A DNA stretch of 63,440 nt. Origin: an uncultured bacterium. GTDB lineage: Bacteria > Krumholzibacteriota > Krumholzibacteriia > LZORAL124-64-63. A program made the position numbers and the translations under genes. The stretch covers positions 1 to 63,440 of the forward strand of contig CAIWHK010000037.1 of NCBI GenBank assembly GCA_903912525.1, written 5' to 3'. Positions within the stretch are counted from its first letter, which is position 1. Every line of letters begins with the position of its first letter. Of the stretch, positions 1-63,440 are shown one piece after another. Under the pieces are notes generated by a model. It worked only from the letters and a program-made list of their open reading frames with translations, did no database searches and was not told where the DNA came from.

Positions 1-1
1 C

Positions 2-1519
2 ACCCTGCATGCGCAGGTGGCCGAGGGCGGCGGCGCGCGCGCCCGCCAGAGGCACCTCGAGCAGAAGAAGATGCTCGTGCGTGACCGCATCGAGGCGCTG
101 CTCGACCCCGGTTCGCCGTTCCTGGAGTTGTCGCCGCTGGCGGCGCACGGGATGTACGACGGCGAGGCGCCGGCCGCCGGCGTCGTCACCGGCGTCGGGC
201 GCGTGCACGGACGGCAGCTCATGATCGTCGCCAACGACGCCACCGTGAAGGGCGGCAGCTACCTGCCCCTGACGGTGAAGAAGCACCTGCGCGCGCAGGA
301 GATCGCGCGCGAGAACCGCCTGCCGTGCGTCTACCTGGTCGACTCGGGCGGCGCCTTCCTGCCCCTGCAGGCGGACGTCTTCCCGGACCGCGACCACTTC
401 GGCCGCATTTTCTACAACCAGGCGCAGATGAGCGCCATGGGCCTGCCGCAGCTGAGCGCCGTGCTGGGCTCGTGCACCGCCGGCGGCGCCTACGTGCCGG
501 CGATGAGCGACGAAGTCGTCATCGTCAAGGAACAGGGCACCATCTTCCTGGGCGGGCCGCCGCTGGTGAAGGCAGCCACGGGCGAGGAAGTGACGGCCGA
601 GGAACTGGGCGGGGGCGACGTCCACACGCGCATCAGCGGCGTGGCCGACCACCTGGCCAACGACGACGCGCACGCGCTGCAGATCCTGCGCGACGCCATC
701 GAGAACCTGGGGCCCGTGCAGATCGCGCGCACGCCGTGCGCCGCGCCCGAGGATCCGCACTACGACCCCGACGAACTGTACGGCGCGGTCAGCCACGACC
801 CGCGTATCCCGTTCGACGTGCGCGAGGTCATCGCGCGCCTGGTCGACGGCAGCCGCCTGCACGAGTTCAAGCCGCGCTACGGCACCACGCTGGTCTGCGG
901 CTTCGCGCACCTGCACGGCTACACCGTCGGCATCATCGCGAACAACGGGATCCTGTTCAGCGCCGAGGCGCTGAAGGCCACGCACTTCATCGAGCTGTGC
1001 AACGCGCGCTCGATCCCGCTCGTCTTCCTGCAGAACGTGACCGGCTTCATGATCGGCCGGCAGTACGAGCACGGCGGCATCGCGAAGGACGGCGCGAAGA
1101 TGGTCAACGCCGTCAGCAACAGCACCGTGCCCAAGTTCACGGTCATCATCGGCGGCAGCTACGGCGCCGGGAACTACGGCATGTGCGGGCGCGCTTACCA
1201 GCCGCGCCTGCTGTTCATGTGGCCGCAGGCGAAGATCTCGGTGATGGGCGGCGAGCAGGCCGCCGGCGTCATGCTGACGGTCAAGAAGGACCAGTTGGCG
1301 CGCGCCGGGCAGGCGCTCGACGCCGCCGGCGAGAATGCCATCACCGCGCCCATCCTGGCCAAGTACGAGGAGGAGGGGCACGCCTACTACAGCAGCGCGC
1401 GCCTGTGGGACGACGGGGTCATCGACCCGGTCTCGACGCGCGACGTGCTGGGACTGGGCCTGGCCATGTCGCTGAACGCACCCATCCCGCCGGTCCGCTA
1501 CGGCATCTTCCGGATGTAG
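2..1519 (+). CDS. liuB: Methylcrotonyl-CoA carboxylase, carboxyltransferase (beta) subunit, 5' partial
   Basis: Transfers carboxyl from carboxybiotin to 3-methylcrotonyl-CoA in leucine degradation. The frame is open from base 2 with no good start inside the window, so the first few dozen codons lie upstream; a GTG at 17 is unlikely to be the start because family members begin well before the [10 protein letters not shown] segment. Two crotonase-fold halves are visible. The C-terminal half carries the MCC-beta signature ([19 protein letters not shown], then [18 protein letters not shown] and [10 protein letters not shown]), which separates it from propionyl-CoA carboxylase. The next genes are a hydratase, a biotin carboxylase and a biotin carrier, the usual liu set. 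A Shine-Dalgarno for liuC overlaps this gene's stop, so the genes are co-translated. Substrate assignment rests on signature plus context. Confidence 0.93.
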
Positions 1520-1531
1520 GAGCGCAAGCTG

Positions 1532-2406
1532 ATGGCCCTTCGCCAACAACCCGCCGGACCGGTATTGGTCGTCACCCTGGACGATCCCGCGTCGCGGCAC
1601 GCCCTGTCCGCGGCGATGGTCGCCTCGCTGCATGGCCTGTTCACGGACCTCGCGGGGCGCGAACCGCTGTCGCCGGGCGAGGCCGGGGCGGCGCAGCCGG
1701 ACATCGGTCCGGGCGGCGCTCGTCGCCCGCGCGCGGTGGTCCTGCGCGCGAGCGGCAAGGTGTTCTGCGCCGGCGCGCACCTCGGCGAGATGGCCGAAGC
1801 GGGTCGGGCCGAACCGGCGGCCAACCTGGCCGCGGCCGTGCACCTGGGCGCGATGTTCCGCGCCATCCACGACTGTCCCGCGCCGGTGATCGCGCGCGTG
1901 CAGGGCGGCGCCTTCGGCGGCGGCGCCGGGCTGGCTGCCGCCTGCGACCTGGTCGTGGCCTCACCGGCAGCGCAGTTCTGCTTCTCGGAGGCGAAGCTGG
2001 GCCTGGTGCCCGGCGTGATCAGCCCGCTGGTCGTCGAGCGCCTTGGTGTTGCCCGCGCCCGCGACCTGTTCCTGACCGCGCGCACGTTCGACGCGGCCGA
2101 GGCGTACCGCCTGGGTCTGGTCGACCGGCTGGCGCCCGCGGGCGGCCTTGACGAGGCCGTCGAGAAGGTGGTCGATGACCTGCTTCGCGGGGGCCCGGCA
2201 GCCCTCGGCGCGGCGAAGGACCTGCTGGGCGCCGTCGCGCGGCTGGGTTACGACGACAGCGCGCAGGAGTGCGCCGGCCGCATCGCCGTTGCGCGCGCCA
2301 CGCCCGAGGCTCAGGCCGCGCTGGCGGCGTTCAGCGAACGCAAGCCGGCGCCGTGGGTGCCGACGGGCGGCTGGCGGTTGCAACCCTGCGAAGGCGAGGA
2401 ACGCGC

Positions 2407-2410
<4 letters not shown>
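1532..2410 (+). CDS. liuC: Enoyl-CoA hydratase, probable 3-methylglutaconyl-CoA hydratase
   Basis: Crotonase-family hydratase of 292 residues that should convert 3-methylglutaconyl-CoA to HMG-CoA, the step after the carboxylase. The oxyanion segment SGKVFCAGAHL (74-84), GGAFGGGAGLAAACDL (125-140) and FSEAKLGLVPGVISP (151-165) are present; the last is typical of methylglutaconyl-CoA hydratases. Residues about 42-66 form a Gly/Pro/Ala-rich insertion that makes it longer than the usual ~260. The ATG at 1532 is preceded by AGGAG at 1518-1522 with good spacing. Its stop TGA overlaps the ATG of the biotin carboxylase gene (ATGA), a typical coupled junction. The generic family is certain; the exact substrate is inferred from the cluster. 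Confidence 0.9.
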
Positions 2411-3966
<1,556 letters not shown>

Positions 3967-3987
3967 TGCCGACATGAAGGAGCCACG

Positions 3988-4494
3988 GTGCAACTGAAGT
4001 TCCGCGACGAATCCGGCGAGCATGCGCTCAATGTCAGCCGGCGCGAAGAAGCCTGGCTGGTCGCGACCGACGGCGTGCCGGGCGCCACCGTCGTGACGGC
4101 CGCCGGCGACGGCGCCTGGCTCGTGGCCGGGCCCGATGGCGCGCGCCGCCGCGCGTGGGTCGTCAGACACCGTGACGAGCGGTTGGTGTTCTGCGAGGGC
4201 CGTGTGCACCGCCTGCGGCGCCCCGACCCCGTTCACGCGGACGAGGCGACCGGCGGCGGCGCCGACGGCCCGGACCTGCACGCGCGCATGCCGGGAAAGG
4301 TCGTGCGCCTGCTCGTGGCCGCGGGCCAGTCGGTCGTCGCGGGCCAGCCCCTGGTGATCATGGAGTCGATGAAGATGGAGACCGAACTGGCCGCGCCCGT
4401 GGCCGGTGTCGTGGACCGCATCGCGGTGGTCGAGGGCCAGGTCGTCGCGCAGGGCGACCTCCTGGTGGCGGTCAGCCCGCCCCCGGCCGACTGA
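3988..4494 (+). CDS. Biotin carboxyl carrier protein (C-terminal part of a split MCC alpha)
   Basis: 168 residues. The N-terminal ~90 resemble the beta-rich linker domain that joins biotin carboxylase and carrier in MCC alpha; the C-terminal ~75 are a biotinyl domain (MPGKVVRLLVAAGQSV, then ESMKMETEL). Lys129 in S-M-K-M is the expected biotinylation site; Ser replaces the common Ala before it. The start is GTG 3988, with AAGGAG at 3977-3982. It is in frame with the upstream biotin carboxylase, separated only by TAG and seven codons. It must work in trans with the biotin carboxylase and carboxyltransferase. Confidence 0.9.
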   Translation: MQLKFRDESGEHALNVSRREEAWLVATDGVPGATVVTAAGDGAWLVAGPDGARRRAWVVRHRDERLVFCEGRVHRLRRPDPVHADEATGGGADGPDLHARMPGKVVRLLVAAGQSVVAGQPLVIMESMKMETELAAPVAGVVDRIAVVEGQVVAQGDLLVAVSPPPAD

Positions 4495-4511
4495 CCCCGC
4501 GCGGGAGTGCG

Positions 4512-5381
4512 ATGGAACGCAGCCTGCAGGACATTGTCGCGGCCACCGGGGAACTTCCCGCGCTGCCGTCGACCACCGCTCGCCTGCTGAAACTGCTGGA
4601 CGACGATACGGTCGGCGCCGACGAGGTGCTCGACATCATCGGCCGTGACCCTGCCCTGACTGCGAACCTGCTGAAACTCTGCAACAGCGCCTACTACGGG
4701 TTGCGGCGGCGCGTCGGCACCGTCCACGAGGCGCTGATCATGCTCGGCAACCGGGCCGTGGTCTCGCTCGCCTTCGCGACCAGCCTGGGCGATGTGCTGC
4801 GGGGGCCGCTGGCCGGCTATCATCTCGAGCGGGACGAGCTCTGGAAACACGCGCTGGCGGTGGGTGTCGGTGCGGCCCACATTCTGGGCAACGCGGGTGA
4901 CCGTGGCCGCCGCGAGCGCGCCTTCACCGGCGGCCTGGTGCATGATATCGGCAAGCTCGTCCTGAACGGCCCGCTCAAGGCGAAGCTGCAGCAATTGCCG
5001 CCGGCCGGCGACTTCGTCGTGTTGCTGGAAGGAGAGCGAGCCATCCTCGGCTTCGACCACGCACAGGCCGGCGCCGCCCTGGCCGAGTCCTGGAACTTCC
5101 CGCCGGCCCTCGCGGCCGTGATCGGCGCGCACCACGCGCCGGTCGGCGCCGGCGCCGCGGAGCTGCCGGAAGGCGCCGACGCACCCCTGCTGTGCGCCGT
5201 GCAGGCCGCCAACCTGGTCGCCAGCCGCGCGGGGCTGGGCGCCGGGACGCGGCACGACGAAGACCAGTGGCGGGCCGGCCTGGCCGCCCTCGGCATCGAC
5301 GAAGCCGCGGCGGTTGAACTGCAGGTCCGCCTGCCGGGTGATGTGTCCGCCCTCTGTGAAGCCCTCGGAGGCCGAAGGTGA
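4512..5381 (+). CDS. HDOD-domain protein
   Basis: 289-residue protein with one HDOD domain over about residues 5-210 (LPALPSTTARLLKLL, DPALTANLLKLCNSAYYG, GGLVHDIGKLVLN, LGFDHAQAGAALAESW). HDOD proteins are relatives of HD phosphohydrolases and usually act as signalling or scaffold modules; no receiver or GGDEF domain is attached. The motif HDIGK resembles the HD dyad, but most HDOD proteins are not active enzymes. It lies 17 bases after the biotin carrier gene and overlaps the next gene by 4 bases. A paralogue sits at 19382-20284 with the same N-terminal pattern. The domain is clear; the role is unknown. Confidence 0.85.
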   Translation: MERSLQDIVAATGELPALPSTTARLLKLLDDDTVGADEVLDIIGRDPALTANLLKLCNSAYYGLRRRVGTVHEALIMLGNRAVVSLAFATSLGDVLRGPLAGYHLERDELWKHALAVGVGAAHILGNAGDRGRRERAFTGGLVHDIGKLVLNGPLKAKLQQLPPAGDFVVLLEGERAILGFDHAQAGAALAESWNFPPALAAVIGAHHAPVGAGAAELPEGADAPLLCAVQAANLVASRAGLGAGTRHDEDQWRAGLAALGIDEAAAVELQVRLPGDVSALCEALGGRR

Positions 5382-5785
5382 ACGTCCTGTTCATGTGCAC
5401 CGCCAACGCCTGCCGCAGCCAGATGGCCGAGGCCTGGGCCCGCCACCTGTTCCCGGCCGGCTGGACCGTGGCGAGCGCCGGACTGATCACGCACCCGATC
5501 CACGAACGCACCCGCGCGATCATGGCCGAGGTGGGCATTGCCATGGACGGCCAGTACTCGAAGTCGATCGATGTGCATGACCTCGACACCTTCGACCTGA
5601 TCGTCACGTTGAGCGAGGAGGCGGGGCGCTTCCTGCCGACCCTGGCCGACCCGGCGCGACACCGCCATTGCCCGGTCAGCGACCCCATGGCCGCACGGGG
5701 CTCTCCCGAGCGGATCCGCGCCGCCTATCGCGCCGGCCGCGACGCTATCCGGGCCCTGGTTCAGGACATCGCGGCCGCCGTTTGA
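5378..5785 (+). CDS. Low-molecular-weight phosphotyrosine phosphatase / arsenate reductase-like protein
   Basis: 135 residues with the LMW-PTP/ArsC P-loop near the N-terminus: Cys7-TANAC-Arg13-S, a C-X5-R anion-binding loop. Asp102 in SDPM is the expected general acid. A second Cys (Cys12) lies in the loop, but the paired distal cysteines of thioredoxin-coupled arsenate reductases are not evident in TLSEEAGRFLPTL, so a phosphatase or another oxyanion reductase is equally possible. The start (GTGAACGTC) overlaps the HDOD stop by 4 bases, so the two are probably coupled. There is no arsenic operon around it. Confidence 0.8.
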   Translation: MNVLFMCTANACRSQMAEAWARHLFPAGWTVASAGLITHPIHERTRAIMAEVGIAMDGQYSKSIDVHDLDTFDLIVTLSEEAGRFLPTLADPARHRHCPVSDPMAARGSPERIRAAYRAGRDAIRALVQDIAAAV

Positions 5786-5844
5786 GGCCACCCGCACGTC
5801 CCCGGAAGCGTCTCGAATTACCAAAGACCTTCAAAGTCATTGAG

Positions 5845-5874
5845 TTGTTGAAAGATACAGATACCCTTAATAAT
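5845..5874 (+). promoter_or_regulatory. Candidate sigma-70-type promoter for nrdJ
   Basis: TTGTTG at 5845-5850 and TAATAAT at 5868-5874 with 17 bases between, inside an AT-rich island of an otherwise GC-rich window. If used, it gives a transcript leader of about 420 bases before nrdJ. It is placed by eye only; TTGAAT/TATCGT at 6044-6073 is a weaker alternative. Confidence 0.4.
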
Positions 5875-6301
5875 CGACCCAAGCACTCCCATTCTTCCCG
5901 GAGGGTTGGCACGCGCAGCGGACGGCCTGCCGGTGAAAAATTCTTGGGCTCCGGAGATGGCCGCCAATCGCAGTTCCGGCGCGTCTTTTCAGCGGTTGCG
6001 CCACCCCAGGCAGGGGCCCGCCGGCCATGGTTAGAATTTTGTTTTGAATCGTGCGGGGGATGTCTCCTATCGTCCCGCTCGCGCCACTAAGTGGTGTGGT
6101 TACGGAATCCCAACTCCCCCAGATGTTGGGGGTTAGTCGTCGGATAGAAAATCAAGCGCGACCTGATTTTTCCTCAGGAAACGGGGCGCGGCAGGCAGCG
6201 GAAATTCCGTCCAGCCGCACCCTCAGGGCCGACCCGTCGGCACTGGGAATCGCCTGGTCGGGCAGCGTTCAGACGGACCTGAACACAAGGAGTGGATGGT
6301 C
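5875..6301 (+). promoter_or_regulatory. Long non-coding leader of nrdJ, candidate structured cis-regulatory RNA
   Basis: Between the LMW-phosphatase stop (5785) and nrdJ lie about 515 bases with no convincing gene and visibly lower GC than the flanks. It holds several short inverted repeats: CCCCCA/TGGGGG around 6115-6131, CCTGA/TCAGG around 6162-6178, and CCAC/GTGG around 6086-6096. It also has a CCGGTGAAAA segment near 5931 that resembles part of the cobalamin-riboswitch core, but no acceptable B12 box follows, so no riboswitch is called. No NrdR-box-like palindrome was seen. A B12-dependent reductase behind such a leader makes cofactor or nucleotide sensing plausible, but this is inference. 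Confidence 0.35.
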
Positions 6302-9214
<2,913 letters not shown>

Positions 9215-9291
9215 CGGCCAGGCGGCACGGCCGGCGCTGAAAGGCACCGGTCCGTGGAGACGGAGCGACCCTGCGGCCAGGATGGCTGCCG

Positions 9292-9330
9292 GAACCCGGC
9301 GGGGATGGATCCCTGCCGGGTTCTTCTTTT
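9292..9330 (+). terminator. Rho-independent terminator after nrdJ
   Basis: Stem GAACCCGGC (9292-9300) with GCCGGGTTC (9315-9323), extended inward by GGG/CCC around a bulge, followed by the T-rich run ttcttctttt (9321-9330). It starts 78 bases after the nrdJ stop. Confidence 0.85.
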
Positions 9331-9454
9331 GGCGGCCGTTGGCGCGACGCGGCGGGCCGGCGGCGGTTTATGGTATCATCAATGGTTGGCGGGCGGCCTC
9401 GCGGCCGCCCGTCGCGCATCAGGGACGCACTCCGGCGGGACGGCAGCGACGCGC

Positions 9455-11515
9455 ATGTTCAGGCACGAGGGCAGCTACACGCAAGGGCGGGGCGGGCGCG
9501 GCGAGCGCGGCGGCCGGCTTCGCCGTGTGCTGTCCTGGCTGCTCGCGGTGCTGGCCATGCCGGCCGCCGCCGGCGCCACGGTTGTCAGCTGGGGCTCGGG
9601 CGTCGTAGCCGGGCCGGAGCAGCTGACGGGACTGGTGGCGGCGGCCGCCGGCGGCTACCACACGCTGGGCCTGCGCGCGGACGGGACCGTGATCGCCACC
9701 GGCTACGACTGGTTCGGGCAGGCCGCCGTGCCGCCGGCCGCGCACGGCATCGTCTCGGTCGCCGCCGGCTACCTGCACAGCCTGGCCCTGGCGGGCGACG
9801 GCGCGGTCCTGGCCTGGGGCGCCGACGACCACGACCAGGCGCAGCCGCCGCCGCAGAACGCAGGCCTGCTGGCGATCGCCGCGGGCGGCTACCACAACCT
9901 GGCGCTGCGCGCGGACAGCTCCATCGTCGCCTGGGGCCGCGACGACTTCGGCCAGGCGCAGCCGCCGCCGGCCAACGCGGGATTCACGGCCATCGCCGCC
10001 GGCGGCTTCCACAATCTGGCGCTGCGCGCGGACGGTTCGATCGCGGCGTGGGGGCGCGATGACGAAGGCCAGTGCCAGGTGCCGGCGCCCAATTCCGGGT
10101 TTGTCGCCGTGGCGGCCGGCTGGCGCCACAGCCTGGCGCTGCGCGCGAACGGCGCCGTCGTCGCCTGGGGCAACAACGACTACGGGCAGGGTTTGGCGCC
10201 CGTGCCCAACGGCGGGTTCGCGACGATCGCCTGCGGCTTCGACCACAACCTGGCGCTGGCTGTCGACGGCGCGCTCACGGCCTGGGGGCGCGACGACGCC
10301 GGCCAGGGCCACGCGCTGTCGCCGAACGCATTCTACACCGCCGTGCGCGGCGGCTTCGGGCACACCGTGGGCCTTCGCAGCGATGGCGGTGTCGATGCGT
10401 GGGGGCTGAACGACGACGCACAGTGCGGGCTGGCGGCGCCCAATGTCGACTTCGTCGGCGTCGCGGCGGGTCGCGAGCACAGCCTGGCGCTGCGCGACGA
10501 CGGCTTCATTCTGGCCTGGGGCGACGACGCGCAGGGGCAGGTCGATGTCCCGGCGCCGAACCTGGGCTACACGCGCATCGCGGCCGGTCGTGCCCACAGC
10601 CTGGCGTTGCGCGCCGACGGCGCGGTCGCCGCCTGGGGTCGCAACACAGAGGGCCAGTGCAACGCACCGGCGTTCCCCATGGTGGGCATCGCCGCCGGCG
10701 GCGAGCACAGCCTGGGCCTGGCGGCGGCCGGATTCGTGCTCAGCTGGGGCAGCAACGCGCAGGGCCAGGTGACCGTGCCGGCACCCAACACGGGCTTCGT
10801 GGCGATCGCCGCCGGCGGCTCGCACAGCCTGGGCCTGAAGTCCGGCGGCAACGTCGTGGCGTGGGGCAACCAGGCCGACGGCCGCTGCAACGTGCCGGCG
10901 CCGAACGCAGGCTTCATTGCGGTCGCGGCGGGGTCGGCGCACAGCCTGGGGTTGAAGTCCGACGGCAGCGTCGTGGCCTGGGGCGCGAACGACGGCGGCC
11001 AATGCCAGGTGCCCGCCGGCGCGGGGCCCTTCGTCGCAGTGGCGGCCGGCGACCGGTTCAGCCTGGCGCTCACCGACCGCGCCACGGTCGTCGCCTGGGG
11101 TGACATCGGGCCGAGCAACTACCCGGTCCCGGCGCTCAACGCCGGCCTGAAGGCGATCGCGGCCGGCGGCACGCACGCGCTGGCGGCGCGCAGTCCCGGG
11201 CCGACGGGCGTGCCCATCCCATCACCAACAGCAGCGCGCGGCGCGCGGCTGCTGCCGAACACGCCGAACCCGTTCAATCCGTCGACGACGATCTGCTTCG
11301 AACTGGAGGCGGCGGCGCCGGTGCGGCTGGGCGTGTACGACCTGCGCGGTCGCCTGGTGCGCCTGCTGGCGGAGGGACCGTTCGCGGCGGGACGGCACCA
11401 GGTGCGCTGGGATGGAAGGGACGCGGCCGGGCGGCCGCAGCCGGCCGGCGCCTACCTGTGCCGCCTTGAAGCGGGGCAGGCGCGGGCCGTGCGCGCCCTG
11501 TCGCTTGTGAAGTAG
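9455..11515 (+). CDS. Exported RCC1-type beta-propeller protein with FlgD-like / PNPFNP C-terminal module
   Basis: 686 residues. A signal peptide (RRVLSWLLAVLAMPAAAGA, about 26-44) favours the ATG at 9455; an upstream in-frame extension is low-complexity and unlikely. About fourteen tandem repeats of ~39 residues follow, each with AAGxxHSLxLRxDGxVxAWGxNxxGQ, the RCC1-like unit; Pro-Asn-containing linkers (VPAPNxGF) separate many of them. From about residue 595 comes a C-terminal module with LLPNTPNPFNPSTTI, VYDLRGRLVRLL and WDGRDAAGRPQPAGAYLCRL. This is the FlgD-Ig-like tail that in FCB bacteria marks secreted proteins, often for type IX-like export. It is monocistronic. The ligand is unknown. 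Confidence 0.9.
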   Translation: MFRHEGSYTQGRGGRGERGGRLRRVLSWLLAVLAMPAAAGATVVSWGSGVVAGPEQLTGLVAAAAGGYHTLGLRADGTVIATGYDWFGQAAVPPAAHGIVSVAAGYLHSLALAGDGAVLAWGADDHDQAQPPPQNAGLLAIAAGGYHNLALRADSSIVAWGRDDFGQAQPPPANAGFTAIAAGGFHNLALRADGSIAAWGRDDEGQCQVPAPNSGFVAVAAGWRHSLALRANGAVVAWGNNDYGQGLAPVPNGGFATIACGFDHNLALAVDGALTAWGRDDAGQGHALSPNAFYTAVRGGFGHTVGLRSDGGVDAWGLNDDAQCGLAAPNVDFVGVAAGREHSLALRDDGFILAWGDDAQGQVDVPAPNLGYTRIAAGRAHSLALRADGAVAAWGRNTEGQCNAPAFPMVGIAAGGEHSLGLAAAGFVLSWGSNAQGQVTVPAPNTGFVAIAAGGSHSLGLKSGGNVVAWGNQADGRCNVPAPNAGFIAVAAGSAHSLGLKSDGSVVAWGANDGGQCQVPAGAGPFVAVAAGDRFSLALTDRATVVAWGDIGPSNYPVPALNAGLKAIAAGGTHALAARSPGPTGVPIPSPTAARGARLLPNTPNPFNPSTTICFELEAAAPVRLGVYDLRGRLVRLLAEGPFAAGRHQVRWDGRDAAGRPQPAGAYLCRLEAGQARAVRALSLVK

Positions 11516-11554
11516 CGACCTGTTGCCCCAACTGTCCGGCCGGCAGGCGCGTCG

Positions 11555-12151
11555 TCAGCGCGCGGCGCCCAGCGCCTTGGTGATGGCGGCCCGCATTTCC
11601 GGATCCTCGGGCGTCGTCTTCGGGCCGAAGCGCGCGATGACCTTGCCGTCGCGCCCCACCAGGTACTTGGTGAAGTTCCAGGTCGGCTCTTCCAGCCCGC
11701 CGCCCGTCAGCCAGGCGTAGAGTCCGTCCTTGGCGTCGCCCTTGACCTTCACCTTCGCGAACAGCGGGAACGTGACCTTGTAGTTGAGCGTGCAGAACGA
11801 GCGGATGTCCTCGGCCGTGCCCGGCTCCTGGCCCATGAAGTCGTTGCTCGGGAAGCCGAGGATGACGAAGCCCTGGTCCTTGAACTCGCCGTAGAGCCCC
11901 TCGAGGCCCTTGTACTGCGGCGTCAGGCCGCACTTGCTGGCCGTGTTGACGACCAGCGCGACCTGCCCGTTCCACTGCGCCAGCGGCGCGGGCTTGCCCT
12001 CCAGCGAATCGGGCGTGAAGGACCACAGCGTGCCGGGCGCCTCGCCCGTGGCGGCCTGGGCGCCGCCGGCCAGCGCGCCGCGCAACACGATCAGGACGAT
12101 GCCCACGGCCGCGACCAGCGCGCCGATGAAGACCAGGACGACGTTCTTCAC
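11555..12151 (-). CDS. Membrane-anchored glutathione peroxidase family protein
   Basis: 198-residue thiol peroxidase of the GPx family. An N-terminal hydrophobic segment (about 4-24) should anchor it with the enzyme outside the cytoplasm. The catalytic segment reads NTASKCGLTPQY: the peroxidatic residue is Cys (codon TGC), not selenocysteine. The family FPSNDFMGQEPG and TWNFTKYLVGRDG follow, giving the Gln and Trp/Asn partners. The start is GTG 12151, with AAAGG upstream at proper spacing. It lies 49 bases downstream of the DUF819 permease gene on the same strand and converges with the RCC1 gene. Bacterial GPx of this type usually uses thioredoxin rather than glutathione. Confidence 0.92.
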   Translation of the reverse strand: MKNVVLVFIGALVAAVGIVLIVLRGALAGGAQAATGEAPGTLWSFTPDSLEGKPAPLAQWNGQVALVVNTASKCGLTPQYKGLEGLYGEFKDQGFVILGFPSNDFMGQEPGTAEDIRSFCTLNYKVTFPLFAKVKVKGDAKDGLYAWLTGGGLEEPTWNFTKYLVGRDGKVIARFGPKTTPEDPEMRAAITKALGAAR

Positions 12152-12200
12152 GATCAGCCTTTCGGGGCCGGCAGCGGCTTCCCGCGCGGGGAAGGCCGCC

Positions 12201-13349
12201 TCAGCCCTTCAACCAGTGCCCGAGCGCCACGCCGATGAAGTTCGCCACCGCGTAGCCGAGGGTGCCGCAAAGGATGGCCGGCAGGACCAGCTTCTCCCAG
12301 CGGCGGGCGACCGCCATCGCCGCGGCCGTGGTCGGCCCGCCGACATTGGCGTTCGAGGCGATGATAAGCTCGAACAGGTCCAGCCGCATCATGCCGCCGA
12401 CGCCGAGCACCACCAGCAGGTGAACAAGCAGGATCACCGCCGCGAAGACGAACAGCACCGGGCCCACCTTCATCACGGTCGCCACGTTGGCGCTGGCGCC
12501 GATGACGGCGAAGAACACCTGCATCAGGAAGGTGCCGATCACCTCGGCGCCGGCCAGCTTCGCGCAGGCCTTCGGCAGGCAGGTCGCGATCGTGACGGTC
12601 AGCGCCGTCACGAACAGGACGCCGCTGCCCTTCCAGCCGGTCTTCGCGGCCAGCGCGTAGCTGACCGCGCACAGGACCAGGCCGACGGCGACGGCCGTCG
12701 TCGTGCGACGCAGGTCCGGCAGTGTCGAAGCGGCCTGCCGTCCGGCGGCCAGCGCCTCGGAATCCTCCGCGACGGCCGTGTGCCGGATGCGGAAGCGGCG
12801 CGTGAGCCAGCCGATCGACGGCAGCGCGAACAGCGCCAGGAAGTAGAACGCCATGACCAGGTTGTCGGCCGCCACGCCGGCGCTCAACAGGTCGCCCGAG
12901 CGCAGCCCGACGATCTCCGAGACGGCCACGTAGTTCATCGACCCGCCGATGTAGGTGGCGCAGAACACGGCGGCCAGCTGCCAGCCCTCGGGCCCAAGCG
13001 GGACGGTGTGGTAGGCGATAATGGTGCCCACGACCGTCCCGACGGCGCCGACGACGAAGGCGATGAGCGTCGTGCCGGCCTCGCGCAGGATGCGCCTGAG
13101 GTCGGCCCGCAGCAGCAGCAGGGGGATGGCCAGCGGCACGAACTTCCCCCAGACCACGTCGTAGGCGGGGCTCTCCGGTGGGATCACGCCCAGGTTCGAG
13201 AGCACGAACGTGAAGCCCATGGTCAGCACGGCGCCGCTCAGGCGACGGCCCACGCGCGTGTCCTCGACATGCAGCCCGAAGGCGGCGGCGCCCAGCAGCA
13301 CGGCCCAGACGGCCCAGGTGCTGTCGGCGGGGATCAGGGTGGCCAGCAC
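12201..13349 (-). CDS. DUF819 family integral membrane protein
   Basis: 382 residues with about ten predicted membrane spans, matching DUF819 (YjcL-like) proteins: LGVIPPESPAYDVVWGKFVPLAIPLLLLRADL, then a GGSMNYVAVSE motif, and NANVGGPTTAAAMA near the C-terminus. The twin Gly-Gly-Ser/Pro segments in the two halves suggest an inverted-repeat transporter fold. The start is GTG 13349 with GGAGG at 13358-13362, eight bases upstream. The substrate is not known for this family. It is probably co-transcribed with the downstream peroxidase gene. Confidence 0.88.
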   Translation of the reverse strand: MLATLIPADSTWAVWAVLLGAAAFGLHVEDTRVGRRLSGAVLTMGFTFVLSNLGVIPPESPAYDVVWGKFVPLAIPLLLLRADLRRILREAGTTLIAFVVGAVGTVVGTIIAYHTVPLGPEGWQLAAVFCATYIGGSMNYVAVSEIVGLRSGDLLSAGVAADNLVMAFYFLALFALPSIGWLTRRFRIRHTAVAEDSEALAAGRQAASTLPDLRRTTTAVAVGLVLCAVSYALAAKTGWKGSGVLFVTALTVTIATCLPKACAKLAGAEVIGTFLMQVFFAVIGASANVATVMKVGPVLFVFAAVILLVHLLVVLGVGGMMRLDLFELIIASNANVGGPTTAAAMAVARRWEKLVLPAILCGTLGYAVANFIGVALGHWLKG

Positions 13350-13421
13350 GGGGTGGTCCTCCGGTGGAAGGGAACGGTCCGGGGCCGCGGTTGTTGTCCC
13401 AGGATGCGGCGCGTGGGGCGC

Positions 13422-13451
13422 ACCCTAGCAGATCGACGCCTCGCGCGACAA
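13422..13451 (-). promoter_or_regulatory. Candidate promoter of the DUF819-peroxidase pair
   Basis: On the minus strand TTGTCG (13451-13446) and TAGGGT (13427-13422) are separated by 18 bases, with a TG two bases before the -10 (TGCTAGGGT, extended -10 type). It lies about 72 bases upstream of the GTG start. Confidence 0.35.
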
Positions 13452-13559
13452 CCGGTCCGGGGCGGGACCCCGGAACGAAGTGGCGAAATCGCGGATGTAA
13501 TGCCAGAATACATCCCGAAGGACCCCGGCCCCGACACGGCCTGACTGGAGGATGGATCG

Positions 13560-14102
13560 ATGAAGGACAGGCGGCACAGGATGGCGAAGCGCCCGATGCT
13601 GGCGGCGGTCATGTTGGCGGCGTTGGCCGCGACACCCGCGCTGGCGGCAGGGCGCGGGGACGGCCGCGACTGGAACCGCGGCGGCGACACGTTGACCGGC
13701 GCGGTCGGCCTTCACTACGGCGCGATCGGCGGCACCGGCCTCTCGTTCCGCATGCCGCTCCAGTGGTACCTCTACGCGCAGGCGTCCGGCGGCATCTGGC
13801 ACAGCGGCGACGACCAGCGGCACAACCTCGGGCTGCAGTTGCACTACCTGCTGCGGCAGGACTCGCACCTGCGCCTGTTCACCAGCGTCGGCACGGGCTT
13901 CTATTACCATCGCCAACGGGTCGGCGAGCCGGCTCTGGACGCCTTTGAGGCGAAGACCGACTGGAACTACGGCGCCGGCATCGGCGTCGAGGTGCTGCAG
14001 GGCCCGCGCTGGGCCTGGCTGGCCGAGCTCGACTTCGTGCACCAGGAGCGCACCGGCAACACCACCGTCGCGCCGCAGCTCGGCGTGCACTACTACTGGT
14101 GA
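13560..14102 (+). CDS. Exported small outer-membrane beta-barrel-like protein
   Basis: 180 residues with a cleavable signal peptide (AVMLAALAATPALAA, cut near residue 30). The remainder alternates in short amphipathic strands with aromatic girdles (LTGAVGLHYGAIGG, WYLYAQASGGIWH, LFTSVGTGFYYHRQ) and ends in LGVHYYW; a terminal aromatic residue is usual for BAM-inserted barrels. It probably has eight strands. GGAGG at 13547-13551 lies 8 bases before ATG 13560. No specific family is recognised. The stop overlaps the start of the next gene (GTGA). Confidence 0.75.
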   Translation: MKDRRHRMAKRPMLAAVMLAALAATPALAAGRGDGRDWNRGGDTLTGAVGLHYGAIGGTGLSFRMPLQWYLYAQASGGIWHSGDDQRHNLGLQLHYLLRQDSHLRLFTSVGTGFYYHRQRVGEPALDAFEAKTDWNYGAGIGVEVLQGPRWAWLAELDFVHQERTGNTTVAPQLGVHYYW

Positions 14103-15418
14103 CAGCCGCGCCCGGACCGCGTGATCGCGACCAACTTCCGGCTGCCCGCCGCGCGTGGTGCATGTACGACTGGGCCAACTCGGCGTTCGCCACCACGGTG
14201 ATGGCCGCGCTCTTCCCGCCCTTCTTCCGCACGCTGGCGTTGGCCGCCGGCAAGGGCGAGGCGCAGTCCACCGCCCTGTGGGGCTACGTGACGGCGGCCG
14301 GTCTCCTGCTGACAGCCGTGCTGTCGCCGCCCCTGGGAGCGGGGGCCGACGCCTGCGGCGATCGCAAGCGCCGCCTGGCCTGGAGCGCCGGGCTGGGGGC
14401 GGCGTTGACCATGGCGATGTCGTTGCTGGGCGGGGCCCACTGGCAGGCCGCAGCGCTGCTGTTCACGGCCGCAAGCCTCGCCTTTTCCCTGTCGATCGTT
14501 TTCTACGAATCGCTGCTGCCGCACCTGGCCGAGGGCGCCGAACTGGACGCGCTTTCGGCTCGCGCCTACGGGCTCGGCTACGCGGGCGGGGGCCTTCTGC
14601 TCGTGCTCAACCTGCTGTGGGTGCTGCGGCCGGGCTGGTTCCACCTGTCGGATGCGGGCGCGGCGGTCAGGTTGTCGTTCGTGAGCGTCGGCGTGTGGTG
14701 GGTGATCTTCACCGTGCCCCTGCTGCGTCGCGTGCCGGAGCCGGCGGGCTCGGGGTCGCCACCGGGGCTGGTCGCTACGCTCGTCCGGCTGCGCGCGACC
14801 TTCGGCGAGATCCGCCGCTACCGCGACCTGAGTCTCCTGCTCCTGGCCTATTGGGCCTACAACGACGGCATCGGCACCATCGTCAAGATGGCCACTGCAT
14901 TCGGCTCGGAGCTGGGCATCGGCCTGACGCACCTGATCGGCGCGCTGGTGGTCACGCAGCTCGTGGGCATCCCGTCGTCGTACCTGTTCGCGGCGGCGGC
15001 GCGGCGCACGGGAGCCCGCCCGCTGGTGCTGGGTGCGTTGGCGGGTTACGTCGTGATCACCGTGGGCGCGCTCTTCCTGCGCACGGCCGTGCATTTCTAC
15101 ATCCTGGCCGCCGCCGTCGGCCTGGTGCAGGGTGGGGCGCAGGCGCTCAGCCGGTCGCTGTTCGCGGCCATGGTGCCGCGGCACCGCGCGGCCGAGTTCT
15201 TCGGGTTCTTCGGTGCCAGCGGGCGGCTGGCCGGTGTGGCCGGGCCGATCGTTTTCGGGCTGACTGCCCAGGTGGCCGGGTCCAGCCGGTTCGGTGTCGC
15301 TTCGCTGGTGGTGTTCTTCGTGGCCGGGGGCCTGCTCCTGTTGCGGGTGGACCCGGAGGCCGGCGCTGCCGCCGCGCGCCAGGCCGAGCGTCAGGCCGGC
15401 TGGAGGCCGGCCAGCTGA
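14099..15418 (+). CDS. UMF1-family MFS transporter
   Basis: 439 residues, about 12 membrane spans. The N-terminal CMYDWANSAFATTVMAALFPPFF is the hallmark of the UMF1/Atg22-like branch of the major facilitator superfamily, whose fungal members export amino acids from vacuoles; the bacterial substrate is unknown. SFVSVGVWWVIFTVPLLRRVPEP and the late AEFFGFFGASGRLAGVAGP also fit. The start is GTG 14099, overlapping the previous stop by four bases, so translation is likely coupled to the barrel gene. Confidence 0.9.
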   Translation: MTAAPGPRDRDQLPAARRAWCMYDWANSAFATTVMAALFPPFFRTLALAAGKGEAQSTALWGYVTAAGLLLTAVLSPPLGAGADACGDRKRRLAWSAGLGAALTMAMSLLGGAHWQAAALLFTAASLAFSLSIVFYESLLPHLAEGAELDALSARAYGLGYAGGGLLLVLNLLWVLRPGWFHLSDAGAAVRLSFVSVGVWWVIFTVPLLRRVPEPAGSGSPPGLVATLVRLRATFGEIRRYRDLSLLLLAYWAYNDGIGTIVKMATAFGSELGIGLTHLIGALVVTQLVGIPSSYLFAAAARRTGARPLVLGALAGYVVITVGALFLRTAVHFYILAAAVGLVQGGAQALSRSLFAAMVPRHRAAEFFGFFGASGRLAGVAGPIVFGLTAQVAGSSRFGVASLVVFFVAGGLLLLRVDPEAGAAAARQAERQAGWRPAS

Positions 15419-15503
15419 GGGTCGCCCCCGCGGCGTCCATGGTGTAAGGTGTGTCCACGACCAACCCGGCGTTGCCGGGCCCTGTCCCCAGAAAGGTGAG
15501 ACC

Positions 15504-15869
15504 ATGGCCAGCTCCCGTCCCGCGTTTTCGAAGGACCCGCTCTACCAGATGCTGAGGGGCGACGACATCAAGGGCTTCAACGCCAAGCGAGCCGCCGGCA
15601 CCGCGTGCGACCTGCGCGATGTCGACCTGCGCGCGCTGGACCTGCGCGGCATGAATGCCGATGGCCTGGACATGAGCGGCGCCTACCTGCGGGACGCGGA
15701 CATCCGCGGCATCGACTTCTCGAACACGCGCATGGAGGGTGTCAGCCTGCGCGGCGCGCGCATTTCCGGCGTGATGTTCCCGGCCGAACTGGGGGCCGAC
15801 GAGATCCGCCTGTCGGTCGAATTCGGCACGCGCATGCGCTACAACCCGCTGCTGCAGGGCGGGGACTAG
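15504..15869 (+). CDS. Small pentapeptide-repeat protein
   Basis: 121 residues. Residues about 35-92 form roughly eleven pentapeptide units (DLRDV DLRAL DLRGM NADGL DMSGA YLRDA ...), which build a right-handed quadrilateral beta-helix. It ends in FPAELGADEIRLSVEFGTRMRY, a tail shared by a widespread family of ~110-residue pentapeptide proteins of unknown role. The length argues against a Qnr/MfpA-type gyrase mimic. The Shine-Dalgarno AAAGGTGAG sits just before ATG 15504. It lies 12 bases upstream of the metal permease gene. Confidence 0.85.
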   Translation: MASSRPAFSKDPLYQMLRGDDIKGFNAKRAAGTACDLRDVDLRALDLRGMNADGLDMSGAYLRDADIRGIDFSNTRMEGVSLRGARISGVMFPAELGADEIRLSVEFGTRMRYNPLLQGGD

Positions 15870-15881
15870 GACGAACCTGCC

Positions 15882-17189
15882 ATGATCGCCCTGTTGCTGG
15901 AGGTGGCCCGCGAGACCTGGCTTGTGGCCGCACAGATGTCGCCCTGGCTGCTGCTGGGATTCCTGGTCGCGGGCACACTGTCGACCGTGATCGCGCCGGC
16001 CTGGCTCGAGCGGCACCTCGGCGGGCGGGGCATGGGACCGGTGTTCAAGGCAGCGGCGCTCGGCGTGCCGCTGCCGCTTTGTTCCTGTGGCGTCATCCCG
16101 GTCGCGGCCTCACTGCGAAGCCACGGGGCCAGTCGCGGGGCCACGACGGCCTTCCTGCTGTCGACGCCGCAGACGGGCGTCGACTCCATCCTCATCACCT
16201 ACACGATGCTCGGCCCGGTTTTCGCGATTTTCCGTCCGGTGGTCGCGTTGTTGACGGGACTGATCGGCGGCGGGCTGGTGGAATCGTTCGTGCCGGAAGA
16301 GGCGCGGCCGGCGCTGCCGAAGCCCTCGCCGGCAGCTGCGTCGATGGTGTTCCAGATGGCCGTGCCGGCGCCGGTCGCCCCGACGGCGCGAGCGACCTTC
16401 GGCGTGCGCCTACGCGAACTGCTGACCTACGGATTGGTCACGCTTCCGGTCGATCTCTGGCGCGCGCTTTTGATCGGCGTCGTGCTGGCCGGCGTCATCA
16501 GTGCGCTGGTGCCGGCCGATTTCGTGGCACGCTATGTCGGCCCCGGCCCGCTGTCGGTGCTGTTGATGATGATCATCGGCATCCCGCTCTACGTCTGTGC
16601 CACGGCCAGCGTGCCGCTGGCTGCGGGTTTCATCTTCATGGGCCTTTCGCCGGGTGCCGCGCTGGCCTTCCTCATCGCCGGCCCCGGCACCAATGCGGCG
16701 ACGTTGACGACCATCGCGCGCGTGCTCGGTCGCCGTGCGCTGGGCATCTTCCTGCTGACGATCGCCGCCAGCGCGTTCGGCGCCGGTCTGCTGTTGGACG
16801 CCCTGATGCCGTGGCTCGGCCGCGCCATGCCGTCGCTTGCGCCGCCGGCCCACTGCCACGGCGACGTGTCGCTGTGGTCGCACCTGGCGGCGGTCGCGCT
16901 CGTGCTCGTGATGGCGAACGCAGTGTGGCGCACGCGCCGGGCCGGCCGCGCGAAGGCGGCGGCGGCAAGGCGCGCTGCCGGCCGCACGGTCACGTTCACG
17001 GTCGAGGGGATGCACTGCAGCCATTGCGTCGAGAGTGTCACGCGGGCGGTGGGCGAATTGCCGGGCGTCGATGCGTGCGTTGTCGACCTGCAGGGAGGGA
17101 GCGCCACGGTGTCGGGAGGGGCGGTGGATGCGGCGGCGGTCGTGGCGGCGATCGATGCACTCGGGTTCCGCAGCCGGCGCGTGGACTAG
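15882..17189 (+). CDS. SO_0444-type permease (predicted Cu/Zn efflux) with C-terminal HMA domain
   Basis: 435 residues. The membrane part has two homologous halves: the first carries PLPLCSCGVIPVAASL...STPQTGVDSI, the second GIPLYVCATASVPLA...GPGTNAAT. The CSC and C-A-T-A-S motifs are the conserved cores of the DUF318/ArsP-like permease superfamily. A His-rich loop (PPAHCHGD) precedes the last span. Residues about 365-430 are a heavy-metal-associated domain with the GMHCSHC metal site. The combination of permease and HMA matches proteins annotated as SO_0444 family Cu/Zn efflux transporters; transport is therefore family-based inference. The stop codon shares the palindrome CTAG with the convergent FapA gene. 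Confidence 0.88.
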   Translation: MIALLLEVARETWLVAAQMSPWLLLGFLVAGTLSTVIAPAWLERHLGGRGMGPVFKAAALGVPLPLCSCGVIPVAASLRSHGASRGATTAFLLSTPQTGVDSILITYTMLGPVFAIFRPVVALLTGLIGGGLVESFVPEEARPALPKPSPAAASMVFQMAVPAPVAPTARATFGVRLRELLTYGLVTLPVDLWRALLIGVVLAGVISALVPADFVARYVGPGPLSVLLMMIIGIPLYVCATASVPLAAGFIFMGLSPGAALAFLIAGPGTNAATLTTIARVLGRRALGIFLLTIAASAFGAGLLLDALMPWLGRAMPSLAPPAHCHGDVSLWSHLAAVALVLVMANAVWRTRRAGRAKAAAARRAAGRTVTFTVEGMHCSHCVESVTRAVGELPGVDACVVDLQGGSATVSGGAVDAAAVVAAIDALGFRSRRVD

Positions 17190-18685
17190 TCGTCGGGCAT
17201 GTTCCCTTCGCCCAGCGGCAACAGGCGCACGTGGCCGTTCAGCAGCCTCGCCAGGCGCGGGCGGCGCACCGAGGCGCGGACCAGCAGCTTCTCATTGCCC
17301 AGTTGGATCGTGATCCCCGACCAGACTTCCTGGATGGCCGCCAGTTCCGCGTGGCAGGCAGCCTCCGACTCCTCGATCAACCGCCGGATCGCCGCCTTGG
17401 CCTCCTCGATCGCCTGCGGCAGCGCCTGCAGTTCGCGTCCGAGGTCCAGCAGCGCGCGATCGGTGGCCTCGCTGTTCGGCTCCGACTGCAGGCGGCCGAT
17501 CTCCTCGGGCAGGTGGTGGCGGCGGTTTTCGAGCTGGGCCAGGTCCACTTCCATGTGCGCCACGCGCGGCTCGATGAGGTAGTCGACGCCGGCGACCAGC
17601 AACGTGCCGGTCGCGCCCGCCGCGCCGGCCTGTCCGGCCGTGATGCCGCCGCGGGCGATTGTCGTACCGCCGGCAAGGCGACCGCCCGACACCAGCACGC
17701 GCCCCAGCGTGCGGATGTATGCGTGCGAGATCTCGTTGCCGATGTTGACGTCGCCGATCGCGTCGATCGTCACGTCCCGCACGTAGCGCGCCTGCAGGCC
17801 GCCGCCGAGTTCGATGCGGAAACCCTCCTGGCCGACGATGCCGCCGGCCACCTGGAGGTTGCCGCCCGCCGTGATGTTGCAGGGCTCGATCATGCCTTTG
17901 ACGGCGATGTCGCCGCCGACTTCGAGCGTGACGCCCTGCTCGATATCACCCTCGACCTGCAGCGTCCCCGGATGCTTGATGTTGCCGGTGGACAGGCCGA
18001 GGTTGCCCTTGATGATGTAGACGTCGTCCACCGCGAGCGTGCCGTTGTTCAGCCGCACGCGGCCCGACACCTCGGCCTCGATCCACAGCACGCAGGCGCC
18101 GTCCTCGCGCTGCGTGACGCCCTTGCCGCAGCGCATGCGTTCCTTCTGCGGCCGCGCCACCGGGATCTTCACGCCGAAGACGTTCAGTCCGGGCTCGCCC
18201 ATGATCGGCGGGTGCACCTTCAGGATCCACTCGCCGGCGGTGACGGCGCGGTTGTCGAGCTTCGCCCAGAAGTCGATGGCGCCCGTCGCCGCGTCGACCT
18301 CCCAGCCTTCGGCGAAGAAATCGCGTGCCCACTCGAGGCGGCCGTCCTGCGACGGTTCGGCGGCGTAACCCTCGATGAGCGGTTGGGCGACCAGGGGCCC
18401 GCCTGCGGCGGCGTCCGCGGTGAGCATGTCGGCCAGCATCACGGCGTCGGGGTGCTCGGGAATCTTCAGGCGCTCGAAGGCCGCGAGGATGGCGGCGATG
18501 TTGCCTTCGATGTCTTTCAGGGGATCGGCGCAATCGAGCAGGACGCTCAGGCTGTCGTCCGACACATAGACGTTGACCGCACTCGACCGCGCGCGCGGGC
18601 CTCCGGGGGGCTCGCTGACGGCATTGACGCCGCCTGCGGCGCCGCGACTGTGGCGGTCATCGGACATCACGACCGGCCTTTCCAT
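17186..18685 (-). CDS. FapA (DUF342) family polymer-forming protein
   Basis: 499 residues. The N-terminal half has the FapA alpha/beta region (WAKLDNRAVTAGEWIL, NVFGVKIPVARPQ). The centre (about 200-350) is a right-handed beta-helix of DUF342 type with repeating GNLGLSTGNIKHPGTLQVEGDI, GGDIAVKGMIEPCNITAGGNL and IDAIGDVNIGNEISHAYI units. A Glu/Leu/Ala-rich coiled coil (about 375-455) follows, then a short beta tail. FapA proteins are linked to flagellar placement or cell-surface signalling in some bacteria; no flagellar gene is near. The start at ATG 18685 is uncertain; ATG 18667 has a better GGAAAGG upstream. It overlaps the convergent permease gene by four bases. Confidence 0.85.
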   Translation of the reverse strand: MERPVVMSDDRHSRGAAGGVNAVSEPPGGPRARSSAVNVYVSDDSLSVLLDCADPLKDIEGNIAAILAAFERLKIPEHPDAVMLADMLTADAAAGGPLVAQPLIEGYAAEPSQDGRLEWARDFFAEGWEVDAATGAIDFWAKLDNRAVTAGEWILKVHPPIMGEPGLNVFGVKIPVARPQKERMRCGKGVTQREDGACVLWIEAEVSGRVRLNNGTLAVDDVYIIKGNLGLSTGNIKHPGTLQVEGDIEQGVTLEVGGDIAVKGMIEPCNITAGGNLQVAGGIVGQEGFRIELGGGLQARYVRDVTIDAIGDVNIGNEISHAYIRTLGRVLVSGGRLAGGTTIARGGITAGQAGAAGATGTLLVAGVDYLIEPRVAHMEVDLAQLENRRHHLPEEIGRLQSEPNSEATDRALLDLGRELQALPQAIEEAKAAIRRLIEESEAACHAELAAIQEVWSGITIQLGNEKLLVRASVRRPRLARLLNGHVRLLPLGEGNMPDD

Positions 18686-18755
18686 CCCGGTGTGTCGCCG
18701 GGACCGGCCAAGGGCAAGATCACGAAATTGTTATCGACCGGCAGGCAGGTTGGAT

Positions 18756-19223
18756 TTAGCGCGTTCCGTCGCCTGAATCGGGCGGGGTGCCCGGCCGGGG
18801 ACGCCGGGGGGCGGGGGTCTCGGCGGCGACAGCTGCATCGACGGCGGCCCAGATCGCGTCGGCGCTGCGATGGGCAGCGCGGCGGTTGGCCGCCGGGTCC
18901 GGCGCGCGCGGTGCCGGTGCGGCTGGTTCGTCGAAGATGACCGCGGACTGGCCCTTACCCAGGGGGACCACCACCAGGGCTTCGGGCCTGGCGTCAAAGG
19001 CACTAGGACGATCCTTCCGGTGCGGCAGCGCCGCCTCCGTCCGGTGACGCGCCCAGATCATGGCCGCCAGGGCCACCGTGAGCCCCCCGGCCCCCACAAG
19101 ACCGGCCAGGGCCACGCGGGGGTCCAGGGGCCCGGACCGCAGCCACACGGCCGTCGTGCCGCCAAAGACAGCCAGGGCGATGCCGAGCGTGGCCGGCAAC
19201 GGGTAGGGACGGTTGGTGCGCAT
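18756..19223 (-). CDS. Hypothetical protein with two N-terminal membrane segments
   Basis: 155 residues with no family recognised. Two hydrophobic stretches (about 9-27 and 37-57) form a hairpin in the membrane, followed by a cytoplasmic tail that contains PEALVVVPLGKGQSAVIFDEP and an Ala/Pro/Arg-rich end. Codon use matches the neighbours. It is divergent from the second HDOD gene and lies 70 bases upstream of the FapA gene on the same strand, so the two may be co-transcribed. Confidence 0.55.
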   Translation of the reverse strand: MRTNRPYPLPATLGIALAVFGGTTAVWLRSGPLDPRVALAGLVGAGGLTVALAAMIWARHRTEAALPHRKDRPSAFDARPEALVVVPLGKGQSAVIFDEPAAPAPRAPDPAANRRAAHRSADAIWAAVDAAVAAETPAPRRPRPGTPPDSGDGTR

Positions 19224-19381
19224 GGTCCCCGGAAAGCACGAGTTGTGCCATCCGGGGCAGGTTCAGGCGGGTTGTTCGGGGTTGCGGGTGGTCCTTCAAA
19301 ATGATGCGTCGCAGAAAGTTAGCTCAACCCCGGCCCGGACCTGCCGATCAATTGGGGTCCGGCCCTGAAGAACCCGGCATC

Positions 19382-20284
19382 ATGATGGGGGATGGCGTGC
19401 CTCAGTATGTCCTGCGCGACCTTGTTTCGACGACCGGCGACCTGGCCGCACTGCCGACCACGGTGGTCCGGCTGCTGGACCTGCTGAAGGACCAGACGTG
19501 CGCGGCGGACAAGGTGTCGGTGGTGCTGGACCAGGATGCCGCGATGACGGCCAACGTCCTGAAGCTGGCCAACTCGGCGTTCTACGGCGCGCGCGGCACG
19601 GTCTCGACCACACGGCAGGCGCTGGTGCTGCTGGGCAACCGCGCCGTGCTGACACTGGCTTTCGCCGCCGGCATGGTGCCGGTCATGCGCCGCAACCTGG
19701 TCGGCTACGGCATCGAGCGGGACCGCTTCTGGACGCACAGCCTGAACGCCGCCATGGCGGCCGGCGCCGTGATGGCGCGCCTGGAAGGCCCGGAGCGGTC
19801 CTGCGAGGCGTTCAGCGCCGGGCTGGTCCACGACATCGGCATGCTGGCGCTCGACTCGCACCTGTCGGCCAACGGCATGCAGCTGGTGCCGGCATTCCCC
19901 CTGTTCAATGTCTGCGAACGCGAGCGGCAGGCCCTGGGCTTCGACCACACCGAGGCCGGCGGGCTGCTCGCCGCGAACTGGGGCTTCCCGTCGACCCTGG
20001 CCGTGGCGATCACGCACCACCACCGCCCGTGGGACGCACCGGCCGAACAGAGCCTGGTCGCCGCCGTCATGGTCGGCGACATCGTCGCCCAGATGGCCGC
20101 CGACGGCCTGCAGCCCGAGGCGTGGCCCGAGGTGCTCGAATTCCTTGCGCCGCGGGGCCTGGTTGGTGATGATCTGCGCTCCCTGGCCGAGTCGGTCATC
20201 CATGAACCGGAGGAGATGCTGGCCCGCGCCACGCGCGCGTCCGGTACGCCATGTCCGTCGCTGACCCCCGCATCGATTTCCTGA
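19382..20284 (+). CDS. HDOD-domain protein (paralogue of 4512-5381)
   Basis: About 300 residues, HDOD domain from about 14 to 215 (LAALPTTVVRLLDLL, DAAMTANVLKLANSAFYGARG, AGLVHDIGMLALD, LGFDHTEAGGLLAANWGFP). Compared with the first HDOD gene, motifs and order are the same, but HDIGK has become HDIGM. ATG 19382 (or 19385) is chosen because it aligns with the start of the paralogue; an in-frame ATG at 19301 would add 27 low-complexity residues and has no clear Shine-Dalgarno. It overlaps thrE by 34 bases. Its role is presumably signalling or scaffolding, target unknown. Confidence 0.82.
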   Translation: MMGDGVPQYVLRDLVSTTGDLAALPTTVVRLLDLLKDQTCAADKVSVVLDQDAAMTANVLKLANSAFYGARGTVSTTRQALVLLGNRAVLTLAFAAGMVPVMRRNLVGYGIERDRFWTHSLNAAMAAGAVMARLEGPERSCEAFSAGLVHDIGMLALDSHLSANGMQLVPAFPLFNVCERERQALGFDHTEAGGLLAANWGFPSTLAVAITHHHRPWDAPAEQSLVAAVMVGDIVAQMAADGLQPEAWPEVLEFLAPRGLVGDDLRSLAESVIHEPEEMLARATRASGTPCPSLTPASIS

Positions 20285-21465
20285 TCGCCCTGGGGCGCGC
20301 GCTCCACGAGAACGGCATTCCCGCCCACCGCCTCGAGGACACGCTCGGCGAAGCCGCCGCCCGCCTGGGGCTGCGCGCCGAGTTCTTCTCGACGCCGACC
20401 TCGCTCATCTCCGCCTTCGGTGAACCGGGCAACCAGCAGACCGCCTTGTCGCGCGTGACGCCGGGCGAACTGCGGCTCGACCGCATCGTCGCCCTCGACG
20501 AGGTGGTCGATGCGCTCTGGCGCCACGAGATCCCCGTCGAGGAAGCGCACAGTCGCCTGCGAAACATCGCGTCCACGTCGTCGCCGTATGGCCCGTGGTT
20601 GACCGTCGCCGCGCTGGCCGTGGCGTCCGGCGCTGCCGCACGGTTCTTCGGCGCGGGCCTGGCCGAGGTCCTGGTGTCAACGGTGGTGGGCCTGATGATC
20701 GGCGGGCTCGGCGCGGTCGCTCAGCGCTCGGTGACCGTCGGTCGTGTCTACGAGTTCGCCGCCGCCATGACCGCGACGCTGCTGGCGCTCGTCGCCGGCG
20801 CGCTGTGGCCGCCGCTCGCGGTGGCGCCGGTCGTCGTCTCGAGCATCATCGTGCTGCTACCGGGCCTGACCCTGACCCTGGCGCTGAACGAACTGGCGAC
20901 CGGACACCTCGTCAGCGGCACGGCGCGGCTGACCGGCTCGCTGATGACGCTGCTCAAGCTGGGCCTCGGCGTGGGGCTGGGGCAGCAGCTGGCGACCGTG
21001 CTGCCGGCGCTGGCTGCGCGCGCCGATGCCCAGCCGGTCCCGTTGCCGGACTGGACGCTGGCACCTGCACTGCTGTTGACCGTCCCGGCGCTGGGGGTCC
21101 TGTTCCGCGCGCGCTGGCGCGAGCTGCCGTGGATGCTGGTGGCGGTCATGACGGCCTTCGGGGGGGCGCGGCTGGGTGTCCACCTGCTGGGCCCGGCCCT
21201 GGGCGCCCTGCTGGGGGCGCTGCTGGCCGGATTGGCCGGCAACGTCTACGAGCGGCGCCGCCGGCGCCCGGCCGTGGTCATGGTGCTGCCGTCGCTGATC
21301 ATGCTGGTGCCGGGGTCCATCGGCTACCGGAGCCTGTCCTTCCTCATGGAGCGCAATATCGTGGCCGGCATCGACAGTGCGGTCACGGCGCTGCTGGTCG
21401 GCGTCTCGCTCGTGGCGGGGCTGCTGCTGGCCAATGTCCTGCTGCCGCCCCGCAACCCGTTGTAG
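20251..21465 (+). CDS. thrE: ThrE-family threonine/serine exporter
   Basis: 404 residues combining both ThrE domains. A soluble N-terminus (about 1-110: FLIALGRALHENGIPAHRLEDTL, FSTPTSLISAFG) is followed by about ten membrane spans (DUF1212 part 110-250, DUF3815 part 270-400). RDFE-like charged motifs are replaced by ERRRRRPAVVMVLPSLIMLVPGSIGYRS, the conserved C-terminal core. ThrE proteins export threonine and serine; some bacteria split the two domains, here they are fused. ATG 20251 lies within the HDOD gene, an unusually deep 34-base overlap. Confidence 0.88.
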   Translation: MSVADPRIDFLIALGRALHENGIPAHRLEDTLGEAAARLGLRAEFFSTPTSLISAFGEPGNQQTALSRVTPGELRLDRIVALDEVVDALWRHEIPVEEAHSRLRNIASTSSPYGPWLTVAALAVASGAAARFFGAGLAEVLVSTVVGLMIGGLGAVAQRSVTVGRVYEFAAAMTATLLALVAGALWPPLAVAPVVVSSIIVLLPGLTLTLALNELATGHLVSGTARLTGSLMTLLKLGLGVGLGQQLATVLPALAARADAQPVPLPDWTLAPALLLTVPALGVLFRARWRELPWMLVAVMTAFGGARLGVHLLGPALGALLGALLAGLAGNVYERRRRRPAVVMVLPSLIMLVPGSIGYRSLSFLMERNIVAGIDSAVTALLVGVSLVAGLLLANVLLPPRNPL

Positions 21466-21481
21466 GGGTGTCCCAAGTCCG

Positions 21482-21510
21482 TTGACGCCCCCGCAGGCCG
21501 CCCGTACAAT
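21482..21510 (+). promoter_or_regulatory. Sigma-70-type promoter of the POT transporter gene
   Basis: TTGACG (21482-21487) and TACAAT (21505-21510), exactly 17 bases apart, in the intergenic region after thrE and 75 bases before the next start. One of the best matches to the sigma-70 consensus in the window. Confidence 0.65.
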
Positions 21511-21584
21511 GCCCCCCGGGATCCGCCCCCCTGTTCTCCCGCCCCGGCGTTTCCCCCGCGACCACCGACCACCTGGAGGCCAGC

Positions 21585-23537
21585 ATGGCGCAGTCCGCGT
21601 CCGCCGCTGTTGCGAAGCCCGCGAAGGGCCATCCCCACGGCTTGAAGCCGCTCTTCTTCACCGAGATGTGGGAGCGCCTGGGCTTCTACCTGATGCTCGG
21701 CATCCTTTTCCTGTACGTGACCGACACCGAGCGCGGCGGGCTCGGCTTCACCAACGCCGCCGCCGGCGAGATCTACGGCACGTACATGGCCTTCGTGTAC
21801 TTCACGCCGTTCATCGGCGGCATGATCGCCGACCGCATCCTCGGCTACCGGCGCAGCGTGCTGATCGGCGGCCTGCTGCTGGCGGCCGGCTACTTCGCCC
21901 TGGGCATCCGCTCGATGCCGACGTTCTACGCCGGCCTGGCGCTGCTCTGCCTGGGCAACGGCCTGTTCAAGCCGAACATCTCGGCGATGGTGGGCAACCT
22001 CTACGCGCCGGGCGACGCGCGGCGCGACGCCGGCTTCAACATCTTCTACATGGGCATCAACGTCGGCGCCGCGATCTCGGCGCTGCTGGCCGCGCCGCTG
22101 CGCAACCTGTGGAGCTTCAACACCGCGTTTGCCGCCGCCGGCGTCGGCATGCTCGTGGGCGTGACCATCCTGGTACTGAACTGGAAACGGCTGGAGGGGG
22201 CCGACCGCAAGCCCGAGGTGAAGCCGGGCGATTTCGGCCTGAAGCAGATGTTCCTGACGATCCTCGCGCCGGCGCTCGGGTTCGGCGTCATCGGCTACTT
22301 CGCCGGCAAGCAGTTGCCGTTCGTCACGAGCAGCATCGGACCGGTCACGTTTGCCTTCCTGGTCGGCATGCTGCCGGTCGCGTTCTACTTCCTGTCGCTG
22401 GTGCGGCGCGCCAATCCGGAGGAAAAGCCCGGCCTGGCGGCGCTCATCCCCGTGTACGTGGCGGGCGGCGCCTTCTTCATGATCCTGCACCTGAGCGGCG
22501 GCCTGCTGACGGTTTTCGCCGAGCGCAGCACCGACCGCCGCGCCGAATGGATCCCCGCCGCTACCGAGTTCTACGCGCAAAAAGCGATGCCGAGCTACTT
22601 CGGCAACGCCGGGCCCGCCATTGCGCGGCCGGACGAGCGCACGCTCGTCGTGATGCCGCAGGTGAACGAGGCGATGTTCGGCGCGCGCATCCTCAGCGAA
22701 GGCGCTGTGGCGACGCTCGGCAGCGACCCCACGCTTGACGTAACGGTCAACAAATGGCCCGGCACGCCGGGTATCGACGGTTCGCTGGCCTGCCGCGTGT
22801 TCCCCGACGCCAACGTGGCGCTGTCGCGCTCGCAGGATGCCCACGGCGCGGCGACGACCAGCGTCAAGGTCACGCCCGAGAAGGCGACGCCCACGGGCCA
22901 GGTCGTGCTGACGCGCGACGTGCAGGGCCGCCAGGTCCCGCTCATCGTCGTCTCGCAGTCCTCATACGATGCGGTTTATGCCAAGGCGAACGCCTCGACG
23001 CCGCGCGTGGCGCCCGGCCGCTACGTGCGACTGCTCAACGCCGAGCTGCTGACGGGCTTCCTCAACCCGTTCTTCGTCGTCGTCCTGACGCCGGTGGTCG
23101 TGTGGTTCTTCGCGCAGCGCGTGAAGGCCGGCAAGCCGGTCAGCACCGCGCGAAAGATATTCTACGGCATGATCATCACCACGGTCAGCCTGCTGGTGAT
23201 GGCGCTCGGTGCGCGCATGGGCCAGGACGGCGCGGTGAAGACCTCGATGATGTGGCTCGCGGGTTACTACATGATCATCACCTTCGGCGAGCTCTGCCTG
23301 TCTCCGATGGGCCTTTCACTGGTCACGAAGCTGGCGCCGACCCGCCTGGTCGGCCTGATGATGGGCGGCTGGTTCCTGGCGACAGCCGTCGGCAACAAGA
23401 TGAGCGGCTTCATCAGCGGCCTCGAGCCGGGCACGACGATGTTCGTGGTGCTGGCGATGGCCATCCTGGGCGTTGCCGGGTTCATCTTCCTGATGCTGCC
23501 GCGGCTGGACGCGGCGATCCGGAAATACGGCGCCTGA
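21585..23537 (+). CDS. POT (PTR2) family proton-coupled peptide transporter with large extracytoplasmic insertion
   Basis: 650 residues, compared with 450-500 for a typical bacterial POT. The signature E27-MWE30-R31-LGFY gives the conserved ExxER proton site, and FNIFYMGINVGA is the PTR2 motif. Between about residues 308 and 478, after TM8, a hydrophilic stretch of ~170 residues is inserted (PAATEFYAQKAMPSYFGNAG, VMPQVNEAMFGARILSEGA, GRQVPLIVVSQSSYDAVYA), presumably outside the cytoplasm. The C-terminal spans then resume (FFVVVLTPVVVWFF, ELCLSPMGLSLVTKLAP). It should import di/tripeptides. GGAGG at 21575-21579 precedes ATG 21585. It has its own promoter and is probably monocistronic. Confidence 0.9.
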   Translation: MAQSASAAVAKPAKGHPHGLKPLFFTEMWERLGFYLMLGILFLYVTDTERGGLGFTNAAAGEIYGTYMAFVYFTPFIGGMIADRILGYRRSVLIGGLLLAAGYFALGIRSMPTFYAGLALLCLGNGLFKPNISAMVGNLYAPGDARRDAGFNIFYMGINVGAAISALLAAPLRNLWSFNTAFAAAGVGMLVGVTILVLNWKRLEGADRKPEVKPGDFGLKQMFLTILAPALGFGVIGYFAGKQLPFVTSSIGPVTFAFLVGMLPVAFYFLSLVRRANPEEKPGLAALIPVYVAGGAFFMILHLSGGLLTVFAERSTDRRAEWIPAATEFYAQKAMPSYFGNAGPAIARPDERTLVVMPQVNEAMFGARILSEGAVATLGSDPTLDVTVNKWPGTPGIDGSLACRVFPDANVALSRSQDAHGAATTSVKVTPEKATPTGQVVLTRDVQGRQVPLIVVSQSSYDAVYAKANASTPRVAPGRYVRLLNAELLTGFLNPFFVVVLTPVVVWFFAQRVKAGKPVSTARKIFYGMIITTVSLLVMALGARMGQDGAVKTSMMWLAGYYMIITFGELCLSPMGLSLVTKLAPTRLVGLMMGGWFLATAVGNKMSGFISGLEPGTTMFVVLAMAILGVAGFIFLMLPRLDAAIRKYGA

Positions 23538-23585
23538 CCGGCGTCGTTGAAGGGGGCCGGCGCCGCGCCGACCCGGGTAGGGAAC

Positions 23586-23621
23586 GGGGCCCGGCGCCCT
23601 CGCGAAGGACGTCCGGGCCCC
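23586..23621 (+). terminator. GC-rich hairpin after the POT gene
   Basis: GGGGCCCGG (23586-23594) pairs perfectly with CCGGGCCCC (23613-23621) around an 18-base loop, 48 bases after the POT stop. There is no T-tract, so intrinsic termination is doubtful; it could be a pause or processing hairpin. Confidence 0.35.
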
Positions 23622-23679
23622 TGCAACATAGAAATTGCGGCACTGTCGATGTGCCACGGACGATGTGAGGAGACACACC

Positions 23680-24537
23680 TTGAAGCGCTCGATCATGATC
23701 TGGTCGGTGACGTTCTTCCTGACCCTGGCTTTCCTGGTCTGGCAGAAGGTCTCCGGGCCCACCTACGAGGTGAGGTTCAACGAAACCGTCGCGGGCGCGC
23801 AGGCCTCCGGCGAGCTGTTGCGGACGCACAGCATCAACGGGGACATGCCGGTGACCGTGCATGCTCCCGATATCGGCGTGACCGCCGAGGTGCAGTGGCG
23901 CCGCTATCCCACGAAAGAGGATTGGCAGATCCTGCCGATGGTCCGCGATGGCGAGTTGCTGAGAGCAGAACTGCCGCGCCAGAAAATGGCCGGCAAGCTC
24001 GAGTACCATGTGCACGTCACCAAGGACGGGCAGACGGTGCAGGTGCCGCCCCAGGAGGCGGCCGTCGCGCGCTACAAGGGCGATGTGCCCCCGATGATCC
24101 TGATCTCGCACGTCACCTGCATGATCGTCGGCATGTTCTTCTCGACCGCCTGCGGCCTGACGGCGCTCCTGGGCGGGCGCAGTTCACTGCGGCGGTTGTC
24201 CGAACTGACCTTCCTGTTCCTGTTGATGGGCGGCTGCATCCTCGGTCCCATCGTCCAGAAATACGCCTTCGATGCGTACTGGACGGGCTGGCCGTTCGGC
24301 GGCGACTGGACCGACAACAAGCTCGCCATCGGCGCCCTGGTGTGGCTGGTGGCGGGCCTGCGGTGCCGCCCCTCGCTGCCTGGCAAGCCGGCCGGCAAGT
24401 GGTGGGCGGTGGCGGCGATGGTCGTCATCTTCGTCGTCTACGGCATCCCGCACAGCATCCACGGCTCGACGCTGGATTACCAGACCGGCGAGCACATCCA
24501 GGCGCTTGCGCGCAGCCTCGGCCTGCCGGTGGGCTGA
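23680..24537 (+). CDS. Hypothetical membrane protein with an extracytoplasmic beta domain
   Basis: About 285 residues, no family recognised. The start is TTG 23680: GAGGAG at 23667-23672 sits 7 bases before it, while upstream in-frame codons lack any ribosome site. One N-terminal span (IMIWSVTFFLTLAFLVWQK), then ~110 residues rich in beta (TVHAPDIGVTAEVQWRRYPT, LPRQKMAGKLEYHVHVTKDG) that look like an immunoglobulin-like fold, then about five spans (MILISHVTCMIVGMFF, LTFLFLLMGGCILGPIV, VAAMVVIFVVYGIPHSIHG). A GDWTDNKLAIG loop lies between the later spans. The layout suggests a sensor or ligand-binding membrane protein, but nothing fixes the function. Confidence 0.7.
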   Translation: MKRSIMIWSVTFFLTLAFLVWQKVSGPTYEVRFNETVAGAQASGELLRTHSINGDMPVTVHAPDIGVTAEVQWRRYPTKEDWQILPMVRDGELLRAELPRQKMAGKLEYHVHVTKDGQTVQVPPQEAAVARYKGDVPPMILISHVTCMIVGMFFSTACGLTALLGGRSSLRRLSELTFLFLLMGGCILGPIVQKYAFDAYWTGWPFGGDWTDNKLAIGALVWLVAGLRCRPSLPGKPAGKWWAVAAMVVIFVVYGIPHSIHGSTLDYQTGEHIQALARSLGLPVG

Positions 24538-24564
24538 TCGCCGACCACTCCCTGTTCGGCCATG

Positions 24565-24602
24565 CAAGCAGGCGCGGCCACCGGTCGCGCCTGCCGCATT
24601 TT
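24565..24602 (+). terminator. Probable intrinsic terminator
   Basis: GCAGGCGCG (24568-24576) pairs with CGCGCCTGC (24586-24594) across a 9-base loop, followed by cgcaTTTT (24595-24602). It begins 28 bases after the preceding membrane-protein gene. Confidence 0.5.
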
Positions 24603-24709
24603 CGAGGGGATGACGCTTTGGAATGGCGGGACGAGCAGGATCGCCGCCGCGCCGGCCGGTGTGGTGTCCGGCTGCGGGTTGAACCTCGACCGGTTGGAGA
24701 CGTCGTCGC

Positions 24710-25297
24710 ATGTTTGAATCCTCCCGTTCCGTGTTGTTCCTGCTCATACCGATCTACATTGTGCTGTTGGCCAGCCTGGTCATCGACCTCGTCCGGAACC
24801 TGAGGCGAAGATCCCTGGCGCGCGCCTGCGCGGCGCGGATCATCGAATTGAAGCGGGCGGTGTGGGAGAGCGCGCAGGTCGGTGGCGGCGTCGCCGCGGA
24901 AGTCGGCGTGCTTGTCGCGAGGGCCGAACGTGCAGACAGGTGGGCCAGGGCAACGGAACTCGACGCCGTAACGGCCATGGTCGAAGCGGGAGTCGGCATT
25001 GAGACGTCCGGCGCCAACCCGACCAGCGGACAGGCCGATCATGCCCTTGATGCGGAGGCGCGTCTCGAGAAGGTACTGAACCAGTTGCGCCGCCGACTGC
25101 CGGAGGCCGCCGGCGCGGAACTGGAGGCTTCGCAGACCGCGTTCCGCGAGTACCGCGACACCCAGGTGCGCCTGTGCCGGGGCCTGCGCGAGGGGCCGGA
25201 CCGCATGCTGGTTCGCGATTACGCCAGCGAGGCGATCACCCGAGCGCGGGTCAGCGACCTCGAGGACGTCCTGGCGATCGCCCGCCTGCAGGATTGA
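24710..25297 (+). CDS. Hypothetical single-span membrane protein with helical tail
   Basis: 195 residues. An N-terminal membrane anchor (VLFLLIPIYIVLLASLVIDLV, about 8-28) is followed by an Ala/Arg/Glu-rich helical region. Residues about 110-190 (LEKVLNQLRRRLPEAAGAELEASQTAFREYRD ... ITRARVSDLEDVLAIARLQ) loosely resemble the DUF1311/LprI-type helical domain, but the characteristic cysteines are mostly missing, so this is only a suggestion. It stands alone, 132 bases upstream of the ECF sigma gene. Codon bias is ordinary. Confidence 0.55.
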   Translation: MFESSRSVLFLLIPIYIVLLASLVIDLVRNLRRRSLARACAARIIELKRAVWESAQVGGGVAAEVGVLVARAERADRWARATELDAVTAMVEAGVGIETSGANPTSGQADHALDAEARLEKVLNQLRRRLPEAAGAELEASQTAFREYRDTQVRLCRGLREGPDRMLVRDYASEAITRARVSDLEDVLAIARLQD

Positions 25298-25354
25298 CCC
25301 CGGCGAGCACACCCCGACAGGGGGGTACGGTCGGCGACGATTCTTGCCGCGCGT

Positions 25355-25383
25355 GCCAACCTTTTGCCGCTCACCATCGTCAT
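25355..25383 (+). promoter_or_regulatory. Candidate ECF-type (possibly autoregulated) promoter of the sigma operon
   Basis: GCCAAC followed by CTTTT (25355-25365) and CGTCAT (25378-25383) leave 17 bases between AAC and CGTC. The AAC...CGT layout is that of many ECF-sigma promoters (for example AAC-N16-CGTA of Bacillus SigW). It lies 47 bases upstream of the sigma gene, where autoregulation is common. Confidence 0.45.
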
Positions 25384-25429
25384 AACCCCATGAACACCTG
25401 ATCCACTTCCCGCGCCCCGGGGGACCTGC

Positions 25430-26056
25430 GTGACCGTCGACCCCGCACGATCCGGACCCGCTACCGACCGGTTGCCGCAGCCGGCCGCGGATGCCGTCCT
25501 GGTGGCGCGGGCGGTCGAGGGGGATCGCGACGCCTTCGAGCAGATCTACCGGCGTCACGCCGCCCGCGTCCACGGCCTGTGCCTGCGCCTGGCGGGCGAC
25601 AGCGAGCGGGCTGAGGGACTGACCCAGGACACCTTCGTCAAGGCGTGGCTCGCACTCGGCGGCTACGGGGGCCAGGCTCCCCTGGGCGCGTGGCTGGGGC
25701 GCATTGCGGTCAATCGCTGGCGCGACCTGTGGCGGACCGACAAGCGCGCGCAGCAGTGGCTCGTGGACACCGGGGGCGAAGACACGTGGGACCAGGCTGC
25801 CGCCGTCGCGGCGGCCGGTCGGCTGGAAAGCGCCGGGTCGCTGCTGGCGGTCGTCGACCTCGAACGGATGATCGCGCGCCTGCCCGCCGGCGCCCGAACG
25901 GTCTTCGTGCTGCACGAAGTCGAGGGCTACCCGCAGGCCGAGGTCGCCGCCCTGCTCGGCGTCAGCGAGGGCACCATCAAGTCCCAGATGCATCGCGCCC
26001 GGCGCCTGTTGCGGGCCATGTTCACCGAAACGGGGATGGTTCGTCATGAAGCATGA
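25430..26056 (+). CDS. ECF-subfamily RNA polymerase sigma factor
   Basis: 208 residues. Region sigma-2 spans about 25-95 (ALVARAVEGDRDAFEQIYRRHAARVHGLCLRLAGD, then LTQDTFVKAWLALGGYGG, the promoter-melting motif). Region sigma-4 spans about 145-200 (LPAGARTVFVLHEVEGYPQAEVAALLGVSEGTIKSQMHRARRLL) with a helix-turn-helix. The linker is longer than usual and Ala-rich. The start is GTG 25430. It overlaps the following anti-sigma-like gene by 11 bases, and a DUF4097 gene follows; this trio (ECF sigma, single-span protein, DUF4097) is typical of envelope-stress style ECF operons. Confidence 0.93.
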   Translation: MTVDPARSGPATDRLPQPAADAVLVARAVEGDRDAFEQIYRRHAARVHGLCLRLAGDSERAEGLTQDTFVKAWLALGGYGGQAPLGAWLGRIAVNRWRDLWRTDKRAQQWLVDTGGEDTWDQAAAVAAAGRLESAGSLLAVVDLERMIARLPAGARTVFVLHEVEGYPQAEVAALLGVSEGTIKSQMHRARRLLRAMFTETGMVRHEA

Positions 26057-26567
26057 CCTGCCGCGGGACCCCTCCGCGCATGATGACGCCTTCGTCGGTC
26101 GTTTGTCGGCACTGGCCGCCGCGCTCCGCGAGGACGGTGTGGAACCGGCCCGCGACCTGTGGCCGGACATCGAGCGCGCGCTGGACACCACCGGCGCCAC
26201 GGGACGCCGCGCCACGCGCTACAAGGCTGCCCGGACCTGGACCGGGGCCGCGTTGGCGGCCACGGTGCTGCTCGCCATCGGGCTCGGCGTGGCGGACCTC
26301 AGGCCCGGTCCCGACGCACGCCACGCGATCCCGGTTGCTCGTGACACCACCACGCTCCAGCCCGGCGTCTCTGCCGGATCGGCGACGGCGCGCCAGGGAC
26401 TGCACGCGGTGGACCAGGCCCTGAACGAATTGCAGGCGGCGCTGCGGCAGTCGCCCAATGACCCCGATTTGTCCCGACTGGTCATGTTGATCCATCACTC
26501 GCGCGGCCGTCTTCTCCGCCTGCAGGCGGAGGGCGGCGTCCGGGACGCCCACGGCGGCCGGAGTTGA
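26046..26567 (+). CDS. Single-span membrane protein, probable anti-sigma factor
   Basis: 173 residues: a short cytoplasmic N-terminus (DAFVGRLSALAAALREDGVEPARDLWPDIERAL), one membrane span at about 64-82 (TGAALAATVLLAIGLGVA), and a periplasmic helical tail (LHAVDQALNELQAALRQSPNDPDLSRLVMLIHHSRGRLLRLQ). No zinc-binding HXXXCXXC motif is present, so it is not a ZAS-type anti-sigma. The assignment rests on topology and the 11-base overlap with the sigma gene. The stop-to-start distance to the DUF4097 gene is 25 bases. Confidence 0.65.
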   Translation: MKHDLPRDPSAHDDAFVGRLSALAAALREDGVEPARDLWPDIERALDTTGATGRRATRYKAARTWTGAALAATVLLAIGLGVADLRPGPDARHAIPVARDTTTLQPGVSAGSATARQGLHAVDQALNELQAALRQSPNDPDLSRLVMLIHHSRGRLLRLQAEGGVRDAHGGRS

Positions 26568-26592
26568 CGCGCCAAGCCGAAGGAGAACGCTG

Positions 26593-27579
26593 ATGAAGAC
26601 CCCCGTGAACAATCCCCGGTCGCGCGGCATCCTGGCGCCGGCCGTGACCGCGGCCCTGCTCCTTGTGGCGGCGGGCGCCGCGACGGCCGCCACGCGGCCC
26701 GTCAACGAGCAGGGGCGCATGCCGGCCGACGGCCAGGTGACGATCGAGAACGTCGCCGGCTCGGTCAAGGTGGTCGCCTGGGACCAGGCCGAGATCCGCG
26801 TCACCGGCACGCTCGGCGAGGACGTCAAGGAACTGGAGTTCAGCGCCGGCGCGCGCAGCGTCGTCAGGGTGGTCTATCCCGAGCGCCGCGGGATGCATTT
26901 CAACGGACTTCGTCACAAGGACAAGGGCAAGGACAATGACGCGCAGGACGGGCCGTCGATTCGCGACGACGCGGGCGCCGACCTGACGATCTCGGTGCCG
27001 CGCGGCTGCCGCCTCGAGGTCGAGGTCGTCTCGGCGGACGTCGACGTGACGGGCGTCACGAACGAGGTGTCGGTCACCGCGGTCAGCGGCAAGGTCGGCG
27101 TGCGCGGCGCGTGCAGCCGCCTGGAAGTGGAGAGCGTCAGCGGTGATGTCGAGGTGGACGGCGCCGGCAGGCAGACCGAGGTCACCACGGTATCGGGCAA
27201 CCTGCAGGTGCGCTGCGACGACGCCGACCTGCAGGTGGAGACCGTGACCGGGGATGCGAAGGTGGACTGCGCCAGTCTGCGCAGTCTTGAGGCCGCCACG
27301 GTCAACGGGACGATCACGATGTCCGGCCGCCCGGCGGCGGGCGCGCAAATCGAGGCGGAGTCGGTCAACGGCAACCTGACCCTGGTCGTGCCGGGGGATG
27401 TCAGCGCCGCCTTCGAGGTCTCGACGTTCAATGGCGGCATCGAGAACGCCTTCGGCCAGAAGGCCGAACGCACCGACAAGCATGTCCCCGGCCAGGAATT
27501 GACGTTCACCAACGGCAAGGGCGAAGCCGACGTGAGCCTCAACACGCTCAACGGGAAGATCGTCATCCTCAAGAAATAG
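26593..27579 (+). CDS. Exported DUF4097 family beta-helix protein
   Basis: 328 residues with a signal peptide (AVTAALLLVAAGAATA, cut near 33). The mature part is a repeated beta-strand pattern (GQVTIENVAGSVKVVAWDQAEIRVTG, then VSVTAVSGKVGVRGACSRLEVESVSGDVEVDG, and EAATVNGTITM, ESVNGNLTLVV), the putative-adhesin DUF4097/4098 fold. A charged loop (HKDKGKDNDAQDGPSIRDD, about 112-130) interrupts it. AAGGAG precedes ATG 26593. Third gene of the sigma operon and the likely envelope output or sensor; its ligand is unknown. It is followed by a large palindrome. Confidence 0.85.
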   Translation: MKTPVNNPRSRGILAPAVTAALLLVAAGAATAATRPVNEQGRMPADGQVTIENVAGSVKVVAWDQAEIRVTGTLGEDVKELEFSAGARSVVRVVYPERRGMHFNGLRHKDKGKDNDAQDGPSIRDDAGADLTISVPRGCRLEVEVVSADVDVTGVTNEVSVTAVSGKVGVRGACSRLEVESVSGDVEVDGAGRQTEVTTVSGNLQVRCDDADLQVETVTGDAKVDCASLRSLEAATVNGTITMSGRPAAGAQIEAESVNGNLTLVVPGDVSAAFEVSTFNGGIENAFGQKAERTDKHVPGQELTFTNGKGEADVSLNTLNGKIVILKK

Positions 27580-27590
27580 CGATGCGCGGC

Positions 27591-27658
27591 GGACACATGA
27601 AGATCCCGGGCAGTCCTCGGCCTTCGGCCTGCGGATAGCCCGGGATCGTCATGTGTCC
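27591..27658 (+). repeat. Large palindromic repeat, copy 1 (also likely terminator)
   Basis: 21-base arms GGACACATGA-a-GATCCCGGGC (27591-27611) and their near-perfect complement (27638-27658, one mismatch) flank a 26-base centre containing CTCGGCCTTCGGCCTGCGG. It begins 12 bases after the DUF4097 stop and lies between two convergent genes, so it can terminate both. The inner 46 bases match copy 2 (28420-28465) at all but two positions when both are read on the strand of the gene they follow. Confidence 0.8.
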
Positions 27659-27695
27659 CCCACGCATCGACAGCGGCGTCGGCAGCGCGGGCGTG

Positions 27696-28295
27696 CTAGC
27701 GGAAGAGGGCCTTGACGTCGCCCCAGCTTGCCGGGGTGTCGCCGACAACGGCCTCGGTGCTCACGGCGTCGAGGTACGCGAAGTGCGCGTTCGCGTTCTG
27801 CAGGCAGCGGAAGCGCAGCGTGGCGCTCGCATTGTCGGCGATGAACGTGAAGTTCTTCGATCCGTACGTAATGACGCTGCTCACGTTGGTGTGAGAGAAG
27901 GTCTGCGACTGCGCATCGGCATCGACCACGATCTGGCAGGTGCCGTCGCGCCCGGAGGCGGCCAATGTGCCGAGCATGAACGTGATCGTGTAGGGCACGC
28001 CCGGCGTCGTGGCGAAGGTCTGCTGGATGCCGCCGGCCGAGTACACGTAGCAGGCCAGGTCAACGACATGGAGCCCGTCCGGCGCGGGTGCGCCGCCCGA
28101 CGACCCGAGGGTCCATTCGACCCCGTTGTCGGTCGTGACCCAGCCCGGGATGATGCTCGAGCCTCCCGAAACGATCATCCAGCCGACCGTGCCCGCAGCG
28201 GGCTCGAACGACCCGTTGACGATCTGGGCTCCCGCCGGCCCGGCGGCCACCCCGAATGACACCAGCAAGGCAACAACGGTAGCAATACGAAGCAT
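27696..28295 (-). CDS. Exported DUF642-like (choice-of-anchor C type) protein
   Basis: 199 residues. A signal peptide (MLRIATVVALLVSFGVAAGPAGA) is followed by IVNGSFEPAAGTVGWMIVSGG...IPGWVTTDNGVEWTLGSSGGAP and GLHVVDLACYVYSAGGIQQTFATTPG, the NGSFE...GW...VD/VDL pattern of DUF642/choice-of-anchor C domains (galactose-binding-like folds). A C-terminal ASWGDVKALFR resembles the end of the dehydro-anchored secreted proteins. ATG 28295 is chosen over an upstream in-frame ATG because GGGGGGAAG lies 4 bases before it and a consensus promoter sits just upstream. It is monocistronic and flanked on both sides by related palindromes. Binding target unknown. Confidence 0.78.
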   Translation of the reverse strand: MLRIATVVALLVSFGVAAGPAGAQIVNGSFEPAAGTVGWMIVSGGSSIIPGWVTTDNGVEWTLGSSGGAPAPDGLHVVDLACYVYSAGGIQQTFATTPGVPYTITFMLGTLAASGRDGTCQIVVDADAQSQTFSHTNVSSVITYGSKNFTFIADNASATLRFRCLQNANAHFAYLDAVSTEAVVGDTPASWGDVKALFR

Positions 28296-28330
28296 GTTCT
28301 TCCCCCCGGTTAGGTAAAAATCAGAGGGAA

Positions 28331-28358
28331 ATTGTATCGTATTGTGAGCAATTGTCAA
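28331..28358 (-). promoter_or_regulatory. Consensus sigma-70 promoter of the DUF642-like gene
   Basis: Minus strand TTGACA (28358-28353), 16 bases, TACAAT (28336-28331): the strongest promoter match in the window, in an AT-rich patch. The predicted transcript start is about 30 bases before ATG 28295. ACAAT recurs three times at exact 10-base spacing through the promoter (ATTGT at 28331, 28341 and 28351 on the plus strand). Confidence 0.75.
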
Positions 28359-28400
28359 TAGGGGTCATTCCGGGCCGCCAGGACTGTGGCCTTCGAGCCT

Positions 28401-28484
28401 GGCGAGGTAGGGAAACGAAGATCCCGGGCAATCCGCAGGCCGAAGGCCGAGGACAGCCCGGGATCTTCGTTTCCCTACCTCGCC
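28401..28484 (-). repeat. Large palindromic repeat, copy 2 (also likely terminator)
   Basis: Perfect 29-base arms (28401-28429 and 28456-28484) around a 26-base centre. The inner part (GAAGATCCCGGGC ... GCCCGGGATCTTC) is the core shared with copy 1; the outer GGCGAGGTAGGGAAAC arm is private to this copy. It lies 3 bases beyond the stop of the M2 peptidase gene and has the same orientation relative to that gene as copy 1 has to DUF4097. Confidence 0.85.
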
Positions 28485-28487
28485 ACG

Positions 28488-30368
28488 CTAGAACGCCACC
28501 GTCCTCCCGACGTTCTGCTGCTCCAGCCAGGTCTGCAGGGGGGCGTAGTACTCGAGGAGCGCGGCGCTCGACAGGTCCTCGCCCGTCGCCTCGCGCATGA
28601 CCTGGGCCCAGTCGCGGGTGGCGCCCAGCCGCAGGATCGAATCCAGATAGTCGCCCGCCGCCTTACTGCCGTAGTAATTCGCCGCGTGCACGTCCTGGTG
28701 CAGGATCTCGCGGCAGATGTAGCGGTGCAACTGGTGCAGGATGACCTCGCTGAGCGCGTAGTCGTAGTACTGCGCCGGGTCGTCGATCACGTGCGTCTTG
28801 GTTGCCGGGTCGCACCATTCCTCGCCGCGCGGTTCGGGCGGGACGATGCCCTGGTAACGTGCCGCGTACTCCCACCAGCGCGTGTTGTAGAGGCTGCGCG
28901 GCAGGTCTTTCTCGTACAGGTCGTATTCCCAGTGGGTCATCGTGCCGCAGGCGAACGGCAGGAAGACCACGGGGCCCGTCAGCGCCTGGTTGAGCAGCCA
29001 GCGGATATTGTCGGGGGGCGCTTCGGCCGTCACAATGCCGGCCTGGGTCAGGTAGGGAACCTGCCCGGCAGCGAGCTCGATCAGCGTGCCGATGCCCTCG
29101 TGGAAGGCGCGGTTGGCGCCTTCGCGCAGGATGGGCGGCACCTCGGGCCGGCTGTAGGCGAGGTAGTAGTACACGTGGCCCAGTTCGTGGTGCGTCGTGC
29201 TGAACCACTCGTAGTTCGACTTGACGCTCATCAGGGCGCGAACGTCCTGGTCCAGGTCCACGTGCCAGGCCGAGGCGTGCGTGTTCTTGCGGCGCGCCGA
29301 ATCGGGCGGCAGTTCGTACAGGTCGCTGCGGGCCCAGAAGTCGGCCGGCAGGCGTGGGAAGCCCATCGAGACGTAGAAGCCCTCGGCCTGCTGCACGATC
29401 CAGCTGGGCTGCACCTGCTTCAGCTTCGCGTCGAGGTTGATGTCCTCGACGATGCCCGGCCAGGCCTGCCCGTAGCGGTTGTCCAGCCAGTGCGCCGGGA
29501 TGCGGTCGGGGACCGGCTGGTTGTAGCGGCGGGCCAGTTCGTAGCGTGTCCAGCAGTGCAGCTGCTGGTACAGCGGCATGATGCCGACGACCAGGTCGTC
29601 CATCAGCGCCATCATCTCGTCGGCGCTCATGCCGTAGTTGTCGGTCTCGAGCCCGAAGTACGACGAGAAGCCCATTTCCCGCGCGACACCGTTGCGCAGG
29701 CCCTGCAGGTCCACCAGCAGGTCCTTCAGTCGCGGGCCGACGTCCTTGCTGCATTCCCAGGCCGCCTGGCGCAGCTTCAGGTCGCGGTTGCCGGCCACCA
29801 TCTCGTCAAGCAGGTTGGGCGTCACCGATCGCTCGGGACGACCCGGCACCTTCAGCGTCCAGGTGGTCGCGTAGAGGCTGTCGGTGGCCTGGGCCTCGGT
29901 AGAAATCAGGTAACGCACGCGCTCACCGACCGGTGCGGGGTAGTGGGCCGCCAGGCGCCAGGCGGCGTTCATCTGCCGCTCCTGAAGGGGCGTCACGTCC
30001 CCGCGGCCGCGCATCACACGCAGCTTCTCGATGACCTCGGCGCTGCCCACGTAGTCGCCCAGCGCGCGACCGGCCTCGACGCGCGCGCGCGAATTCGCCT
30101 CGGTGATGTCGGACTCGGCGGTGAACTTGGCGCCCTCGGCGGCCGCCCACAGGGTCCGGTAGCGGGCGTTGTACTGCTCCAGGAACAGGGCGACATCCTC
30201 GGGGCCGGCCGGCTCGACTGCCAGTCCGGGCACCAGGGGCGGGGCCTCCGTGCGGCTGTGCGCCTCGACCGGTTTGGCCGCCCGTGTGTCCCGGGTCAGG
30301 TACCAGACGGACATGATGCCGGCCGCGAGCATGGCCATGCCGAGGCCGGCGAGGGTGCGCGGATGCAT
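28488..30368 (-). CDS. M2-family (ACE-like) zinc peptidyl-dipeptidase, membrane-anchored or exported
   Basis: 626 residues. The gluzincin motif H394-E-L-G-H398 is followed by Glu424 in REGANRAFHEGIG, giving the two His and one Glu zinc ligands; the spacing is two residues longer than in animal ACE. Further M2 signatures are LQGLRNGVAREMGFSSYFGLE and KNTHASAWHVDLDQDVRALMSVKSNYEWFSTTHHELGH. An N-terminal hydrophobic segment (LAGLGMAMLAAGIMSVWYL, about 5-23) acts as signal or anchor. ATG 30368 is preferred: AAAGGA lies 9 bases upstream, whereas the in-frame TTG at 30377 abuts it. Family members remove C-terminal dipeptides from peptides. It is separated from the DHS-like gene by a terminator. 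Confidence 0.92.
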   Translation of the reverse strand: MHPRTLAGLGMAMLAAGIMSVWYLTRDTRAAKPVEAHSRTEAPPLVPGLAVEPAGPEDVALFLEQYNARYRTLWAAAEGAKFTAESDITEANSRARVEAGRALGDYVGSAEVIEKLRVMRGRGDVTPLQERQMNAAWRLAAHYPAPVGERVRYLISTEAQATDSLYATTWTLKVPGRPERSVTPNLLDEMVAGNRDLKLRQAAWECSKDVGPRLKDLLVDLQGLRNGVAREMGFSSYFGLETDNYGMSADEMMALMDDLVVGIMPLYQQLHCWTRYELARRYNQPVPDRIPAHWLDNRYGQAWPGIVEDINLDAKLKQVQPSWIVQQAEGFYVSMGFPRLPADFWARSDLYELPPDSARRKNTHASAWHVDLDQDVRALMSVKSNYEWFSTTHHELGHVYYYLAYSRPEVPPILREGANRAFHEGIGTLIELAAGQVPYLTQAGIVTAEAPPDNIRWLLNQALTGPVVFLPFACGTMTHWEYDLYEKDLPRSLYNTRWWEYAARYQGIVPPEPRGEEWCDPATKTHVIDDPAQYYDYALSEVILHQLHRYICREILHQDVHAANYYGSKAAGDYLDSILRLGATRDWAQVMREATGEDLSSAALLEYYAPLQTWLEQQNVGRTVAF

Positions 30369-30537
30369 CGGGCGCAATCCTTTGCCGAAGTGGACGCCGC
30401 CCAGGGGGGCGTGTCGGCCGGTGCGCTCGGAGCCCGCCGCGGCGGGCGCCGGCGCCGGGCGGCCGCGGCGCGGAACCTAATGTGCCACAGGGGGGCCAAG
30501 GAGGAAAGCATCGATAGGGAAGGCTGCCGGCGGGCAC

Positions 30538-30570
30538 AAAAAGCAGGGGCCGCGCACCGGGCGCGGCCCC
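30538..30570 (-). terminator. Rho-independent terminator of the agmatinase/DHS-like operon
   Basis: Minus strand: GGGGCCGCGC (30570-30561) and GCGCGGCCCC (30555-30546), loop of 5, then tgcTTTTT (30545-30538). It lies 26 bases beyond the stop of the DHS-like gene. Confidence 0.8.
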
Positions 30571-30595
30571 TCGTCGCATCGCAGTCGGAACGGTC

Positions 30596-31633
30596 CTAGG
30601 TCCTGGCGCCGGAGTCGGCCAGCAGCTTGTTGTACTGCCGGGCCGTGCGTTCCTTCCACAGGCCGCTGTGCCAGGCGTCGCTGATCATCAGCGGCAACAC
30701 CAGCGTGGCCTCGGCCCACACCATCTGCTCGAAGGCGGTGTCGACCTTGCCCCACGAGCAGGCCTCCTGCAGCGTCGATCCCGACAGGGCGCCGTCGCGC
30801 TCGTCGGCCACGGTGATCTGTAGGGCGTATTTGTGCATGGGCTTCTCCTCGCCCAGGATGTCGGTGGCCACCACCACGTCCTGGGTGAAGTTCTTCGGCA
30901 CGCCGCCGCCGATCATGAAGATGCCCGTCTCGCCCGCCTCGATCTTGATGCGGGTCAGCTCGCGGAAGTCCGCCACCGAATCGATGGTCAGGTACTTCTC
31001 GTTGTGCCACTGGTGGTGCACCAGTCCGAAGCCCGCCGAGCAGTCGCTGAACGCGGGGCAGAAGATGGGCACGTCCTTCTTGTACGCGGCGTGCACGATC
31101 GAGTGCTCGCAGCCCAGGCCGCGCTTGTCCAGCCAGGCGCCCATCGCCTGGATGAACTCGCGCGACGAGTAGGCGCGCGGCTCAAGCGTGCCGGCGATCT
31201 CGGCGATCGCCATGTCGCATTCGCGCAGCTCGTCCTCGTCGATGTACGTGTCGTAGATACGGTCGATGCCCAATTCGCGCAGCTTCTGGTCGTCGACGGC
31301 GTGGGGGGCGCCCTTGTAGTGGCGGAAGCCCATGCCCTCGAAGAAATCCTGGTCGACGATGTTGGCGCCGGTCGAGACGATGGCGTCGACCATGTTGTTC
31401 TCGACCATCAGGGCCAGCGCATCCTTCAGGCCGGCGCTGCACAACGATCCGGCCAGCGTCAGGATCACGCTGCATTCGCGGTCGGCCAGCATCTGGTTGA
31501 GGATGCCCGTCGCGCGCGCGAGGTTGCGGGCCTGGAAGGCCATATCGCCGTAGGCCGCGGTCAGCGGCCGGGCATCGAAGCTCTTGACGTCTACGTGCTT
31601 GAGGACGTCGGACAGGATCTCTTTCTTGTTCAC
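30596..31633 (-). CDS. Deoxyhypusine synthase-family protein (bacterial; probable aminobutyl transferase)
   Basis: 345 residues homologous to archaeal/eukaryotic deoxyhypusine synthase: an NAD-fold with LTLAGSLCSAGLKDALALMVENNMVD, STGANIVDQDFFEG, GGGVPKNFTQD, and CSWGKVDTAFEQMVWAEATLVLPL. Lys296 in SWGK aligns with the catalytic lysine that carries the aminobutyl group. Bacteria lack eIF5A, so the acceptor must differ; homospermidine synthase-type activity with putrescine is the likely alternative. Its ATG overlaps the agmatinase stop by four bases; agmatinase supplies putrescine, which supports a polyamine role. Family certain, substrate inferred. Confidence 0.9.
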   Translation of the reverse strand: MNKKEILSDVLKHVDVKSFDARPLTAAYGDMAFQARNLARATGILNQMLADRECSVILTLAGSLCSAGLKDALALMVENNMVDAIVSTGANIVDQDFFEGMGFRHYKGAPHAVDDQKLRELGIDRIYDTYIDEDELRECDMAIAEIAGTLEPRAYSSREFIQAMGAWLDKRGLGCEHSIVHAAYKKDVPIFCPAFSDCSAGFGLVHHQWHNEKYLTIDSVADFRELTRIKIEAGETGIFMIGGGVPKNFTQDVVVATDILGEEKPMHKYALQITVADERDGALSGSTLQEACSWGKVDTAFEQMVWAEATLVLPLMISDAWHSGLWKERTARQYNKLLADSGART

Positions 31634-32529
31634 CGGGACTCTCCTTTGCCGAGGGCCGTGTGGTCGAAGGACAGGACGAAGGCCATCAGCTGGTAGGTCA
31701 GCCTCGCGGCCAGGAAATCGGGGGCCCGGTTCTCCGCGCGCGGCATCAGTTCCACGACGTCGAACCCGACCACCTGCCGCTCACGGCACACGGCCCTGAG
31801 CAGCCCCTTGAGCTGACGGTAGGTCAGCCCGCCCGGCTCCGGCGTGCCCGTCGACGGCATTTCCGACGGGTCGAGCACATCCAGGTCGATAGTGATGTAG
31901 ACCGGCCCCTTGATGCGGTCGAGGATGCGACGGGCCGTCGTGTCGATGTCCTCGATCTCGTGCGCGAAGATGGTCCGGCCGGGCACCAGCCGGGCCTTCT
32001 CCTCGACGTCCATGCTCCGGATGCCGACGGCCACATAATCGGCGCATTCGGCCGCCCGCGCCATGACGCAGGCGTGGTTGCACTTGGAGTGCTCGTACTC
32101 GTCCCGGCTGTCGCCGTGGGCGTCGAACTGCAGCACCGTCAGCCCCGGGTACTTCGCCGCGTGGGCCTGGATCAGGCCGATCGACACCGAGTGCTCGCCG
32201 CCAAGGCCGACGACCGTCCGGCCGTCCGCCAGCAGGGCCTCGGTCTCGGCCCGGACCGAGGCGACCATGGCCTCGGGCGAGTCGAAGCCGACCTGCGGGG
32301 CCATCGTCACGATCCCGGCGCGCCAGGGCTCCGAGTCGGTCTCGATGTCGTAGAGCTCCATGTTCGCCGAGGCGTGGAGCAGGGCGTCGGGGCCCTTGTC
32401 GGCGCCCTTCTGCCAGGTCGACGTGCCGTCGTAGGGGATGGGCAGCACGGCAAAGCGCGCCGATGCATAGTCCGGGGCTTCCGGCAAACCGCCGAAAGCC
32501 CCGGGATCTTTATGAAGATCCCGGGTCAT
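31630..32529 (-). CDS. speB: Agmatinase / ureohydrolase
   Basis: 299-residue binuclear-manganese ureohydrolase. The metal motifs are GGEHSVSIG, LQFDAHGDSRDEY (DAHxD) and ITIDLDVLDPSEMPSTGTPEPGG. MELYDIETDSE and PYDGTSTWQKGADKGPDALL match the agmatinase branch rather than arginase, giving putrescine plus urea from agmatine. The only usable start is ATG 32529 (an in-frame TTG sits at 32535); the first ~20 codons are encoded by strong inverted repeats and there is no good Shine-Dalgarno. It is followed by the DHS-like gene with a 4-base overlap and preceded, same strand, by the acidic-protein gene and a tandem repeat. Confidence 0.93.
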   Translation of the reverse strand: MTRDLHKDPGAFGGLPEAPDYASARFAVLPIPYDGTSTWQKGADKGPDALLHASANMELYDIETDSEPWRAGIVTMAPQVGFDSPEAMVASVRAETEALLADGRTVVGLGGEHSVSIGLIQAHAAKYPGLTVLQFDAHGDSRDEYEHSKCNHACVMARAAECADYVAVGIRSMDVEEKARLVPGRTIFAHEIEDIDTTARRILDRIKGPVYITIDLDVLDPSEMPSTGTPEPGGLTYRQLKGLLRAVCRERQVVGFDVVELMPRAENRAPDFLAARLTYQLMAFVLSFDHTALGKGESR

Positions 32530-32549
32530 GGGCAAACCAACTTTCGGCG
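32472..32549 (-). promoter_or_regulatory. Mutually exclusive hairpins covering the agmatinase start codon
   Basis: Read on the mRNA strand, state 1 pairs CGCCGAAAG (32549-32541) with CTTTCGGCG (32498-32490) and encloses the ATG (32529) plus an 11-bp perfect hairpin (32525-32515 with 32510-32500). State 2 is one large hairpin, 32504-32496 with 32480-32472 plus CGGC/GCCG, which uses the same bases as both state 1 stems. The pairing is directly visible; any regulatory effect is inference. Confidence 0.5.
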
Positions 32550-32580
32550 TGGAAGCGCGGTTCTGTGGAGGGGACTACTC

Positions 32581-32701
32581 GTCGTCTTTGTCCCAGTCGT
32601 CTTCGACTAGCCGTCGTCCTTGTCCCAGTCGTCTTCGACTATCCGTCGTCTTTGTCCCAGTCGTCTTCGACTATCCGTCGTCTTTGTCCCAGTCGTCTTC
32701 G
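32581..32701. repeat. 32-bp tandem repeat (3 full units plus 25 bases)
   Basis: Units start at 32581, 32613, 32645 and 32677 and are nearly identical; the first ends in TAG where others have TAT, the second has CCTTG for CTTTG. Each complete unit contains the small palindrome AGTCG-TCTT-CGACT. Units 3-4 encode the end and stop of the acidic protein (minus strand); the other copies lie between that stop and the agmatinase gene. Confidence 0.9.
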
Positions 32702-32973
32702 CCTGCGAAGTCATCTTCTTCGTCGATGTCGAAGTCGTCGTCCTCATCCATATCAAAGTCGTCGTCGTCGTCGAAGTCGTCGTCATCCTCGACGTCGGCG
32801 TCGTCCAGGTCGTCGTCCTCGTCTCCGCGGGCGCGCTTGGGCAGTTTCTGGCCCGGGCGACCCCCGAGGTCGTCACGGCGGTGCTTCTCGCGGGAACCCT
32901 CGTCGTACTTACGCTTGTTGCGGGGCTTGGATTCGCCCTTGCCGTCGCCGCGCAAGCTCTGCGTCACCAACAT
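32671..32973 (-). CDS. Small highly acidic protein with basic N-terminus
   Basis: 100 residues. The first half is basic and polar (RGDGKGESKPRNKRKYDEG ... KLPKRARG), the second nearly all Asp/Glu (DEDDDLDDADVEDDDDFDDDDDFDMDEDDD) ending EDDWDKDDG. A perfect AGGAGGT (32987-32981) seven bases before ATG 32973 supports translation. Such bipolar acidic proteins can act as histone-like, RNA-binding or cation-buffering factors, but no family is recognised. The stop lies within a 32-bp tandem repeat, so the C-terminal sequence may vary between strains. It is in the same direction as speB and the DHS-like gene; polyamine-related partnership is speculation. Confidence 0.75.
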   Translation of the reverse strand: MLVTQSLRGDGKGESKPRNKRKYDEGSREKHRRDDLGGRPGQKLPKRARGDEDDDLDDADVEDDDDFDDDDDFDMDEDDDFDIDEEDDFAGEDDWDKDDG

Positions 32974-33304
32974 CGCTCGGACCTCCTAAGGCCGGGCTGG
33001 TCGGACCTGGGAACACAACCGGGATGGAGCACGGCGCCATGGCAAACACTGGACATGACCAGCACTGGACCACGGGAAACGCCGCCCGGGTGATGAGCGG
33101 GCAAAAGGTAGAGGGAGTGGAAAGGCGGTGTCAAGAGGGTAACGGCAGTTTTTTTACCCCCCCGGAAAAGGTCCCTGTTGCACCGGCCCCGGGCCCTGTT
33201 CTATGTTCTCGCGCCAAATCCATACCGGACGCCAAATCCCGGCGGGAGCAGCGGCCTCGCCGTCCCGGGAGGGGTGTTTCGGACGATCAGAGGGGTTCCA
33301 GGCG
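32974..33304. other. Divergent intergenic region between the acidic-protein and SET genes
   Basis: 331 bases with no gene of its own. It holds the Shine-Dalgarno of the acidic-protein gene, a T7 run directly followed (after one A) by a C7 run at 33149-33163, and the candidate SET-gene promoter. An ATG at 33203 opens into the SET frame but is judged to lie upstream of the transcript start. Confidence 0.6.
33178..33207 (+). promoter_or_regulatory. Candidate promoter of the SET-domain gene
   Basis: TTGCAC (33178-33183), 18 bases, TATGTT (33202-33207). The -10 overlaps the ATG at 33203, so if this promoter is used that ATG is not in the mRNA and GTG 33305 is the start, leaving a leader of about 90 bases. 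Confidence 0.4.
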
Positions 33305-33832
33305 GTGACGGAGGTCCACCGGGTGGCCGACAGCATCTACATCGCGGACTGCGAGTTCGGGCGGGGCGTTTTCGCCGCCCGGCCCATCCGCAGGGGTGAA
33401 ACCATCCTGCGCTACCGGGGGCCGCGGTTCGACCGCACCGACCCCATCCACCACACCGAGCGGGCGGCCATGCTGCTGCAGACCGGCGCCCGGACCTATA
33501 TCCTGCCCGACAGCCCCGCAGTGCTGGTCAACCACTCCTGTGCGCCCAATGCCGGCCTGGTCGACAACCGCCGCCTGGTGGCCATCAACGACATCCTGCC
33601 CGGCGAGCAGGTCACCTTCGACTACTCCACCAGCATGGACGACGGCATCTGGACCATGGAGTGCCGGTGCGGCCACCAGGAGTGCCGGGGAGTCGTCAGG
33701 GACTTCCAGCAGCTGCCCGAGCGCCTGCGGGAGCGCTATCTGGCGCTGGGCATCGTCCAGGGGTTCATCACCCGCCAGTACCGGCAGCGGTCGGAGGATT
33801 CGGGCGGGTACGCCGACGCGGCGATCGCCTGA
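33305..33832 (+). CDS. SET-domain protein
   Basis: 175 residues forming a compact SET fold: IADCEFGRGVFAARPIRRGETILRYRGP (SET-N), PAVLVNHSCAPNAGLVDNR (pseudoknot motif NHSCxPN), LPGEQVTFDYSTSMDD (FDY), and a post-SET-like CRCGHQECRG with three cysteines for zinc. These are the catalytic lysine-methyltransferase signatures, common in eukaryotes and scattered in bacteria. GTG 33305 has AGGGG nine bases upstream; the longer frame from ATG 33203 adds 34 residues with no conserved features. The target could be a ribosomal, histone-like or other basic protein; the adjacent divergent gene encodes a protein with a Lys/Arg-rich N-terminus, but no link is shown. Confidence 0.85.
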   Translation: MTEVHRVADSIYIADCEFGRGVFAARPIRRGETILRYRGPRFDRTDPIHHTERAAMLLQTGARTYILPDSPAVLVNHSCAPNAGLVDNRRLVAINDILPGEQVTFDYSTSMDDGIWTMECRCGHQECRGVVRDFQQLPERLRERYLALGIVQGFITRQYRQRSEDSGGYADAAIA

Positions 33833-33856
33833 CCGGACGGCAAGCGGTGTGAAAAA

Positions 33857-33890
33857 GGCAAAGGGGCGGCCTGGCGGTCGCCCCTTTGCC
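33857..33890 (-). terminator. Bidirectional intrinsic terminator between SET gene and mqnD
   Basis: 12-bp perfect stem GGCAAAGGGGCG (33857-33868) / CGCCCCTTTGCC (33879-33890). On the minus strand it is followed by TTTTT (33856-33852), a canonical terminator for mqnD; on the plus strand it lies 24 bases after the SET stop. Confidence 0.85.
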
Positions 33891-33913
33891 TACCCGGCGG
33901 CAGTGGTCCCGGC

Positions 33914-34774
33914 TCAGTCCACGAACTCCAGATGGTCCACCTTCGGGATCAGCCCGGCCGCATGGCCCCGGCCCAGCAGCTCGGTGATGGCCGCCCGGCC
34001 GCGGTCGCCGTAGTCCAGCGTCCAGTCGTTCACGTACATCCCGACGAATTCGTCGGCCAGCTCGACGCCCATGTCGCGGGCCCAGCCCAGCGCGTAATCC
34101 AGCGCCGCGGCCCGGTTGTCCAGGCTGTAGCGGATCGAGGCGGTCAGGATGTCGCTGATGTCCTTCATCGCCGCACCGTGCCGCTTGTGGATGGCGTTGC
34201 CGCCCAACGGCAGCGGCCAGTCCGTGCGCCCGGTCGTCTCCCACCACCACTTGCCCAGGTTCAGGCACTCGACCAGCCCGGCTTCCTGGTACGTGAGCTG
34301 GCCTTCGTGGATGATCAGGCCGGCGGGGAACTCGCCCGAGACGACTCTCTGGATGATCTCGTCGAAGGGCACGACCACCGGATTCACCTTGCGGCCGCCG
34401 AGCTGGTCGACCGCCAGCTGCAGCTCGAGCCACGCCGAGGTCATCTTCCCCGGGATGGCGACGGTCATGCCCGCCAGGTCGGCCGGCGCGATGGCCTGCT
34501 TCGCGACGACCATCGGCCCGTAGCCGAAGCCCATGCTCGCCCCGGCCGGCAGCAGCGCGTACTTGTCCAGCACGTAGGCGTAGGCGTGGATGCTGATGGC
34601 CGTGATGTCCAGTTCACCGCGCGTGGCGCGCTCGTTCAGCGTCTGGATGTCCTGCAGCACGTGCTTGAAGCGGTACGGCCCGGTGTCGAGCTTGTCGCGG
34701 GCCAGCCCGTAGAACATGAAGGCGTCGTCCGGGTCGGGGCTGTGGCCGAGCGTCAGTTCGATGATGCCGGACAT
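33914..34774 (-). CDS. mqnD: 1,4-dihydroxy-6-naphthoate synthase (futalosine menaquinone pathway)
   Basis: 286 residues. The N-terminal LGHSPDPDDAFMFYGLA is diagnostic for MqnD, which converts cyclic dehypoxanthine futalosine to 1,4-dihydroxy-6-naphthoate. The periplasmic-binding-protein-like fold continues with AISIHAYAYVLDKYALLPAGASMGFGYGPMVV and LIIHEGQLTYQEAGL (conserved His/Glu). ATG 34774 has AAGGAG eight bases upstream; a longer in-frame reading has no supported start. No other mqn gene is in the window. It implies a menaquinone-based respiratory chain made through futalosine. It is downstream of, and perhaps co-transcribed with, the 34827-35924 gene. Confidence 0.93.
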   Translation of the reverse strand: MSGIIELTLGHSPDPDDAFMFYGLARDKLDTGPYRFKHVLQDIQTLNERATRGELDITAISIHAYAYVLDKYALLPAGASMGFGYGPMVVAKQAIAPADLAGMTVAIPGKMTSAWLELQLAVDQLGGRKVNPVVVPFDEIIQRVVSGEFPAGLIIHEGQLTYQEAGLVECLNLGKWWWETTGRTDWPLPLGGNAIHKRHGAAMKDISDILTASIRYSLDNRAAALDYALGWARDMGVELADEFVGMYVNDWTLDYGDRGRAAITELLGRGHAAGLIPKVDHLEFVD

Positions 34775-34826
34775 GGACTCTCCTTGCCGGCCGGCGGCCG
34801 GTCGCTGGGGGATCGGGAACGGGCGC

Positions 34827-35924
34827 CTACGAGCGGCCTCGCCGCACCAGCACCAGGGCACCGATGATAACCACCACGAGCGCCGCGGCCAAGGGCAGCG
34901 GAAAACCCCCGCCCTTGGCATTCTTCGCCGCCGACGTAGCCGACCCGGTGGCGCCCATCGGGGCCGGTTCGCTGAACAGGGGTTCGGGCGCGCCGGACGC
35001 GGTGCCGGGCGTCAGTCGCACCACAACGCTGGAGCCGGCCTCGATGGCCGGACCGGCCCGGCGCGCGTAATTGGGCACTGCGGCCTCGTCCGGGGCCTTC
35101 AGGCCCACGGCGTCCACGCCAACCGAGACGGGCGTGGTCAGCAGGCTCCACGATTCGACGGCCAGGTCGCTGCCCACCGGGATCTCGAGCACGCCCTTCC
35201 AGGGGGCGACGGCCGTCAGGTGCACGCGGGTCGAACCCGGCGTCAGCGGTACCTTCAGCAGGGCGCGGGTGCCCGAGACGGTGACCTCAACCGGTGTCGG
35301 TTCGGGGCCGCGCAGGTAACTGGCCTTGACGTCCGTGGCGCCGGCCGGCAGGGGCAGTTCCAGCGTCACGCTGCTGCCGCTTACGGTCGCCTGGGGGGTC
35401 GCCAGGTTCGTGACCTCGGCCAGCAGTTCCAGCGCCGCGGTGGTCTGGCGGTGCTGCACCACCAGGTTCAGGCCCTTGATGGCCACCATGTCGCGGGCGA
35501 CGGTCGTGCCGAAGACATCCAGCGTTACGGGGCCGGCGGTCAGGTCGGAACCGAGCTTTTGCCACCAGTAAGGCACGCCCTGATACCACACCGTCACGAT
35601 GTACGTGCCGATGTCCTTGACCGGGACGGCCGGCGCGGTGAAATCGCCCGATCCCGGCTTCATGTCCAGGACGTTGTTGGGCGTCCCGAGCACGTAGTCG
35701 ATCGTCACGCGGTCGGGCGTCCCGGTCTGGCCGGTCGTGGCGTCGCGGACCACGAATTGCAGGTCGGACGGGGGCCCGGTCGCGGCCTGGGCAGCGGCGT
35801 CCGTCGCGCCCGACAGGGCCAGCAGCAGGCACAACAGCCCGGGCAGCATCCCGGCCGTGGCCGCAGCGGCGATCCCGGGGCGCGCCTGACGGGGGCGGGT
35901 CCGCAAACAGGTGGCGATGGTCAT
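34827..35924 (-). CDS. Hypothetical exported protein with C-terminal membrane anchor
   Basis: 365 residues: signal peptide (GMLPGLLCLLLALSGATDAAA, cut near 45), an extracytoplasmic region of beta-sandwich character (FVVRDATTGQTGTPDRVTIDYVLGTP, TVWYQGVPYWWQKLGSDLTAGPVTLDVFG, then LPLPAGATDVKASYLRGPEPTPVEVTVSGTRALLKVPLTPG), a Pro/Ala/Ser-rich stalk, and a final span (LPLAAALVVVIIGALVLVRRGRS). This layout resembles carboxypeptidase-regulatory-like or cytochrome-maturation surface proteins, but no family is firmly recognised. AGGAAAGGAAG precedes ATG 35924. It is 52 bases upstream of mqnD. Confidence 0.7.
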   Translation of the reverse strand: MTIATCLRTRPRQARPGIAAAATAGMLPGLLCLLLALSGATDAAAQAATGPPSDLQFVVRDATTGQTGTPDRVTIDYVLGTPNNVLDMKPGSGDFTAPAVPVKDIGTYIVTVWYQGVPYWWQKLGSDLTAGPVTLDVFGTTVARDMVAIKGLNLVVQHRQTTAALELLAEVTNLATPQATVSGSSVTLELPLPAGATDVKASYLRGPEPTPVEVTVSGTRALLKVPLTPGSTRVHLTAVAPWKGVLEIPVGSDLAVESWSLLTTPVSVGVDAVGLKAPDEAAVPNYARRAGPAIEAGSSVVVRLTPGTASGAPEPLFSEPAPMGATGSATSAAKNAKGGGFPLPLAAALVVVIIGALVLVRRGRS

Positions 35925-36022
35925 CCTGGCTTCCTTTCCTGACGCCGGCGCGGGGGCGCGGCCGGCGGTGGGTCCGATCCTGTCCCGGGGTGACGGGCAG
36001 CGGCGGAAAACCGCCTGTCATC

Positions 36023-36051
36023 TTGAGTTCCCCGCGCCCATCCGGTACATT
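36023..36051 (+). promoter_or_regulatory. Candidate sigma-70-type promoter of the envelope cluster
   Basis: TTGAGT (36023-36028), 17 bases, TACATT (36046-36051), 53 bases upstream of the TPR gene start in the divergent intergenic region. It could drive the ten-gene cluster to 48722, since no terminator is evident inside it. Confidence 0.5.
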
Positions 36052-36103
36052 CCGGCCCAGTATCGGTCAACTTGCCACGCGGTTCAACCTGAGGGTGACG
36101 ATC

Positions 36104-37204
36104 ATGTCCCTGCTGCATCTTCCGCGCCGGGTCGCGCCGTGGCTGCTGGCGCTGTCGCTGCTGGCGTCGGCCGTGTGGGCCGCACCGCCTGCGCCGGCTC
36201 CGGCGCCCGGTGGGGGTTCGTGGGAGGTCTACAAGTCGGACAGCTACTTCCTGAGGGCGGGCGAGTCGTTCCAGTTCCGCGTGTCCTTCGACCAGATCCC
36301 GGTCCGGTCCTGGCGGCTGATCGTCGACGGCGGCCAGGAGCAGTGCGACCTGAACGTCCTGCGGCTGAAAGACGAGTCGCTGCTGTACTTCAAGACCGAC
36401 GAGGCGCGCCACGACGTGCAGGTCCCGTGGGGCAAGGGCGAGGAAGTCATCGTCGTGCTGACCAACGGCAGCCACGAGGCGGCCTTCACGGTCACGTTGC
36501 AGGGCCCGCCGCGCAACCAGGTGCATGCCGCTTACGGCTACCATGTCAACCGTGCGCTCGAGGACTTCGCGGCCGGTCGTCGGCTCGAGGCCGAGGATCA
36601 TTGCCGCTCGGCGCTGCTGGACGATCCGGATGACGGCGTCGCCAAGGTTCTCCTGGCGGGCTTCATGCGCGATGGCCAGTACCTCGACCGCGCCGCCGCC
36701 CTGGTGGAGGAAGCGCTTGCGGACGAACTGCCCGGCGACATGCGTTCGCTGGCCCTGGACCTGCGGGCCGACCTGCGGCGCCTGCGCGCGCCGGTGCCGG
36801 CGCCCGTGCGCCAGGGCATGGAGCAGGCTGAAAAGGAACTGGGTGCCGGCCAGCCCGCCGCGGCGCTCGTGACCACGACCAGCGTGCTCGAGAGCGGCCT
36901 GGAACTGGATGCCGGTGCGCACGCCGCCCTGCTGACGATGAAGGGCCGCGCCCTGGCCGGGCTCGAACGGAACTTCGAGGCGATCGACGTCTTCACGCAG
37001 GCCCTGGCGCTGTCGCGCGACAAGGGAGACGCCGCCATCGTCTACTTCTACATGGGGCGCCTGTACGTCGCGATGGACAACCTGGCCCAGGCCGAGAGCG
37101 CCTTCGGCAAGGCCATCCAGAACGGCCTGCCCAGCGGGCTGAACCTGCAGGCGCGCGAGGCGATGAAGGACCTCCGCGTTCGCCAGACCCCGGCCGGGCG
37201 CTGA
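36104..37204 (+). CDS. Exported TPR-repeat protein
   Basis: 366 residues. A signal peptide (RRVAPWLLALSLLASAVWA) favours ATG 36104, which also has GAGGGTG upstream. The first ~130 mature residues are beta-rich (SDSYFLRAGESFQFRVSFDQIPVRSW, EVIVVLTNGSHEAAFTVTLQG); the rest is helical with TPR-like pairs (VNRALEDFAAGRRLEAEDHCRSALLDDPDD, ALAGLERNFEAIDVFTQALALSRDKGD, VYFYMGRLYVAMDNLAQAESAFGKAIQNG). It probably scaffolds a periplasmic complex. First gene of the envelope cluster, 12 bases before GT9. Confidence 0.85.
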   Translation: MSLLHLPRRVAPWLLALSLLASAVWAAPPAPAPAPGGGSWEVYKSDSYFLRAGESFQFRVSFDQIPVRSWRLIVDGGQEQCDLNVLRLKDESLLYFKTDEARHDVQVPWGKGEEVIVVLTNGSHEAAFTVTLQGPPRNQVHAAYGYHVNRALEDFAAGRRLEAEDHCRSALLDDPDDGVAKVLLAGFMRDGQYLDRAAALVEEALADELPGDMRSLALDLRADLRRLRAPVPAPVRQGMEQAEKELGAGQPAAALVTTTSVLESGLELDAGAHAALLTMKGRALAGLERNFEAIDVFTQALALSRDKGDAAIVYFYMGRLYVAMDNLAQAESAFGKAIQNGLPSGLNLQAREAMKDLRVRQTPAGR

Positions 37205-37216
37205 CCGGCCGCAAGG

Positions 37217-38323
37217 ATGGAACGGGTGAACCACCGCGCCGACTGCTTCCACTTCCGCGGCGACGTGCCGTGCGCTCCGCACAAGCGCGCGGGCGTGCAC
37301 TGCGACGGCTGCCCGGAATTCCGTGCGCGGGCCGGTCGCATCCTGCTGGTGAAGCTGGGCGCCGCGGGCGACGTGATCCGCACGACGCCGCTGCTGGCGC
37401 CGCTGCGGCGCGACTACCCGGACCACGTGATCACCTGGGTGACGGACTTCCCGGCGCTGGTGCCGCGCGCGGTCGACGATGTGCGTCCGCTCGACACCAA
37501 TACGCTGCTCTGGCTGCGCCACACGCGATTCGACCTGGCGATCAACCTGGACAAGGACCGCCAGGCCTGCGCGCTGATGCGCGAGGTGGCGGCGGATCGC
37601 CGCGTCGGCTTCACGCTGGGCGACGATGGCCTGTGCCGCCCACTGGACGAGGGCGAGGGCGTCAGCGCGGCCATGGCCGACGCCGTCCGCGCCAAGTTCC
37701 TGACCGGCCTGTTCGACGACGTGAATCGCGCCTGCACGCAGAGTTACCTGCAGGAGATCTTCGCGATCTGCGGCTATACGTTCGCCGGCGAGCCGTACGT
37801 GCTGGACCGACCGGCGCCCGCGCCGGTGTTCGACCTGCCCGCCGGCACGCTGGTCGGCCTGAACACCGGCTGCGGCGGCCGCTGGACCAGCCGCCTGTGG
37901 CCCGAGTCGCGCTGGCTGGAACTGGCGCGCGGCCTGCGCGCGGCCGGCCTGGGCGTCGTGCTTCTGGGCGGCCCCGACGAGCACGACAAGAACGCCCGCC
38001 TGGCGGCCGCTTCCGGCGCCTGCTACCCGGGCCACTTCGACCTGCGCACCTTCATCGGCCTGGTCGACCGCTGCGACATCGTTGTCTCGGCCGTCACGAT
38101 GGCCATGCACATCGCGCTGGGGCTGGGCAAGCGGCTCGTGCTCATCAACAACATCTTCAACCCGCGCGAGTTCGAGCTCTACGGCCGCGGCACCATCGTG
38201 CAGCCGTCGCAGGCCTGCTCGTGCTACTTCCAGCCGCGTTGCACGGCGCCCTCGTTCTGCCTCGAGTCGCTGGATGCGGCGACGGTGCAGGCGGCCACGG
38301 TCGACCTGCTGGGGCGCCCGTGA
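37217..38323 (+). CDS. Glycosyltransferase family 9 (heptosyltransferase-like)
   Basis: 368 residues. An N-terminal cysteine cluster (DCFHFRGDVPCAPHKRAGVHCDGCPEF, four Cys and three His) may bind metal and is unusual for E. coli WaaC-type enzymes. The GT9 fold follows: ILLVKLGAAGDVIRTTPLLAPLR (acceptor-side loop), VGLNTGCGGRWTSRLWPESRWLELARGL (NDP-sugar domain), VVLLGGPDEHD, and DIVVSAVTMAMHIALGLGKRLVLI. It should add a heptose or related sugar in LPS core synthesis. The stop overlaps the GTG of the next gene. Confidence 0.9.
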   Translation: MERVNHRADCFHFRGDVPCAPHKRAGVHCDGCPEFRARAGRILLVKLGAAGDVIRTTPLLAPLRRDYPDHVITWVTDFPALVPRAVDDVRPLDTNTLLWLRHTRFDLAINLDKDRQACALMREVAADRRVGFTLGDDGLCRPLDEGEGVSAAMADAVRAKFLTGLFDDVNRACTQSYLQEIFAICGYTFAGEPYVLDRPAPAPVFDLPAGTLVGLNTGCGGRWTSRLWPESRWLELARGLRAAGLGVVLLGGPDEHDKNARLAAASGACYPGHFDLRTFIGLVDRCDIVVSAVTMAMHIALGLGKRLVLINNIFNPREFELYGRGTIVQPSQACSCYFQPRCTAPSFCLESLDAATVQAATVDLLGRP

Positions 38324-39471
38324 AGCTGGCCTTCCTCGGCCCGGCGCCGCCGCTGCGCGGGGGCATCGTCACCTATTACGGGTTGCTGGCGAGGGCTCTC
38401 TCCGCGCGCGGGCACGAGGTGTTCTGGGCCTCGTTCCGCCGCCAGTACCCGCGCTTCCTGTTCCCGGGCAGCACGCAGGAGGGCGAGACGGCCGCCTGGC
38501 TGGACCACCCGAACCTGCCGCGCTTCGTGCCGTGGTCGCCGGTCAGCTGGTGGCGCACGTATCGTGACCTCAAGCGGGCCGCGCCGCGGGCTGTCGTCAT
38601 CAAGTACTGGATCCCGTTCTTCGCGCCGGGCTTCTGGGCCGTGACCTGGCTGCTGCGCCACCGCACGCAGGTGCGGGTGATCTACCTCCTGGACAACGTC
38701 ATCCCGCACGAGAAGTACCCGTTCGGGATGTTCCTGACGCGGCAGGCGCTCCGTCAGGGCCACGGCTTCATCGCGCAGAGCGCGCAGGTGCGGCACGACC
38801 TGAAGTCGGTGCTGCCGGAGGTCGACGACCGCTGCGTGGTGGAGGCGCCGCACCCGGTCTACGATTTCGGCGCGCCGGGACGGCCGCGGCCCACGCGCGA
38901 AGAGGCGCGGGCGAAGCTCGAACTGCCCTTGGCCGCGCGCCTGGTGCTGTTCTTCGGCTTCATCAAGCCCTACAAGGGCGTGCAGCACCTGGTCGATGCG
39001 GCGCCGCTGTTGAAGGAACGCTACGGCGACGACGTGCGCGTGCTGGTGGTCGGCGATATCTACGGCGACAAGCAGCCGTACCTGGACCGCATCGACGACT
39101 GCGGCGCGGCCGACATCATCCGCCTCGTTGACGGCTTCGTGCCCGACGAACTGGTGGAGAGCTACTTCGTGGCGGCCGACCTCGTCGTGCTGCCCTACGT
39201 GTCGGCCACGCAGAGCGGCATCGTGCAGATCGCCTACAATTACGACCGGCCGGTCGTGACCACGAATGTCGGCGGTCTGCCCGAGGTCGTGCTGGACGGG
39301 CGCACCGGCTACCTTGTGCCGCCGGCCGACCCCGTGGCCCTGGCGGGCGCCATCGCGCGGTTCTTCGATGAAGGCATGGCCGGCGAATTTGCCGCGGCTG
39401 TTGCCGCCGAAAAAAAGAAATACTCGTGGGAGCGCATGGCCGAGGCGATCGAGTCGCTCGCCACGCGCTGA
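38320..39471 (+). CDS. Glycosyltransferase family 4 (GT-B)
   Basis: 383 residues. The N-terminal LAFLGPAPPLRGGIVTYYGLLARAL is the glycine-rich GT4 start; the C-terminal half has LVLFFGFIKPYKGVQHLVDAAPLL, LVVGDIYGDKQPYLDRI, and the nucleotide-sugar motif near VVLPYVSATQSGIVQIAYNYDRPVVTTNVGGLPEVV. The E-X7-E element is modified (SATQSGIVQIA). GTG 38320 overlaps the GT9 stop (GTGA), so the frame upstream of it is not used. It acts on a lipid-linked or LPS acceptor, inferred from context. Confidence 0.9.
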   Translation: MKLAFLGPAPPLRGGIVTYYGLLARALSARGHEVFWASFRRQYPRFLFPGSTQEGETAAWLDHPNLPRFVPWSPVSWWRTYRDLKRAAPRAVVIKYWIPFFAPGFWAVTWLLRHRTQVRVIYLLDNVIPHEKYPFGMFLTRQALRQGHGFIAQSAQVRHDLKSVLPEVDDRCVVEAPHPVYDFGAPGRPRPTREEARAKLELPLAARLVLFFGFIKPYKGVQHLVDAAPLLKERYGDDVRVLVVGDIYGDKQPYLDRIDDCGAADIIRLVDGFVPDELVESYFVAADLVVLPYVSATQSGIVQIAYNYDRPVVTTNVGGLPEVVLDGRTGYLVPPADPVALAGAIARFFDEGMAGEFAAAVAAEKKKYSWERMAEAIESLATR

Positions 39472-39512
39472 CCCGCAGGCCCCGAACGACGGAACCCGAC
39501 CGGGAGTCGACC

Positions 39513-40683
<1,171 letters not shown>

Positions 40684-40691
<8 letters not shown>

Positions 40692-42468
40692 GACCGGCGG
40701 CAGCCTGCGGGGGATGATCCTGTGCGCCGGGTACGGCACGCGGCTGCGACCGCTGACCGACCTGGTGCCCAAGCCGCTGCTGCCGGTCGGCGGCCGCGCG
40801 CTGCTGGACCTGGCTGTCGCCGGCCTCGATCGCGCCGGCGTCGGGCCCATCGTCGTCAACACCCACCACCTGGGCGGGCAGGTGGCCGCCCACCTGGCGG
40901 CGCGCGCGGACGCGCTTCGATTCACGCTGAGCCCCGAGGCCGAGATCCTGGGCACCGGCGGCGCCCTGGACGGCGCCCGCGACTTCCTGGCGCAGGCGGA
41001 CGACATCCTGCTGCACAACGGCGACGTGCTGACCGACGCCGACCTGGCGGCGCTGCTCGCGGCGCACCGCGCCTCGGGCGCGGTCGCGACCCTGCTGCTG
41101 GTGGACTGCCCTGCGGTCAACACGGTGGAGATCGCGGCCGACGGCAGCGTCCTGCGCCTGGCCGGGCGGCCCGAACCGGTCGCGGGATCACCGGCGCCCG
41201 CGCGACGCCTGACCTACTCCGGCGTCGCGGCCTTCCGCCGTCGCCTGCTGGACGACGTGCCGGTCGGTCCCTCGTCGCTGGTGGATGTCCTGGCGACGAT
41301 CATCGCCCGCGAGCCCGGTGCTGTGTGCGCCTGGACGCCGGGTGATGTCAACTGGGACGACGTCGGCACCTTTGCGCGCTGGCTGGGCGCGCAGTCCGAC
41401 GAGATCGCGCCCGTGACCGGCGGCGCGGCGCCGACCGTGGGCATCGAGCGCATCCGCGGCCACGGCTCGGACCGCCGCTTCTGGCGGCTGTCGCGTGGCG
41501 ACTGGGCGGCCGTCGCCATGGTGGGCCCGCCCGGCGACCAGGAGCACGACCGCTTCGTCGCGCTGGCGTCCTTCCTGGCGCGGCACGACCTGGCGCCGGC
41601 GGCGATCCTGCGCGAGGACGCGGCCGAGAAGACCGTCGTGATGGAGGACCTCGGCCGCGCCAGCCTGTTCTCGCTGGCCGGCGGCATCGCCGCCGACGCG
41701 CCGGAAGCCGTGAACGCCTGGGAACTGGCCGTCGACCACATCGGTCTTCTGCAGCAGGCCACCGCCGCCGCGCGCGACGAATGTCCCGTGGCGTTCGGGA
41801 TCGCCCTCGACGAGCCGGGCCTGCGCTGGGAGACCGACTACTTCCGCGAGCGCTTCCTGGCCGGGCTGATGGGCCTGCCCGAAGACGAGACCGCGGCGCT
41901 GGCGGGCGAATGTACGCAGCTCAACGCGACCGTGGCCGCGCAGCCTGCACCCCTGCTGCACCGCGACTACCAGTCGCAGAACCTGCTGGTGAAGGACGGG
42001 CGCCTGCGCGTGGTCGACTTCCAGGGCATCCGACCCGGCCCGTTGGGCTACGATGCGGCATCGCTGCTGTGGGACCCGTACGTCGCGCTGTCGCCGGCGC
42101 GGCGCGAGGCGCTGCTGGAGCGCTACGCAGCGCGCGTTCGCGAGCTCGTCGACCCCGGGCTCGAGCCCGCAGCCGTGCGCGCTATGGTGCTGGCCGCCGC
42201 GCACCAGCGGCTGATGCAGGCGCTGGGCGCCTACGGTTTCCTGGGCCTGGTGAAGGGGCGGCGCGGCTTCCTCGCGCACGTGCCGCGCGGACTGGCCCAC
42301 CTGCGCGACGTGATGGCGCTGGCGGGGGCGGCACGAACCGACGCGGCTGCCGCGCCCTGGCTGCCGGCGCCCATGCCGCGGCTCGAGGCGGCGCTCGCGC
42401 GCCTGACTGACCAGGATGTGCAGCGTCGGCTCGCGGCCGCCGCCGCGAACGGTGGGGGCCATCCGTGA
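40684..42468 (+). CDS. MurU-AmgK fusion: MurNAc-1-P uridylyltransferase and MurNAc/GlcNAc anomeric kinase
   Basis: 594 residues, two enzymes in one chain. Residues about 8-240 form a nucleotidyltransferase (MILCAGYGTRLRPLTDLVPKPLLPVGG, EILGTGGALDGARDFL, ILLHNGDVLTD, then NWDDVGT), as in MurU. Residues about 255-560 form an APH-like kinase with H426-RD428-YQSQ-N433 and D445-FQGIRPGPLGYDAASLLWDPYV, as in AmgK. Together they turn MurNAc into MurNAc-1-phosphate and UDP-MurNAc, bypassing MurA/MurB. In pseudomonads amgK and murU are separate genes with the kinase first; here they are fused with MurU first. Adjacent NamZ would supply MurNAc. Exact sugar specificity is inferred from the pairing. Confidence 0.85.
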
Positions 42469-43748
42469 TGAACGCAGCAACAGCCGGCGACCGGGGGTCC
42501 CCGGCCTGGCGTCGTGCAACCACCTGGCGTCGACCCGCTACCTGGCACCTGGCCTTCGCCACCCTTCTCCTGCTGGCCGCCAACTGCTCGGTCGCCGTCA
42601 GCCAGCTGGCGCTGGGCCTGACGCTGCTGGCCATGCTGTGGCGCCGCGTGCGCGGCGACGCCGCCTGGTGGCCGAACGGGCTGGAGTGGACCGCGGGCCT
42701 GCTCGCGGCGTGGGCCCTGGCGATGGTGCCGCTGTCGACCGCCCCGCACCAGTCGCTTGTCTTCTACAAGCGCTTCTACCTGTTCACCGCGCTGTGGGTG
42801 TTGGCGCCGCTGGCGCGCGACGAGGCGGGCCGCCGCTGGCTGGCCGGTTCGCTGCTGGCCGGGGCCGCGGGCATCAGCATCGTCGGCGTGGCGCAGGTCG
42901 TGCAGGCCACCGGCGGGCTGATGCGCAGCCGACTGGCACAGGTGAACAACCCGATGACCAGCGGCGCCCTGCTGATGCTGGCGCTGCTGGCGGCGATCGG
43001 CTTCCTGCTGGCGCGCGGCCACAGCCGGCGCGCGCGGTGGTGGCTGCTGGGGGCGGCCGCGCCTGTCGCGCTGGCGCTCGTGCACACGATGACCCGCAGC
43101 GCCCTGCTGGGTGCGGGCGCGGGAGTCGCCGTGATGGTGCTGGCGGCGCGCCCGCGCCTGTTCCTGTGGTTTGCCGGCGCGGGCGTCCTGTCGTTCGTGC
43201 TCCTGCTGACCGTCGGCGAGCGCGTGCTGCCCGACACGATGTGGCGCCAACTGAGCCCCGCCTTCGCGGTGCACGGCGTCGACACGTCCGAACGCTTCGA
43301 CCTGTGGCGGGGCGGCCTGCGCATGGTGGCCGAGCGCCCGATCACGGGCTTCGGCGATCGCGACCTGCTGGCCCTGATGCCGAAGTACGTGGACAATCCG
43401 CGGGCCTGGCAGTACGGGCACCTGCACAACAACGTCGTGCACCTGGCCGTCATCTGGGGCGTGCCCGGCTGCGCGCTGGCTTTGGCCTTCCTGACGGCGC
43501 CGGCGATCGTCGTGCGACGGCACTGGCGTCGACGTGACGCCGCAGGCCCGCCCGTTCCCTGGCGCGACGGCTGGCTGCTGGCCGCGCTCGGCGTCTGGGC
43601 CGGCTACGGCGTGGCCGGCCTGACCGAGTGGTACTTCGGCGACGCCGAGCCGTCGCTGCTCTATCTTGTCGTGCTCGGCATCGCCCTCGGCGGCGCCGCA
43701 ACGAAACCCCTCACCTGGCGATTCCGTGCGAGGTCCGTCGATGAGTGA
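42468..43748 (+). CDS. O-antigen ligase / polymerase family membrane protein
   Basis: 426 residues with about 11-12 membrane spans and the Wzy/WaaL-type loop (TSERFDLWRGGLRMVAERPITGFGDRDLLALMPKYV ... YGHLHNNVVHLAVIWGVPG), where the H-N-x(2)-H motif and Arg are catalytic in lipid A-core:O-antigen ligases. ATG 42468 overlaps the fusion-gene TGA; an in-frame GTG at 42465 is also possible. It should join or polymerise undecaprenyl-linked glycans, consistent with the glycosyltransferases upstream. Confidence 0.85.
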   Translation: MNAATAGDRGSPAWRRATTWRRPATWHLAFATLLLLAANCSVAVSQLALGLTLLAMLWRRVRGDAAWWPNGLEWTAGLLAAWALAMVPLSTAPHQSLVFYKRFYLFTALWVLAPLARDEAGRRWLAGSLLAGAAGISIVGVAQVVQATGGLMRSRLAQVNNPMTSGALLMLALLAAIGFLLARGHSRRARWWLLGAAAPVALALVHTMTRSALLGAGAGVAVMVLAARPRLFLWFAGAGVLSFVLLLTVGERVLPDTMWRQLSPAFAVHGVDTSERFDLWRGGLRMVAERPITGFGDRDLLALMPKYVDNPRAWQYGHLHNNVVHLAVIWGVPGCALALAFLTAPAIVVRRHWRRRDAAGPPVPWRDGWLLAALGVWAGYGVAGLTEWYFGDAEPSLLYLVVLGIALGGAATKPLTWRFRARSVDE

Positions 43749-45306
43749 ACGCCCGTTGTTCCCGCGCGCGAGCGGCATCCTGCTGCACCCGACCTGCCTG
43801 CCGGGCCCCGACGGCATCGGCGACCTGGGCCCCGGCGCCCACCGCTTCGTCGACTGGCTGGCCGACCACAACCAGACGATCTGGCAGGTGCTGCCCCTGG
43901 GGCCGACCAGCTACGGCGACTCGCCCTACCAGACGCTGTCCGCGTTCGGCGGCAACCCGTTGCTGGTCAGCTTCGAGCGGTTGCGCGATGAAGGCTGGTT
44001 GACCGACGACGACCTGGCCGCGCGCCCGTCGCTGCCGCGGGACCAGGTCGACTACGGCCCGGTCATCGAGTGGAAGTGCGCGACGCTCGACCGCGCGTTC
44101 GCGGCGTTCTGCTCGCGCGGGGGCAAGGGCCCGTGGGCCGAGTTCACGGCATGGTGCGCCGCGCATGGCGCCTGGCTGGATCCGTTGGCCCTGTTCCTGG
44201 CGTTGAAGGAGGACCACGGCGGCAAGCCCTGGCCCGAATGGGCGCCGGCGCTCGTCGCGCGCGAGGAGGCGGCGTTGCAGGCAGCGCGCGACCGCCTGGC
44301 CAAGCGCATCGACGCGCATCGCTACCGCCAGTGGCTCTTCGCCACCCAGTGGCAGGCGCTGCGCGACCATGCGCGCGGCCGTGGCGTGCGGCTGGTTGGG
44401 GATGTGCCCATCTTCGTCGCCTACGACAGCAGCGATGTCTGGCTGCAGCCGCACCTGTTCCAACTCGACGCGAAGGGCCGCCCGCTGGCCGTGGCCGGCG
44501 TGCCGCCCGACTACTTCAGCACCACCGGCCAGCTGTGGGGCAACCCGCTCTACGACTGGGCGGCGGCGAAGACCGACGGTTACCGCTGGTGGCAGGCCCG
44601 CCTGCGCGCCTGCCTGGGCCAGGTCGACCTGGTGCGCCTGGACCATTTCCGCGGCTTCGAGGCCTACTGGCGCGTGCCCGCCGACGCGCCGACCGCCGTG
44701 GACGGCATCTGGGCGCCGGGGCCGGGGGCGGACCTGTTCACGGCGTTGCGCGACGGGCTGGGAGGCTCGCTGCCGCTGATCGCCGAGGACCTCGGCGTCA
44801 TCACGCCGGCGGTCGATGCGCTGCGCGACGCGTTCGACCTGCCCGGCATGAAGGTGCTGCAGTTCGCCTTCAGCGGCCCGGACAACGCCTTCCTGCCGCA
44901 CGAGCACGTGCCCCACGCGATCGTCTACACGGGCACGCACGACAACGACCCGGTGCTCGGCTGGTGGGAGCACCTGGCCTCGGCCGGCGAGAAGGAACTG
45001 CTCGCCGAGTACGCCGGGACCACGATCACCGAGCCCAACTGGACGCTCATCCGCCTGGGCCTGGCGTCGTGCGCGCACACCTTCATCACGACGATGCCGG
45101 ATGTGCTGGGCCTGGGCCGCGAAGCGCGCTTCAACCTGCCGGGCGCCGAAAGCGGGAACTGGAGCTGGCGCCTGCCCGAGGGCGTGTTCGAGCACCCGGC
45201 CGGCGGTCGGCTCGCCCGCCTGACCTGGGTCTACCGCCGCGCGCCGGGCCAGAAGGCGCCCGCGCGCCAGGAGCCCGAACCGCCGGCGCCCGGGAGCTTC
45301 GCTTGA
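43741..45306 (+). CDS. malQ: 4-alpha-glucanotransferase (amylomaltase)
   Basis: 521 residues, GH77 family. Visible are the N-terminal SGILLHPTCLPGPDGIGDLGPGAHRFVDWLA, PLGPTSYGDSPYQTLSAFGGNPLLVS, VDLVRLDHFRGFEAYWRVP (catalytic Asp in R-L-D-H-F), PLIAEDLGVITPAV (acid/base Glu) and YTGTHDNDPVLGWW (third Asp). It rearranges alpha-1,4-glucans. ATG 43741 overlaps the O-antigen-ligase gene by eight bases. Its presence in an envelope cluster is unusual; glycogen genes are not nearby. Confidence 0.95.
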   Translation: MSERPLFPRASGILLHPTCLPGPDGIGDLGPGAHRFVDWLADHNQTIWQVLPLGPTSYGDSPYQTLSAFGGNPLLVSFERLRDEGWLTDDDLAARPSLPRDQVDYGPVIEWKCATLDRAFAAFCSRGGKGPWAEFTAWCAAHGAWLDPLALFLALKEDHGGKPWPEWAPALVAREEAALQAARDRLAKRIDAHRYRQWLFATQWQALRDHARGRGVRLVGDVPIFVAYDSSDVWLQPHLFQLDAKGRPLAVAGVPPDYFSTTGQLWGNPLYDWAAAKTDGYRWWQARLRACLGQVDLVRLDHFRGFEAYWRVPADAPTAVDGIWAPGPGADLFTALRDGLGGSLPLIAEDLGVITPAVDALRDAFDLPGMKVLQFAFSGPDNAFLPHEHVPHAIVYTGTHDNDPVLGWWEHLASAGEKELLAEYAGTTITEPNWTLIRLGLASCAHTFITTMPDVLGLGREARFNLPGAESGNWSWRLPEGVFEHPAGGRLARLTWVYRRAPGQKAPARQEPEPPAPGSFA

Positions 45307-46532
45307 GATCCCTGCGCGAAATGTCGGCTCAGGTGCAGGGCGACTTCCGCCGCGTGGTGCTGGCCACGCTGTGCTTCGGCGCGGTGTCGGGGATCATTTC
45401 CTCGACGTTCAACAACTACCTGTCGGACGTGCACGGCTTCGACGCCAGCAGCCGCGGCTGGCTCGAGCTGCCGCGCGAGGCCCCGGGCTTCATCATCTTC
45501 GGCGTGGTTGCGCTGCTGCTGATGCGGCTGCGGGAGAGTCGCATCGCGGCGCTGGCGATGGTCGCGACGATGGCCGGCTCGCTCGGCCTGGGCTGGTTGG
45601 CGCCCGGCCCGGCGCTGCTCGTGCTGTGGACCATCGTCTGGTCGCTGGGCGATCACATCATCTTCGCGGTGGAAGGCCCGCTGGGCCTGAAGCTGGCGAA
45701 GGAAGGCGCCGAGGGACGGCGACTGGGCCAGCTCGGCGGCGCGCGCAACCTCGGCGTCATCATCGGGGTGTCGGGCGTCTGGCTGACGGCGAAGTTCCTG
45801 GGCGACCGCTACGACCTGTTCTACCTGGGCGGCGCGCTCTGCGCGCTGGCGGCGGGGTTCTTCTACCTGCGCGTGCAGATCGGCAAGGGGGAGCCGCCGT
45901 CGCGCCGGCTGGTGTGGCGCCGCGAGTACGGCATCTTCTACGCCATCAGCGCGCTGTTCGGCATCCGCAAGCAGATCTTCCTGGTCTTCGGCACCTGGGT
46001 GCTGGTGTCCATGCACCACGTGTCGGTCTCGACCATCGCGCTGCTGTACTTCATCGCCTCGGCGCTCGGCGTGCTGATGCGGCCGCTGCTGGGCGACGTC
46101 ATCGACTGGCTGGGCGAGCGCATCGTGCTGGCGGCCGACGAGCTGCTGCTGCTGGGCGTCTGCCTGGTCTACGCGTTCGCCTCGGACCTGCTGCCGGCGC
46201 CGTGGGACCTGTGGGTGCTCTTCGGCGCCTACATCCTGGACAACGTGCTGTTCGCGCTGCGCGTGGCCCGCACCACCTACCTGAAGAAGATCGCCCTGGA
46301 TCCGTCCGACATCACGCCGACGATTTCAATGGGTGTCACCATCGACCACGCCGTGGCGATGACGCTGCCCATCCTCTCGGGCTGGCTCTGGGAACGCTAT
46401 GGCCACCAGTGGGTTTTCCTGCTGGCTGGGGCGCTGGCGCTGGCCGGATTCTTCGTCTGCCTGCGGATCCGGGTGCCCGCGCGGCCGGTCCCGGGCGTGG
46501 CGGCTGGCGCGGCCGGCGCCGGCGGTGCATAA
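45303..46532 (+). CDS. MFS transporter of unknown substrate
   Basis: 409 residues with about 12 spans. The start is TTG 45303, which overlaps the malQ stop (TTGA) and has GGGAG six bases upstream; the ATG at 45321 lacks a ribosome site. Features: SGIISSTFNNYLSDVHGFDASSRGWLELPREAPGFIIF, LGQLGGARNLGVIIGVSGVWL, and FGIRKQIFLVFGTWVLV. No close named family is recognised. Position between malQ and an exonuclease-like lipoprotein suggests sugar or muropeptide uptake; a role importing muropeptide sugars for the NamZ/MurU-AmgK module is speculation. Confidence 0.82.
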   Translation: MRSLREMSAQVQGDFRRVVLATLCFGAVSGIISSTFNNYLSDVHGFDASSRGWLELPREAPGFIIFGVVALLLMRLRESRIAALAMVATMAGSLGLGWLAPGPALLVLWTIVWSLGDHIIFAVEGPLGLKLAKEGAEGRRLGQLGGARNLGVIIGVSGVWLTAKFLGDRYDLFYLGGALCALAAGFFYLRVQIGKGEPPSRRLVWRREYGIFYAISALFGIRKQIFLVFGTWVLVSMHHVSVSTIALLYFIASALGVLMRPLLGDVIDWLGERIVLAADELLLLGVCLVYAFASDLLPAPWDLWVLFGAYILDNVLFALRVARTTYLKKIALDPSDITPTISMGVTIDHAVAMTLPILSGWLWERYGHQWVFLLAGALALAGFFVCLRIRVPARPVPGVAAGAAGAGGA

Positions 46533-46569
46533 TATCCCAGTGAAAACCCGCCGCCCTGGAGGCCCCGGA

Positions 46570-47520
46570 ATGTTCGAAAACCGCCGTGGGATGATGCTGC
46601 CGCTCGGCCTGATGGCCGGGTTGCTGGCGCTTGTCCTGATGCTGGCCGGGTGCGGCAAGACGGAGACGACGACACCGGAGCCGGTGGGAAATCCGTTCGT
46701 CCCGGCCCAGGTGGGCACCGACAGCACGCTTGAAGTGATGACCTGGAACATCGAGGTCTTTCCCAAGGCCGGCACGACGGTCGATTGGGTGCGCCAGATC
46801 ATCGAGGGCGTGCGCCCGGACATCGTTGCGGTCGAGGAGATTTCCAACACGGCTTCGTTCGATGCGCTGTCGACCGCGCTCGGAGGCTGGGACGGCGAGC
46901 ATGCGAGCAGCGATGCCTATCAGAACCTGGGCTTCCTGTATCGCGTCGATGGCGGTCTCGAAGTCATGTCCATCTACGAGATTTTCGCTTCGAACGACTA
47001 TTCGCGCCCGTTCCCGCGCGCGCCTTACGTCCTGGAAGCGAACTGGAACGGGACGCCCATCGTCGTGATCGCCAACCACCTGAAGGCGAGCGGCAACGGC
47101 GTCATGGATCCCAGCGACCCCTGGGATGAGGAAACGCGCCGCCGTGACGCCTGCATCCTGCTGGCCGAGTACATCAAGACCGAGCTTGTCGGCAAGCGTG
47201 TCTTCGTCGTCGGCGACATGAACGACGAACTGACCGACGCCACGGTCAACAACGTCTTCCAGTCCTTCCTGGACGAGCCGGACACGTTCCGTTTCGCCGA
47301 CATGGCGATTGCGCTCGGGCCCAGCGACGACTGGTCGTACCCGACCTGGCCCAGCCACATCGACCACATCCTGGTGACGGAGCCCCTGTTCGCCGCGCTG
47401 TCGGGACCTGCGGCGCTGACGACCGTCGTTCCCCTGGGCGCCTACATGCCCAACGGCATGGGCAAGTACATGACCGAGGTCAGCGACCACCTCCCCGTCA
47501 TCACCAGGTTGCAGCCATGA
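46570..47520 (+). CDS. Endonuclease/exonuclease/phosphatase-family lipoprotein
   Basis: 316 residues. A lipobox LAGC with Cys28 follows the signal segment (LMAGLLALVLMLAGC), so it is exported and lipidated. The EEP fold shows EVMTWNIEVFPKAG, IVAVEEIS (metal Glu), VIANHLKASGNG, VVGDMNDELTDATVN, WPSHIDHILVT and SDHLPVITRL, the full set of metal and catalytic residues. The substrate could be extracellular nucleic acid, phosphoinositol or another phosphodiester. GGAGG at 46558-46562 precedes ATG 46570. It overlaps rlmI by four bases. Confidence 0.88.
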   Translation: MFENRRGMMLPLGLMAGLLALVLMLAGCGKTETTTPEPVGNPFVPAQVGTDSTLEVMTWNIEVFPKAGTTVDWVRQIIEGVRPDIVAVEEISNTASFDALSTALGGWDGEHASSDAYQNLGFLYRVDGGLEVMSIYEIFASNDYSRPFPRAPYVLEANWNGTPIVVIANHLKASGNGVMDPSDPWDEETRRRDACILLAEYIKTELVGKRVFVVGDMNDELTDATVNNVFQSFLDEPDTFRFADMAIALGPSDDWSYPTWPSHIDHILVTEPLFAALSGPAALTTVVPLGAYMPNGMGKYMTEVSDHLPVITRLQP

Positions 47521-48722
47521 CCTTTCGCACCGGCCCCGTCGTCCACCTGAAGCCCGGCCGCGAGAAGTCGCTGCGCCGCTGGCACCCCTGGGTCTTCTCC
47601 GGCGCCATCGCGCGCGTCGAGGGCACGCCCAACGCCGGCGACACGGTCATCGTGACCGCGGCCAACGGCACGCCGCTGGGCCTGGGCGCCTACTCGCCGC
47701 ACTCGCAGATCCGCGTCCGCCTGTGGACCTTCGATCCCTACCAGGACATCGACGCCGCCTTCCTGCTGGGGAAGGTGGAGGCCGCCGTCGCGCGGCGTGG
47801 CACACCGGACGAAGGTGACGGCGCGCCCTGGGGACGACGGCTCATCAACGCCGAGAACGACGGGCTGCCGGGGCTGATCGTCGACCGCTACGGCGACCAC
47901 CTGGTGGCGCAGATCCTTGCGGCCGGCTGCGAGCGCTGGAAGGAAGAGATCGCCGACGCGCTGCTGGCGGCGACCGGCTGCGTCGGGCTGTACGAGCGGT
48001 CGGACGCCGACGTGCGCATCAAGGAAGGCCTGTCGGTCCGCGCCGGTCACTGGCGGGGGCAGGAGGCGCCCGAGGTTGTGGAGTTCCGCGAGAACGGCGT
48101 GCGCCTGCTGGTCGACGTGCGGCTGGGACACAAGACGGGCTTCTACCTGGACCAGCGTTCGGCGCGCGCGCGCGTGGGGCAGCTGGCGGCCGGTCGCGAC
48201 GTGCTCAACTGCTTCGCCTACACCGGCGGCTTCGGGCTGGCCGCGCTGGCGGGCGGGGCGGCGCACGTCACGCACCTCGAATCGTCGGCCGGCGCACTGG
48301 CCATGGCGGCGCGCCACGGCGAACTGAACGGATTCGAGTCGTCGCGCTGGACGGGCGTCGAGGCCGACGCGTTCACGCGCCTGCGCCAGTGGCAGCAGGA
48401 GGACCGCACCTTCGACCTGATCGTGCTGGACCCGCCCAAGTTCATCGAGAGCCGGCAGCACCTGCCGCGCGGCTGCCGGGGCTACAAGGACATCAACATG
48501 CAGGCGCTCAAGCTGCTGCGCCCGGGCGGCCTGCTGGTGACGTTCTCGTGCTCGGGCCTGCTCGAGGCCGACCTGTTCCAGAAGATCGTCTCGGACGCCG
48601 CGCTGGACGCCGGCCGCGACCTGCAGTTGATCGACCGCCTGCAGCAGGCCGACGACCATCCGGTGCTGATGAGCTTCCCCGAGGGCGCCTACCTGAAGGG
48701 CCTGATCTGCCGGGCAGACTAG
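47517..48722 (+). CDS. rlmI: 23S rRNA (cytosine-C5)-methyltransferase, RlmI-like
   Basis: 401 residues. An N-terminal PUA domain (HPWVFSGAIARVEGTPNAGDTVIV) precedes the class I methyltransferase: FRENGVRLLVDVRLGHKTGFYLDQRSAR, VLNCFAYTGGFGLAALAGGAAHVTHLESS (SAM loop), DLIVLDPPKF (motif IV, DPPKF typical of RlmI/YccW) and LLVTFSCSGLLEADLF with the catalytic-type SCS. It methylates C1962 in E. coli; position here is inferred. The start overlaps the lipoprotein gene. It converges with the selenoprotein gene. Confidence 0.92.
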   Translation: MTFRTGPVVHLKPGREKSLRRWHPWVFSGAIARVEGTPNAGDTVIVTAANGTPLGLGAYSPHSQIRVRLWTFDPYQDIDAAFLLGKVEAAVARRGTPDEGDGAPWGRRLINAENDGLPGLIVDRYGDHLVAQILAAGCERWKEEIADALLAATGCVGLYERSDADVRIKEGLSVRAGHWRGQEAPEVVEFRENGVRLLVDVRLGHKTGFYLDQRSARARVGQLAAGRDVLNCFAYTGGFGLAALAGGAAHVTHLESSAGALAMAARHGELNGFESSRWTGVEADAFTRLRQWQQEDRTFDLIVLDPPKFIESRQHLPRGCRGYKDINMQALKLLRPGGLLVTFSCSGLLEADLFQKIVSDAALDAGRDLQLIDRLQQADDHPVLMSFPEGAYLKGLICRAD

Positions 48723-48744
48723 CCTGCCGCACCGACCAGGCCGG

Positions 48745-49092
48745 TCAGCCCAGTTCGTCCTCGTACACATCCCCGTTGAACCCGACCAGCACGGTCGTGC
48801 CCCGCACGACGACGGGCGCGCGCAGGTTGCCGGTCGATCCCAGCATCAGCTCCATCAGTTCGGCATCGGCGGGCTTGTTCCTGGTGAGGTCGAACACCGC
48901 GACCTTGCTGCCCTTCATCACGAGCAGCCGCTTGGCGTTCTTCACCAGCTTGCGGGCATCGTCGGCGCCCAGCTTCTTCGCGGCGCTGACGGTTTCACTG
49001 CTGTCGAGGCCATGATTCGCAAGGAACCCCTGCGATCGGGTGCAACTCGTTCAGCCGTTGCGGTGGTAGTACCAGTCGATGCGCTTGGCCAT
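48745..49092 (-). CDS. Selenoprotein: thioredoxin-fold ArsC/glutaredoxin-like protein with U-T-S-C redox motif (UGA = Sec14)
   Basis: Reading TGA at 49053-49051 as selenocysteine gives one 115-residue protein from ATG 49092: MAKRIDWYYHRNG-U-TSC, then TRSQGFLANHGLDSSETVSA, KKLGADDARKLVKNAKRLL and on to VYEDELG. AGGAGG (49106-49101) lies 8 bases before that ATG, and the frame is open on both sides of the single TGA. U14-x-x-C17 sits right after the first strand, where thioredoxin-fold redox sites lie; Pro93 in LRAPVVV is in the cis-Pro position. Without Sec decoding only a 66-residue fragment from 48945 remains, starting mid-fold with no ribosome site. A bSECIS-like hairpin follows the UGA. It lies 25 bases after thyX on the same strand. 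Substrate unknown. Confidence 0.85.
49018..49034 (-). promoter_or_regulatory. Bacterial SECIS-like hairpin
   Basis: In the mRNA, 16 bases after the UGA, CGCAGG pairs with CUUGCG (one G-U) around the loop GGUUC. An apical loop carrying GU about 23-28 bases from the UGA is the layout SelB needs in the E. coli formate dehydrogenase SECIS. Confidence 0.6.
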
Positions 49093-49117
49093 GGAGGCAA
49101 CCTCCTCGGTCCGGGGA

Positions 49118-50050
49118 TTACCAGGGGATGGACAGGTTCAGGTCGCGCAGCTTCTGCTCGCATTCCGTGCGTTCGCGGTTGCGGACGTAGCCGCCCGCCG
49201 ACGCCGGCTTCAGCCAGCCCGCTTCGCGCGCCACGGCGCAGGCCTTGTCGCGGTCGCCCGAGCCGACCGCCGCCATGACGGCATTCTCGAGCCGAGAGTA
49301 CGACACCGCTCCCAGCCGGAAATCCTCGAACGCTTCCCACGTCAGCGGGACCCAGCGCGCGACGACCTCGCGCCCGATCACGGTCGCGTAGTCGCGGATC
49401 TCCTTCTGCGCGTGCGGGTCCATGCGCAGGGCCAAAAAATGCAGCAGGTTGTGGAGGTCCACCTTCCAGTAGGCCTCGGTGTAGGTGCACAGCGGCAGGT
49501 CCTTGCGGGCCTGCTCGCGCGCGACGCCGGCGGCCAGGCGCTCGTCGTAGACGCGGCGGGCGTGCGCCTGCAGTTCCTGTTCGGAAGCGGTGAAGCCGGC
49601 GCCCGCGGCCGCGTCCAGGAAGCCGGCGCTGCCCTGCTTGTTGTCGCTGCTCTGCCCGCGCCAGGCGTCCGGCGCGGTGCGCTGCGCGGCGTCATTGACG
49701 ACCGAATAGCGCGAACTGCACTCGTTCACAGAGGCCGTCCGATGCCGGATCCACTGCCGCCACGCGTCCATGGGCACGCGCACGTGCAGCTTCATCTCGC
49801 ACATCTCGAACGGCGTCGTGTGGCGGTGCTGCAGCAGGTAGCGGATCAGGCCGCGGTCATCCGAGACGGCCTTCGTGCCGGCGCCGTAGCTGACGCGGGC
49901 CGCCTGGACGATGGCCGCATCGTCGCCCATGTAGTCGACCACGCGCACGAGGCCGTCGTCGAGCACCTTGAACGGCACGCCCAGGATGTCGTCCAGGGCG
50001 GCGACCCGGGGGCGGGGGAGCTTTTCCGGCTGCGCGTCCATGATCCTCAC
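49118..50050 (-). CDS. thyX: FAD-dependent thymidylate synthase
   Basis: 310 residues. The ThyX signature RHRTASVNECSSRYS spans 102-116 (RHRxxSxNxxSxRY), preceded by HRHTTPFEMCEMKLHVRVPMDAWRQW and followed by a conserved TEAYWKVDLHNLLHFLALRMDPHAQKEIRDYA. It makes dTMP with flavin and NADPH, replacing ThyA, and fits with the B12-dependent reductase in the same genome. The GTG at 50050 overlaps the hutU stop (GTGA); an ATG at 50041 is the alternative. It is slightly longer than common bacterial ThyX (~220-250) and belongs to the long form. Confidence 0.95.
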   Translation of the reverse strand: MRIMDAQPEKLPRPRVAALDDILGVPFKVLDDGLVRVVDYMGDDAAIVQAARVSYGAGTKAVSDDRGLIRYLLQHRHTTPFEMCEMKLHVRVPMDAWRQWIRHRTASVNECSSRYSVVNDAAQRTAPDAWRGQSSDNKQGSAGFLDAAAGAGFTASEQELQAHARRVYDERLAAGVAREQARKDLPLCTYTEAYWKVDLHNLLHFLALRMDPHAQKEIRDYATVIGREVVARWVPLTWEAFEDFRLGAVSYSRLENAVMAAVGSGDRDKACAVAREAGWLKPASAGGYVRNRERTECEQKLRDLNLSIPW

Positions 50051-52104
50051 TTCGCCTTGAAGGCTTCATCGACGGCCTGGTTGACGAGATCATCGTCCGC
50101 GTGCGCGGGCATCGTCACCGTCAGGCCCGGTTCCTGGTCCATGGCGCGCCGGATGGCGAACTCGGCGCCCTCGTTGCGGGCCCACGCCCGGCGCGCGACG
50201 CCGTTGTTCACGTCCCAGTGCAGCATCTGGTGCAGCCGGCGGTCGGCATCGGCGCTGCCGTCGAGCAGCATCCCGAAGCCGCCGTTGATCACTTCGCCCC
50301 AGCCGACGCCGCCGCCGTTGTGCAGCGACACCCACGTGGCGCCCCGGCAGCCGTCGCCCAGGAAGTTCTGTACGGCCATGTCGGCGCAGAACATCGACCC
50401 GTCGCGGATGTTGGCCGTCTCGCGGTAGGGGCTGTCGGTGCCCGAGACGTCGTGGTGGTCGCGGCCGATGACGATCGGGGCCGAGATCTGCCCGCGCATG
50501 ATCGCCCGGTTGAACGCGGCGGCGATGGCGCGCCGGCCCTCGGCGTCCGAGTAGAGGATGCGCGCCTGCGAGCCGACGACCAGGTTGTTGACGCCCGCCT
50601 GCCGGATCCAGCGCAGGTTGTCGCGGTACTGCTGTGAGGTCTGCGCCGGCGCCTTGGCGGTCATGATCTCGATGACTTCCTCGGCGATGCGGTCGCTCAT
50701 GGCCAGGTCGGCGGGGTCGCCGCTGGTGCAGACCCAGCGGAACGGCCCGAAACCGTAGTCGAAGCACGACGGGCCCATCACGTCCTCGACGTAGCTGGGA
50801 TAGCGGAAGCCGCCGTCGCCGCGCGCCACTTCACAGCCGGCGCGGTCGCACTCGAGCAGGAACGCGTTGCCGTAGTCCCAGAACCGCGTACCGCGCGCCG
50901 CACAGCGGTCGATGGCCGCCAGGTGGCGCCGCAGCGAGGCCTGCACCCGGTCACGGAAGTCCGCGGGATCGCTCGCCATCAGCGCGTTGCTCTCCTCGAA
51001 GGACAGCCCGGCGGGGTAGTAGCCGCCGGTGTACGGGATGTGCAGGCTGGTCTGGTCGCTGGCCAGGTCGATCGTGACGTCGCTGTCGGCCAGCGCTTCC
51101 CACAGGTCGACGATGTTGCCCTGATAGGCGATGGCGACGGCCTCACCGCCGGCCCGGGCGCGCCCGACGCGGTCCAGCAGCTCCGGCAGCGAGGTGTAGA
51201 CCTCGTCCACCCAGCCCTGGGCCTTGCGCTTGGCGACGGCGGCGGGGTTGATCTCGGCGATGACGCCCACGCAACCCGCGATGACCGCGGCCTTGCCCTG
51301 CGCGCCGCTCATGCCGCCGAGCCCGCTGCTCAGGTAGACGCGGCCGGCCAGCGTCGGCGCATCCTGCGGCAGGTCCAGGTACAGGCGCCCGGCGCCGAGG
51401 ATCGCGATCGTCGTGCCGTGCACGATGCCCTGCGGCCCGATGTACATGTAGCTGCCGGCGGTCATCTGCCCGTAGTTCGACACCCCGAGGGCGTACATCG
51501 TCGTGTAGTCTTCCACGCGCGAATGGCTGGGCACGACCATGCCGTTGGTCACGACCACGCGCGGCGCGTCCGGGTGGCTGGGGAACAGGCCCAGGGGATG
51601 GCCGGAATAAACGGGCAGCGTCTGCTCGTCGGTCATCCGCGTCAGGTACTGCATCGTCAGCAGGTACTGCGCCCAGTTCTGGAAGACGGCGCCGTTGCCG
51701 CCGTAGGTGACCAGCTCGTAGGGGTGCTGCGCCACGGCGGGGTCCAGGTTGTTCTGGATCATCAGCATGATGGCGGCGGCCTGCGGGCAGGCGGCCGGGT
51801 ACCAGGACAGGGGGCGGGCCTGCATGGCGTACGCGGGCCGGAAGCGGTGCATGTAGATGTGGCCCGACTCGGCCAGCTCGGCGGCGAACTCGGGGGCCAG
51901 TTCGGCGTGCAGGCGCTCGGGGAAGTAGCGCAGGGCGTTGCGGACAGCCAGGCGCTTCTGCCGGTCATCCAGCGTCAACGGCCGGCGGGGGGCCCGGCTG
52001 ATCGCAGGGTCCTCCGCCGGCCGTGGCGGCAATACATCGGGTATGCCCGCTCGCAGCTGATGTTGGAACTCGGTCATGCGGGCAGCGGTCGTCTCGGGAC
52101 TCAC
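50047..52104 (-). CDS. hutU: Urocanate hydratase (long form)
   Basis: 685 residues, longer than the ~555 of E. coli-type HutU and similar to the long form found in eukaryotes and some bacteria. The NAD-binding and active-site segments are YSGHPLGLFPSHPDAPRVVVTNGMVVP, SSGLGGMSGAQGKAAVIAG, QTSLHIPYTGGYYPAGLSFEE, and HHDVSGTDSPYRETANIRDGS with VSLHNGGGVGWGEVINGGFGM. It converts urocanate to imidazolone propionate in histidine degradation. The start is GTG 52104 with GGAGG at 52116-52112. No hutH, hutI or hutG is adjacent, so histidine catabolism is scattered. Confidence 0.95.
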   Translation of the reverse strand: MSPETTAARMTEFQHQLRAGIPDVLPPRPAEDPAISRAPRRPLTLDDRQKRLAVRNALRYFPERLHAELAPEFAAELAESGHIYMHRFRPAYAMQARPLSWYPAACPQAAAIMLMIQNNLDPAVAQHPYELVTYGGNGAVFQNWAQYLLTMQYLTRMTDEQTLPVYSGHPLGLFPSHPDAPRVVVTNGMVVPSHSRVEDYTTMYALGVSNYGQMTAGSYMYIGPQGIVHGTTIAILGAGRLYLDLPQDAPTLAGRVYLSSGLGGMSGAQGKAAVIAGCVGVIAEINPAAVAKRKAQGWVDEVYTSLPELLDRVGRARAGGEAVAIAYQGNIVDLWEALADSDVTIDLASDQTSLHIPYTGGYYPAGLSFEESNALMASDPADFRDRVQASLRRHLAAIDRCAARGTRFWDYGNAFLLECDRAGCEVARGDGGFRYPSYVEDVMGPSCFDYGFGPFRWVCTSGDPADLAMSDRIAEEVIEIMTAKAPAQTSQQYRDNLRWIRQAGVNNLVVGSQARILYSDAEGRRAIAAAFNRAIMRGQISAPIVIGRDHHDVSGTDSPYRETANIRDGSMFCADMAVQNFLGDGCRGATWVSLHNGGGVGWGEVINGGFGMLLDGSADADRRLHQMLHWDVNNGVARRAWARNEGAEFAIRRAMDQEPGLTVTMPAHADDDLVNQAVDEAFKAK

Positions 52105-52176
52105 GGCGCACCTCCGGTGTGGACGTCTCCCTGTCCCGGGAAAACTAGCACACCGCCGCCGCCGACGAAACCCGAG

Positions 52177-55100
52177 TTAACGCCCCGGCGCCGCCTCCGC
52201 CGGGACGGCCGGAAGGTCGCCCTCCTCGGAGATCTCGGCTCCGCGCACCGCGCTCGTGAACCGCGCCAGCAGCGAGTACACGACCGGCACCACCAGCAGG
52301 GTCAGGAACGTCGAGAACAGCACCCCGCCGACCACGGCGATGCCCAGCGGTCGCCGGGACTCGGCGCCCGCGCCCAGTCCGATGGCGATGGGCAGGATGC
52401 CGAAGACCGTCGAGAACGACGTCATCAGGATGGGCCGCAGCCGGATCACCGACGCCTCGGTCACCGCCTGGACCACCGTTCGGCCCTGCGCGCGCAGCTG
52501 GTTGGCGAACTCGACGATCAGGATGGCGTTCTTGGTGACCAGGCCGATCAGCATGATCAGTCCGATTTCCGAGAAGATGTTCAGCGACTGCCTGAAGATC
52601 ATCAGGGACAGGAGCGCCCCGAACACCGCCAGCGGCACCGACAGCAGGATCGTCAGTGGGTCGATGAAGCTCTCGAACTGGGCGGCGAGCACGAGGAAGA
52701 TGAAGCCCAGCGCCAGGATAAACATGAACAGGAGCGTGTTCTTCGAGTCGCGGAACTCGCGCGAGGCGCCTGCCAGGTCGCGCTTGACGGTCTTGGGCAA
52801 TTCCTGGCGCCAGATGGCGTCCAGGGCGTCGAGGGCCTGCCCCGTGCCGGTGCCGGGCGCCAGGCTGGCTGTGATCGTCGCCGAGCGCACGCGGTTGAAA
52901 TGGTTCAGTTCCTTGGCCGAGGCGGCCTCCTGCACCTTCACGACGTTGGCCAACTGCACCAGCTGGCCGCCGGCGCCGCGCACGTAGATCTGTTCGATCA
53001 CGTCTGGCGTGGTGCGCCCGGACGCCTGCAATTGCAGGATGACGTCGTACTGCTTGGCGCCGCGCTTGAAGTCGCCCGCGACGCGGCCGCCGAGGTACGC
53101 CTCGAGCGTCGAGCCGATGTCGGTCACCGAGACGCCCAGCCCGGCTGCGCGCTCGCGGTCGATGGCGATCTGCAGCTCGGGCTTGTTCAGCTGCAGGTCG
53201 GTGTTCAGGTTCACCAGGTAGCCGAGCTTCGAGGCCGACGCCATCATCGTCCCGACGGCGGCGCCCAGTTCCTCGTAGCTGTCCGCCTGCAGAACGTACG
53301 AGATGTCCGACGACGACCCCTGGCCGCCGAGGCTGGGCGGGTTCACCAGGAAGGCCAACACGCCGGGGATCCCCAGCAGGCGTGGGAACATCTCCGCGAC
53401 GATCTCCTGCTGCGAGCGATCACGTTCGTCGCGCGGCTTGAGCGACAGGAAGACGAAGCCGTTCGTCACGCGCCCAGGGCCGCCGAAGCCGAGTCCCGTC
53501 GCCGAGAACAGGCCGTTGCGCTCGGGCAGGGGCAACAGCTGTGATTCGACCATGCGCATGTAGCGGTCGGTGTATTCCAGCGTGGCGCCCTCGGGCGCAG
53601 TGATGATGCCGAAAGCGGTGCCGCGGTCCTCGGTCGGCACCAGTTCCTCGGGCAGGCCGCGGAGCAGCAACCCGATGCCGCCGAACAGGGCCAGGCCGAT
53701 GCAGATGACCGCCACGCGCTGCCGCAGGGCCAGGCCCAGGGAACGGGCATAGAGCCGGTCCAGGCCGCCGAAGAAGGCGTCGAACGAGCGGCTGGCCCAA
53801 CTGGTCGAGCCACCGTGCAGCGGGCGCAGCATGCGCGAGCACATCATGGGCGTCAGGGTCAGCGCCACGAACGCCGACAGCGCGACAGCGAACGCCAACG
53901 TCAGGCCGAACTCGCGGAACAGCCGGCCCACGCTGCCGGTCAGGAAGGCCACGGGGATGAACACGGCCACCAGGGCCACGGTGGTGGCGATGACGGCGAA
54001 CCCGATCTCGCGCACGCCGTCGATGGCCGCCTGCCGCCGCGACTTGCCCATCTCCAGGTGCCGGTAGACGTTTTCCAGGACCACGATGGCGTCGTCGACG
54101 ACCAGGCCGATCGCCAGCACGAGCGCCAGCAGGGTCAGGATGTTGATCGTGAAGCCCAGCGCGTACGCCAGGATGAAGGCGCCCACGATCGAGATGGGGA
54201 TGGCGACAACGGGCACGATCGTCGCCCGCACGCTCTTGAGGAACACCAGCACCACCAGCACCACCAGCGCGATGGCGATCATGATCGTGTTGCCCACCTC
54301 GTGCACCGACTCGGCCACGAACGTGGAGGAGTCGTAGGCGATGTCCAGGCGCATGCCTTCGGGCAGCATCGTCGACAATTCGGGCAGGGCCTTGCGCACG
54401 GCACCGGCCACGTCGAGCGTGCTGGCCTGTTTCTGCTTGACGATGCCCATGCCGACGGCCGGGCGGCCGTTGTAGCGGGTCATCGTGCGCTCGTCCTCGG
54501 CGCCGATCTCGATGGTGGCCACTTCGTCCAGTCGCACGATGTCGTCGCCGCGCCGGGCCACGATGATCCCGCCGAAACCCTCGGGGGTGTCCAGTTCGCC
54601 GCGCGTGCGGACCGCGAACTCGCGCCCGGAACCCTCGACGCGACCGCCGGGGATCTCGGCGTTCTCGACGCGGATGGCCCGCTCGACGTCCTGCACCGAA
54701 AGCCCGCGCGAAGCCATGCGGATCGGGTCCAGCCACACGCGCATGGCGTAGCGGCGCTCGCCGCCGATGATCACCGAGCCGACGCCCGGCAATCGCTGCA
54801 GGCGCTCCTTGAGCAACCGGTCCGCGACGTCGGACAACTCCAGGGTGGAGTGACGTTCGCTGCCGACGGCGATCCACATGATCGGCTGCGCGTTGATGTC
54901 GACCTTGGCGACGATCGGGTCGTCCGCCTCGCGCGGCAGGGCGCCGCGCACGCGCGACACGCGGTCGCGCACGTCGTTGGCCGCCTCGTCCACGTCGCGC
55001 TTCTGCTCGAACTCGATCGTGATGACCGAGCCCTGTTCGCGGCTGCTGGAGGTGATCGTCTTGACCGACTCGACGGTCGAGAACTGTTCCTCGAGCACGT

Positions 55101-55293
55101 CGGTGATCTCGGTCTCGACCACGTTCGCACTGGCGCCGCGGTAGAGCGTCGTCACCGAGACGATCGGCGGGTCGGTCTCGGGATACTCGCGCACCGGCAG
55201 CCGCGAGAACGAGATGATGCCCAGCAGCACGATGGCCAGGCTCATCACGATGGTGAAGACCGGCCGGCGGATGGACAGTTCGCTGAGCTTCAT
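52177..55293 (-). CDS. RND efflux pump inner-membrane transporter (HAE1/AcrB type)
   Basis: 1038 residues, 12 membrane spans with two large periplasmic loops. It begins MKLSELSIRRPVFTIVMSLAIVLLG and has GLVVDDAIVVLENVYRHLEMG, the TM4 region with the Asp-Asp pair needed for proton relay; VFFEFGLTLAFAVALS-like segments and IGLVTKNAILIVEFANQLRAQG occupy the second half. This is the hydrophobe/amphiphile exporter class, not the heavy-metal class. It is the third gene of a TolC-MFP-RND operon, overlapping the adaptor gene by one base (TGATG). Confidence 0.95.
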   Translation of the reverse strand: MKLSELSIRRPVFTIVMSLAIVLLGIISFSRLPVREYPETDPPIVSVTTLYRGASANVVETEITDVLEEQFSTVESVKTITSSSREQGSVITIEFEQKRDVDEAANDVRDRVSRVRGALPREADDPIVAKVDINAQPIMWIAVGSERHSTLELSDVADRLLKERLQRLPGVGSVIIGGERRYAMRVWLDPIRMASRGLSVQDVERAIRVENAEIPGGRVEGSGREFAVRTRGELDTPEGFGGIIVARRGDDIVRLDEVATIEIGAEDERTMTRYNGRPAVGMGIVKQKQASTLDVAGAVRKALPELSTMLPEGMRLDIAYDSSTFVAESVHEVGNTIMIAIALVVLVVLVFLKSVRATIVPVVAIPISIVGAFILAYALGFTINILTLLALVLAIGLVVDDAIVVLENVYRHLEMGKSRRQAAIDGVREIGFAVIATTVALVAVFIPVAFLTGSVGRLFREFGLTLAFAVALSAFVALTLTPMMCSRMLRPLHGGSTSWASRSFDAFFGGLDRLYARSLGLALRQRVAVICIGLALFGGIGLLLRGLPEELVPTEDRGTAFGIITAPEGATLEYTDRYMRMVESQLLPLPERNGLFSATGLGFGGPGRVTNGFVFLSLKPRDERDRSQQEIVAEMFPRLLGIPGVLAFLVNPPSLGGQGSSSDISYVLQADSYEELGAAVGTMMASASKLGYLVNLNTDLQLNKPELQIAIDRERAAGLGVSVTDIGSTLEAYLGGRVAGDFKRGAKQYDVILQLQASGRTTPDVIEQIYVRGAGGQLVQLANVVKVQEAASAKELNHFNRVRSATITASLAPGTGTGQALDALDAIWRQELPKTVKRDLAGASREFRDSKNTLLFMFILALGFIFLVLAAQFESFIDPLTILLSVPLAVFGALLSLMIFRQSLNIFSEIGLIMLIGLVTKNAILIVEFANQLRAQGRTVVQAVTEASVIRLRPILMTSFSTVFGILPIAIGLGAGAESRRPLGIAVVGGVLFSTFLTLLVVPVVYSLLARFTSAVRGAEISEEGDLPAVPAEAAPGR

Positions 55294-56462
55294 CAGTGGC
55301 TCCCACCGGGGGTGCTGCTGTCCGACGCCGCGGTCGCCGCCGGTGCCTGGCCGCCCTGTCCGCCCTGGCCGGGGGCGCCGGCGTTCATCGGCGCCACCTT
55401 GGCGCCGTCATACAGCTTCTGGTGCCCGGCGGTGACCACCTGCTGGCCCTCGGCCAGGCCGGCCAGGACCTCCACCGCATCGGCCATCCGCGTGCCCAGC
55501 TGCACCGGCGTGCGGGCCACGACTCCCGCAGGGGTGACCACGTAGACAAAGGTCTGCCCGGCGGTGACGAACACCGCGGGGCCGGGGACGGTCAGGGCCT
55601 CGGCCCGCTCGCCCAGCACCAGGGCCACCGAGGCCGACATGCCCGGGCGCATCAGCCGGCCCGCGTTGTCCACGTGCGCGACCACGCGTGCGCTGCGCGA
55701 CTGCTCGTCCAGCTGCGGTTCGATGATGGCGATCTTCCCCTCGATGACCTGACCCGCGTTGGCGGTCGTCTCGACGCGCACCGCAGCGCCCACGGCCAGG
55801 CGGCCGAGCAGGCGCTCGGGCACGGAGAACGTCAGCCGCAGGCGGTCGATCTGCGCCAGGTCGGTCAGCGTGGTGCCGGCGCGCACGAACGCGCCCGGGC
55901 TGACGCGGCGGATGCCCGCGGTGCCGGCGAACGGCGCGGTGACGCGCGTCTTGGCCAGGCGCGCTTTCGCCAGATCCAGGTTTGCCTCGGCCACCTTCAT
56001 CGCCGCGGTGGCGTCGTCCAGGTCCTGCGGCGCGCCGGCGCCCTGGTCGACCACCGAGCGCACGCGCTCGAACATTGCCCGGCTCTGGTCCCGCAGCGCC
56101 TCGGCGCGCTGGGCTTCGGCGGCCAGTTGCACGTCGTCCAGCCGCGCGATGAGCGCACCGGCGGCCACCTGGCCGCCCTCGGGGAACGGCAGGGCCCTGA
56201 CCACGCCATCGATCTCGGCGGCGACGTCCACGGACTCGCCGGCCTCGAGCGTGCCGACGGTGGTGAAACGGTCGGCCACCGAGCCGCGCGCGACGATCGC
56301 CGTCTCGACGGGCGTCGGTGGCGGCGTGAAGCCGCCGGCGGCCTTCTTCGCCTGGCAGCCGCCCGCAGCCGGCAACAGCAGCAGCGCCAGTCCCGTCGCT
56401 GTCAGGAACACCCGCGCATCGTGCGCGGCCTTCAGGTTCTTCTTCGCTGCCACCATCGTCAC
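55293..56462 (-). CDS. RND periplasmic adaptor (membrane fusion protein, AcrA-like)
   Basis: 389 residues. The N-terminal signal segment (LTATGLALLLLPAAGGC) has a possible lipobox (AGGC). The order is typical: beta-barrel/lipoyl hybrid start (PVETAIVARGSVADRFTTVGTLEAGESVDVAAEIDGVV), an alpha hairpin (about 115-175, ALRDQSRAMFERVRSVVDQGAGAPQDLDD), the second lipoyl half (KTRVTAPFAGTAGIRRVSPGAFV) and a C-terminal beta domain. The C-terminus is a Gly/Gln/Ala-rich tail. It bridges the pump and the TolC-like factor. It overlaps the TolC-like gene by four bases. Confidence 0.93.
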   Translation of the reverse strand: MTMVAAKKNLKAAHDARVFLTATGLALLLLPAAGGCQAKKAAGGFTPPPTPVETAIVARGSVADRFTTVGTLEAGESVDVAAEIDGVVRALPFPEGGQVAAGALIARLDDVQLAAEAQRAEALRDQSRAMFERVRSVVDQGAGAPQDLDDATAAMKVAEANLDLAKARLAKTRVTAPFAGTAGIRRVSPGAFVRAGTTLTDLAQIDRLRLTFSVPERLLGRLAVGAAVRVETTANAGQVIEGKIAIIEPQLDEQSRSARVVAHVDNAGRLMRPGMSASVALVLGERAEALTVPGPAVFVTAGQTFVYVVTPAGVVARTPVQLGTRMADAVEVLAGLAEGQQVVTAGHQKLYDGAKVAPMNAGAPGQGGQGGQAPAATAASDSSTPGGSH

Positions 56463-58060
56463 TCCTGTCCCGCGGCGGGCTGGTACCAGCCGCCGGTCAA
56501 TTGCGTCAGGGCGGCCGCGGCGCGCGCCGTGCGCACCAGGGCCTGCGAATAGCGTTGCTGCGCCCCGGCCAGGTCGGCCGCCAGGCGGACGACCTCGAAT
56601 GCCGTGCTGCGCCCGTTGCGGTACTCGATCATGCCGATCTCGACCTGGCGGATCGAGGCATCGACACCGGTGCGCGCCAGTTCCAGCCGCCGCGCACCGC
56701 GTTCCAGTTCGCGCTGCTGGGCGCGCACCTGTTCCTCGAGGTTGCGGCGGGCGCCCTCAAGCGTGTTTTCCGCGCGCGCCACCTCGGCGCGCCGCCGTGC
56801 CGCCTCGCCGCCGCCGGCGCGGCCCCCGATGGGCAGGCTGACCACCACGCCGGCGTTCCACCACGGGTAGTCGCGGTCGCGCACCTGCGCCCAGCCGGGG
56901 CCGAAACCGCCGGGCACGTCGTACCGCAGCGTGTCGGTCGACCCGGGGAAGACGATATCGCGCGGCGTGCCGGACAGGCCGTTGCCGCCGATGCCGCCGA
57001 ACAGGTCGACGCGCGGCCGGGCATCCCACTTTGCGCCGTCGGCGCGGGCGCGGGCGGCGCGGACCTGCTCATCCAGCGCCTGGAGGTCGGGGTTGTTGGC
57101 GCCGGCTGCCACCAGCAGCGCCTCGACCGGCAGGCTGCGCGGCGCCCGGGGCGGTTCATCGGCGGGCCGGAACCGGGGCTGGCCCGCGGACGGCCGGCGG
57201 CCCACCAGGCTGGCCAGGCGATCGGACCGCTGGTCCAGTTGTTCCTCGGCGTCCAGCACGCGCTGCTCCTGCTCGGCCAGGAAGCCCTCGGCGCTGGCCA
57301 CCTGGCTGGGGCCCACCAGACCGGCCTGCGCCCGCAGCCGAGCCTCGTCCAGGAAGACGCGCGCGCGGTCGCGGATCAGGACAGCCACGGCCAGGTCGCG
57401 CTCGCCGGCATACAGTTCCCAATAGCGCGCCTCGACTTCGGCCGCGACGGCCTGGCGGGTCGAGCGGCGCCTGGCGTCGGCCGCGGCCAGCCCACGTTCG
57501 GCCGCATGCAGGTCGGCGCCGGCGGCAGGGCCGAAGCCCTTCAGCAACGGCTGGCGCACGGTCAGCGAACCGAAGGTCTGGTACTGCGGCGACAGCGCGG
57601 CGTAGGTCGAGTTCGTGGTCGAGCGCACCGTCGACAGCGATGCCGTCAACTCGGTTCCGATCGGCAGCGACATGCGCGCGCCGGCCTCGATCTCGGTCGT
57701 CTCGTTGCGCAGGACCGGCGCGCCGGCGAACAACGACGCCGCCGGCTGGTCGTTGCCCGTCCGCGTGGCGCTGCCGAACAGCTCGGGGTCGAACGCGCCG
57801 CGCTCGCTGCGCAGCGACGCCGCCGCGGCGGCGTAGTCGGCCTCGGCCAGGCGGGCGGCTATGGCCTGCCCGCCGGCTTCGGCCAGCATGGTCGCCAGCG
57901 TCACCGGTTCGCCGGGCATCGTCGCCAGGACGGCGGCCAGCGTGCTGTCCGGGCCGGTGGCCGCGGGCATGGCCACGGCTGTTCCGGCTGCCGCCAGCGC
58001 CAGGGCGGTAAACACAGTCGTCAGGGCGGCGCAGCTGCGCCGCAGGCTTGTTGAGGCCAT
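56459..58060 (-). CDS. TolC-family outer-membrane efflux protein
   Basis: 533 residues with a signal peptide (TVFTALALAAAGTAVAMPAA). Two OEP repeats are seen: the first has ARYWELYAGERDLAVAVLIRDRARVFLDEARLRAQAGLVGPSQVASAEGF, the second ARAENTLEGARRNLEEQVRAQQRELERGARRLELARTGVDASIRQVEIGMIEYRNGRSTAFEVV, each a long helical hairpin. Between them lies the beta portion (TELTASLSTVRSTTNSTYAA, VVVSLPIGGRAGGG). It forms the outer-membrane exit duct of this pump. It is the first gene of the operon, possibly from an extended -10 (TGCTAGATT, 58125-58117). Confidence 0.92.
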   Translation of the reverse strand: MASTSLRRSCAALTTVFTALALAAAGTAVAMPAATGPDSTLAAVLATMPGEPVTLATMLAEAGGQAIAARLAEADYAAAAASLRSERGAFDPELFGSATRTGNDQPAASLFAGAPVLRNETTEIEAGARMSLPIGTELTASLSTVRSTTNSTYAALSPQYQTFGSLTVRQPLLKGFGPAAGADLHAAERGLAAADARRRSTRQAVAAEVEARYWELYAGERDLAVAVLIRDRARVFLDEARLRAQAGLVGPSQVASAEGFLAEQEQRVLDAEEQLDQRSDRLASLVGRRPSAGQPRFRPADEPPRAPRSLPVEALLVAAGANNPDLQALDEQVRAARARADGAKWDARPRVDLFGGIGGNGLSGTPRDIVFPGSTDTLRYDVPGGFGPGWAQVRDRDYPWWNAGVVVSLPIGGRAGGGEAARRRAEVARAENTLEGARRNLEEQVRAQQRELERGARRLELARTGVDASIRQVEIGMIEYRNGRSTAFEVVRLAADLAGAQQRYSQALVRTARAAAALTQLTGGWYQPAAGQE

Positions 58061-58242
58061 TCCCCGGAAACCTCTCGCCGGAAGGAACTGGATCTGCGGT
58101 CATTGGGAGCCTGCGCAATCTAGCACACGGGGACCGAAATCGCCCCTTCGGTGGACGCCCGTCCGTCGAGGCCCCAGAATGGGGGGCGGCGTCCGCCGGA
58201 CGTCCCTTGCCTTGCCACCGGCCGAGCCCCCGGAGAGAGATC

Positions 58243-59130
58243 GTGCCGACCAGCAACTCCCGCCGCGCCACCTGGTGCGCCCTTGGCGCGGTCGGCATCT
58301 GGTCGACCGTCGCGACGGCGTTCAAGCTGGCGCTGCGCGACCTGGACACGTACCAGCTGCTGCTGGTGGCGGATGTGGTCTCGCTGCTGTGCCTGGGTGG
58401 CGTGCTGGCCTGGCAGCGGCGTCCTCGCGCGCCGTTCGCGATTGCGGCCGGCGACCGCTGGCGGGCCCTGGCCCTGGGCGCGCTCAATCCGTTCGCCTAT
58501 TACCTGGTGCTGTTCGCGGCCTACGACCGCCTGCCCGCGCAGGTGGCCCAGCCCCTCAACTACACGTGGGCCCTGACGCTGTCGTGGCTGGCGATCCCGC
58601 TGCTGAAGCAGAAGCCGCGGCCGCGGGTCCTGGTCGCGGGCCTCGTCTGCTACGCCGGCGTGGTGCTGATCGCGACGGGGGGGCGCGCGCCGGGCCACGG
58701 CACGGCCGACCCGCTCGGGGTGGGGCTGGCGCTGGGCAGCACCGTGCTGTGGGCGCTGTACTGGCTGGTCAACGCGCGCTCGCGGCTGGATCCCGTGGTC
58801 GGCCTGTGGTGGAATTTCGCCGGCGCCCTGCCGCTGTGCGCGGCGACGGTCGCGTTGCGGTCGTCGTTCGCAATGCCGGCGCGCGGCCTGCTGGGCGGCG
58901 CCTACGTGGGCGCCTTCGAGATGGGCTTCACGTTCGTCCTCTGGCTGAGCGCCCTGCGCCTGGCGCCGAGCGCCGCGCGCATCGCCAACCTCATCTTCCT
59001 GTCGCCGTTGCTGTCGCTCGTCCTGATCAACTTCGTGCTGCACGAGCCGGTCCGCCTGACGACCGTGGGCGGGCTGGCGCTGATCATCGCCGGCCTGTGG
59101 TGGCAGCGGAACGAAGGCGCGGCGGCCTGA
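58243..59130 (+). CDS. EamA/DMT-family transporter
   Basis: 295 residues, ten predicted spans in two EamA repeats (WCALGAVGIWSTVATAFKLALRDLDTYQLLLVADVV and GVGLALGSTVLWALYWLVNARSRLDPVVGLWWNFAGALPL). ATLLWG/W-S-T-V-A-T and the late ARIANLIFLSPLLSLVLINFVLHEPV match the drug/metabolite exporter fold. The GTG start at 58243 has GGAGAGAG just upstream. The substrate is unknown. It is divergent from the RND operon and 94 bases before lepB. Confidence 0.88.
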   Translation: MPTSNSRRATWCALGAVGIWSTVATAFKLALRDLDTYQLLLVADVVSLLCLGGVLAWQRRPRAPFAIAAGDRWRALALGALNPFAYYLVLFAAYDRLPAQVAQPLNYTWALTLSWLAIPLLKQKPRPRVLVAGLVCYAGVVLIATGGRAPGHGTADPLGVGLALGSTVLWALYWLVNARSRLDPVVGLWWNFAGALPLCAATVALRSSFAMPARGLLGGAYVGAFEMGFTFVLWLSALRLAPSAARIANLIFLSPLLSLVLINFVLHEPVRLTTVGGLALIIAGLWWQRNEGAAA

Positions 59131-59224
59131 GCAGGGAACCCGGGGCGGGTCGCCGGCGTAGAAACGGATCACGTTCTCCTGCAGCCGACCCGGTCCCGGC
59201 ACAACGCCGAAAGGACGCCTCCTG

Positions 59225-59935
59225 ATGACCAAGAGCTTCCCGGTGACCCAGCTCCGACGCTTCGCCGCCTGGCTCCGCCGCAGCGGCACCATGTCGCTGG
59301 TCCTGATGCTGACGGCGTTGATGGGATTCCGCTCGGCAGTGGCCGACTGGCATGACGTGCCGAGCGGTTCGATGATCCCGACGCTGCTGATCGGCGACCG
59401 CATCGTCGTCGACAAGCTGGCCTACGACGTGAAGGTCCCGTTCACCGGGCTGGTGATGACCACGCGCGGGCAACCGGCGCGCGGTGACATCGTCACCTGC
59501 AAGTCGCCGGCCGACGGACGCCGCCTGGTCAAGCGCATCGTGGGCCTGCCGGGCGACGTCATTTCGCTGCGCGCGAACCGCCTGACCGTCAACGGCGCCG
59601 ACGTGGCCTACGACCCGGCCGACGAAGCGGCGCTGCGGCAGATGGTCGGCGCCGACGCCGCCACCTGGACGTTCCTGACCGAGGGCCTGCCGGACCACCC
59701 GCACATCGTCGCGCTCAGTGGCGGCGGGCGCCGCCCGGACCTGCGCGAGTTCCAGGTGCCGGCCGGGAAGTACTTCCTGATGGGGGACAACCGCGACCAG
59801 AGCGCCGATTCGCGCTGGTTCGGCTTCGTCGAGAGGAAGGCGATTGCCGGCCGCGTGATCGGGCTGGCGGGTTCGCTGGACACGAAGCAGCACTTCCGCC
59901 CGCGTTGGGAGCGGTTCTGCCGCGGCGTGGCCTGA
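59225..59935 (+). CDS. lepB: Signal peptidase I
   Basis: 236 residues, one N-terminal span (SLVLMLTALMGFRSAVADW). The catalytic Ser49 lies in VPSGSMIPTLLIGDRIVVDK and the general base Lys103 in LVKRIVGLPGD; FLMGDNRDQSADSRWFG is box E. It cleaves signal peptides from the many exported proteins seen here. An insert of about 40 residues (ADEAALRQMVGADAATWTFLTEGLPDHPHIVALSGG) sits between the boxes, as in other Gram-negative LepB. Confidence 0.95.
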   Translation: MTKSFPVTQLRRFAAWLRRSGTMSLVLMLTALMGFRSAVADWHDVPSGSMIPTLLIGDRIVVDKLAYDVKVPFTGLVMTTRGQPARGDIVTCKSPADGRRLVKRIVGLPGDVISLRANRLTVNGADVAYDPADEAALRQMVGADAATWTFLTEGLPDHPHIVALSGGGRRPDLREFQVPAGKYFLMGDNRDQSADSRWFGFVERKAIAGRVIGLAGSLDTKQHFRPRWERFCRGVA

Positions 59936-59955
59936 CGCTTTACATGACGGACAAC

Positions 59956-59994
59956 AGGGCGGCCGCGGGCTACATCGGCTCGCCGGGCCGCCCT
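59956..59994. terminator. Possible shared terminator hairpin between lepB and the lysine-dehydrogenase-like gene
   Basis: AGGGCGGC (59956-59963) pairs with GCCGCCCT (59987-59994) with a 23-base loop, followed by tccgttt on the plus strand. It overlaps the last codons of the convergent gene, so it can only be a terminator in the lepB direction. Confidence 0.4.
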
Positions 59995-61139
59995 TCCGTT
60001 TCCACGAGGTCGATGCCGCGCGCGCGCAACTCGTCGGCCATCTCCTGTCCCGGCACGATGAGCTCCTGGCAGCAGGCGCCCACGGCGCCGAGCCGGCCCG
60101 AGGCCAGCATCCGCGCGATGATCGCCGCCGGGAACCCCGTCATGCGCGTCATCGCCGACAGGCCGGTGGCATCGTCGTGGCGGTCGATGATCCGCACGGC
60201 CAGGCGCTTCGGCTGGCCCGCCGCGTCCCAGCCCTCGGCCACGACCAGTACCAGCACGGCATCGGGTCCGGGCAGATCCAGCGCCACCTTCAGCCGGTTG
60301 GCGAGCATCTGCCGGGGGCTCACCTCGCCGCCGGGGAACGCCAGGGGGCGCGCGTCGGTCAAGCCGAGTTCGTGCAGCAGGCGGAACTGTGCGCAGTGGC
60401 CCTTGTAGCGGATCGTCTTGTAGTCCAGGTCGGGCACGCGCCCGGCCAGCGTCTGCGGCAGCGTCGAGGTGCCGCCGCTGGTCTGGAACGCCTCGAGCTC
60501 GCCGAACGGCTCGGGGAACGTGAGGGTCTCGAGCTCAGTGAGCGAGGGCACCGTGTCGAGCTTGCCGCCGCGGATGACCACCGCGGGTTCGATGTACTCG
60601 TTGATCAGCCCCTCGACCGAGAACACGATCTTGTAGTTCATCGGCGGCCGCGGCTGCAGGGGCAGGCCACCCACGCGCAGGCGCAGCGACGAGACCTTCG
60701 CCAGGCGCGTCGTCAGCCAGTAGCCGAGGATGCCGGCCAGGCCCGGCGCCAGGCCGCAGTCGGGCACCACGGCCACGCCCATCTGGCGCGCGCGGCCGTC
60801 CAGGGCGAACTCGCGCGCCACGACGTCGTTGTTGCCGCCGAGGTCCAGGAAGTGTGCCTTGTTCTCGATGGCCTGCGCCGCCAGCGGCGCGTTGTACCAG
60901 TAGTTGACGGCGCTGATGACGACGTCGGCGTCCTTCATCAACGGGGCCAGGAAGGCCTGGTCCTGCACGTAGCCGGGGCAGCAGCGCAGGCGCGGGTCGC
61001 CGAACCGGGCGCCGAGGCGCTCGAGCGAGTCGGCGTCCGAATCGACGGCGCACAGGGCCGTCGTGTCGGGAGCTTGCCGCAGCAGGTCATGGGCGATGGC
61101 CGTGCCCTGCAGGCCGGCCCCGAGCAGCAGGTACTTCAT
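59970..61139 (-). CDS. Saccharopine dehydrogenase-family protein, probable L-lysine 6-dehydrogenase type
   Basis: 389 residues. An N-terminal Rossmann fold (MKYLLLGAGLQGTAIAHDLL, GxGxxG) is followed by DVVISAVNYWYNAPLAAQAIENKAHFLDLGGN and VPDCGLAPGLAGILG. The catalytic domain has LRVGGLPLQPRPPMNYKIVFSVEGLINEYIEPAVVIRGGK and EAFQTSGGTSTLPQTL. These match the lysine-6-dehydrogenase branch (LysDH of Geobacillus) more than the bacterial carboxynorspermidine synthase. ATG 61139 has GGAGA upstream; the longer upstream frame is unsupported. It should oxidise lysine or a related amine. Confidence 0.85.
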   Translation of the reverse strand: MKYLLLGAGLQGTAIAHDLLRQAPDTTALCAVDSDADSLERLGARFGDPRLRCCPGYVQDQAFLAPLMKDADVVISAVNYWYNAPLAAQAIENKAHFLDLGGNNDVVAREFALDGRARQMGVAVVPDCGLAPGLAGILGYWLTTRLAKVSSLRLRVGGLPLQPRPPMNYKIVFSVEGLINEYIEPAVVIRGGKLDTVPSLTELETLTFPEPFGELEAFQTSGGTSTLPQTLAGRVPDLDYKTIRYKGHCAQFRLLHELGLTDARPLAFPGGEVSPRQMLANRLKVALDLPGPDAVLVLVVAEGWDAAGQPKRLAVRIIDRHDDATGLSAMTRMTGFPAAIIARMLASGRLGAVGACCQELIVPGQEMADELRARGIDLVETEGRPGEPM

Positions 61140-61193
61140 CGTGGTCTCCGGGGGCGCGTTTCGGGTGGGGGAGCCGCTCCTCGTCACCCTGCC

Positions 61194-61222
61194 ATGATAA
61201 GCGTCCGCAGGGCGCCGGTCAC
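61194..61222 (-). promoter_or_regulatory. Candidate promoter of the lysine-dehydrogenase-like gene
   Basis: Minus strand GTGACC (61222-61217), 17 bases, TATCAT (61199-61194), 55 bases upstream of ATG 61139. The -35 is a partial match (4 of 6). Confidence 0.4.
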
Positions 61223-61268
61223 CTTCCATCCGGATCCCGGGGCGGGCTGCCTCGCCCTGCCGGGGCGG

Positions 61269-61297
61269 TTGACCGTCCGCGGGGCCGGGGCTACTAT
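61269..61297 (+). promoter_or_regulatory. Sigma-70-type promoter of the fumarase genes
   Basis: TTGACC (61269-61274), 17 bases, TACTAT (61292-61297). It gives a leader of about 97 bases that contains the heptamer repeat. Confidence 0.65.
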
Positions 61298-61304
61298 CGG
61301 GCGG

Positions 61305-61348
61305 GGCCCAAGGCCCAAGGCCCAAGGTCCAAGGCCCCAAGGACCCAG
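61305..61348 (+). repeat. Degenerate GGCCCAA heptamer repeat
   Basis: Three exact GGCCCAA units (61305, 61312, 61319) then GGTCCAA, GGCCCCAA and GGACCCAG, decaying into GGGCTCCAGGGCCCC. It lies in the fumarase leader just before the start and is low in complexity, probably from slippage. Confidence 0.8.
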
Positions 61349-61400
61349 GGCTCCAGGGCCCCGGTCCCCATCCGTGCCATCACCGCCAAGGAGCGCGCCC

Positions 61401-62291
61401 ATGGACGCCAAGGTGCTGCAGAAGAACCTGCTCGAACTGATCCGCCGCACATCGGTCGAGCTGCCGAGCGACGTCGTGCGCGCGATCGAGGCGGGCGCCC
61501 GCAAGGAAGCCGCGGGCTCGAACGCCAAGTACGCGTTCGACGTGATCCGCGAGAACATCGGGATGGCCAAGGTGAAGTCCCAGCCGCTGTGCCAGGACAC
61601 CGGGACCATCATCGTCTACGCAGACCTGCCCGGTTGGTGCGACGAGAAGACGTTCCGCAAGGCGTACGAGAAGGCGACCGCCGAGGCCACGAAGGTGGGC
61701 TACCTCAGGCAGAACTCGGTCGACGCGATCACCGGCGCCAACTCGGGTGACAACCTCGGACCGGGTTCGCCGTCGTTCCATTTCCACCAGGCGTCGGGCA
61801 AGGCGCTGACGGTGCGCATGATGCTCAAGGGCGGCGGCTGCGAGAACGTGAGCACGCAGTACAGCCTGCCCGATTCCCGCCTCGGAGCCGGCCGCGACCT
61901 CGAAGGCGTGCGGCGCTGCATCCTGGACAGCGCCCTGCAGGCGCAGGGCAAGGGCTGCGGCCCCGGCATCCTGGGTGTCTGCGTCGGCGGCGACCGCGGC
62001 ACCGGTTACATCGCGGCCAAGGAAACGCTCTTCCGCGAGATGGATGACGTGAACGAGGATCCGCGCCTGGCCAAGCTGGAAAAAAGGATCCTGAAGGAAG
62101 CGAATGGGCTGGGCGTCGGGCCGATGGGCTTCGGCGGCGCCACTACGCTGATGGGCGTGAAGATCACGCATCGCAATCGCGTGCCCGCCTCGTTCTTCGT
62201 CTCTGTTGCCTATATGTGCTGGGCCTTCCGGCGCAACGGGTTCGTGCTTTCGGAGGGCGGGCGCATCTCGCGCTGGCTCTACGCGTCCTAG
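61401..62291 (+). CDS. Class I fumarate hydratase, alpha subunit
   Basis: 296 residues, the N-terminal half of the iron-sulfur class I fumarase/tartrate dehydratase family. Cluster cysteines are seen in PLCQDTGTIIVY, GGGCENVSTQY and GCGPGILGVCVGGDRG. The segment LGVGPMGFGGATTLMGVKI is conserved. It interconverts fumarate and malate in the TCA cycle; L-tartrate dehydratase is possible but less likely for a solitary pair. ATG 61401 has AAGGAG upstream. It is followed 12 bases later by the beta subunit. Confidence 0.92.
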   Translation: MDAKVLQKNLLELIRRTSVELPSDVVRAIEAGARKEAAGSNAKYAFDVIRENIGMAKVKSQPLCQDTGTIIVYADLPGWCDEKTFRKAYEKATAEATKVGYLRQNSVDAITGANSGDNLGPGSPSFHFHQASGKALTVRMMLKGGGCENVSTQYSLPDSRLGAGRDLEGVRRCILDSALQAQGKGCGPGILGVCVGGDRGTGYIAAKETLFREMDDVNEDPRLAKLEKRILKEANGLGVGPMGFGGATTLMGVKITHRNRVPASFFVSVAYMCWAFRRNGFVLSEGGRISRWLYAS

Positions 62292-62303
62292 GAGGCTGGA
62301 GTC

Positions 62304-62870
62304 ATGCTGCTGGAAGCCCCGTTCACCGAAGCGAAAATCCGCGCGCTGCGCGTCGGCGACATGGTCGAGATCACCGGCGTGATCTTCACCGGCCGCGATG
62401 CCGTGCACAAGTACCTGCACGACGGCGGCAAGCCGCCGGTGGACCTGCGGGACAGTATCATTTACCACTGTGGGCCCGTGGTGGTGAAGGAAGACGGCAA
62501 GTGGGTGGTCAAGGCCGCGGGCCCGACGACGAGCGCCCGTGAGGAACCCTACCAGGGCCCGTTGATGGAGCAGTACGGAATCCGCGCCGTCATCGGCAAG
62601 GGCGGCATGGGCCCCAAGACGCTGCAGTACTGCCAGAAGGTGGGCGCGGTGTATCTGCACGCGATCGGCGGCGCCGCGCAGGTCCTGGCCGAGCGCGTCG
62701 TCGCGGTCAAGGGCGTCCACTTTGCCGAAAAGTTCGGTTCACCGGAGGCGATCTGGGAGTTCCAGGTCGATCGCTTCCCGGCCGTGGTGACGATGGACTC
62801 GCACGGCCAGTCGCTGCACGCCCAGGTGCTGGAGGCGTCCAGCGGGAAACTCAAACAGCTGCTCGGCTGA
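62304..62870 (+). CDS. Class I fumarate hydratase, beta subunit
   Basis: 188 residues, the C-terminal half of class I fumarase as a separate subunit. KIRALRVGDMVEITGVIFTGRDAVHKYL, IIYHCGPVVVKEDGKWVVKAAGPTTSAREEPY, IGKGGMGPKTLQYCQKVGAVYLHAIGGAA and VDRFPAVVTMDSHGQSLH are family-conserved. AGGAGG upstream places the start at ATG 62304. Works with the alpha subunit. Confidence 0.93.
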   Translation: MLLEAPFTEAKIRALRVGDMVEITGVIFTGRDAVHKYLHDGGKPPVDLRDSIIYHCGPVVVKEDGKWVVKAAGPTTSAREEPYQGPLMEQYGIRAVIGKGGMGPKTLQYCQKVGAVYLHAIGGAAQVLAERVVAVKGVHFAEKFGSPEAIWEFQVDRFPAVVTMDSHGQSLHAQVLEASSGKLKQLLG

Positions 62871-62877
62871 CGGGAGA

Positions 62878-63440
62878 ATGTCCTTGCAACTGGATCCGCA
62901 TGTGGTGGAGCCCGGCGTACGCTCGGGTGTCCTGTCGGTCGGCGGTGTGCTGAACATCCTGTACCTGCGTCGGGCCGTGGTGCTCGGCGTCACCGCGCTG
63001 GGACTTGTCGCGGGTATCGCCTACGGCATCGTCGTCAAGCCGCTCTACCGCGCCACGGCGCAGGTGCGGCCGGGTATCGTGGCCTACAACGCCGAGGGTG
63101 GTCCGATCCGCGAGACCGCACTCGAGGATATCGTCGGCTGGTTCGACAAGCGTCTGTACTGGCGCGAATTCCAGTCGGCGACGGAATTCACCGGTCTGCG
63201 CGTGGCGCCTGTCATCGATGCGGAGTTCGTGCCCAGCCTCAATTTCGTGCAGGGCGGCGACGTCATCACGCTGACCAACCTCTCGCGCAGTCCCGAACGG
63301 GCGCGCGACGTGCTGGACCGCAGTATTCAGGTGTACAACCAGCAGGCGCGTCTGGACTCGCTGGGCAGCAGCCTGCATCTGACGGCGCGCGGCGCGCAGC
63401 TGCGCATGGATCGTCTCACGCAGAACATGTCGCGTCTGGA
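62878..63440 (+). CDS. Wzz/chain-length-determinant family protein, 3' partial
   Basis: At least 187 residues, open to the window end. An N-terminal cytoplasmic leader (DPHVVEPGVRSGVLSVGGVLNILYLRR), a membrane span (AVVLGVTALGLVAGIAYGIVV), then a periplasmic region starting KPLYRATAQVRPGIVAYNAEGGPIRET with FVPSLNFVQGGDVITLTNLSRSPERARDVLDRSIQVYNQQARLDSLG, which is the Wzz topology and motif style (KPxYxATA, P104-like region). It sets polysaccharide chain length. GGGAG lies too close to ATG 62878 (1 base) but 7 bases from TTG 62884, so TTG may be the real start. Confidence 0.78.
   Translation, partial: MSLQLDPHVVEPGVRSGVLSVGGVLNILYLRRAVVLGVTALGLVAGIAYGIVVKPLYRATAQVRPGIVAYNAEGGPIRETALEDIVGWFDKRLYWREFQSATEFTGLRVAPVIDAEFVPSLNFVQGGDVITLTNLSRSPERARDVLDRSIQVYNQQARLDSLGSSLHLTARGAQLRMDRLTQNMSRL

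Follow-up and report, generated by a model that had tools for sequence, protein, structure and literature searches.

Two neighbouring gene ends in a 63,440-nt stretch of DNA from an uncultured member of the Krumholzibacteriota (hereafter the window, by which we mean the whole stretch that was analysed) carry long palindromes with nearly the same centre and largely different arms. This raises the question of what such a hairpin does just after a gene, and of how its arms can be complementary within each copy while differing between copies. The second part touches an old question, namely whether long RNA stems are kept paired by selection that passes through G.U intermediates or by copying of one arm from the other during replication.

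Two palindromes of the window

The initial annotation recognised both palindromes from the letters alone, and they are real. They are the strongest inverted repeats of the window and, in a repeat search, its two longest near-perfect ones with close arms, other long pairs reaching 72-79% complementarity. Copy 1 folds at -70 kcal/mol (z = -9 against shuffled sequences) and copy 2 at -110 kcal/mol (z = -17), and the covariance model of the element matches both. They are longer than had been noted (27591-27658 and 28401-28484; full extents in Table 1). Both had been said to begin just after a stop codon, which holds for copy 1, directly after the TAG of the DUF4097 gene; copy 2 starts around the TAG of the peptidase M2 gene and overlaps it. 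Copy 1 faces the end of the DUF642 gene, and copy 2 sits just before a promoter-like site of that same gene.

Table 1. Coordinates of the two palindromes and adjoining features in the window.
Feature	Position	Strand	Context	Basis
Copy 1, whole palindrome	27580-27669	+	sense with DUF4097 gene 26593-27579	arms 27580-27616 / 27633-27669, 86% complementary (37 nt)
Copy 1 core, GTCCTCGGCCTTCGGCCTGCGGAT	27613-27636	+	opposed A.A at 27612 and 27637	invariant positions, 39 aligned copies
Copy 1 left arm	27580-27611	+		32 nt, 29 Watson-Crick with right arm
Copy 1 right arm	27638-27669	+	wholly different in species G002 orthologue	complementary to left arm
Stop codon TAG, DUF4097 gene	27577-27579	+	upstream of copy 1	
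Copy 2, whole palindrome	28380-28505	-	sense with peptidase M2 gene 28488-30377	arms 28380-28434 / 28451-28505, 89% complementary (55 nt)
Copy 2 core	28431-28454	-	opposed T.T at 28430 and 28455	
Copy 2 5' arm (gene direction)	28456-28505	-	includes stop codon 28490-28488	50 columns, 46 Watson-Crick
Copy 2 3' arm	28380-28429	-		
Promoter-like site TTGACA-16-TACAAT	28331-28358	-	downstream of copy 2, upstream of DUF642 gene	consensus scan, 11/12

Read in the direction of the gene, the common part of the two copies is GATCCCGGGC-N-GTCCTCGGCCTTCGGCCTGCGGAT-N-GCCCGGGATC, 46 bases, and the reported count of 44 matches was reproduced; both differences belong to a single pair of opposed bases, which is A.A in copy 1 but T.T in copy 2. 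These 46 bases had been taken as the core of the element and are indeed common to copies 1 and 2, but the family-wide part is only GTCC...GGAT with the flanking mismatch. The arms had been called private, and they do differ between copies and are complementary within each one, except that they have in common a G/C clamp by the core and an A-rich/T-rich stretch.

At the two window sites, the A.A and T.T states are swapped between species G000 and G002. A change of the opposed A.A beside the core to T.T, as a pair, is seen in a few copies, including L145 and L281.

Anatomy of the core and arms

The conserved core is an imperfect hairpin of 24-28 nt, GTCCTC-stem-CTGCGGA, in which GTCCTC and CTGCGGAT, the conserved halves, do not form an inverted repeat with one another. 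The outer arms have a median length of 35 bp, are about 96% complementary and are private to each copy. Going inwards from the gene stop, the 5' arm leads into a 6-8 bp G/C clamp; then come one or two mismatches of opposed bases, the core stem and the loop, and the mirror of these parts follows. The opposed mismatches are A.A in the window genus and T.T plus A.A in most other genera. Within the core, GTCC pairs with GGAT, in the window genus with an invariant G.U. Further in, a T opposes a C as a mismatch, and next comes a C-G pair beside which a T is bulged out. The inner stem has 4-5 bp, though a few copies have more; its changes are compensated, and it closes an inner loop that is mostly TTC, TGC or TTT. 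The right arm is T-rich at positions +13 to +20 from the core end, both in the window genus and in the pooled other genera, and in the window genus the left arm is correspondingly A-rich. In almost all copies the core retains its imperfections although the arms are close to perfect, so the core is under a constraint that the arms escape.

Read from the lower strand, most triloops are GAA, GCA, GTA or AAA, with one GTAA; their first and last letters hardly vary and the middle is free. In this they are like GNA triloops, which form very stable DNA hairpins.

Distribution among genomes

The search of the whole genome that the initial annotation called for did turn up further copies. In the window genome (4.29 Mb in 72 contigs), a pattern search and the covariance model, which was built from 39 copies, found about 30 copies of the core GTCCTC-stem-TGCGGAT, and a reversed control pattern had no match in that genome. 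Three further species of the genus have at least 19 covariance-model matches each. Across the family, at least 30 of 38 genomes and at least 11 of 14 genera have a match at E<=0.01, with no copy detected in g3, g6 and g11, and at least 25 of the 38 genomes at E<=1e-4. As scoring took in a limited number of candidates per genome, these numbers are minima, and chance may account for the weakest matches. At E<=1e-4 none of the scored candidates matched in 42 genomes from other families of the class.

The genus-type pattern, scanned exactly against one genome per species of GTDB r220, returned family members and chance matches. We consider the distant core-pattern matches, in Streptomyces and elsewhere, to be chance, because their arms match at 4-9 of 24 positions (about 6 are expected by chance), compared with 15-24 of 24 in most of the complete genuine copies; those in Streptomyces come from a single sequence context that recurs. 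Another pattern, characteristic of other genera, is present in family genomes and was found once outside, in a form without a paired stem. Viral contigs had no match to the genus pattern, and a viral origin was rejected on this ground. Seven loci gave no match in Rfam at the gathering score, and for the window stretch Rfam returned only far-below-threshold matches to miRNA hairpin models and one lncRNA model.

These genomes are draft assemblies, mostly metagenomic where titles are known, and several copies lie at contig ends. Many contigs of G000 end exactly in the element (C11, C19, C25, C40, C41, C42, C43, C45, C52, C54, C58, C68 and C70), which breaks local gene order at these points and probably makes the copy count too low.

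A separate perfect palindrome of 16 bp, CTTGCGCCGGCGCAAG, occurs 171, 126, 82 and 113 times in G000-G003, the four species of the genus, and was absent from four genomes of other genera. It lies, for example, downstream of the element in L136 and L164.

Position at gene ends and inheritance

With gene ends called by a codon-composition rule, no more than 60 nt separate the core from the stop codon of an upstream gene in sense in 115 of the 133 copies with enough sequence, and the median distance from stop to core, among copies with a gene end found, is 39 nt. A converging gene end lies within 60 nt on the other side in 35 of 109 copies. Where there is a gene end on one side only, the core is in sense in 39 of 47 cases and antisense in 8. 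The copies are thus neither restricted to the window nor scattered without relation to gene ends, and the early description of a dispersed gene-end hairpin with terminator-like anatomy is borne out. The place of the stop codon does not set arm length, with which it correlates only weakly (33 copies within 5 nt, 31 expected).

In many cases, orthologous gene ends carry copies in two to four species of the genus. Some sites reach across genera: the element follows infB in genera g1, g7 and g10, the window's DUF4097 gene (copy 1) in g1 and g8, and one conserved gene in g7, g8, g12 and g13. Orthology across genera was judged by how similar the upstream proteins are, and we excluded one cluster whose members were linked through their similar C-terminal domains. 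Because the same gene ends have the same core in several species, and some of them in several genera, many copies are old and vertically inherited. Some relatives lack the element after infB, and several of these carry a plain GC-rich hairpin in its place. Together with the orthologous sites, this argues for vertical inheritance and a role as a gene-end hairpin over recent insertion.

Five of the infB genes without the element (L295, L296, L297, L300 and L313) are followed by a GC-rich hairpin in which the stem varies but NTCCTG in the loop region does not; these may be another family of hairpins with a conserved tip. Separately, the genes upstream of the L005, L007, L014, L052, L136, L140, L149 and L160 elements share a C-terminal domain that has the appearance of a secretion-sorting domain.

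Copies no more than a few kilobases apart resemble each other. Neighbour pairs have the same inner-stem class in 16 of 17 cases, where 3.8 are expected and none of 20,000 random draws was as high, although a few of these pairs are orthologues of each other and not all are independent. The segment GATCCCGGGC, which adjoins the core and is outside its family-wide part, is common to the neighbouring pair of the window, and this fits the general likeness of neighbours. The pattern supports local copying of cores between neighbouring gene ends.

How the arms change

Between orthologous sites the core shows little or no change, and the arms can be almost wholly different yet complementary, for example at sites A and T. 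Arms at sites A, B and T are at random level between species and 88-100% complementary within each copy. Covariation of the arms among copies, which had been proposed for study, is very strong over the 39 copies of the genus alignment, where 222 cells changed on both sides and 2 on one side (to G.U). At orthologous sites, 94 arm cells are two-sided and 27 are one-sided or unpaired, and as orthologous pairs share ancestry these are not counts of independent events.

Covariation of this strength, along with the sense orientation and gene-end position that imply function in a transcript, is what one would look for if the arms were complementary only through selection on RNA structure, by ordinary compensatory mutation and with no arm copying. 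The kinds of change speak against this. Of the 2940 arm pairs in 105 copies, 2823 are Watson-Crick, and the remainder, a tally that mixes related copies, consists of 44 A.C, 22 G.U and 51 others; A.C exceeds G.U with p = 0.009 against equality, the opposite direction to RNA selection. Two-sided changes between orthologues are 62 double transversions and 32 double transitions, the chance ratio of 2:1, whereas in rRNA the type that follows the G.U path makes up 61% of instantaneous changes (PMC8794818). The near absence of one-sided cells in the genus alignment points the same way. Moreover, arms often extend across the stop codon, and the 3' end of the coding sequence is then mirrored in the right (downstream) arm; 34 of 85 reach at least 3 nt beyond the end of the stop. 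Complementarity over 30-50 bp also exceeds what a hairpin tip needs. We therefore think it improbable that RNA selection alone maintains the arms.

The arms change in matched multi-base steps with no preference for G.U, as is expected of a palindrome homogenised by template switching. With no G.U excess, double transversions at the chance ratio and coding sequence mirrored, template switching fits better than compensatory selection through G.U, and we infer, with strong support from these patterns, that the arms are kept complementary by template switching during replication, one arm templating the other. Since the coding side is the constrained one, copying at mirrored coding ends most likely runs from the gene to the intergenic arm. 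The initial annotation had suggested that arms were copied from local sequence, for example by template switching; they do behave as if one were copied from the other, but not through a single copying event at the arrival of the element, since the arms of old copies continue to be replaced as matched pairs.

Template switching at quasipalindromes is a mechanism described in bacteria (PMC7202029), and inversion of the spacer is expected from it (PMC8604942). At two sites between convergent genes, C and H, the core is inverted between species, which template switching may explain, although assembly error is possible there. Inversions at the contig ends L044, L130 and L006 were left out of the count because the core of a palindrome cannot be safely oriented at a contig end.

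Compared with L017 and L018 (G000), the element L142 (G001) combines a left arm from one neighbouring element with a right arm from another, so that its arms match over only 9 bp. It is either a recombination product or a misjoin.

Generic template switching by itself would not predict what is seen, long arms being nearly confined to the core. In 537 kb of DNA, partly overlapping and enriched in copies by design, 73 distinct perfect inverted repeats have arms of at least 22 nt, and 72 of these contain the core; despite the enrichment, it is telling that long perfect arms are so scarce elsewhere. The only repeat of such length without a recognisable core is in L240 from 1391 (G004), where arms of 32 nt are perfect around a 25-nt loop. 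Two explanations offer themselves: selection maintains length in this hairpin alone, or arm copying is promoted by the core. That the core actively directs copying, a host factor at the tip provoking a template switch or priming snap-back synthesis, is in our estimation unlikely. If it were true, the hairpin would be a self-maintaining element whose tip is the only inherited part, and the palindrome around the tip would be extended and repaired, which would account for long perfect arms being found almost only there.

Function at gene ends

The explanation that we favor, with moderate confidence, is a family-specific hairpin at gene 3' ends, likely a terminator, whose arms are matched by template switching and whose core is kept by selection. 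What we observe directly is that a long, near-perfect stem, tipped by the conserved imperfect core, follows right behind the stop codon and in sense with the gene. The transcribed GC-rich stem and following T-rich tract would then act as an intrinsic terminator or transcript 3' end, and between convergent genes would act in both directions. The tip would be recognised by a protein or by RNA polymerase. In replication, template switching would let one arm template the other, so that arms drift freely as a pair and coding sequence is mirrored downstream, with cores at neighbouring gene ends copied locally between each other. The core would resist this type of correction through selection that preserves its mismatches.

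Judging from sequence, an intrinsic terminator or an mRNA 3'-end hairpin would be the most economical function. The GC clamp and stable folds provide the GC-rich stem-loop shortly after a gene end by which intrinsic terminators are recognised, and the clamp is followed by a tract at +13 to +20 with 40-50% T in all genera examined, compared with about 15% elsewhere. As in intrinsic (Rho-independent) terminators, the hairpin comes right after the stop with A-rich sequence before it and T-rich sequence after it, it is often found between convergent genes, and it takes the place of the plain infB hairpin of relatives. Unlike them, the element has a conserved asymmetric tip of 24-28 nt with invariant mismatches and private arms of about 35 bp that reach beyond the T-rich tract, and here termination is predicted from sequence. 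With about half T the tract is moderate, and a run of T is missing from many g1 copies; since the tract lies inside the extended arm, outer-arm pairing could compete, which counts against a terminator. Neither window copy was picked up by a simple consensus scan for terminators. A tip so conserved suggests that a protein or the polymerase reads it; the invariance of the core would need such a reader to explain it, and this counts against the favored explanation. In the window, copy 2 would insulate the promoter-like site of the DUF642 gene from the peptidase M2 gene, which runs in the same direction.

The element could instead work as DNA, with the tip of an extruded or single-strand hairpin bound or cut by a protein in a nucleoid, repair or recombination role, and with its place at gene ends reflecting mere avoidance of coding sequence. 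Arms that look shaped at the DNA level and the GNA-like inner loops of the lower strand are consistent with this. The strong sense orientation, the T-rich tract after the stem and the plain infB hairpin of relatives point to a transcript instead, and to us this reading is doubtful.

Comparison with known repeats

Like REP and BIME sequences, the element is a dispersed, imperfect palindrome with a conserved hairpin in intergenic positions near gene ends, and copy number varies between sites (one or two elements at site F/G), which could suggest mobility through a Y1 (RAYT) transposase or another mobile element, with arms acquired at insertion. Unlike REP sequences, its arms are private and its sites are inherited across species and some genera. 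The Y1 transposase is absent from the window genome, which speaks against RAYT/REP identity; it was not found in G000, G001 or G003 and occurs in only 3 of the 38 family genomes. We saw no longer element with the core at its ends and, given also that viral contigs lack the genus pattern, regard a REP-like mobile palindrome as very improbable. False fold-back joins in assembly hardly deserve credence. They would fit the many copies at contig ends and the metagenomic origin of every assembly, but each palindrome comes to an end and gives way to the next gene, different perfect arms recur at the same sites in independent assemblies of several species and genera, and a fold-back would mirror the flank without limit and could not make a conserved asymmetric core.

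In Neisseria and Haemophilus, two inverted copies of the DNA uptake word form the stem of terminators, and the words number hundreds to thousands per genome. The element resembles these terminators in having a conserved word set in a terminator hairpin, and differs in having one asymmetric tip, about 20-30 copies per genome and free arms. Because CTGCGGAT is not an inverted form of GTCCTC and each copy has arms of its own, we rejected an uptake-sequence terminator.

With template-switched quasipalindromes (PMC7202029, PMC8604942, PMC8794818), the element shares arms probably perfected by copying, matched multi-base changes and possible spacer inversion. In contrast to these, it has one conserved, uncorrected tip at more than 100 loci across a whole bacterial family. 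The coding palindromes of Nematomorpha mitochondria (PMC6649704) are similar in their long perfect inverted repeats, concerted arms and copied coding sequence; they differ in being mitochondrial and inside genes, and the part of that source used here describes no common core.

Meaning for stem evolution and for the family

More than 100 natural replicates with a fixed tip and freely changing arms, many of them at orthologous sites, bear on the old question of how long stems stay paired, and the sign of copying is unusually clean. They also carry a warning that covariation, however strong, need not by itself prove selection on RNA structure. For this uncultured family, they amount to a gene-end element that is absent from Rfam and has been kept at the same gene ends across species and some genera.

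Follow-up and report, generated by a model that had tools for sequence, protein, structure and literature searches.

A selenocysteine-encoding member of the ArsC-related family NF041106 next to thyX in a Krumholzibacteriota genome

The selenoprotein gene and its neighbours

The window, i.e. the whole stretch of 63,440 nucleotides analysed here, is contig 37 of a 4.29-Mb source genome that is 97.8% complete and falls together with Candidatus Krumholzibacteriia. Its minus strand carries an ArsC family selenoprotein gene (48745-49092) coding for 115 amino acids with selenocysteine (Sec) at codon 14. Re-reading of the sequence confirmed the frame described in the first-pass annotation. The ribosome-binding site AGGAGG (49106-49101, minus strand) is followed by an 8-nt spacer and the ATG at 49092. 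A single in-frame TGA is met at codon 14 (49053-49051, minus strand) and the frame then stays open to the stop codon TGA at 48747-48745. The Sec codon opens the active-site motif U14-T-S-C17 of the 115-residue product. A conventional ORF listing (table 11) yields just a 66-aa ORF with a GTG start (48945-48745), which agrees with the earlier remark that an ordinary gene caller would keep only 66 residues. Start, UGA and end of the selenoprotein gene are all conserved among relatives, and the AGGAGG element is kept in the same-genus loci L041-L043 and also in L045.

The gene for the flavin-dependent thymidylate synthase, thyX (49118-50050, minus strand), is located directly upstream, separated by a 25-nt gap, and is itself preceded by the urocanate hydratase gene hutU (50047-52104, minus strand). 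Both neighbours had been named in the annotation and were identified by Pfam matches (PF02511 with an E-value of 4e-50 for ThyX; three urocanase domains for HutU). Adjacency of thyX and the selenoprotein gene is kept in L041, L042, L043, L045 and L022. The order hutU-thyX-selenoprotein gene occurs within the genus and in the other-genus loci L022 and L045 (listed for L042, L043, L045 and L022). A laccase-like gene separates thyX from the selenoprotein gene in L023, and in L044 the intervening gene is oppositely oriented and has an ARPP-1 domain; the gap in L025 and L068 is similar in size to that of L023. Neither thyX nor any other shared partner was seen in the flanks of the loci from other phyla (L058, L059 and L060), so that the link to thyX is lineage-specific and weak as functional evidence.

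Two side observations concern these surroundings. The thyX gene of L044 (193-1746, plus strand), from a Candidatus Krumholzibacteriia MAG, is interrupted in frame by some 197 additional codons (CLAEGTEI...HNFIANGIVTHN, then S); this insert looks intein-like and is absent from the thyX gene of the window. Near the selenoprotein locus, the window also carries a plus-strand gene (46399-47520) whose product looks like an endonuclease/exonuclease/phosphatase; genes of this Pfam family are likewise found near the selenoprotein gene in L025 and L027.

Family membership and conservation of the UGA codon

The read-through protein matched the NCBIfam profile NF041106 (ArsC_rel_Se_1, "ArsC family (seleno)protein"; curated cut-off 85 bits) with 117.9 bits and an E-value of 2.8e-34. 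The alignment covers profile positions 1-107 of 107 and spans the TGA, in line with the coherent translation that had been noted on both sides of this codon. The Sec residue of the UxxC motif is in the same place and the length is the same; nothing fundamental distinguishes the window protein from the family, although UxxS or UxxA takes the place of this motif in some relatives within the lineage. Pfam gave marginal matches to ArsC (PF03960, 25.1 bits, cut-off 24) and glutaredoxin, and the score for the Spx/MgsR family TIGR01617 (29.8 bits) is below the cut-off of 75.05.

The family is already known. A 2026 review of the prokaryotic selenoproteome (PMC13188914) contains an entry 'Arsenate reductase-like protein, NF041106, UxxC' credited to Zhang and Gladyshev 2008. 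In the table of that 2008 GOS survey, 'Arsenate reductase 2, cd03032, UxxC' is given with 42 Sec sequences and a last column of 238, taken here as Cys homologues (PMC2398784). The window gene, a bona fide selenoprotein gene, is therefore a further representative of a known family and does not define a new one, and the expectation of a new redox protein was not borne out. Other ArsC-type selenoproteins (arsenate reductase, UxxS, Sargasso/GOS) share Sec at the ArsC catalytic position and differ in subfamily and motif. One genome belonging to the same class contains a further ArsC-type frame whose catalytic position is occupied by TGA (L039:1501-1794 and upstream; KVLCKST-U-STCRKAKSF). This frame scores 32.1 bits against NF041106, below the cut-off, and probably represents another ArsC-like selenoprotein subfamily.

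TGA is found at the Sec codon in all 18 close relatives (18/18). GTDB contigs were scanned with six peptide patterns, none of which includes residue 14. This retrieved 27 loci with the same upstream segment, and every one of them has TGA at the Sec codon (27/27). In nearly all 27, the residues upstream of Sec read M-A-K-R-I-D-W-Y-Y-H-R-K/N-G. The part MAKRIDWYYHRNG, which the first-pass annotation had placed upstream of the UGA, is thus present in homologues; they do not start behind this codon. Across 80 genomes of the phylum, 19 matches to NF041106 exceeded the cut-off, each with one internal TGA. The suggested search for homologues with Cys at position 14 found none among these matches or the 27 GTDB loci: every member found has Sec. 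A search of a plasmid collection gave no match. Judged from sequence, the full-profile match and the TGA at the same codon in 27 of 27 relatives place the UGA frame far beyond chance.

Decoding of the UGA codon

The source genome encodes the complete Sec machinery. A check for selA, selB, selC and selD, proposed in the annotation, detected all four, with selC as a tRNA-Sec with the anticodon tca (UCA) and a SelB of 646 aa that contains SelB winged-helix domains. The selD gene (L011:1501-2415, minus strand) has its own in-frame Sec TGA (FAKSSGUAAKLS) and is an independent Sec gene of the same genome. Of the 58 genomes in the set of relatives, 56 have selA, including all those with an NF041106 match above the cut-off (17/17).

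A putative bacterial SECIS hairpin, CGCAGGGGUUCCUUGCG (49018-49034, minus strand), starts 16 nt after the UGA and exposes a G-U in the apical loop. The stretch CGCAGGRGTNYCTTGCG behind the UGA is nearly unchanged across 18 relatives; judged by their MAG labels, these belong to at least three phyla. Codons within the hairpin are frozen: Q21 is CAG, L24 is CTT and A25 is GCG in 18/18 sequences each. Elsewhere in the gene, conserved positions have a mean codon entropy of 1.06 bits (47 positions), and CTT accounts for only 5 of 127 codons at eight other Leu positions. A second group of eight sequences has the stem type GCGTCCAAGTTCCTGGACGC, shifted in register by one base, and keeps the G-U in the same loop position. 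At this distance behind a TGA, the hairpin motif occurs a single time in the genome, namely here. The folding energy of the window sequence was not significant compared with shuffles (minimal element: -11.2 kcal/mol, z -1.2; 58 nt: z -0.6). Pair counting over the 18 sequences and the eight in the shifted register revealed no signal of stem covariation, since the stem is (nearly) invariant in the former and displaced by one base in the latter. Only one compensated pair was present in the second group, a change from G-C to C-G in L034. At gathering thresholds, Rfam gave no match in the window. The case for this putative SECIS element is built on its position, its loop and the frozen codons. No CGCAGG hairpin motif follows the UGA in most Planctomycetota members (L052, L055, L058, L060-L064, L067), which seem to have a SECIS of another form.

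A single TGA in an otherwise open frame, one base away from TGC or TGT, might also reflect a sequencing error, or a Cys gene that acquired a nonsense mutation, with a pseudogene or the 66-aa downstream ORF as the outcome. However, independent assemblies from the same genus, the same family and other phyla always have TGA at the same codon, downstream codons have accumulated synonymous changes with residues conserved at the family level, and none of the NF041106 members retrieved has Cys at position 14. We rejected this explanation on the strength of the TGA shared by all relatives, and its probability is negligible. If an altered code or a suppressor tRNA led to insertion of a different amino acid at the UGA, with no selenium involved, the frame would be identical at the sequence level. 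Against this speak the full Sec machinery with its UCA tRNA-Sec, the TGA that serves as the gene's own stop and the hairpin of frozen codons at SECIS distance, which together make such a read-through highly improbable. The proposal that the UGA encodes Sec in a small redox protein is upheld by the Sec machinery, the family profile running across the TGA and the conservation of this codon.

Predicted fold, function and proposed mechanism

An AlphaFold model calculated from 38 family members (pLDDT 92, pTM 0.85) has its strands and helices arranged in a thioredoxin-like order. The best PDB matches in Foldseek were Spx, YffB and ArsC-related proteins, with TM-scores of only about 0.54. When the single protein was used for a sequence search, the putative arsenate reductase 2m46 and Spx were the closest structures; with the family profile, these were Spx proteins. 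Model and Spx alignments agree with the ArsC/glutaredoxin-like fold suggested in the first-pass annotation, including P93 in the cis-Pro position. Residues W7, Y9, R11, G13, U14, G61, G85, G88, L90, R91, A92, P93, G104 and F105 are invariant in the 38 members, a pattern that fits an active site of the thioredoxin-fold type formed around U14 and cis-Pro P93. With Spx and the YffB/ArsC-related branch (1z3e, 1rw1, 2kok), the window protein shares the thioredoxin fold as well as L-R-x-P and G-F/Y-N near the C-terminus, and the CTSC of Spx at helix 1 aligns with UTSC. It differs in its length of 115 aa, Sec in place of Cys, Ala before the cis-Pro and a score below the Spx/MgsR cut-off. The second Cys of the motif is variable: UTSS occurs in L027, L028, L029, L037 and L044, and UTSA in L045, all with Sec kept. 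Sec is more strongly kept than the second Cys.

These similarities raise two functional alternatives. The protein could be a true arsenate reductase with Sec replacing the catalytic Cys, involved in arsenic detoxification. The distant resemblance in sequence and fold to ArsC-family proteins (the PF03960 match just over its cut-off) and the name 'arsenate reductase-like' used in the review (PMC13188914) are in favour of this. The best profile relatives, however, are Spx and not ArsC, and the flanks examined contain thyX/hutU or unrelated genes and no ars genes. In plasmid ArsC, the residue before the cis-Pro is the arsenate-binding Arg94. This position, the one of the three ArsC Arg positions that the comparison covered, is Ala92 next to the invariant R91 in 38 of 38 members. 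With Ala instead of the expected Arg in all members, arsenate reduction becomes less likely, and we regard it as unlikely overall. The second alternative, an RNA polymerase-binding redox sensor of the Spx type in which a selenenylsulfide switch replaces the C10-C13 disulfide, would fit the alignment of UTSC with CTSC and the position of Spx as best PDB match by both profile and fold. In contrast, the TIGR01617 score falls so far short of the Spx/MgsR cut-off that a role as RNA polymerase regulator is less likely, and the Arg that Spx has beside the cis-Pro is replaced by Ala. The second Cys is Ser or Ala in six relatives, so that a U-C switch is not general. We consider the sensor somewhat less probable even than arsenate reduction.

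The overall best explanation, in which we have very high confidence, is that SelB and Sec-tRNA decode the UGA to give a 115-residue thioredoxin-fold selenoprotein of the Spx/YffB/ArsC branch. Established are the gene, the decoding machinery, the family membership, the predicted fold and the constraint at the RNA level. Sec insertion in vivo, catalysis and the kind of substrate are what we infer from them, as follows. The hairpin starting 16 nt downstream would direct SelB and Sec-tRNA to the UGA at codon 14, and helix 1 of the product would carry Sec at its N-terminus. There, the selenolate may reduce an oxidised or disulfide substrate and pass through a selenenyl intermediate, which Cys17 would resolve where it is present; in the Ser/Ala relatives, an external thiol would have to do so. 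As the second Cys is variable and Sec is kept, an external thiol can presumably serve for this resolving step. The protein most likely acts as a Sec-dependent thiol oxidoreductase. A more specific idea is that members of the Krumholzibacteriota type are a distinct one-selenol variant of the family, with the resolving Cys lost in several genera (UTSS, UTSA) and the gene tied to thyX, which would suggest a dedicated external-thiol Sec reductase serving thymidylate/folate metabolism; this is speculative and has a low probability.

Our literature searches found no substrate for the NF041106 family and no paper pairing a selenoprotein with Krumholzibacteriota. Likewise, no earlier report was found of the Cys loss with Sec kept, as in the six relatives, or of thyX directly upstream, as in two genera. 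The gene adds a clear Sec-encoding gene to the poorly studied phylum Krumholzibacteriota and is a further case of selenoprotein genes being truncated by ordinary gene callers. Relatives that have naturally lost the resolving Cys, together with the frozen SECIS codons, offer material for studying how Sec functions in a single-selenol Spx/ArsC-like fold.
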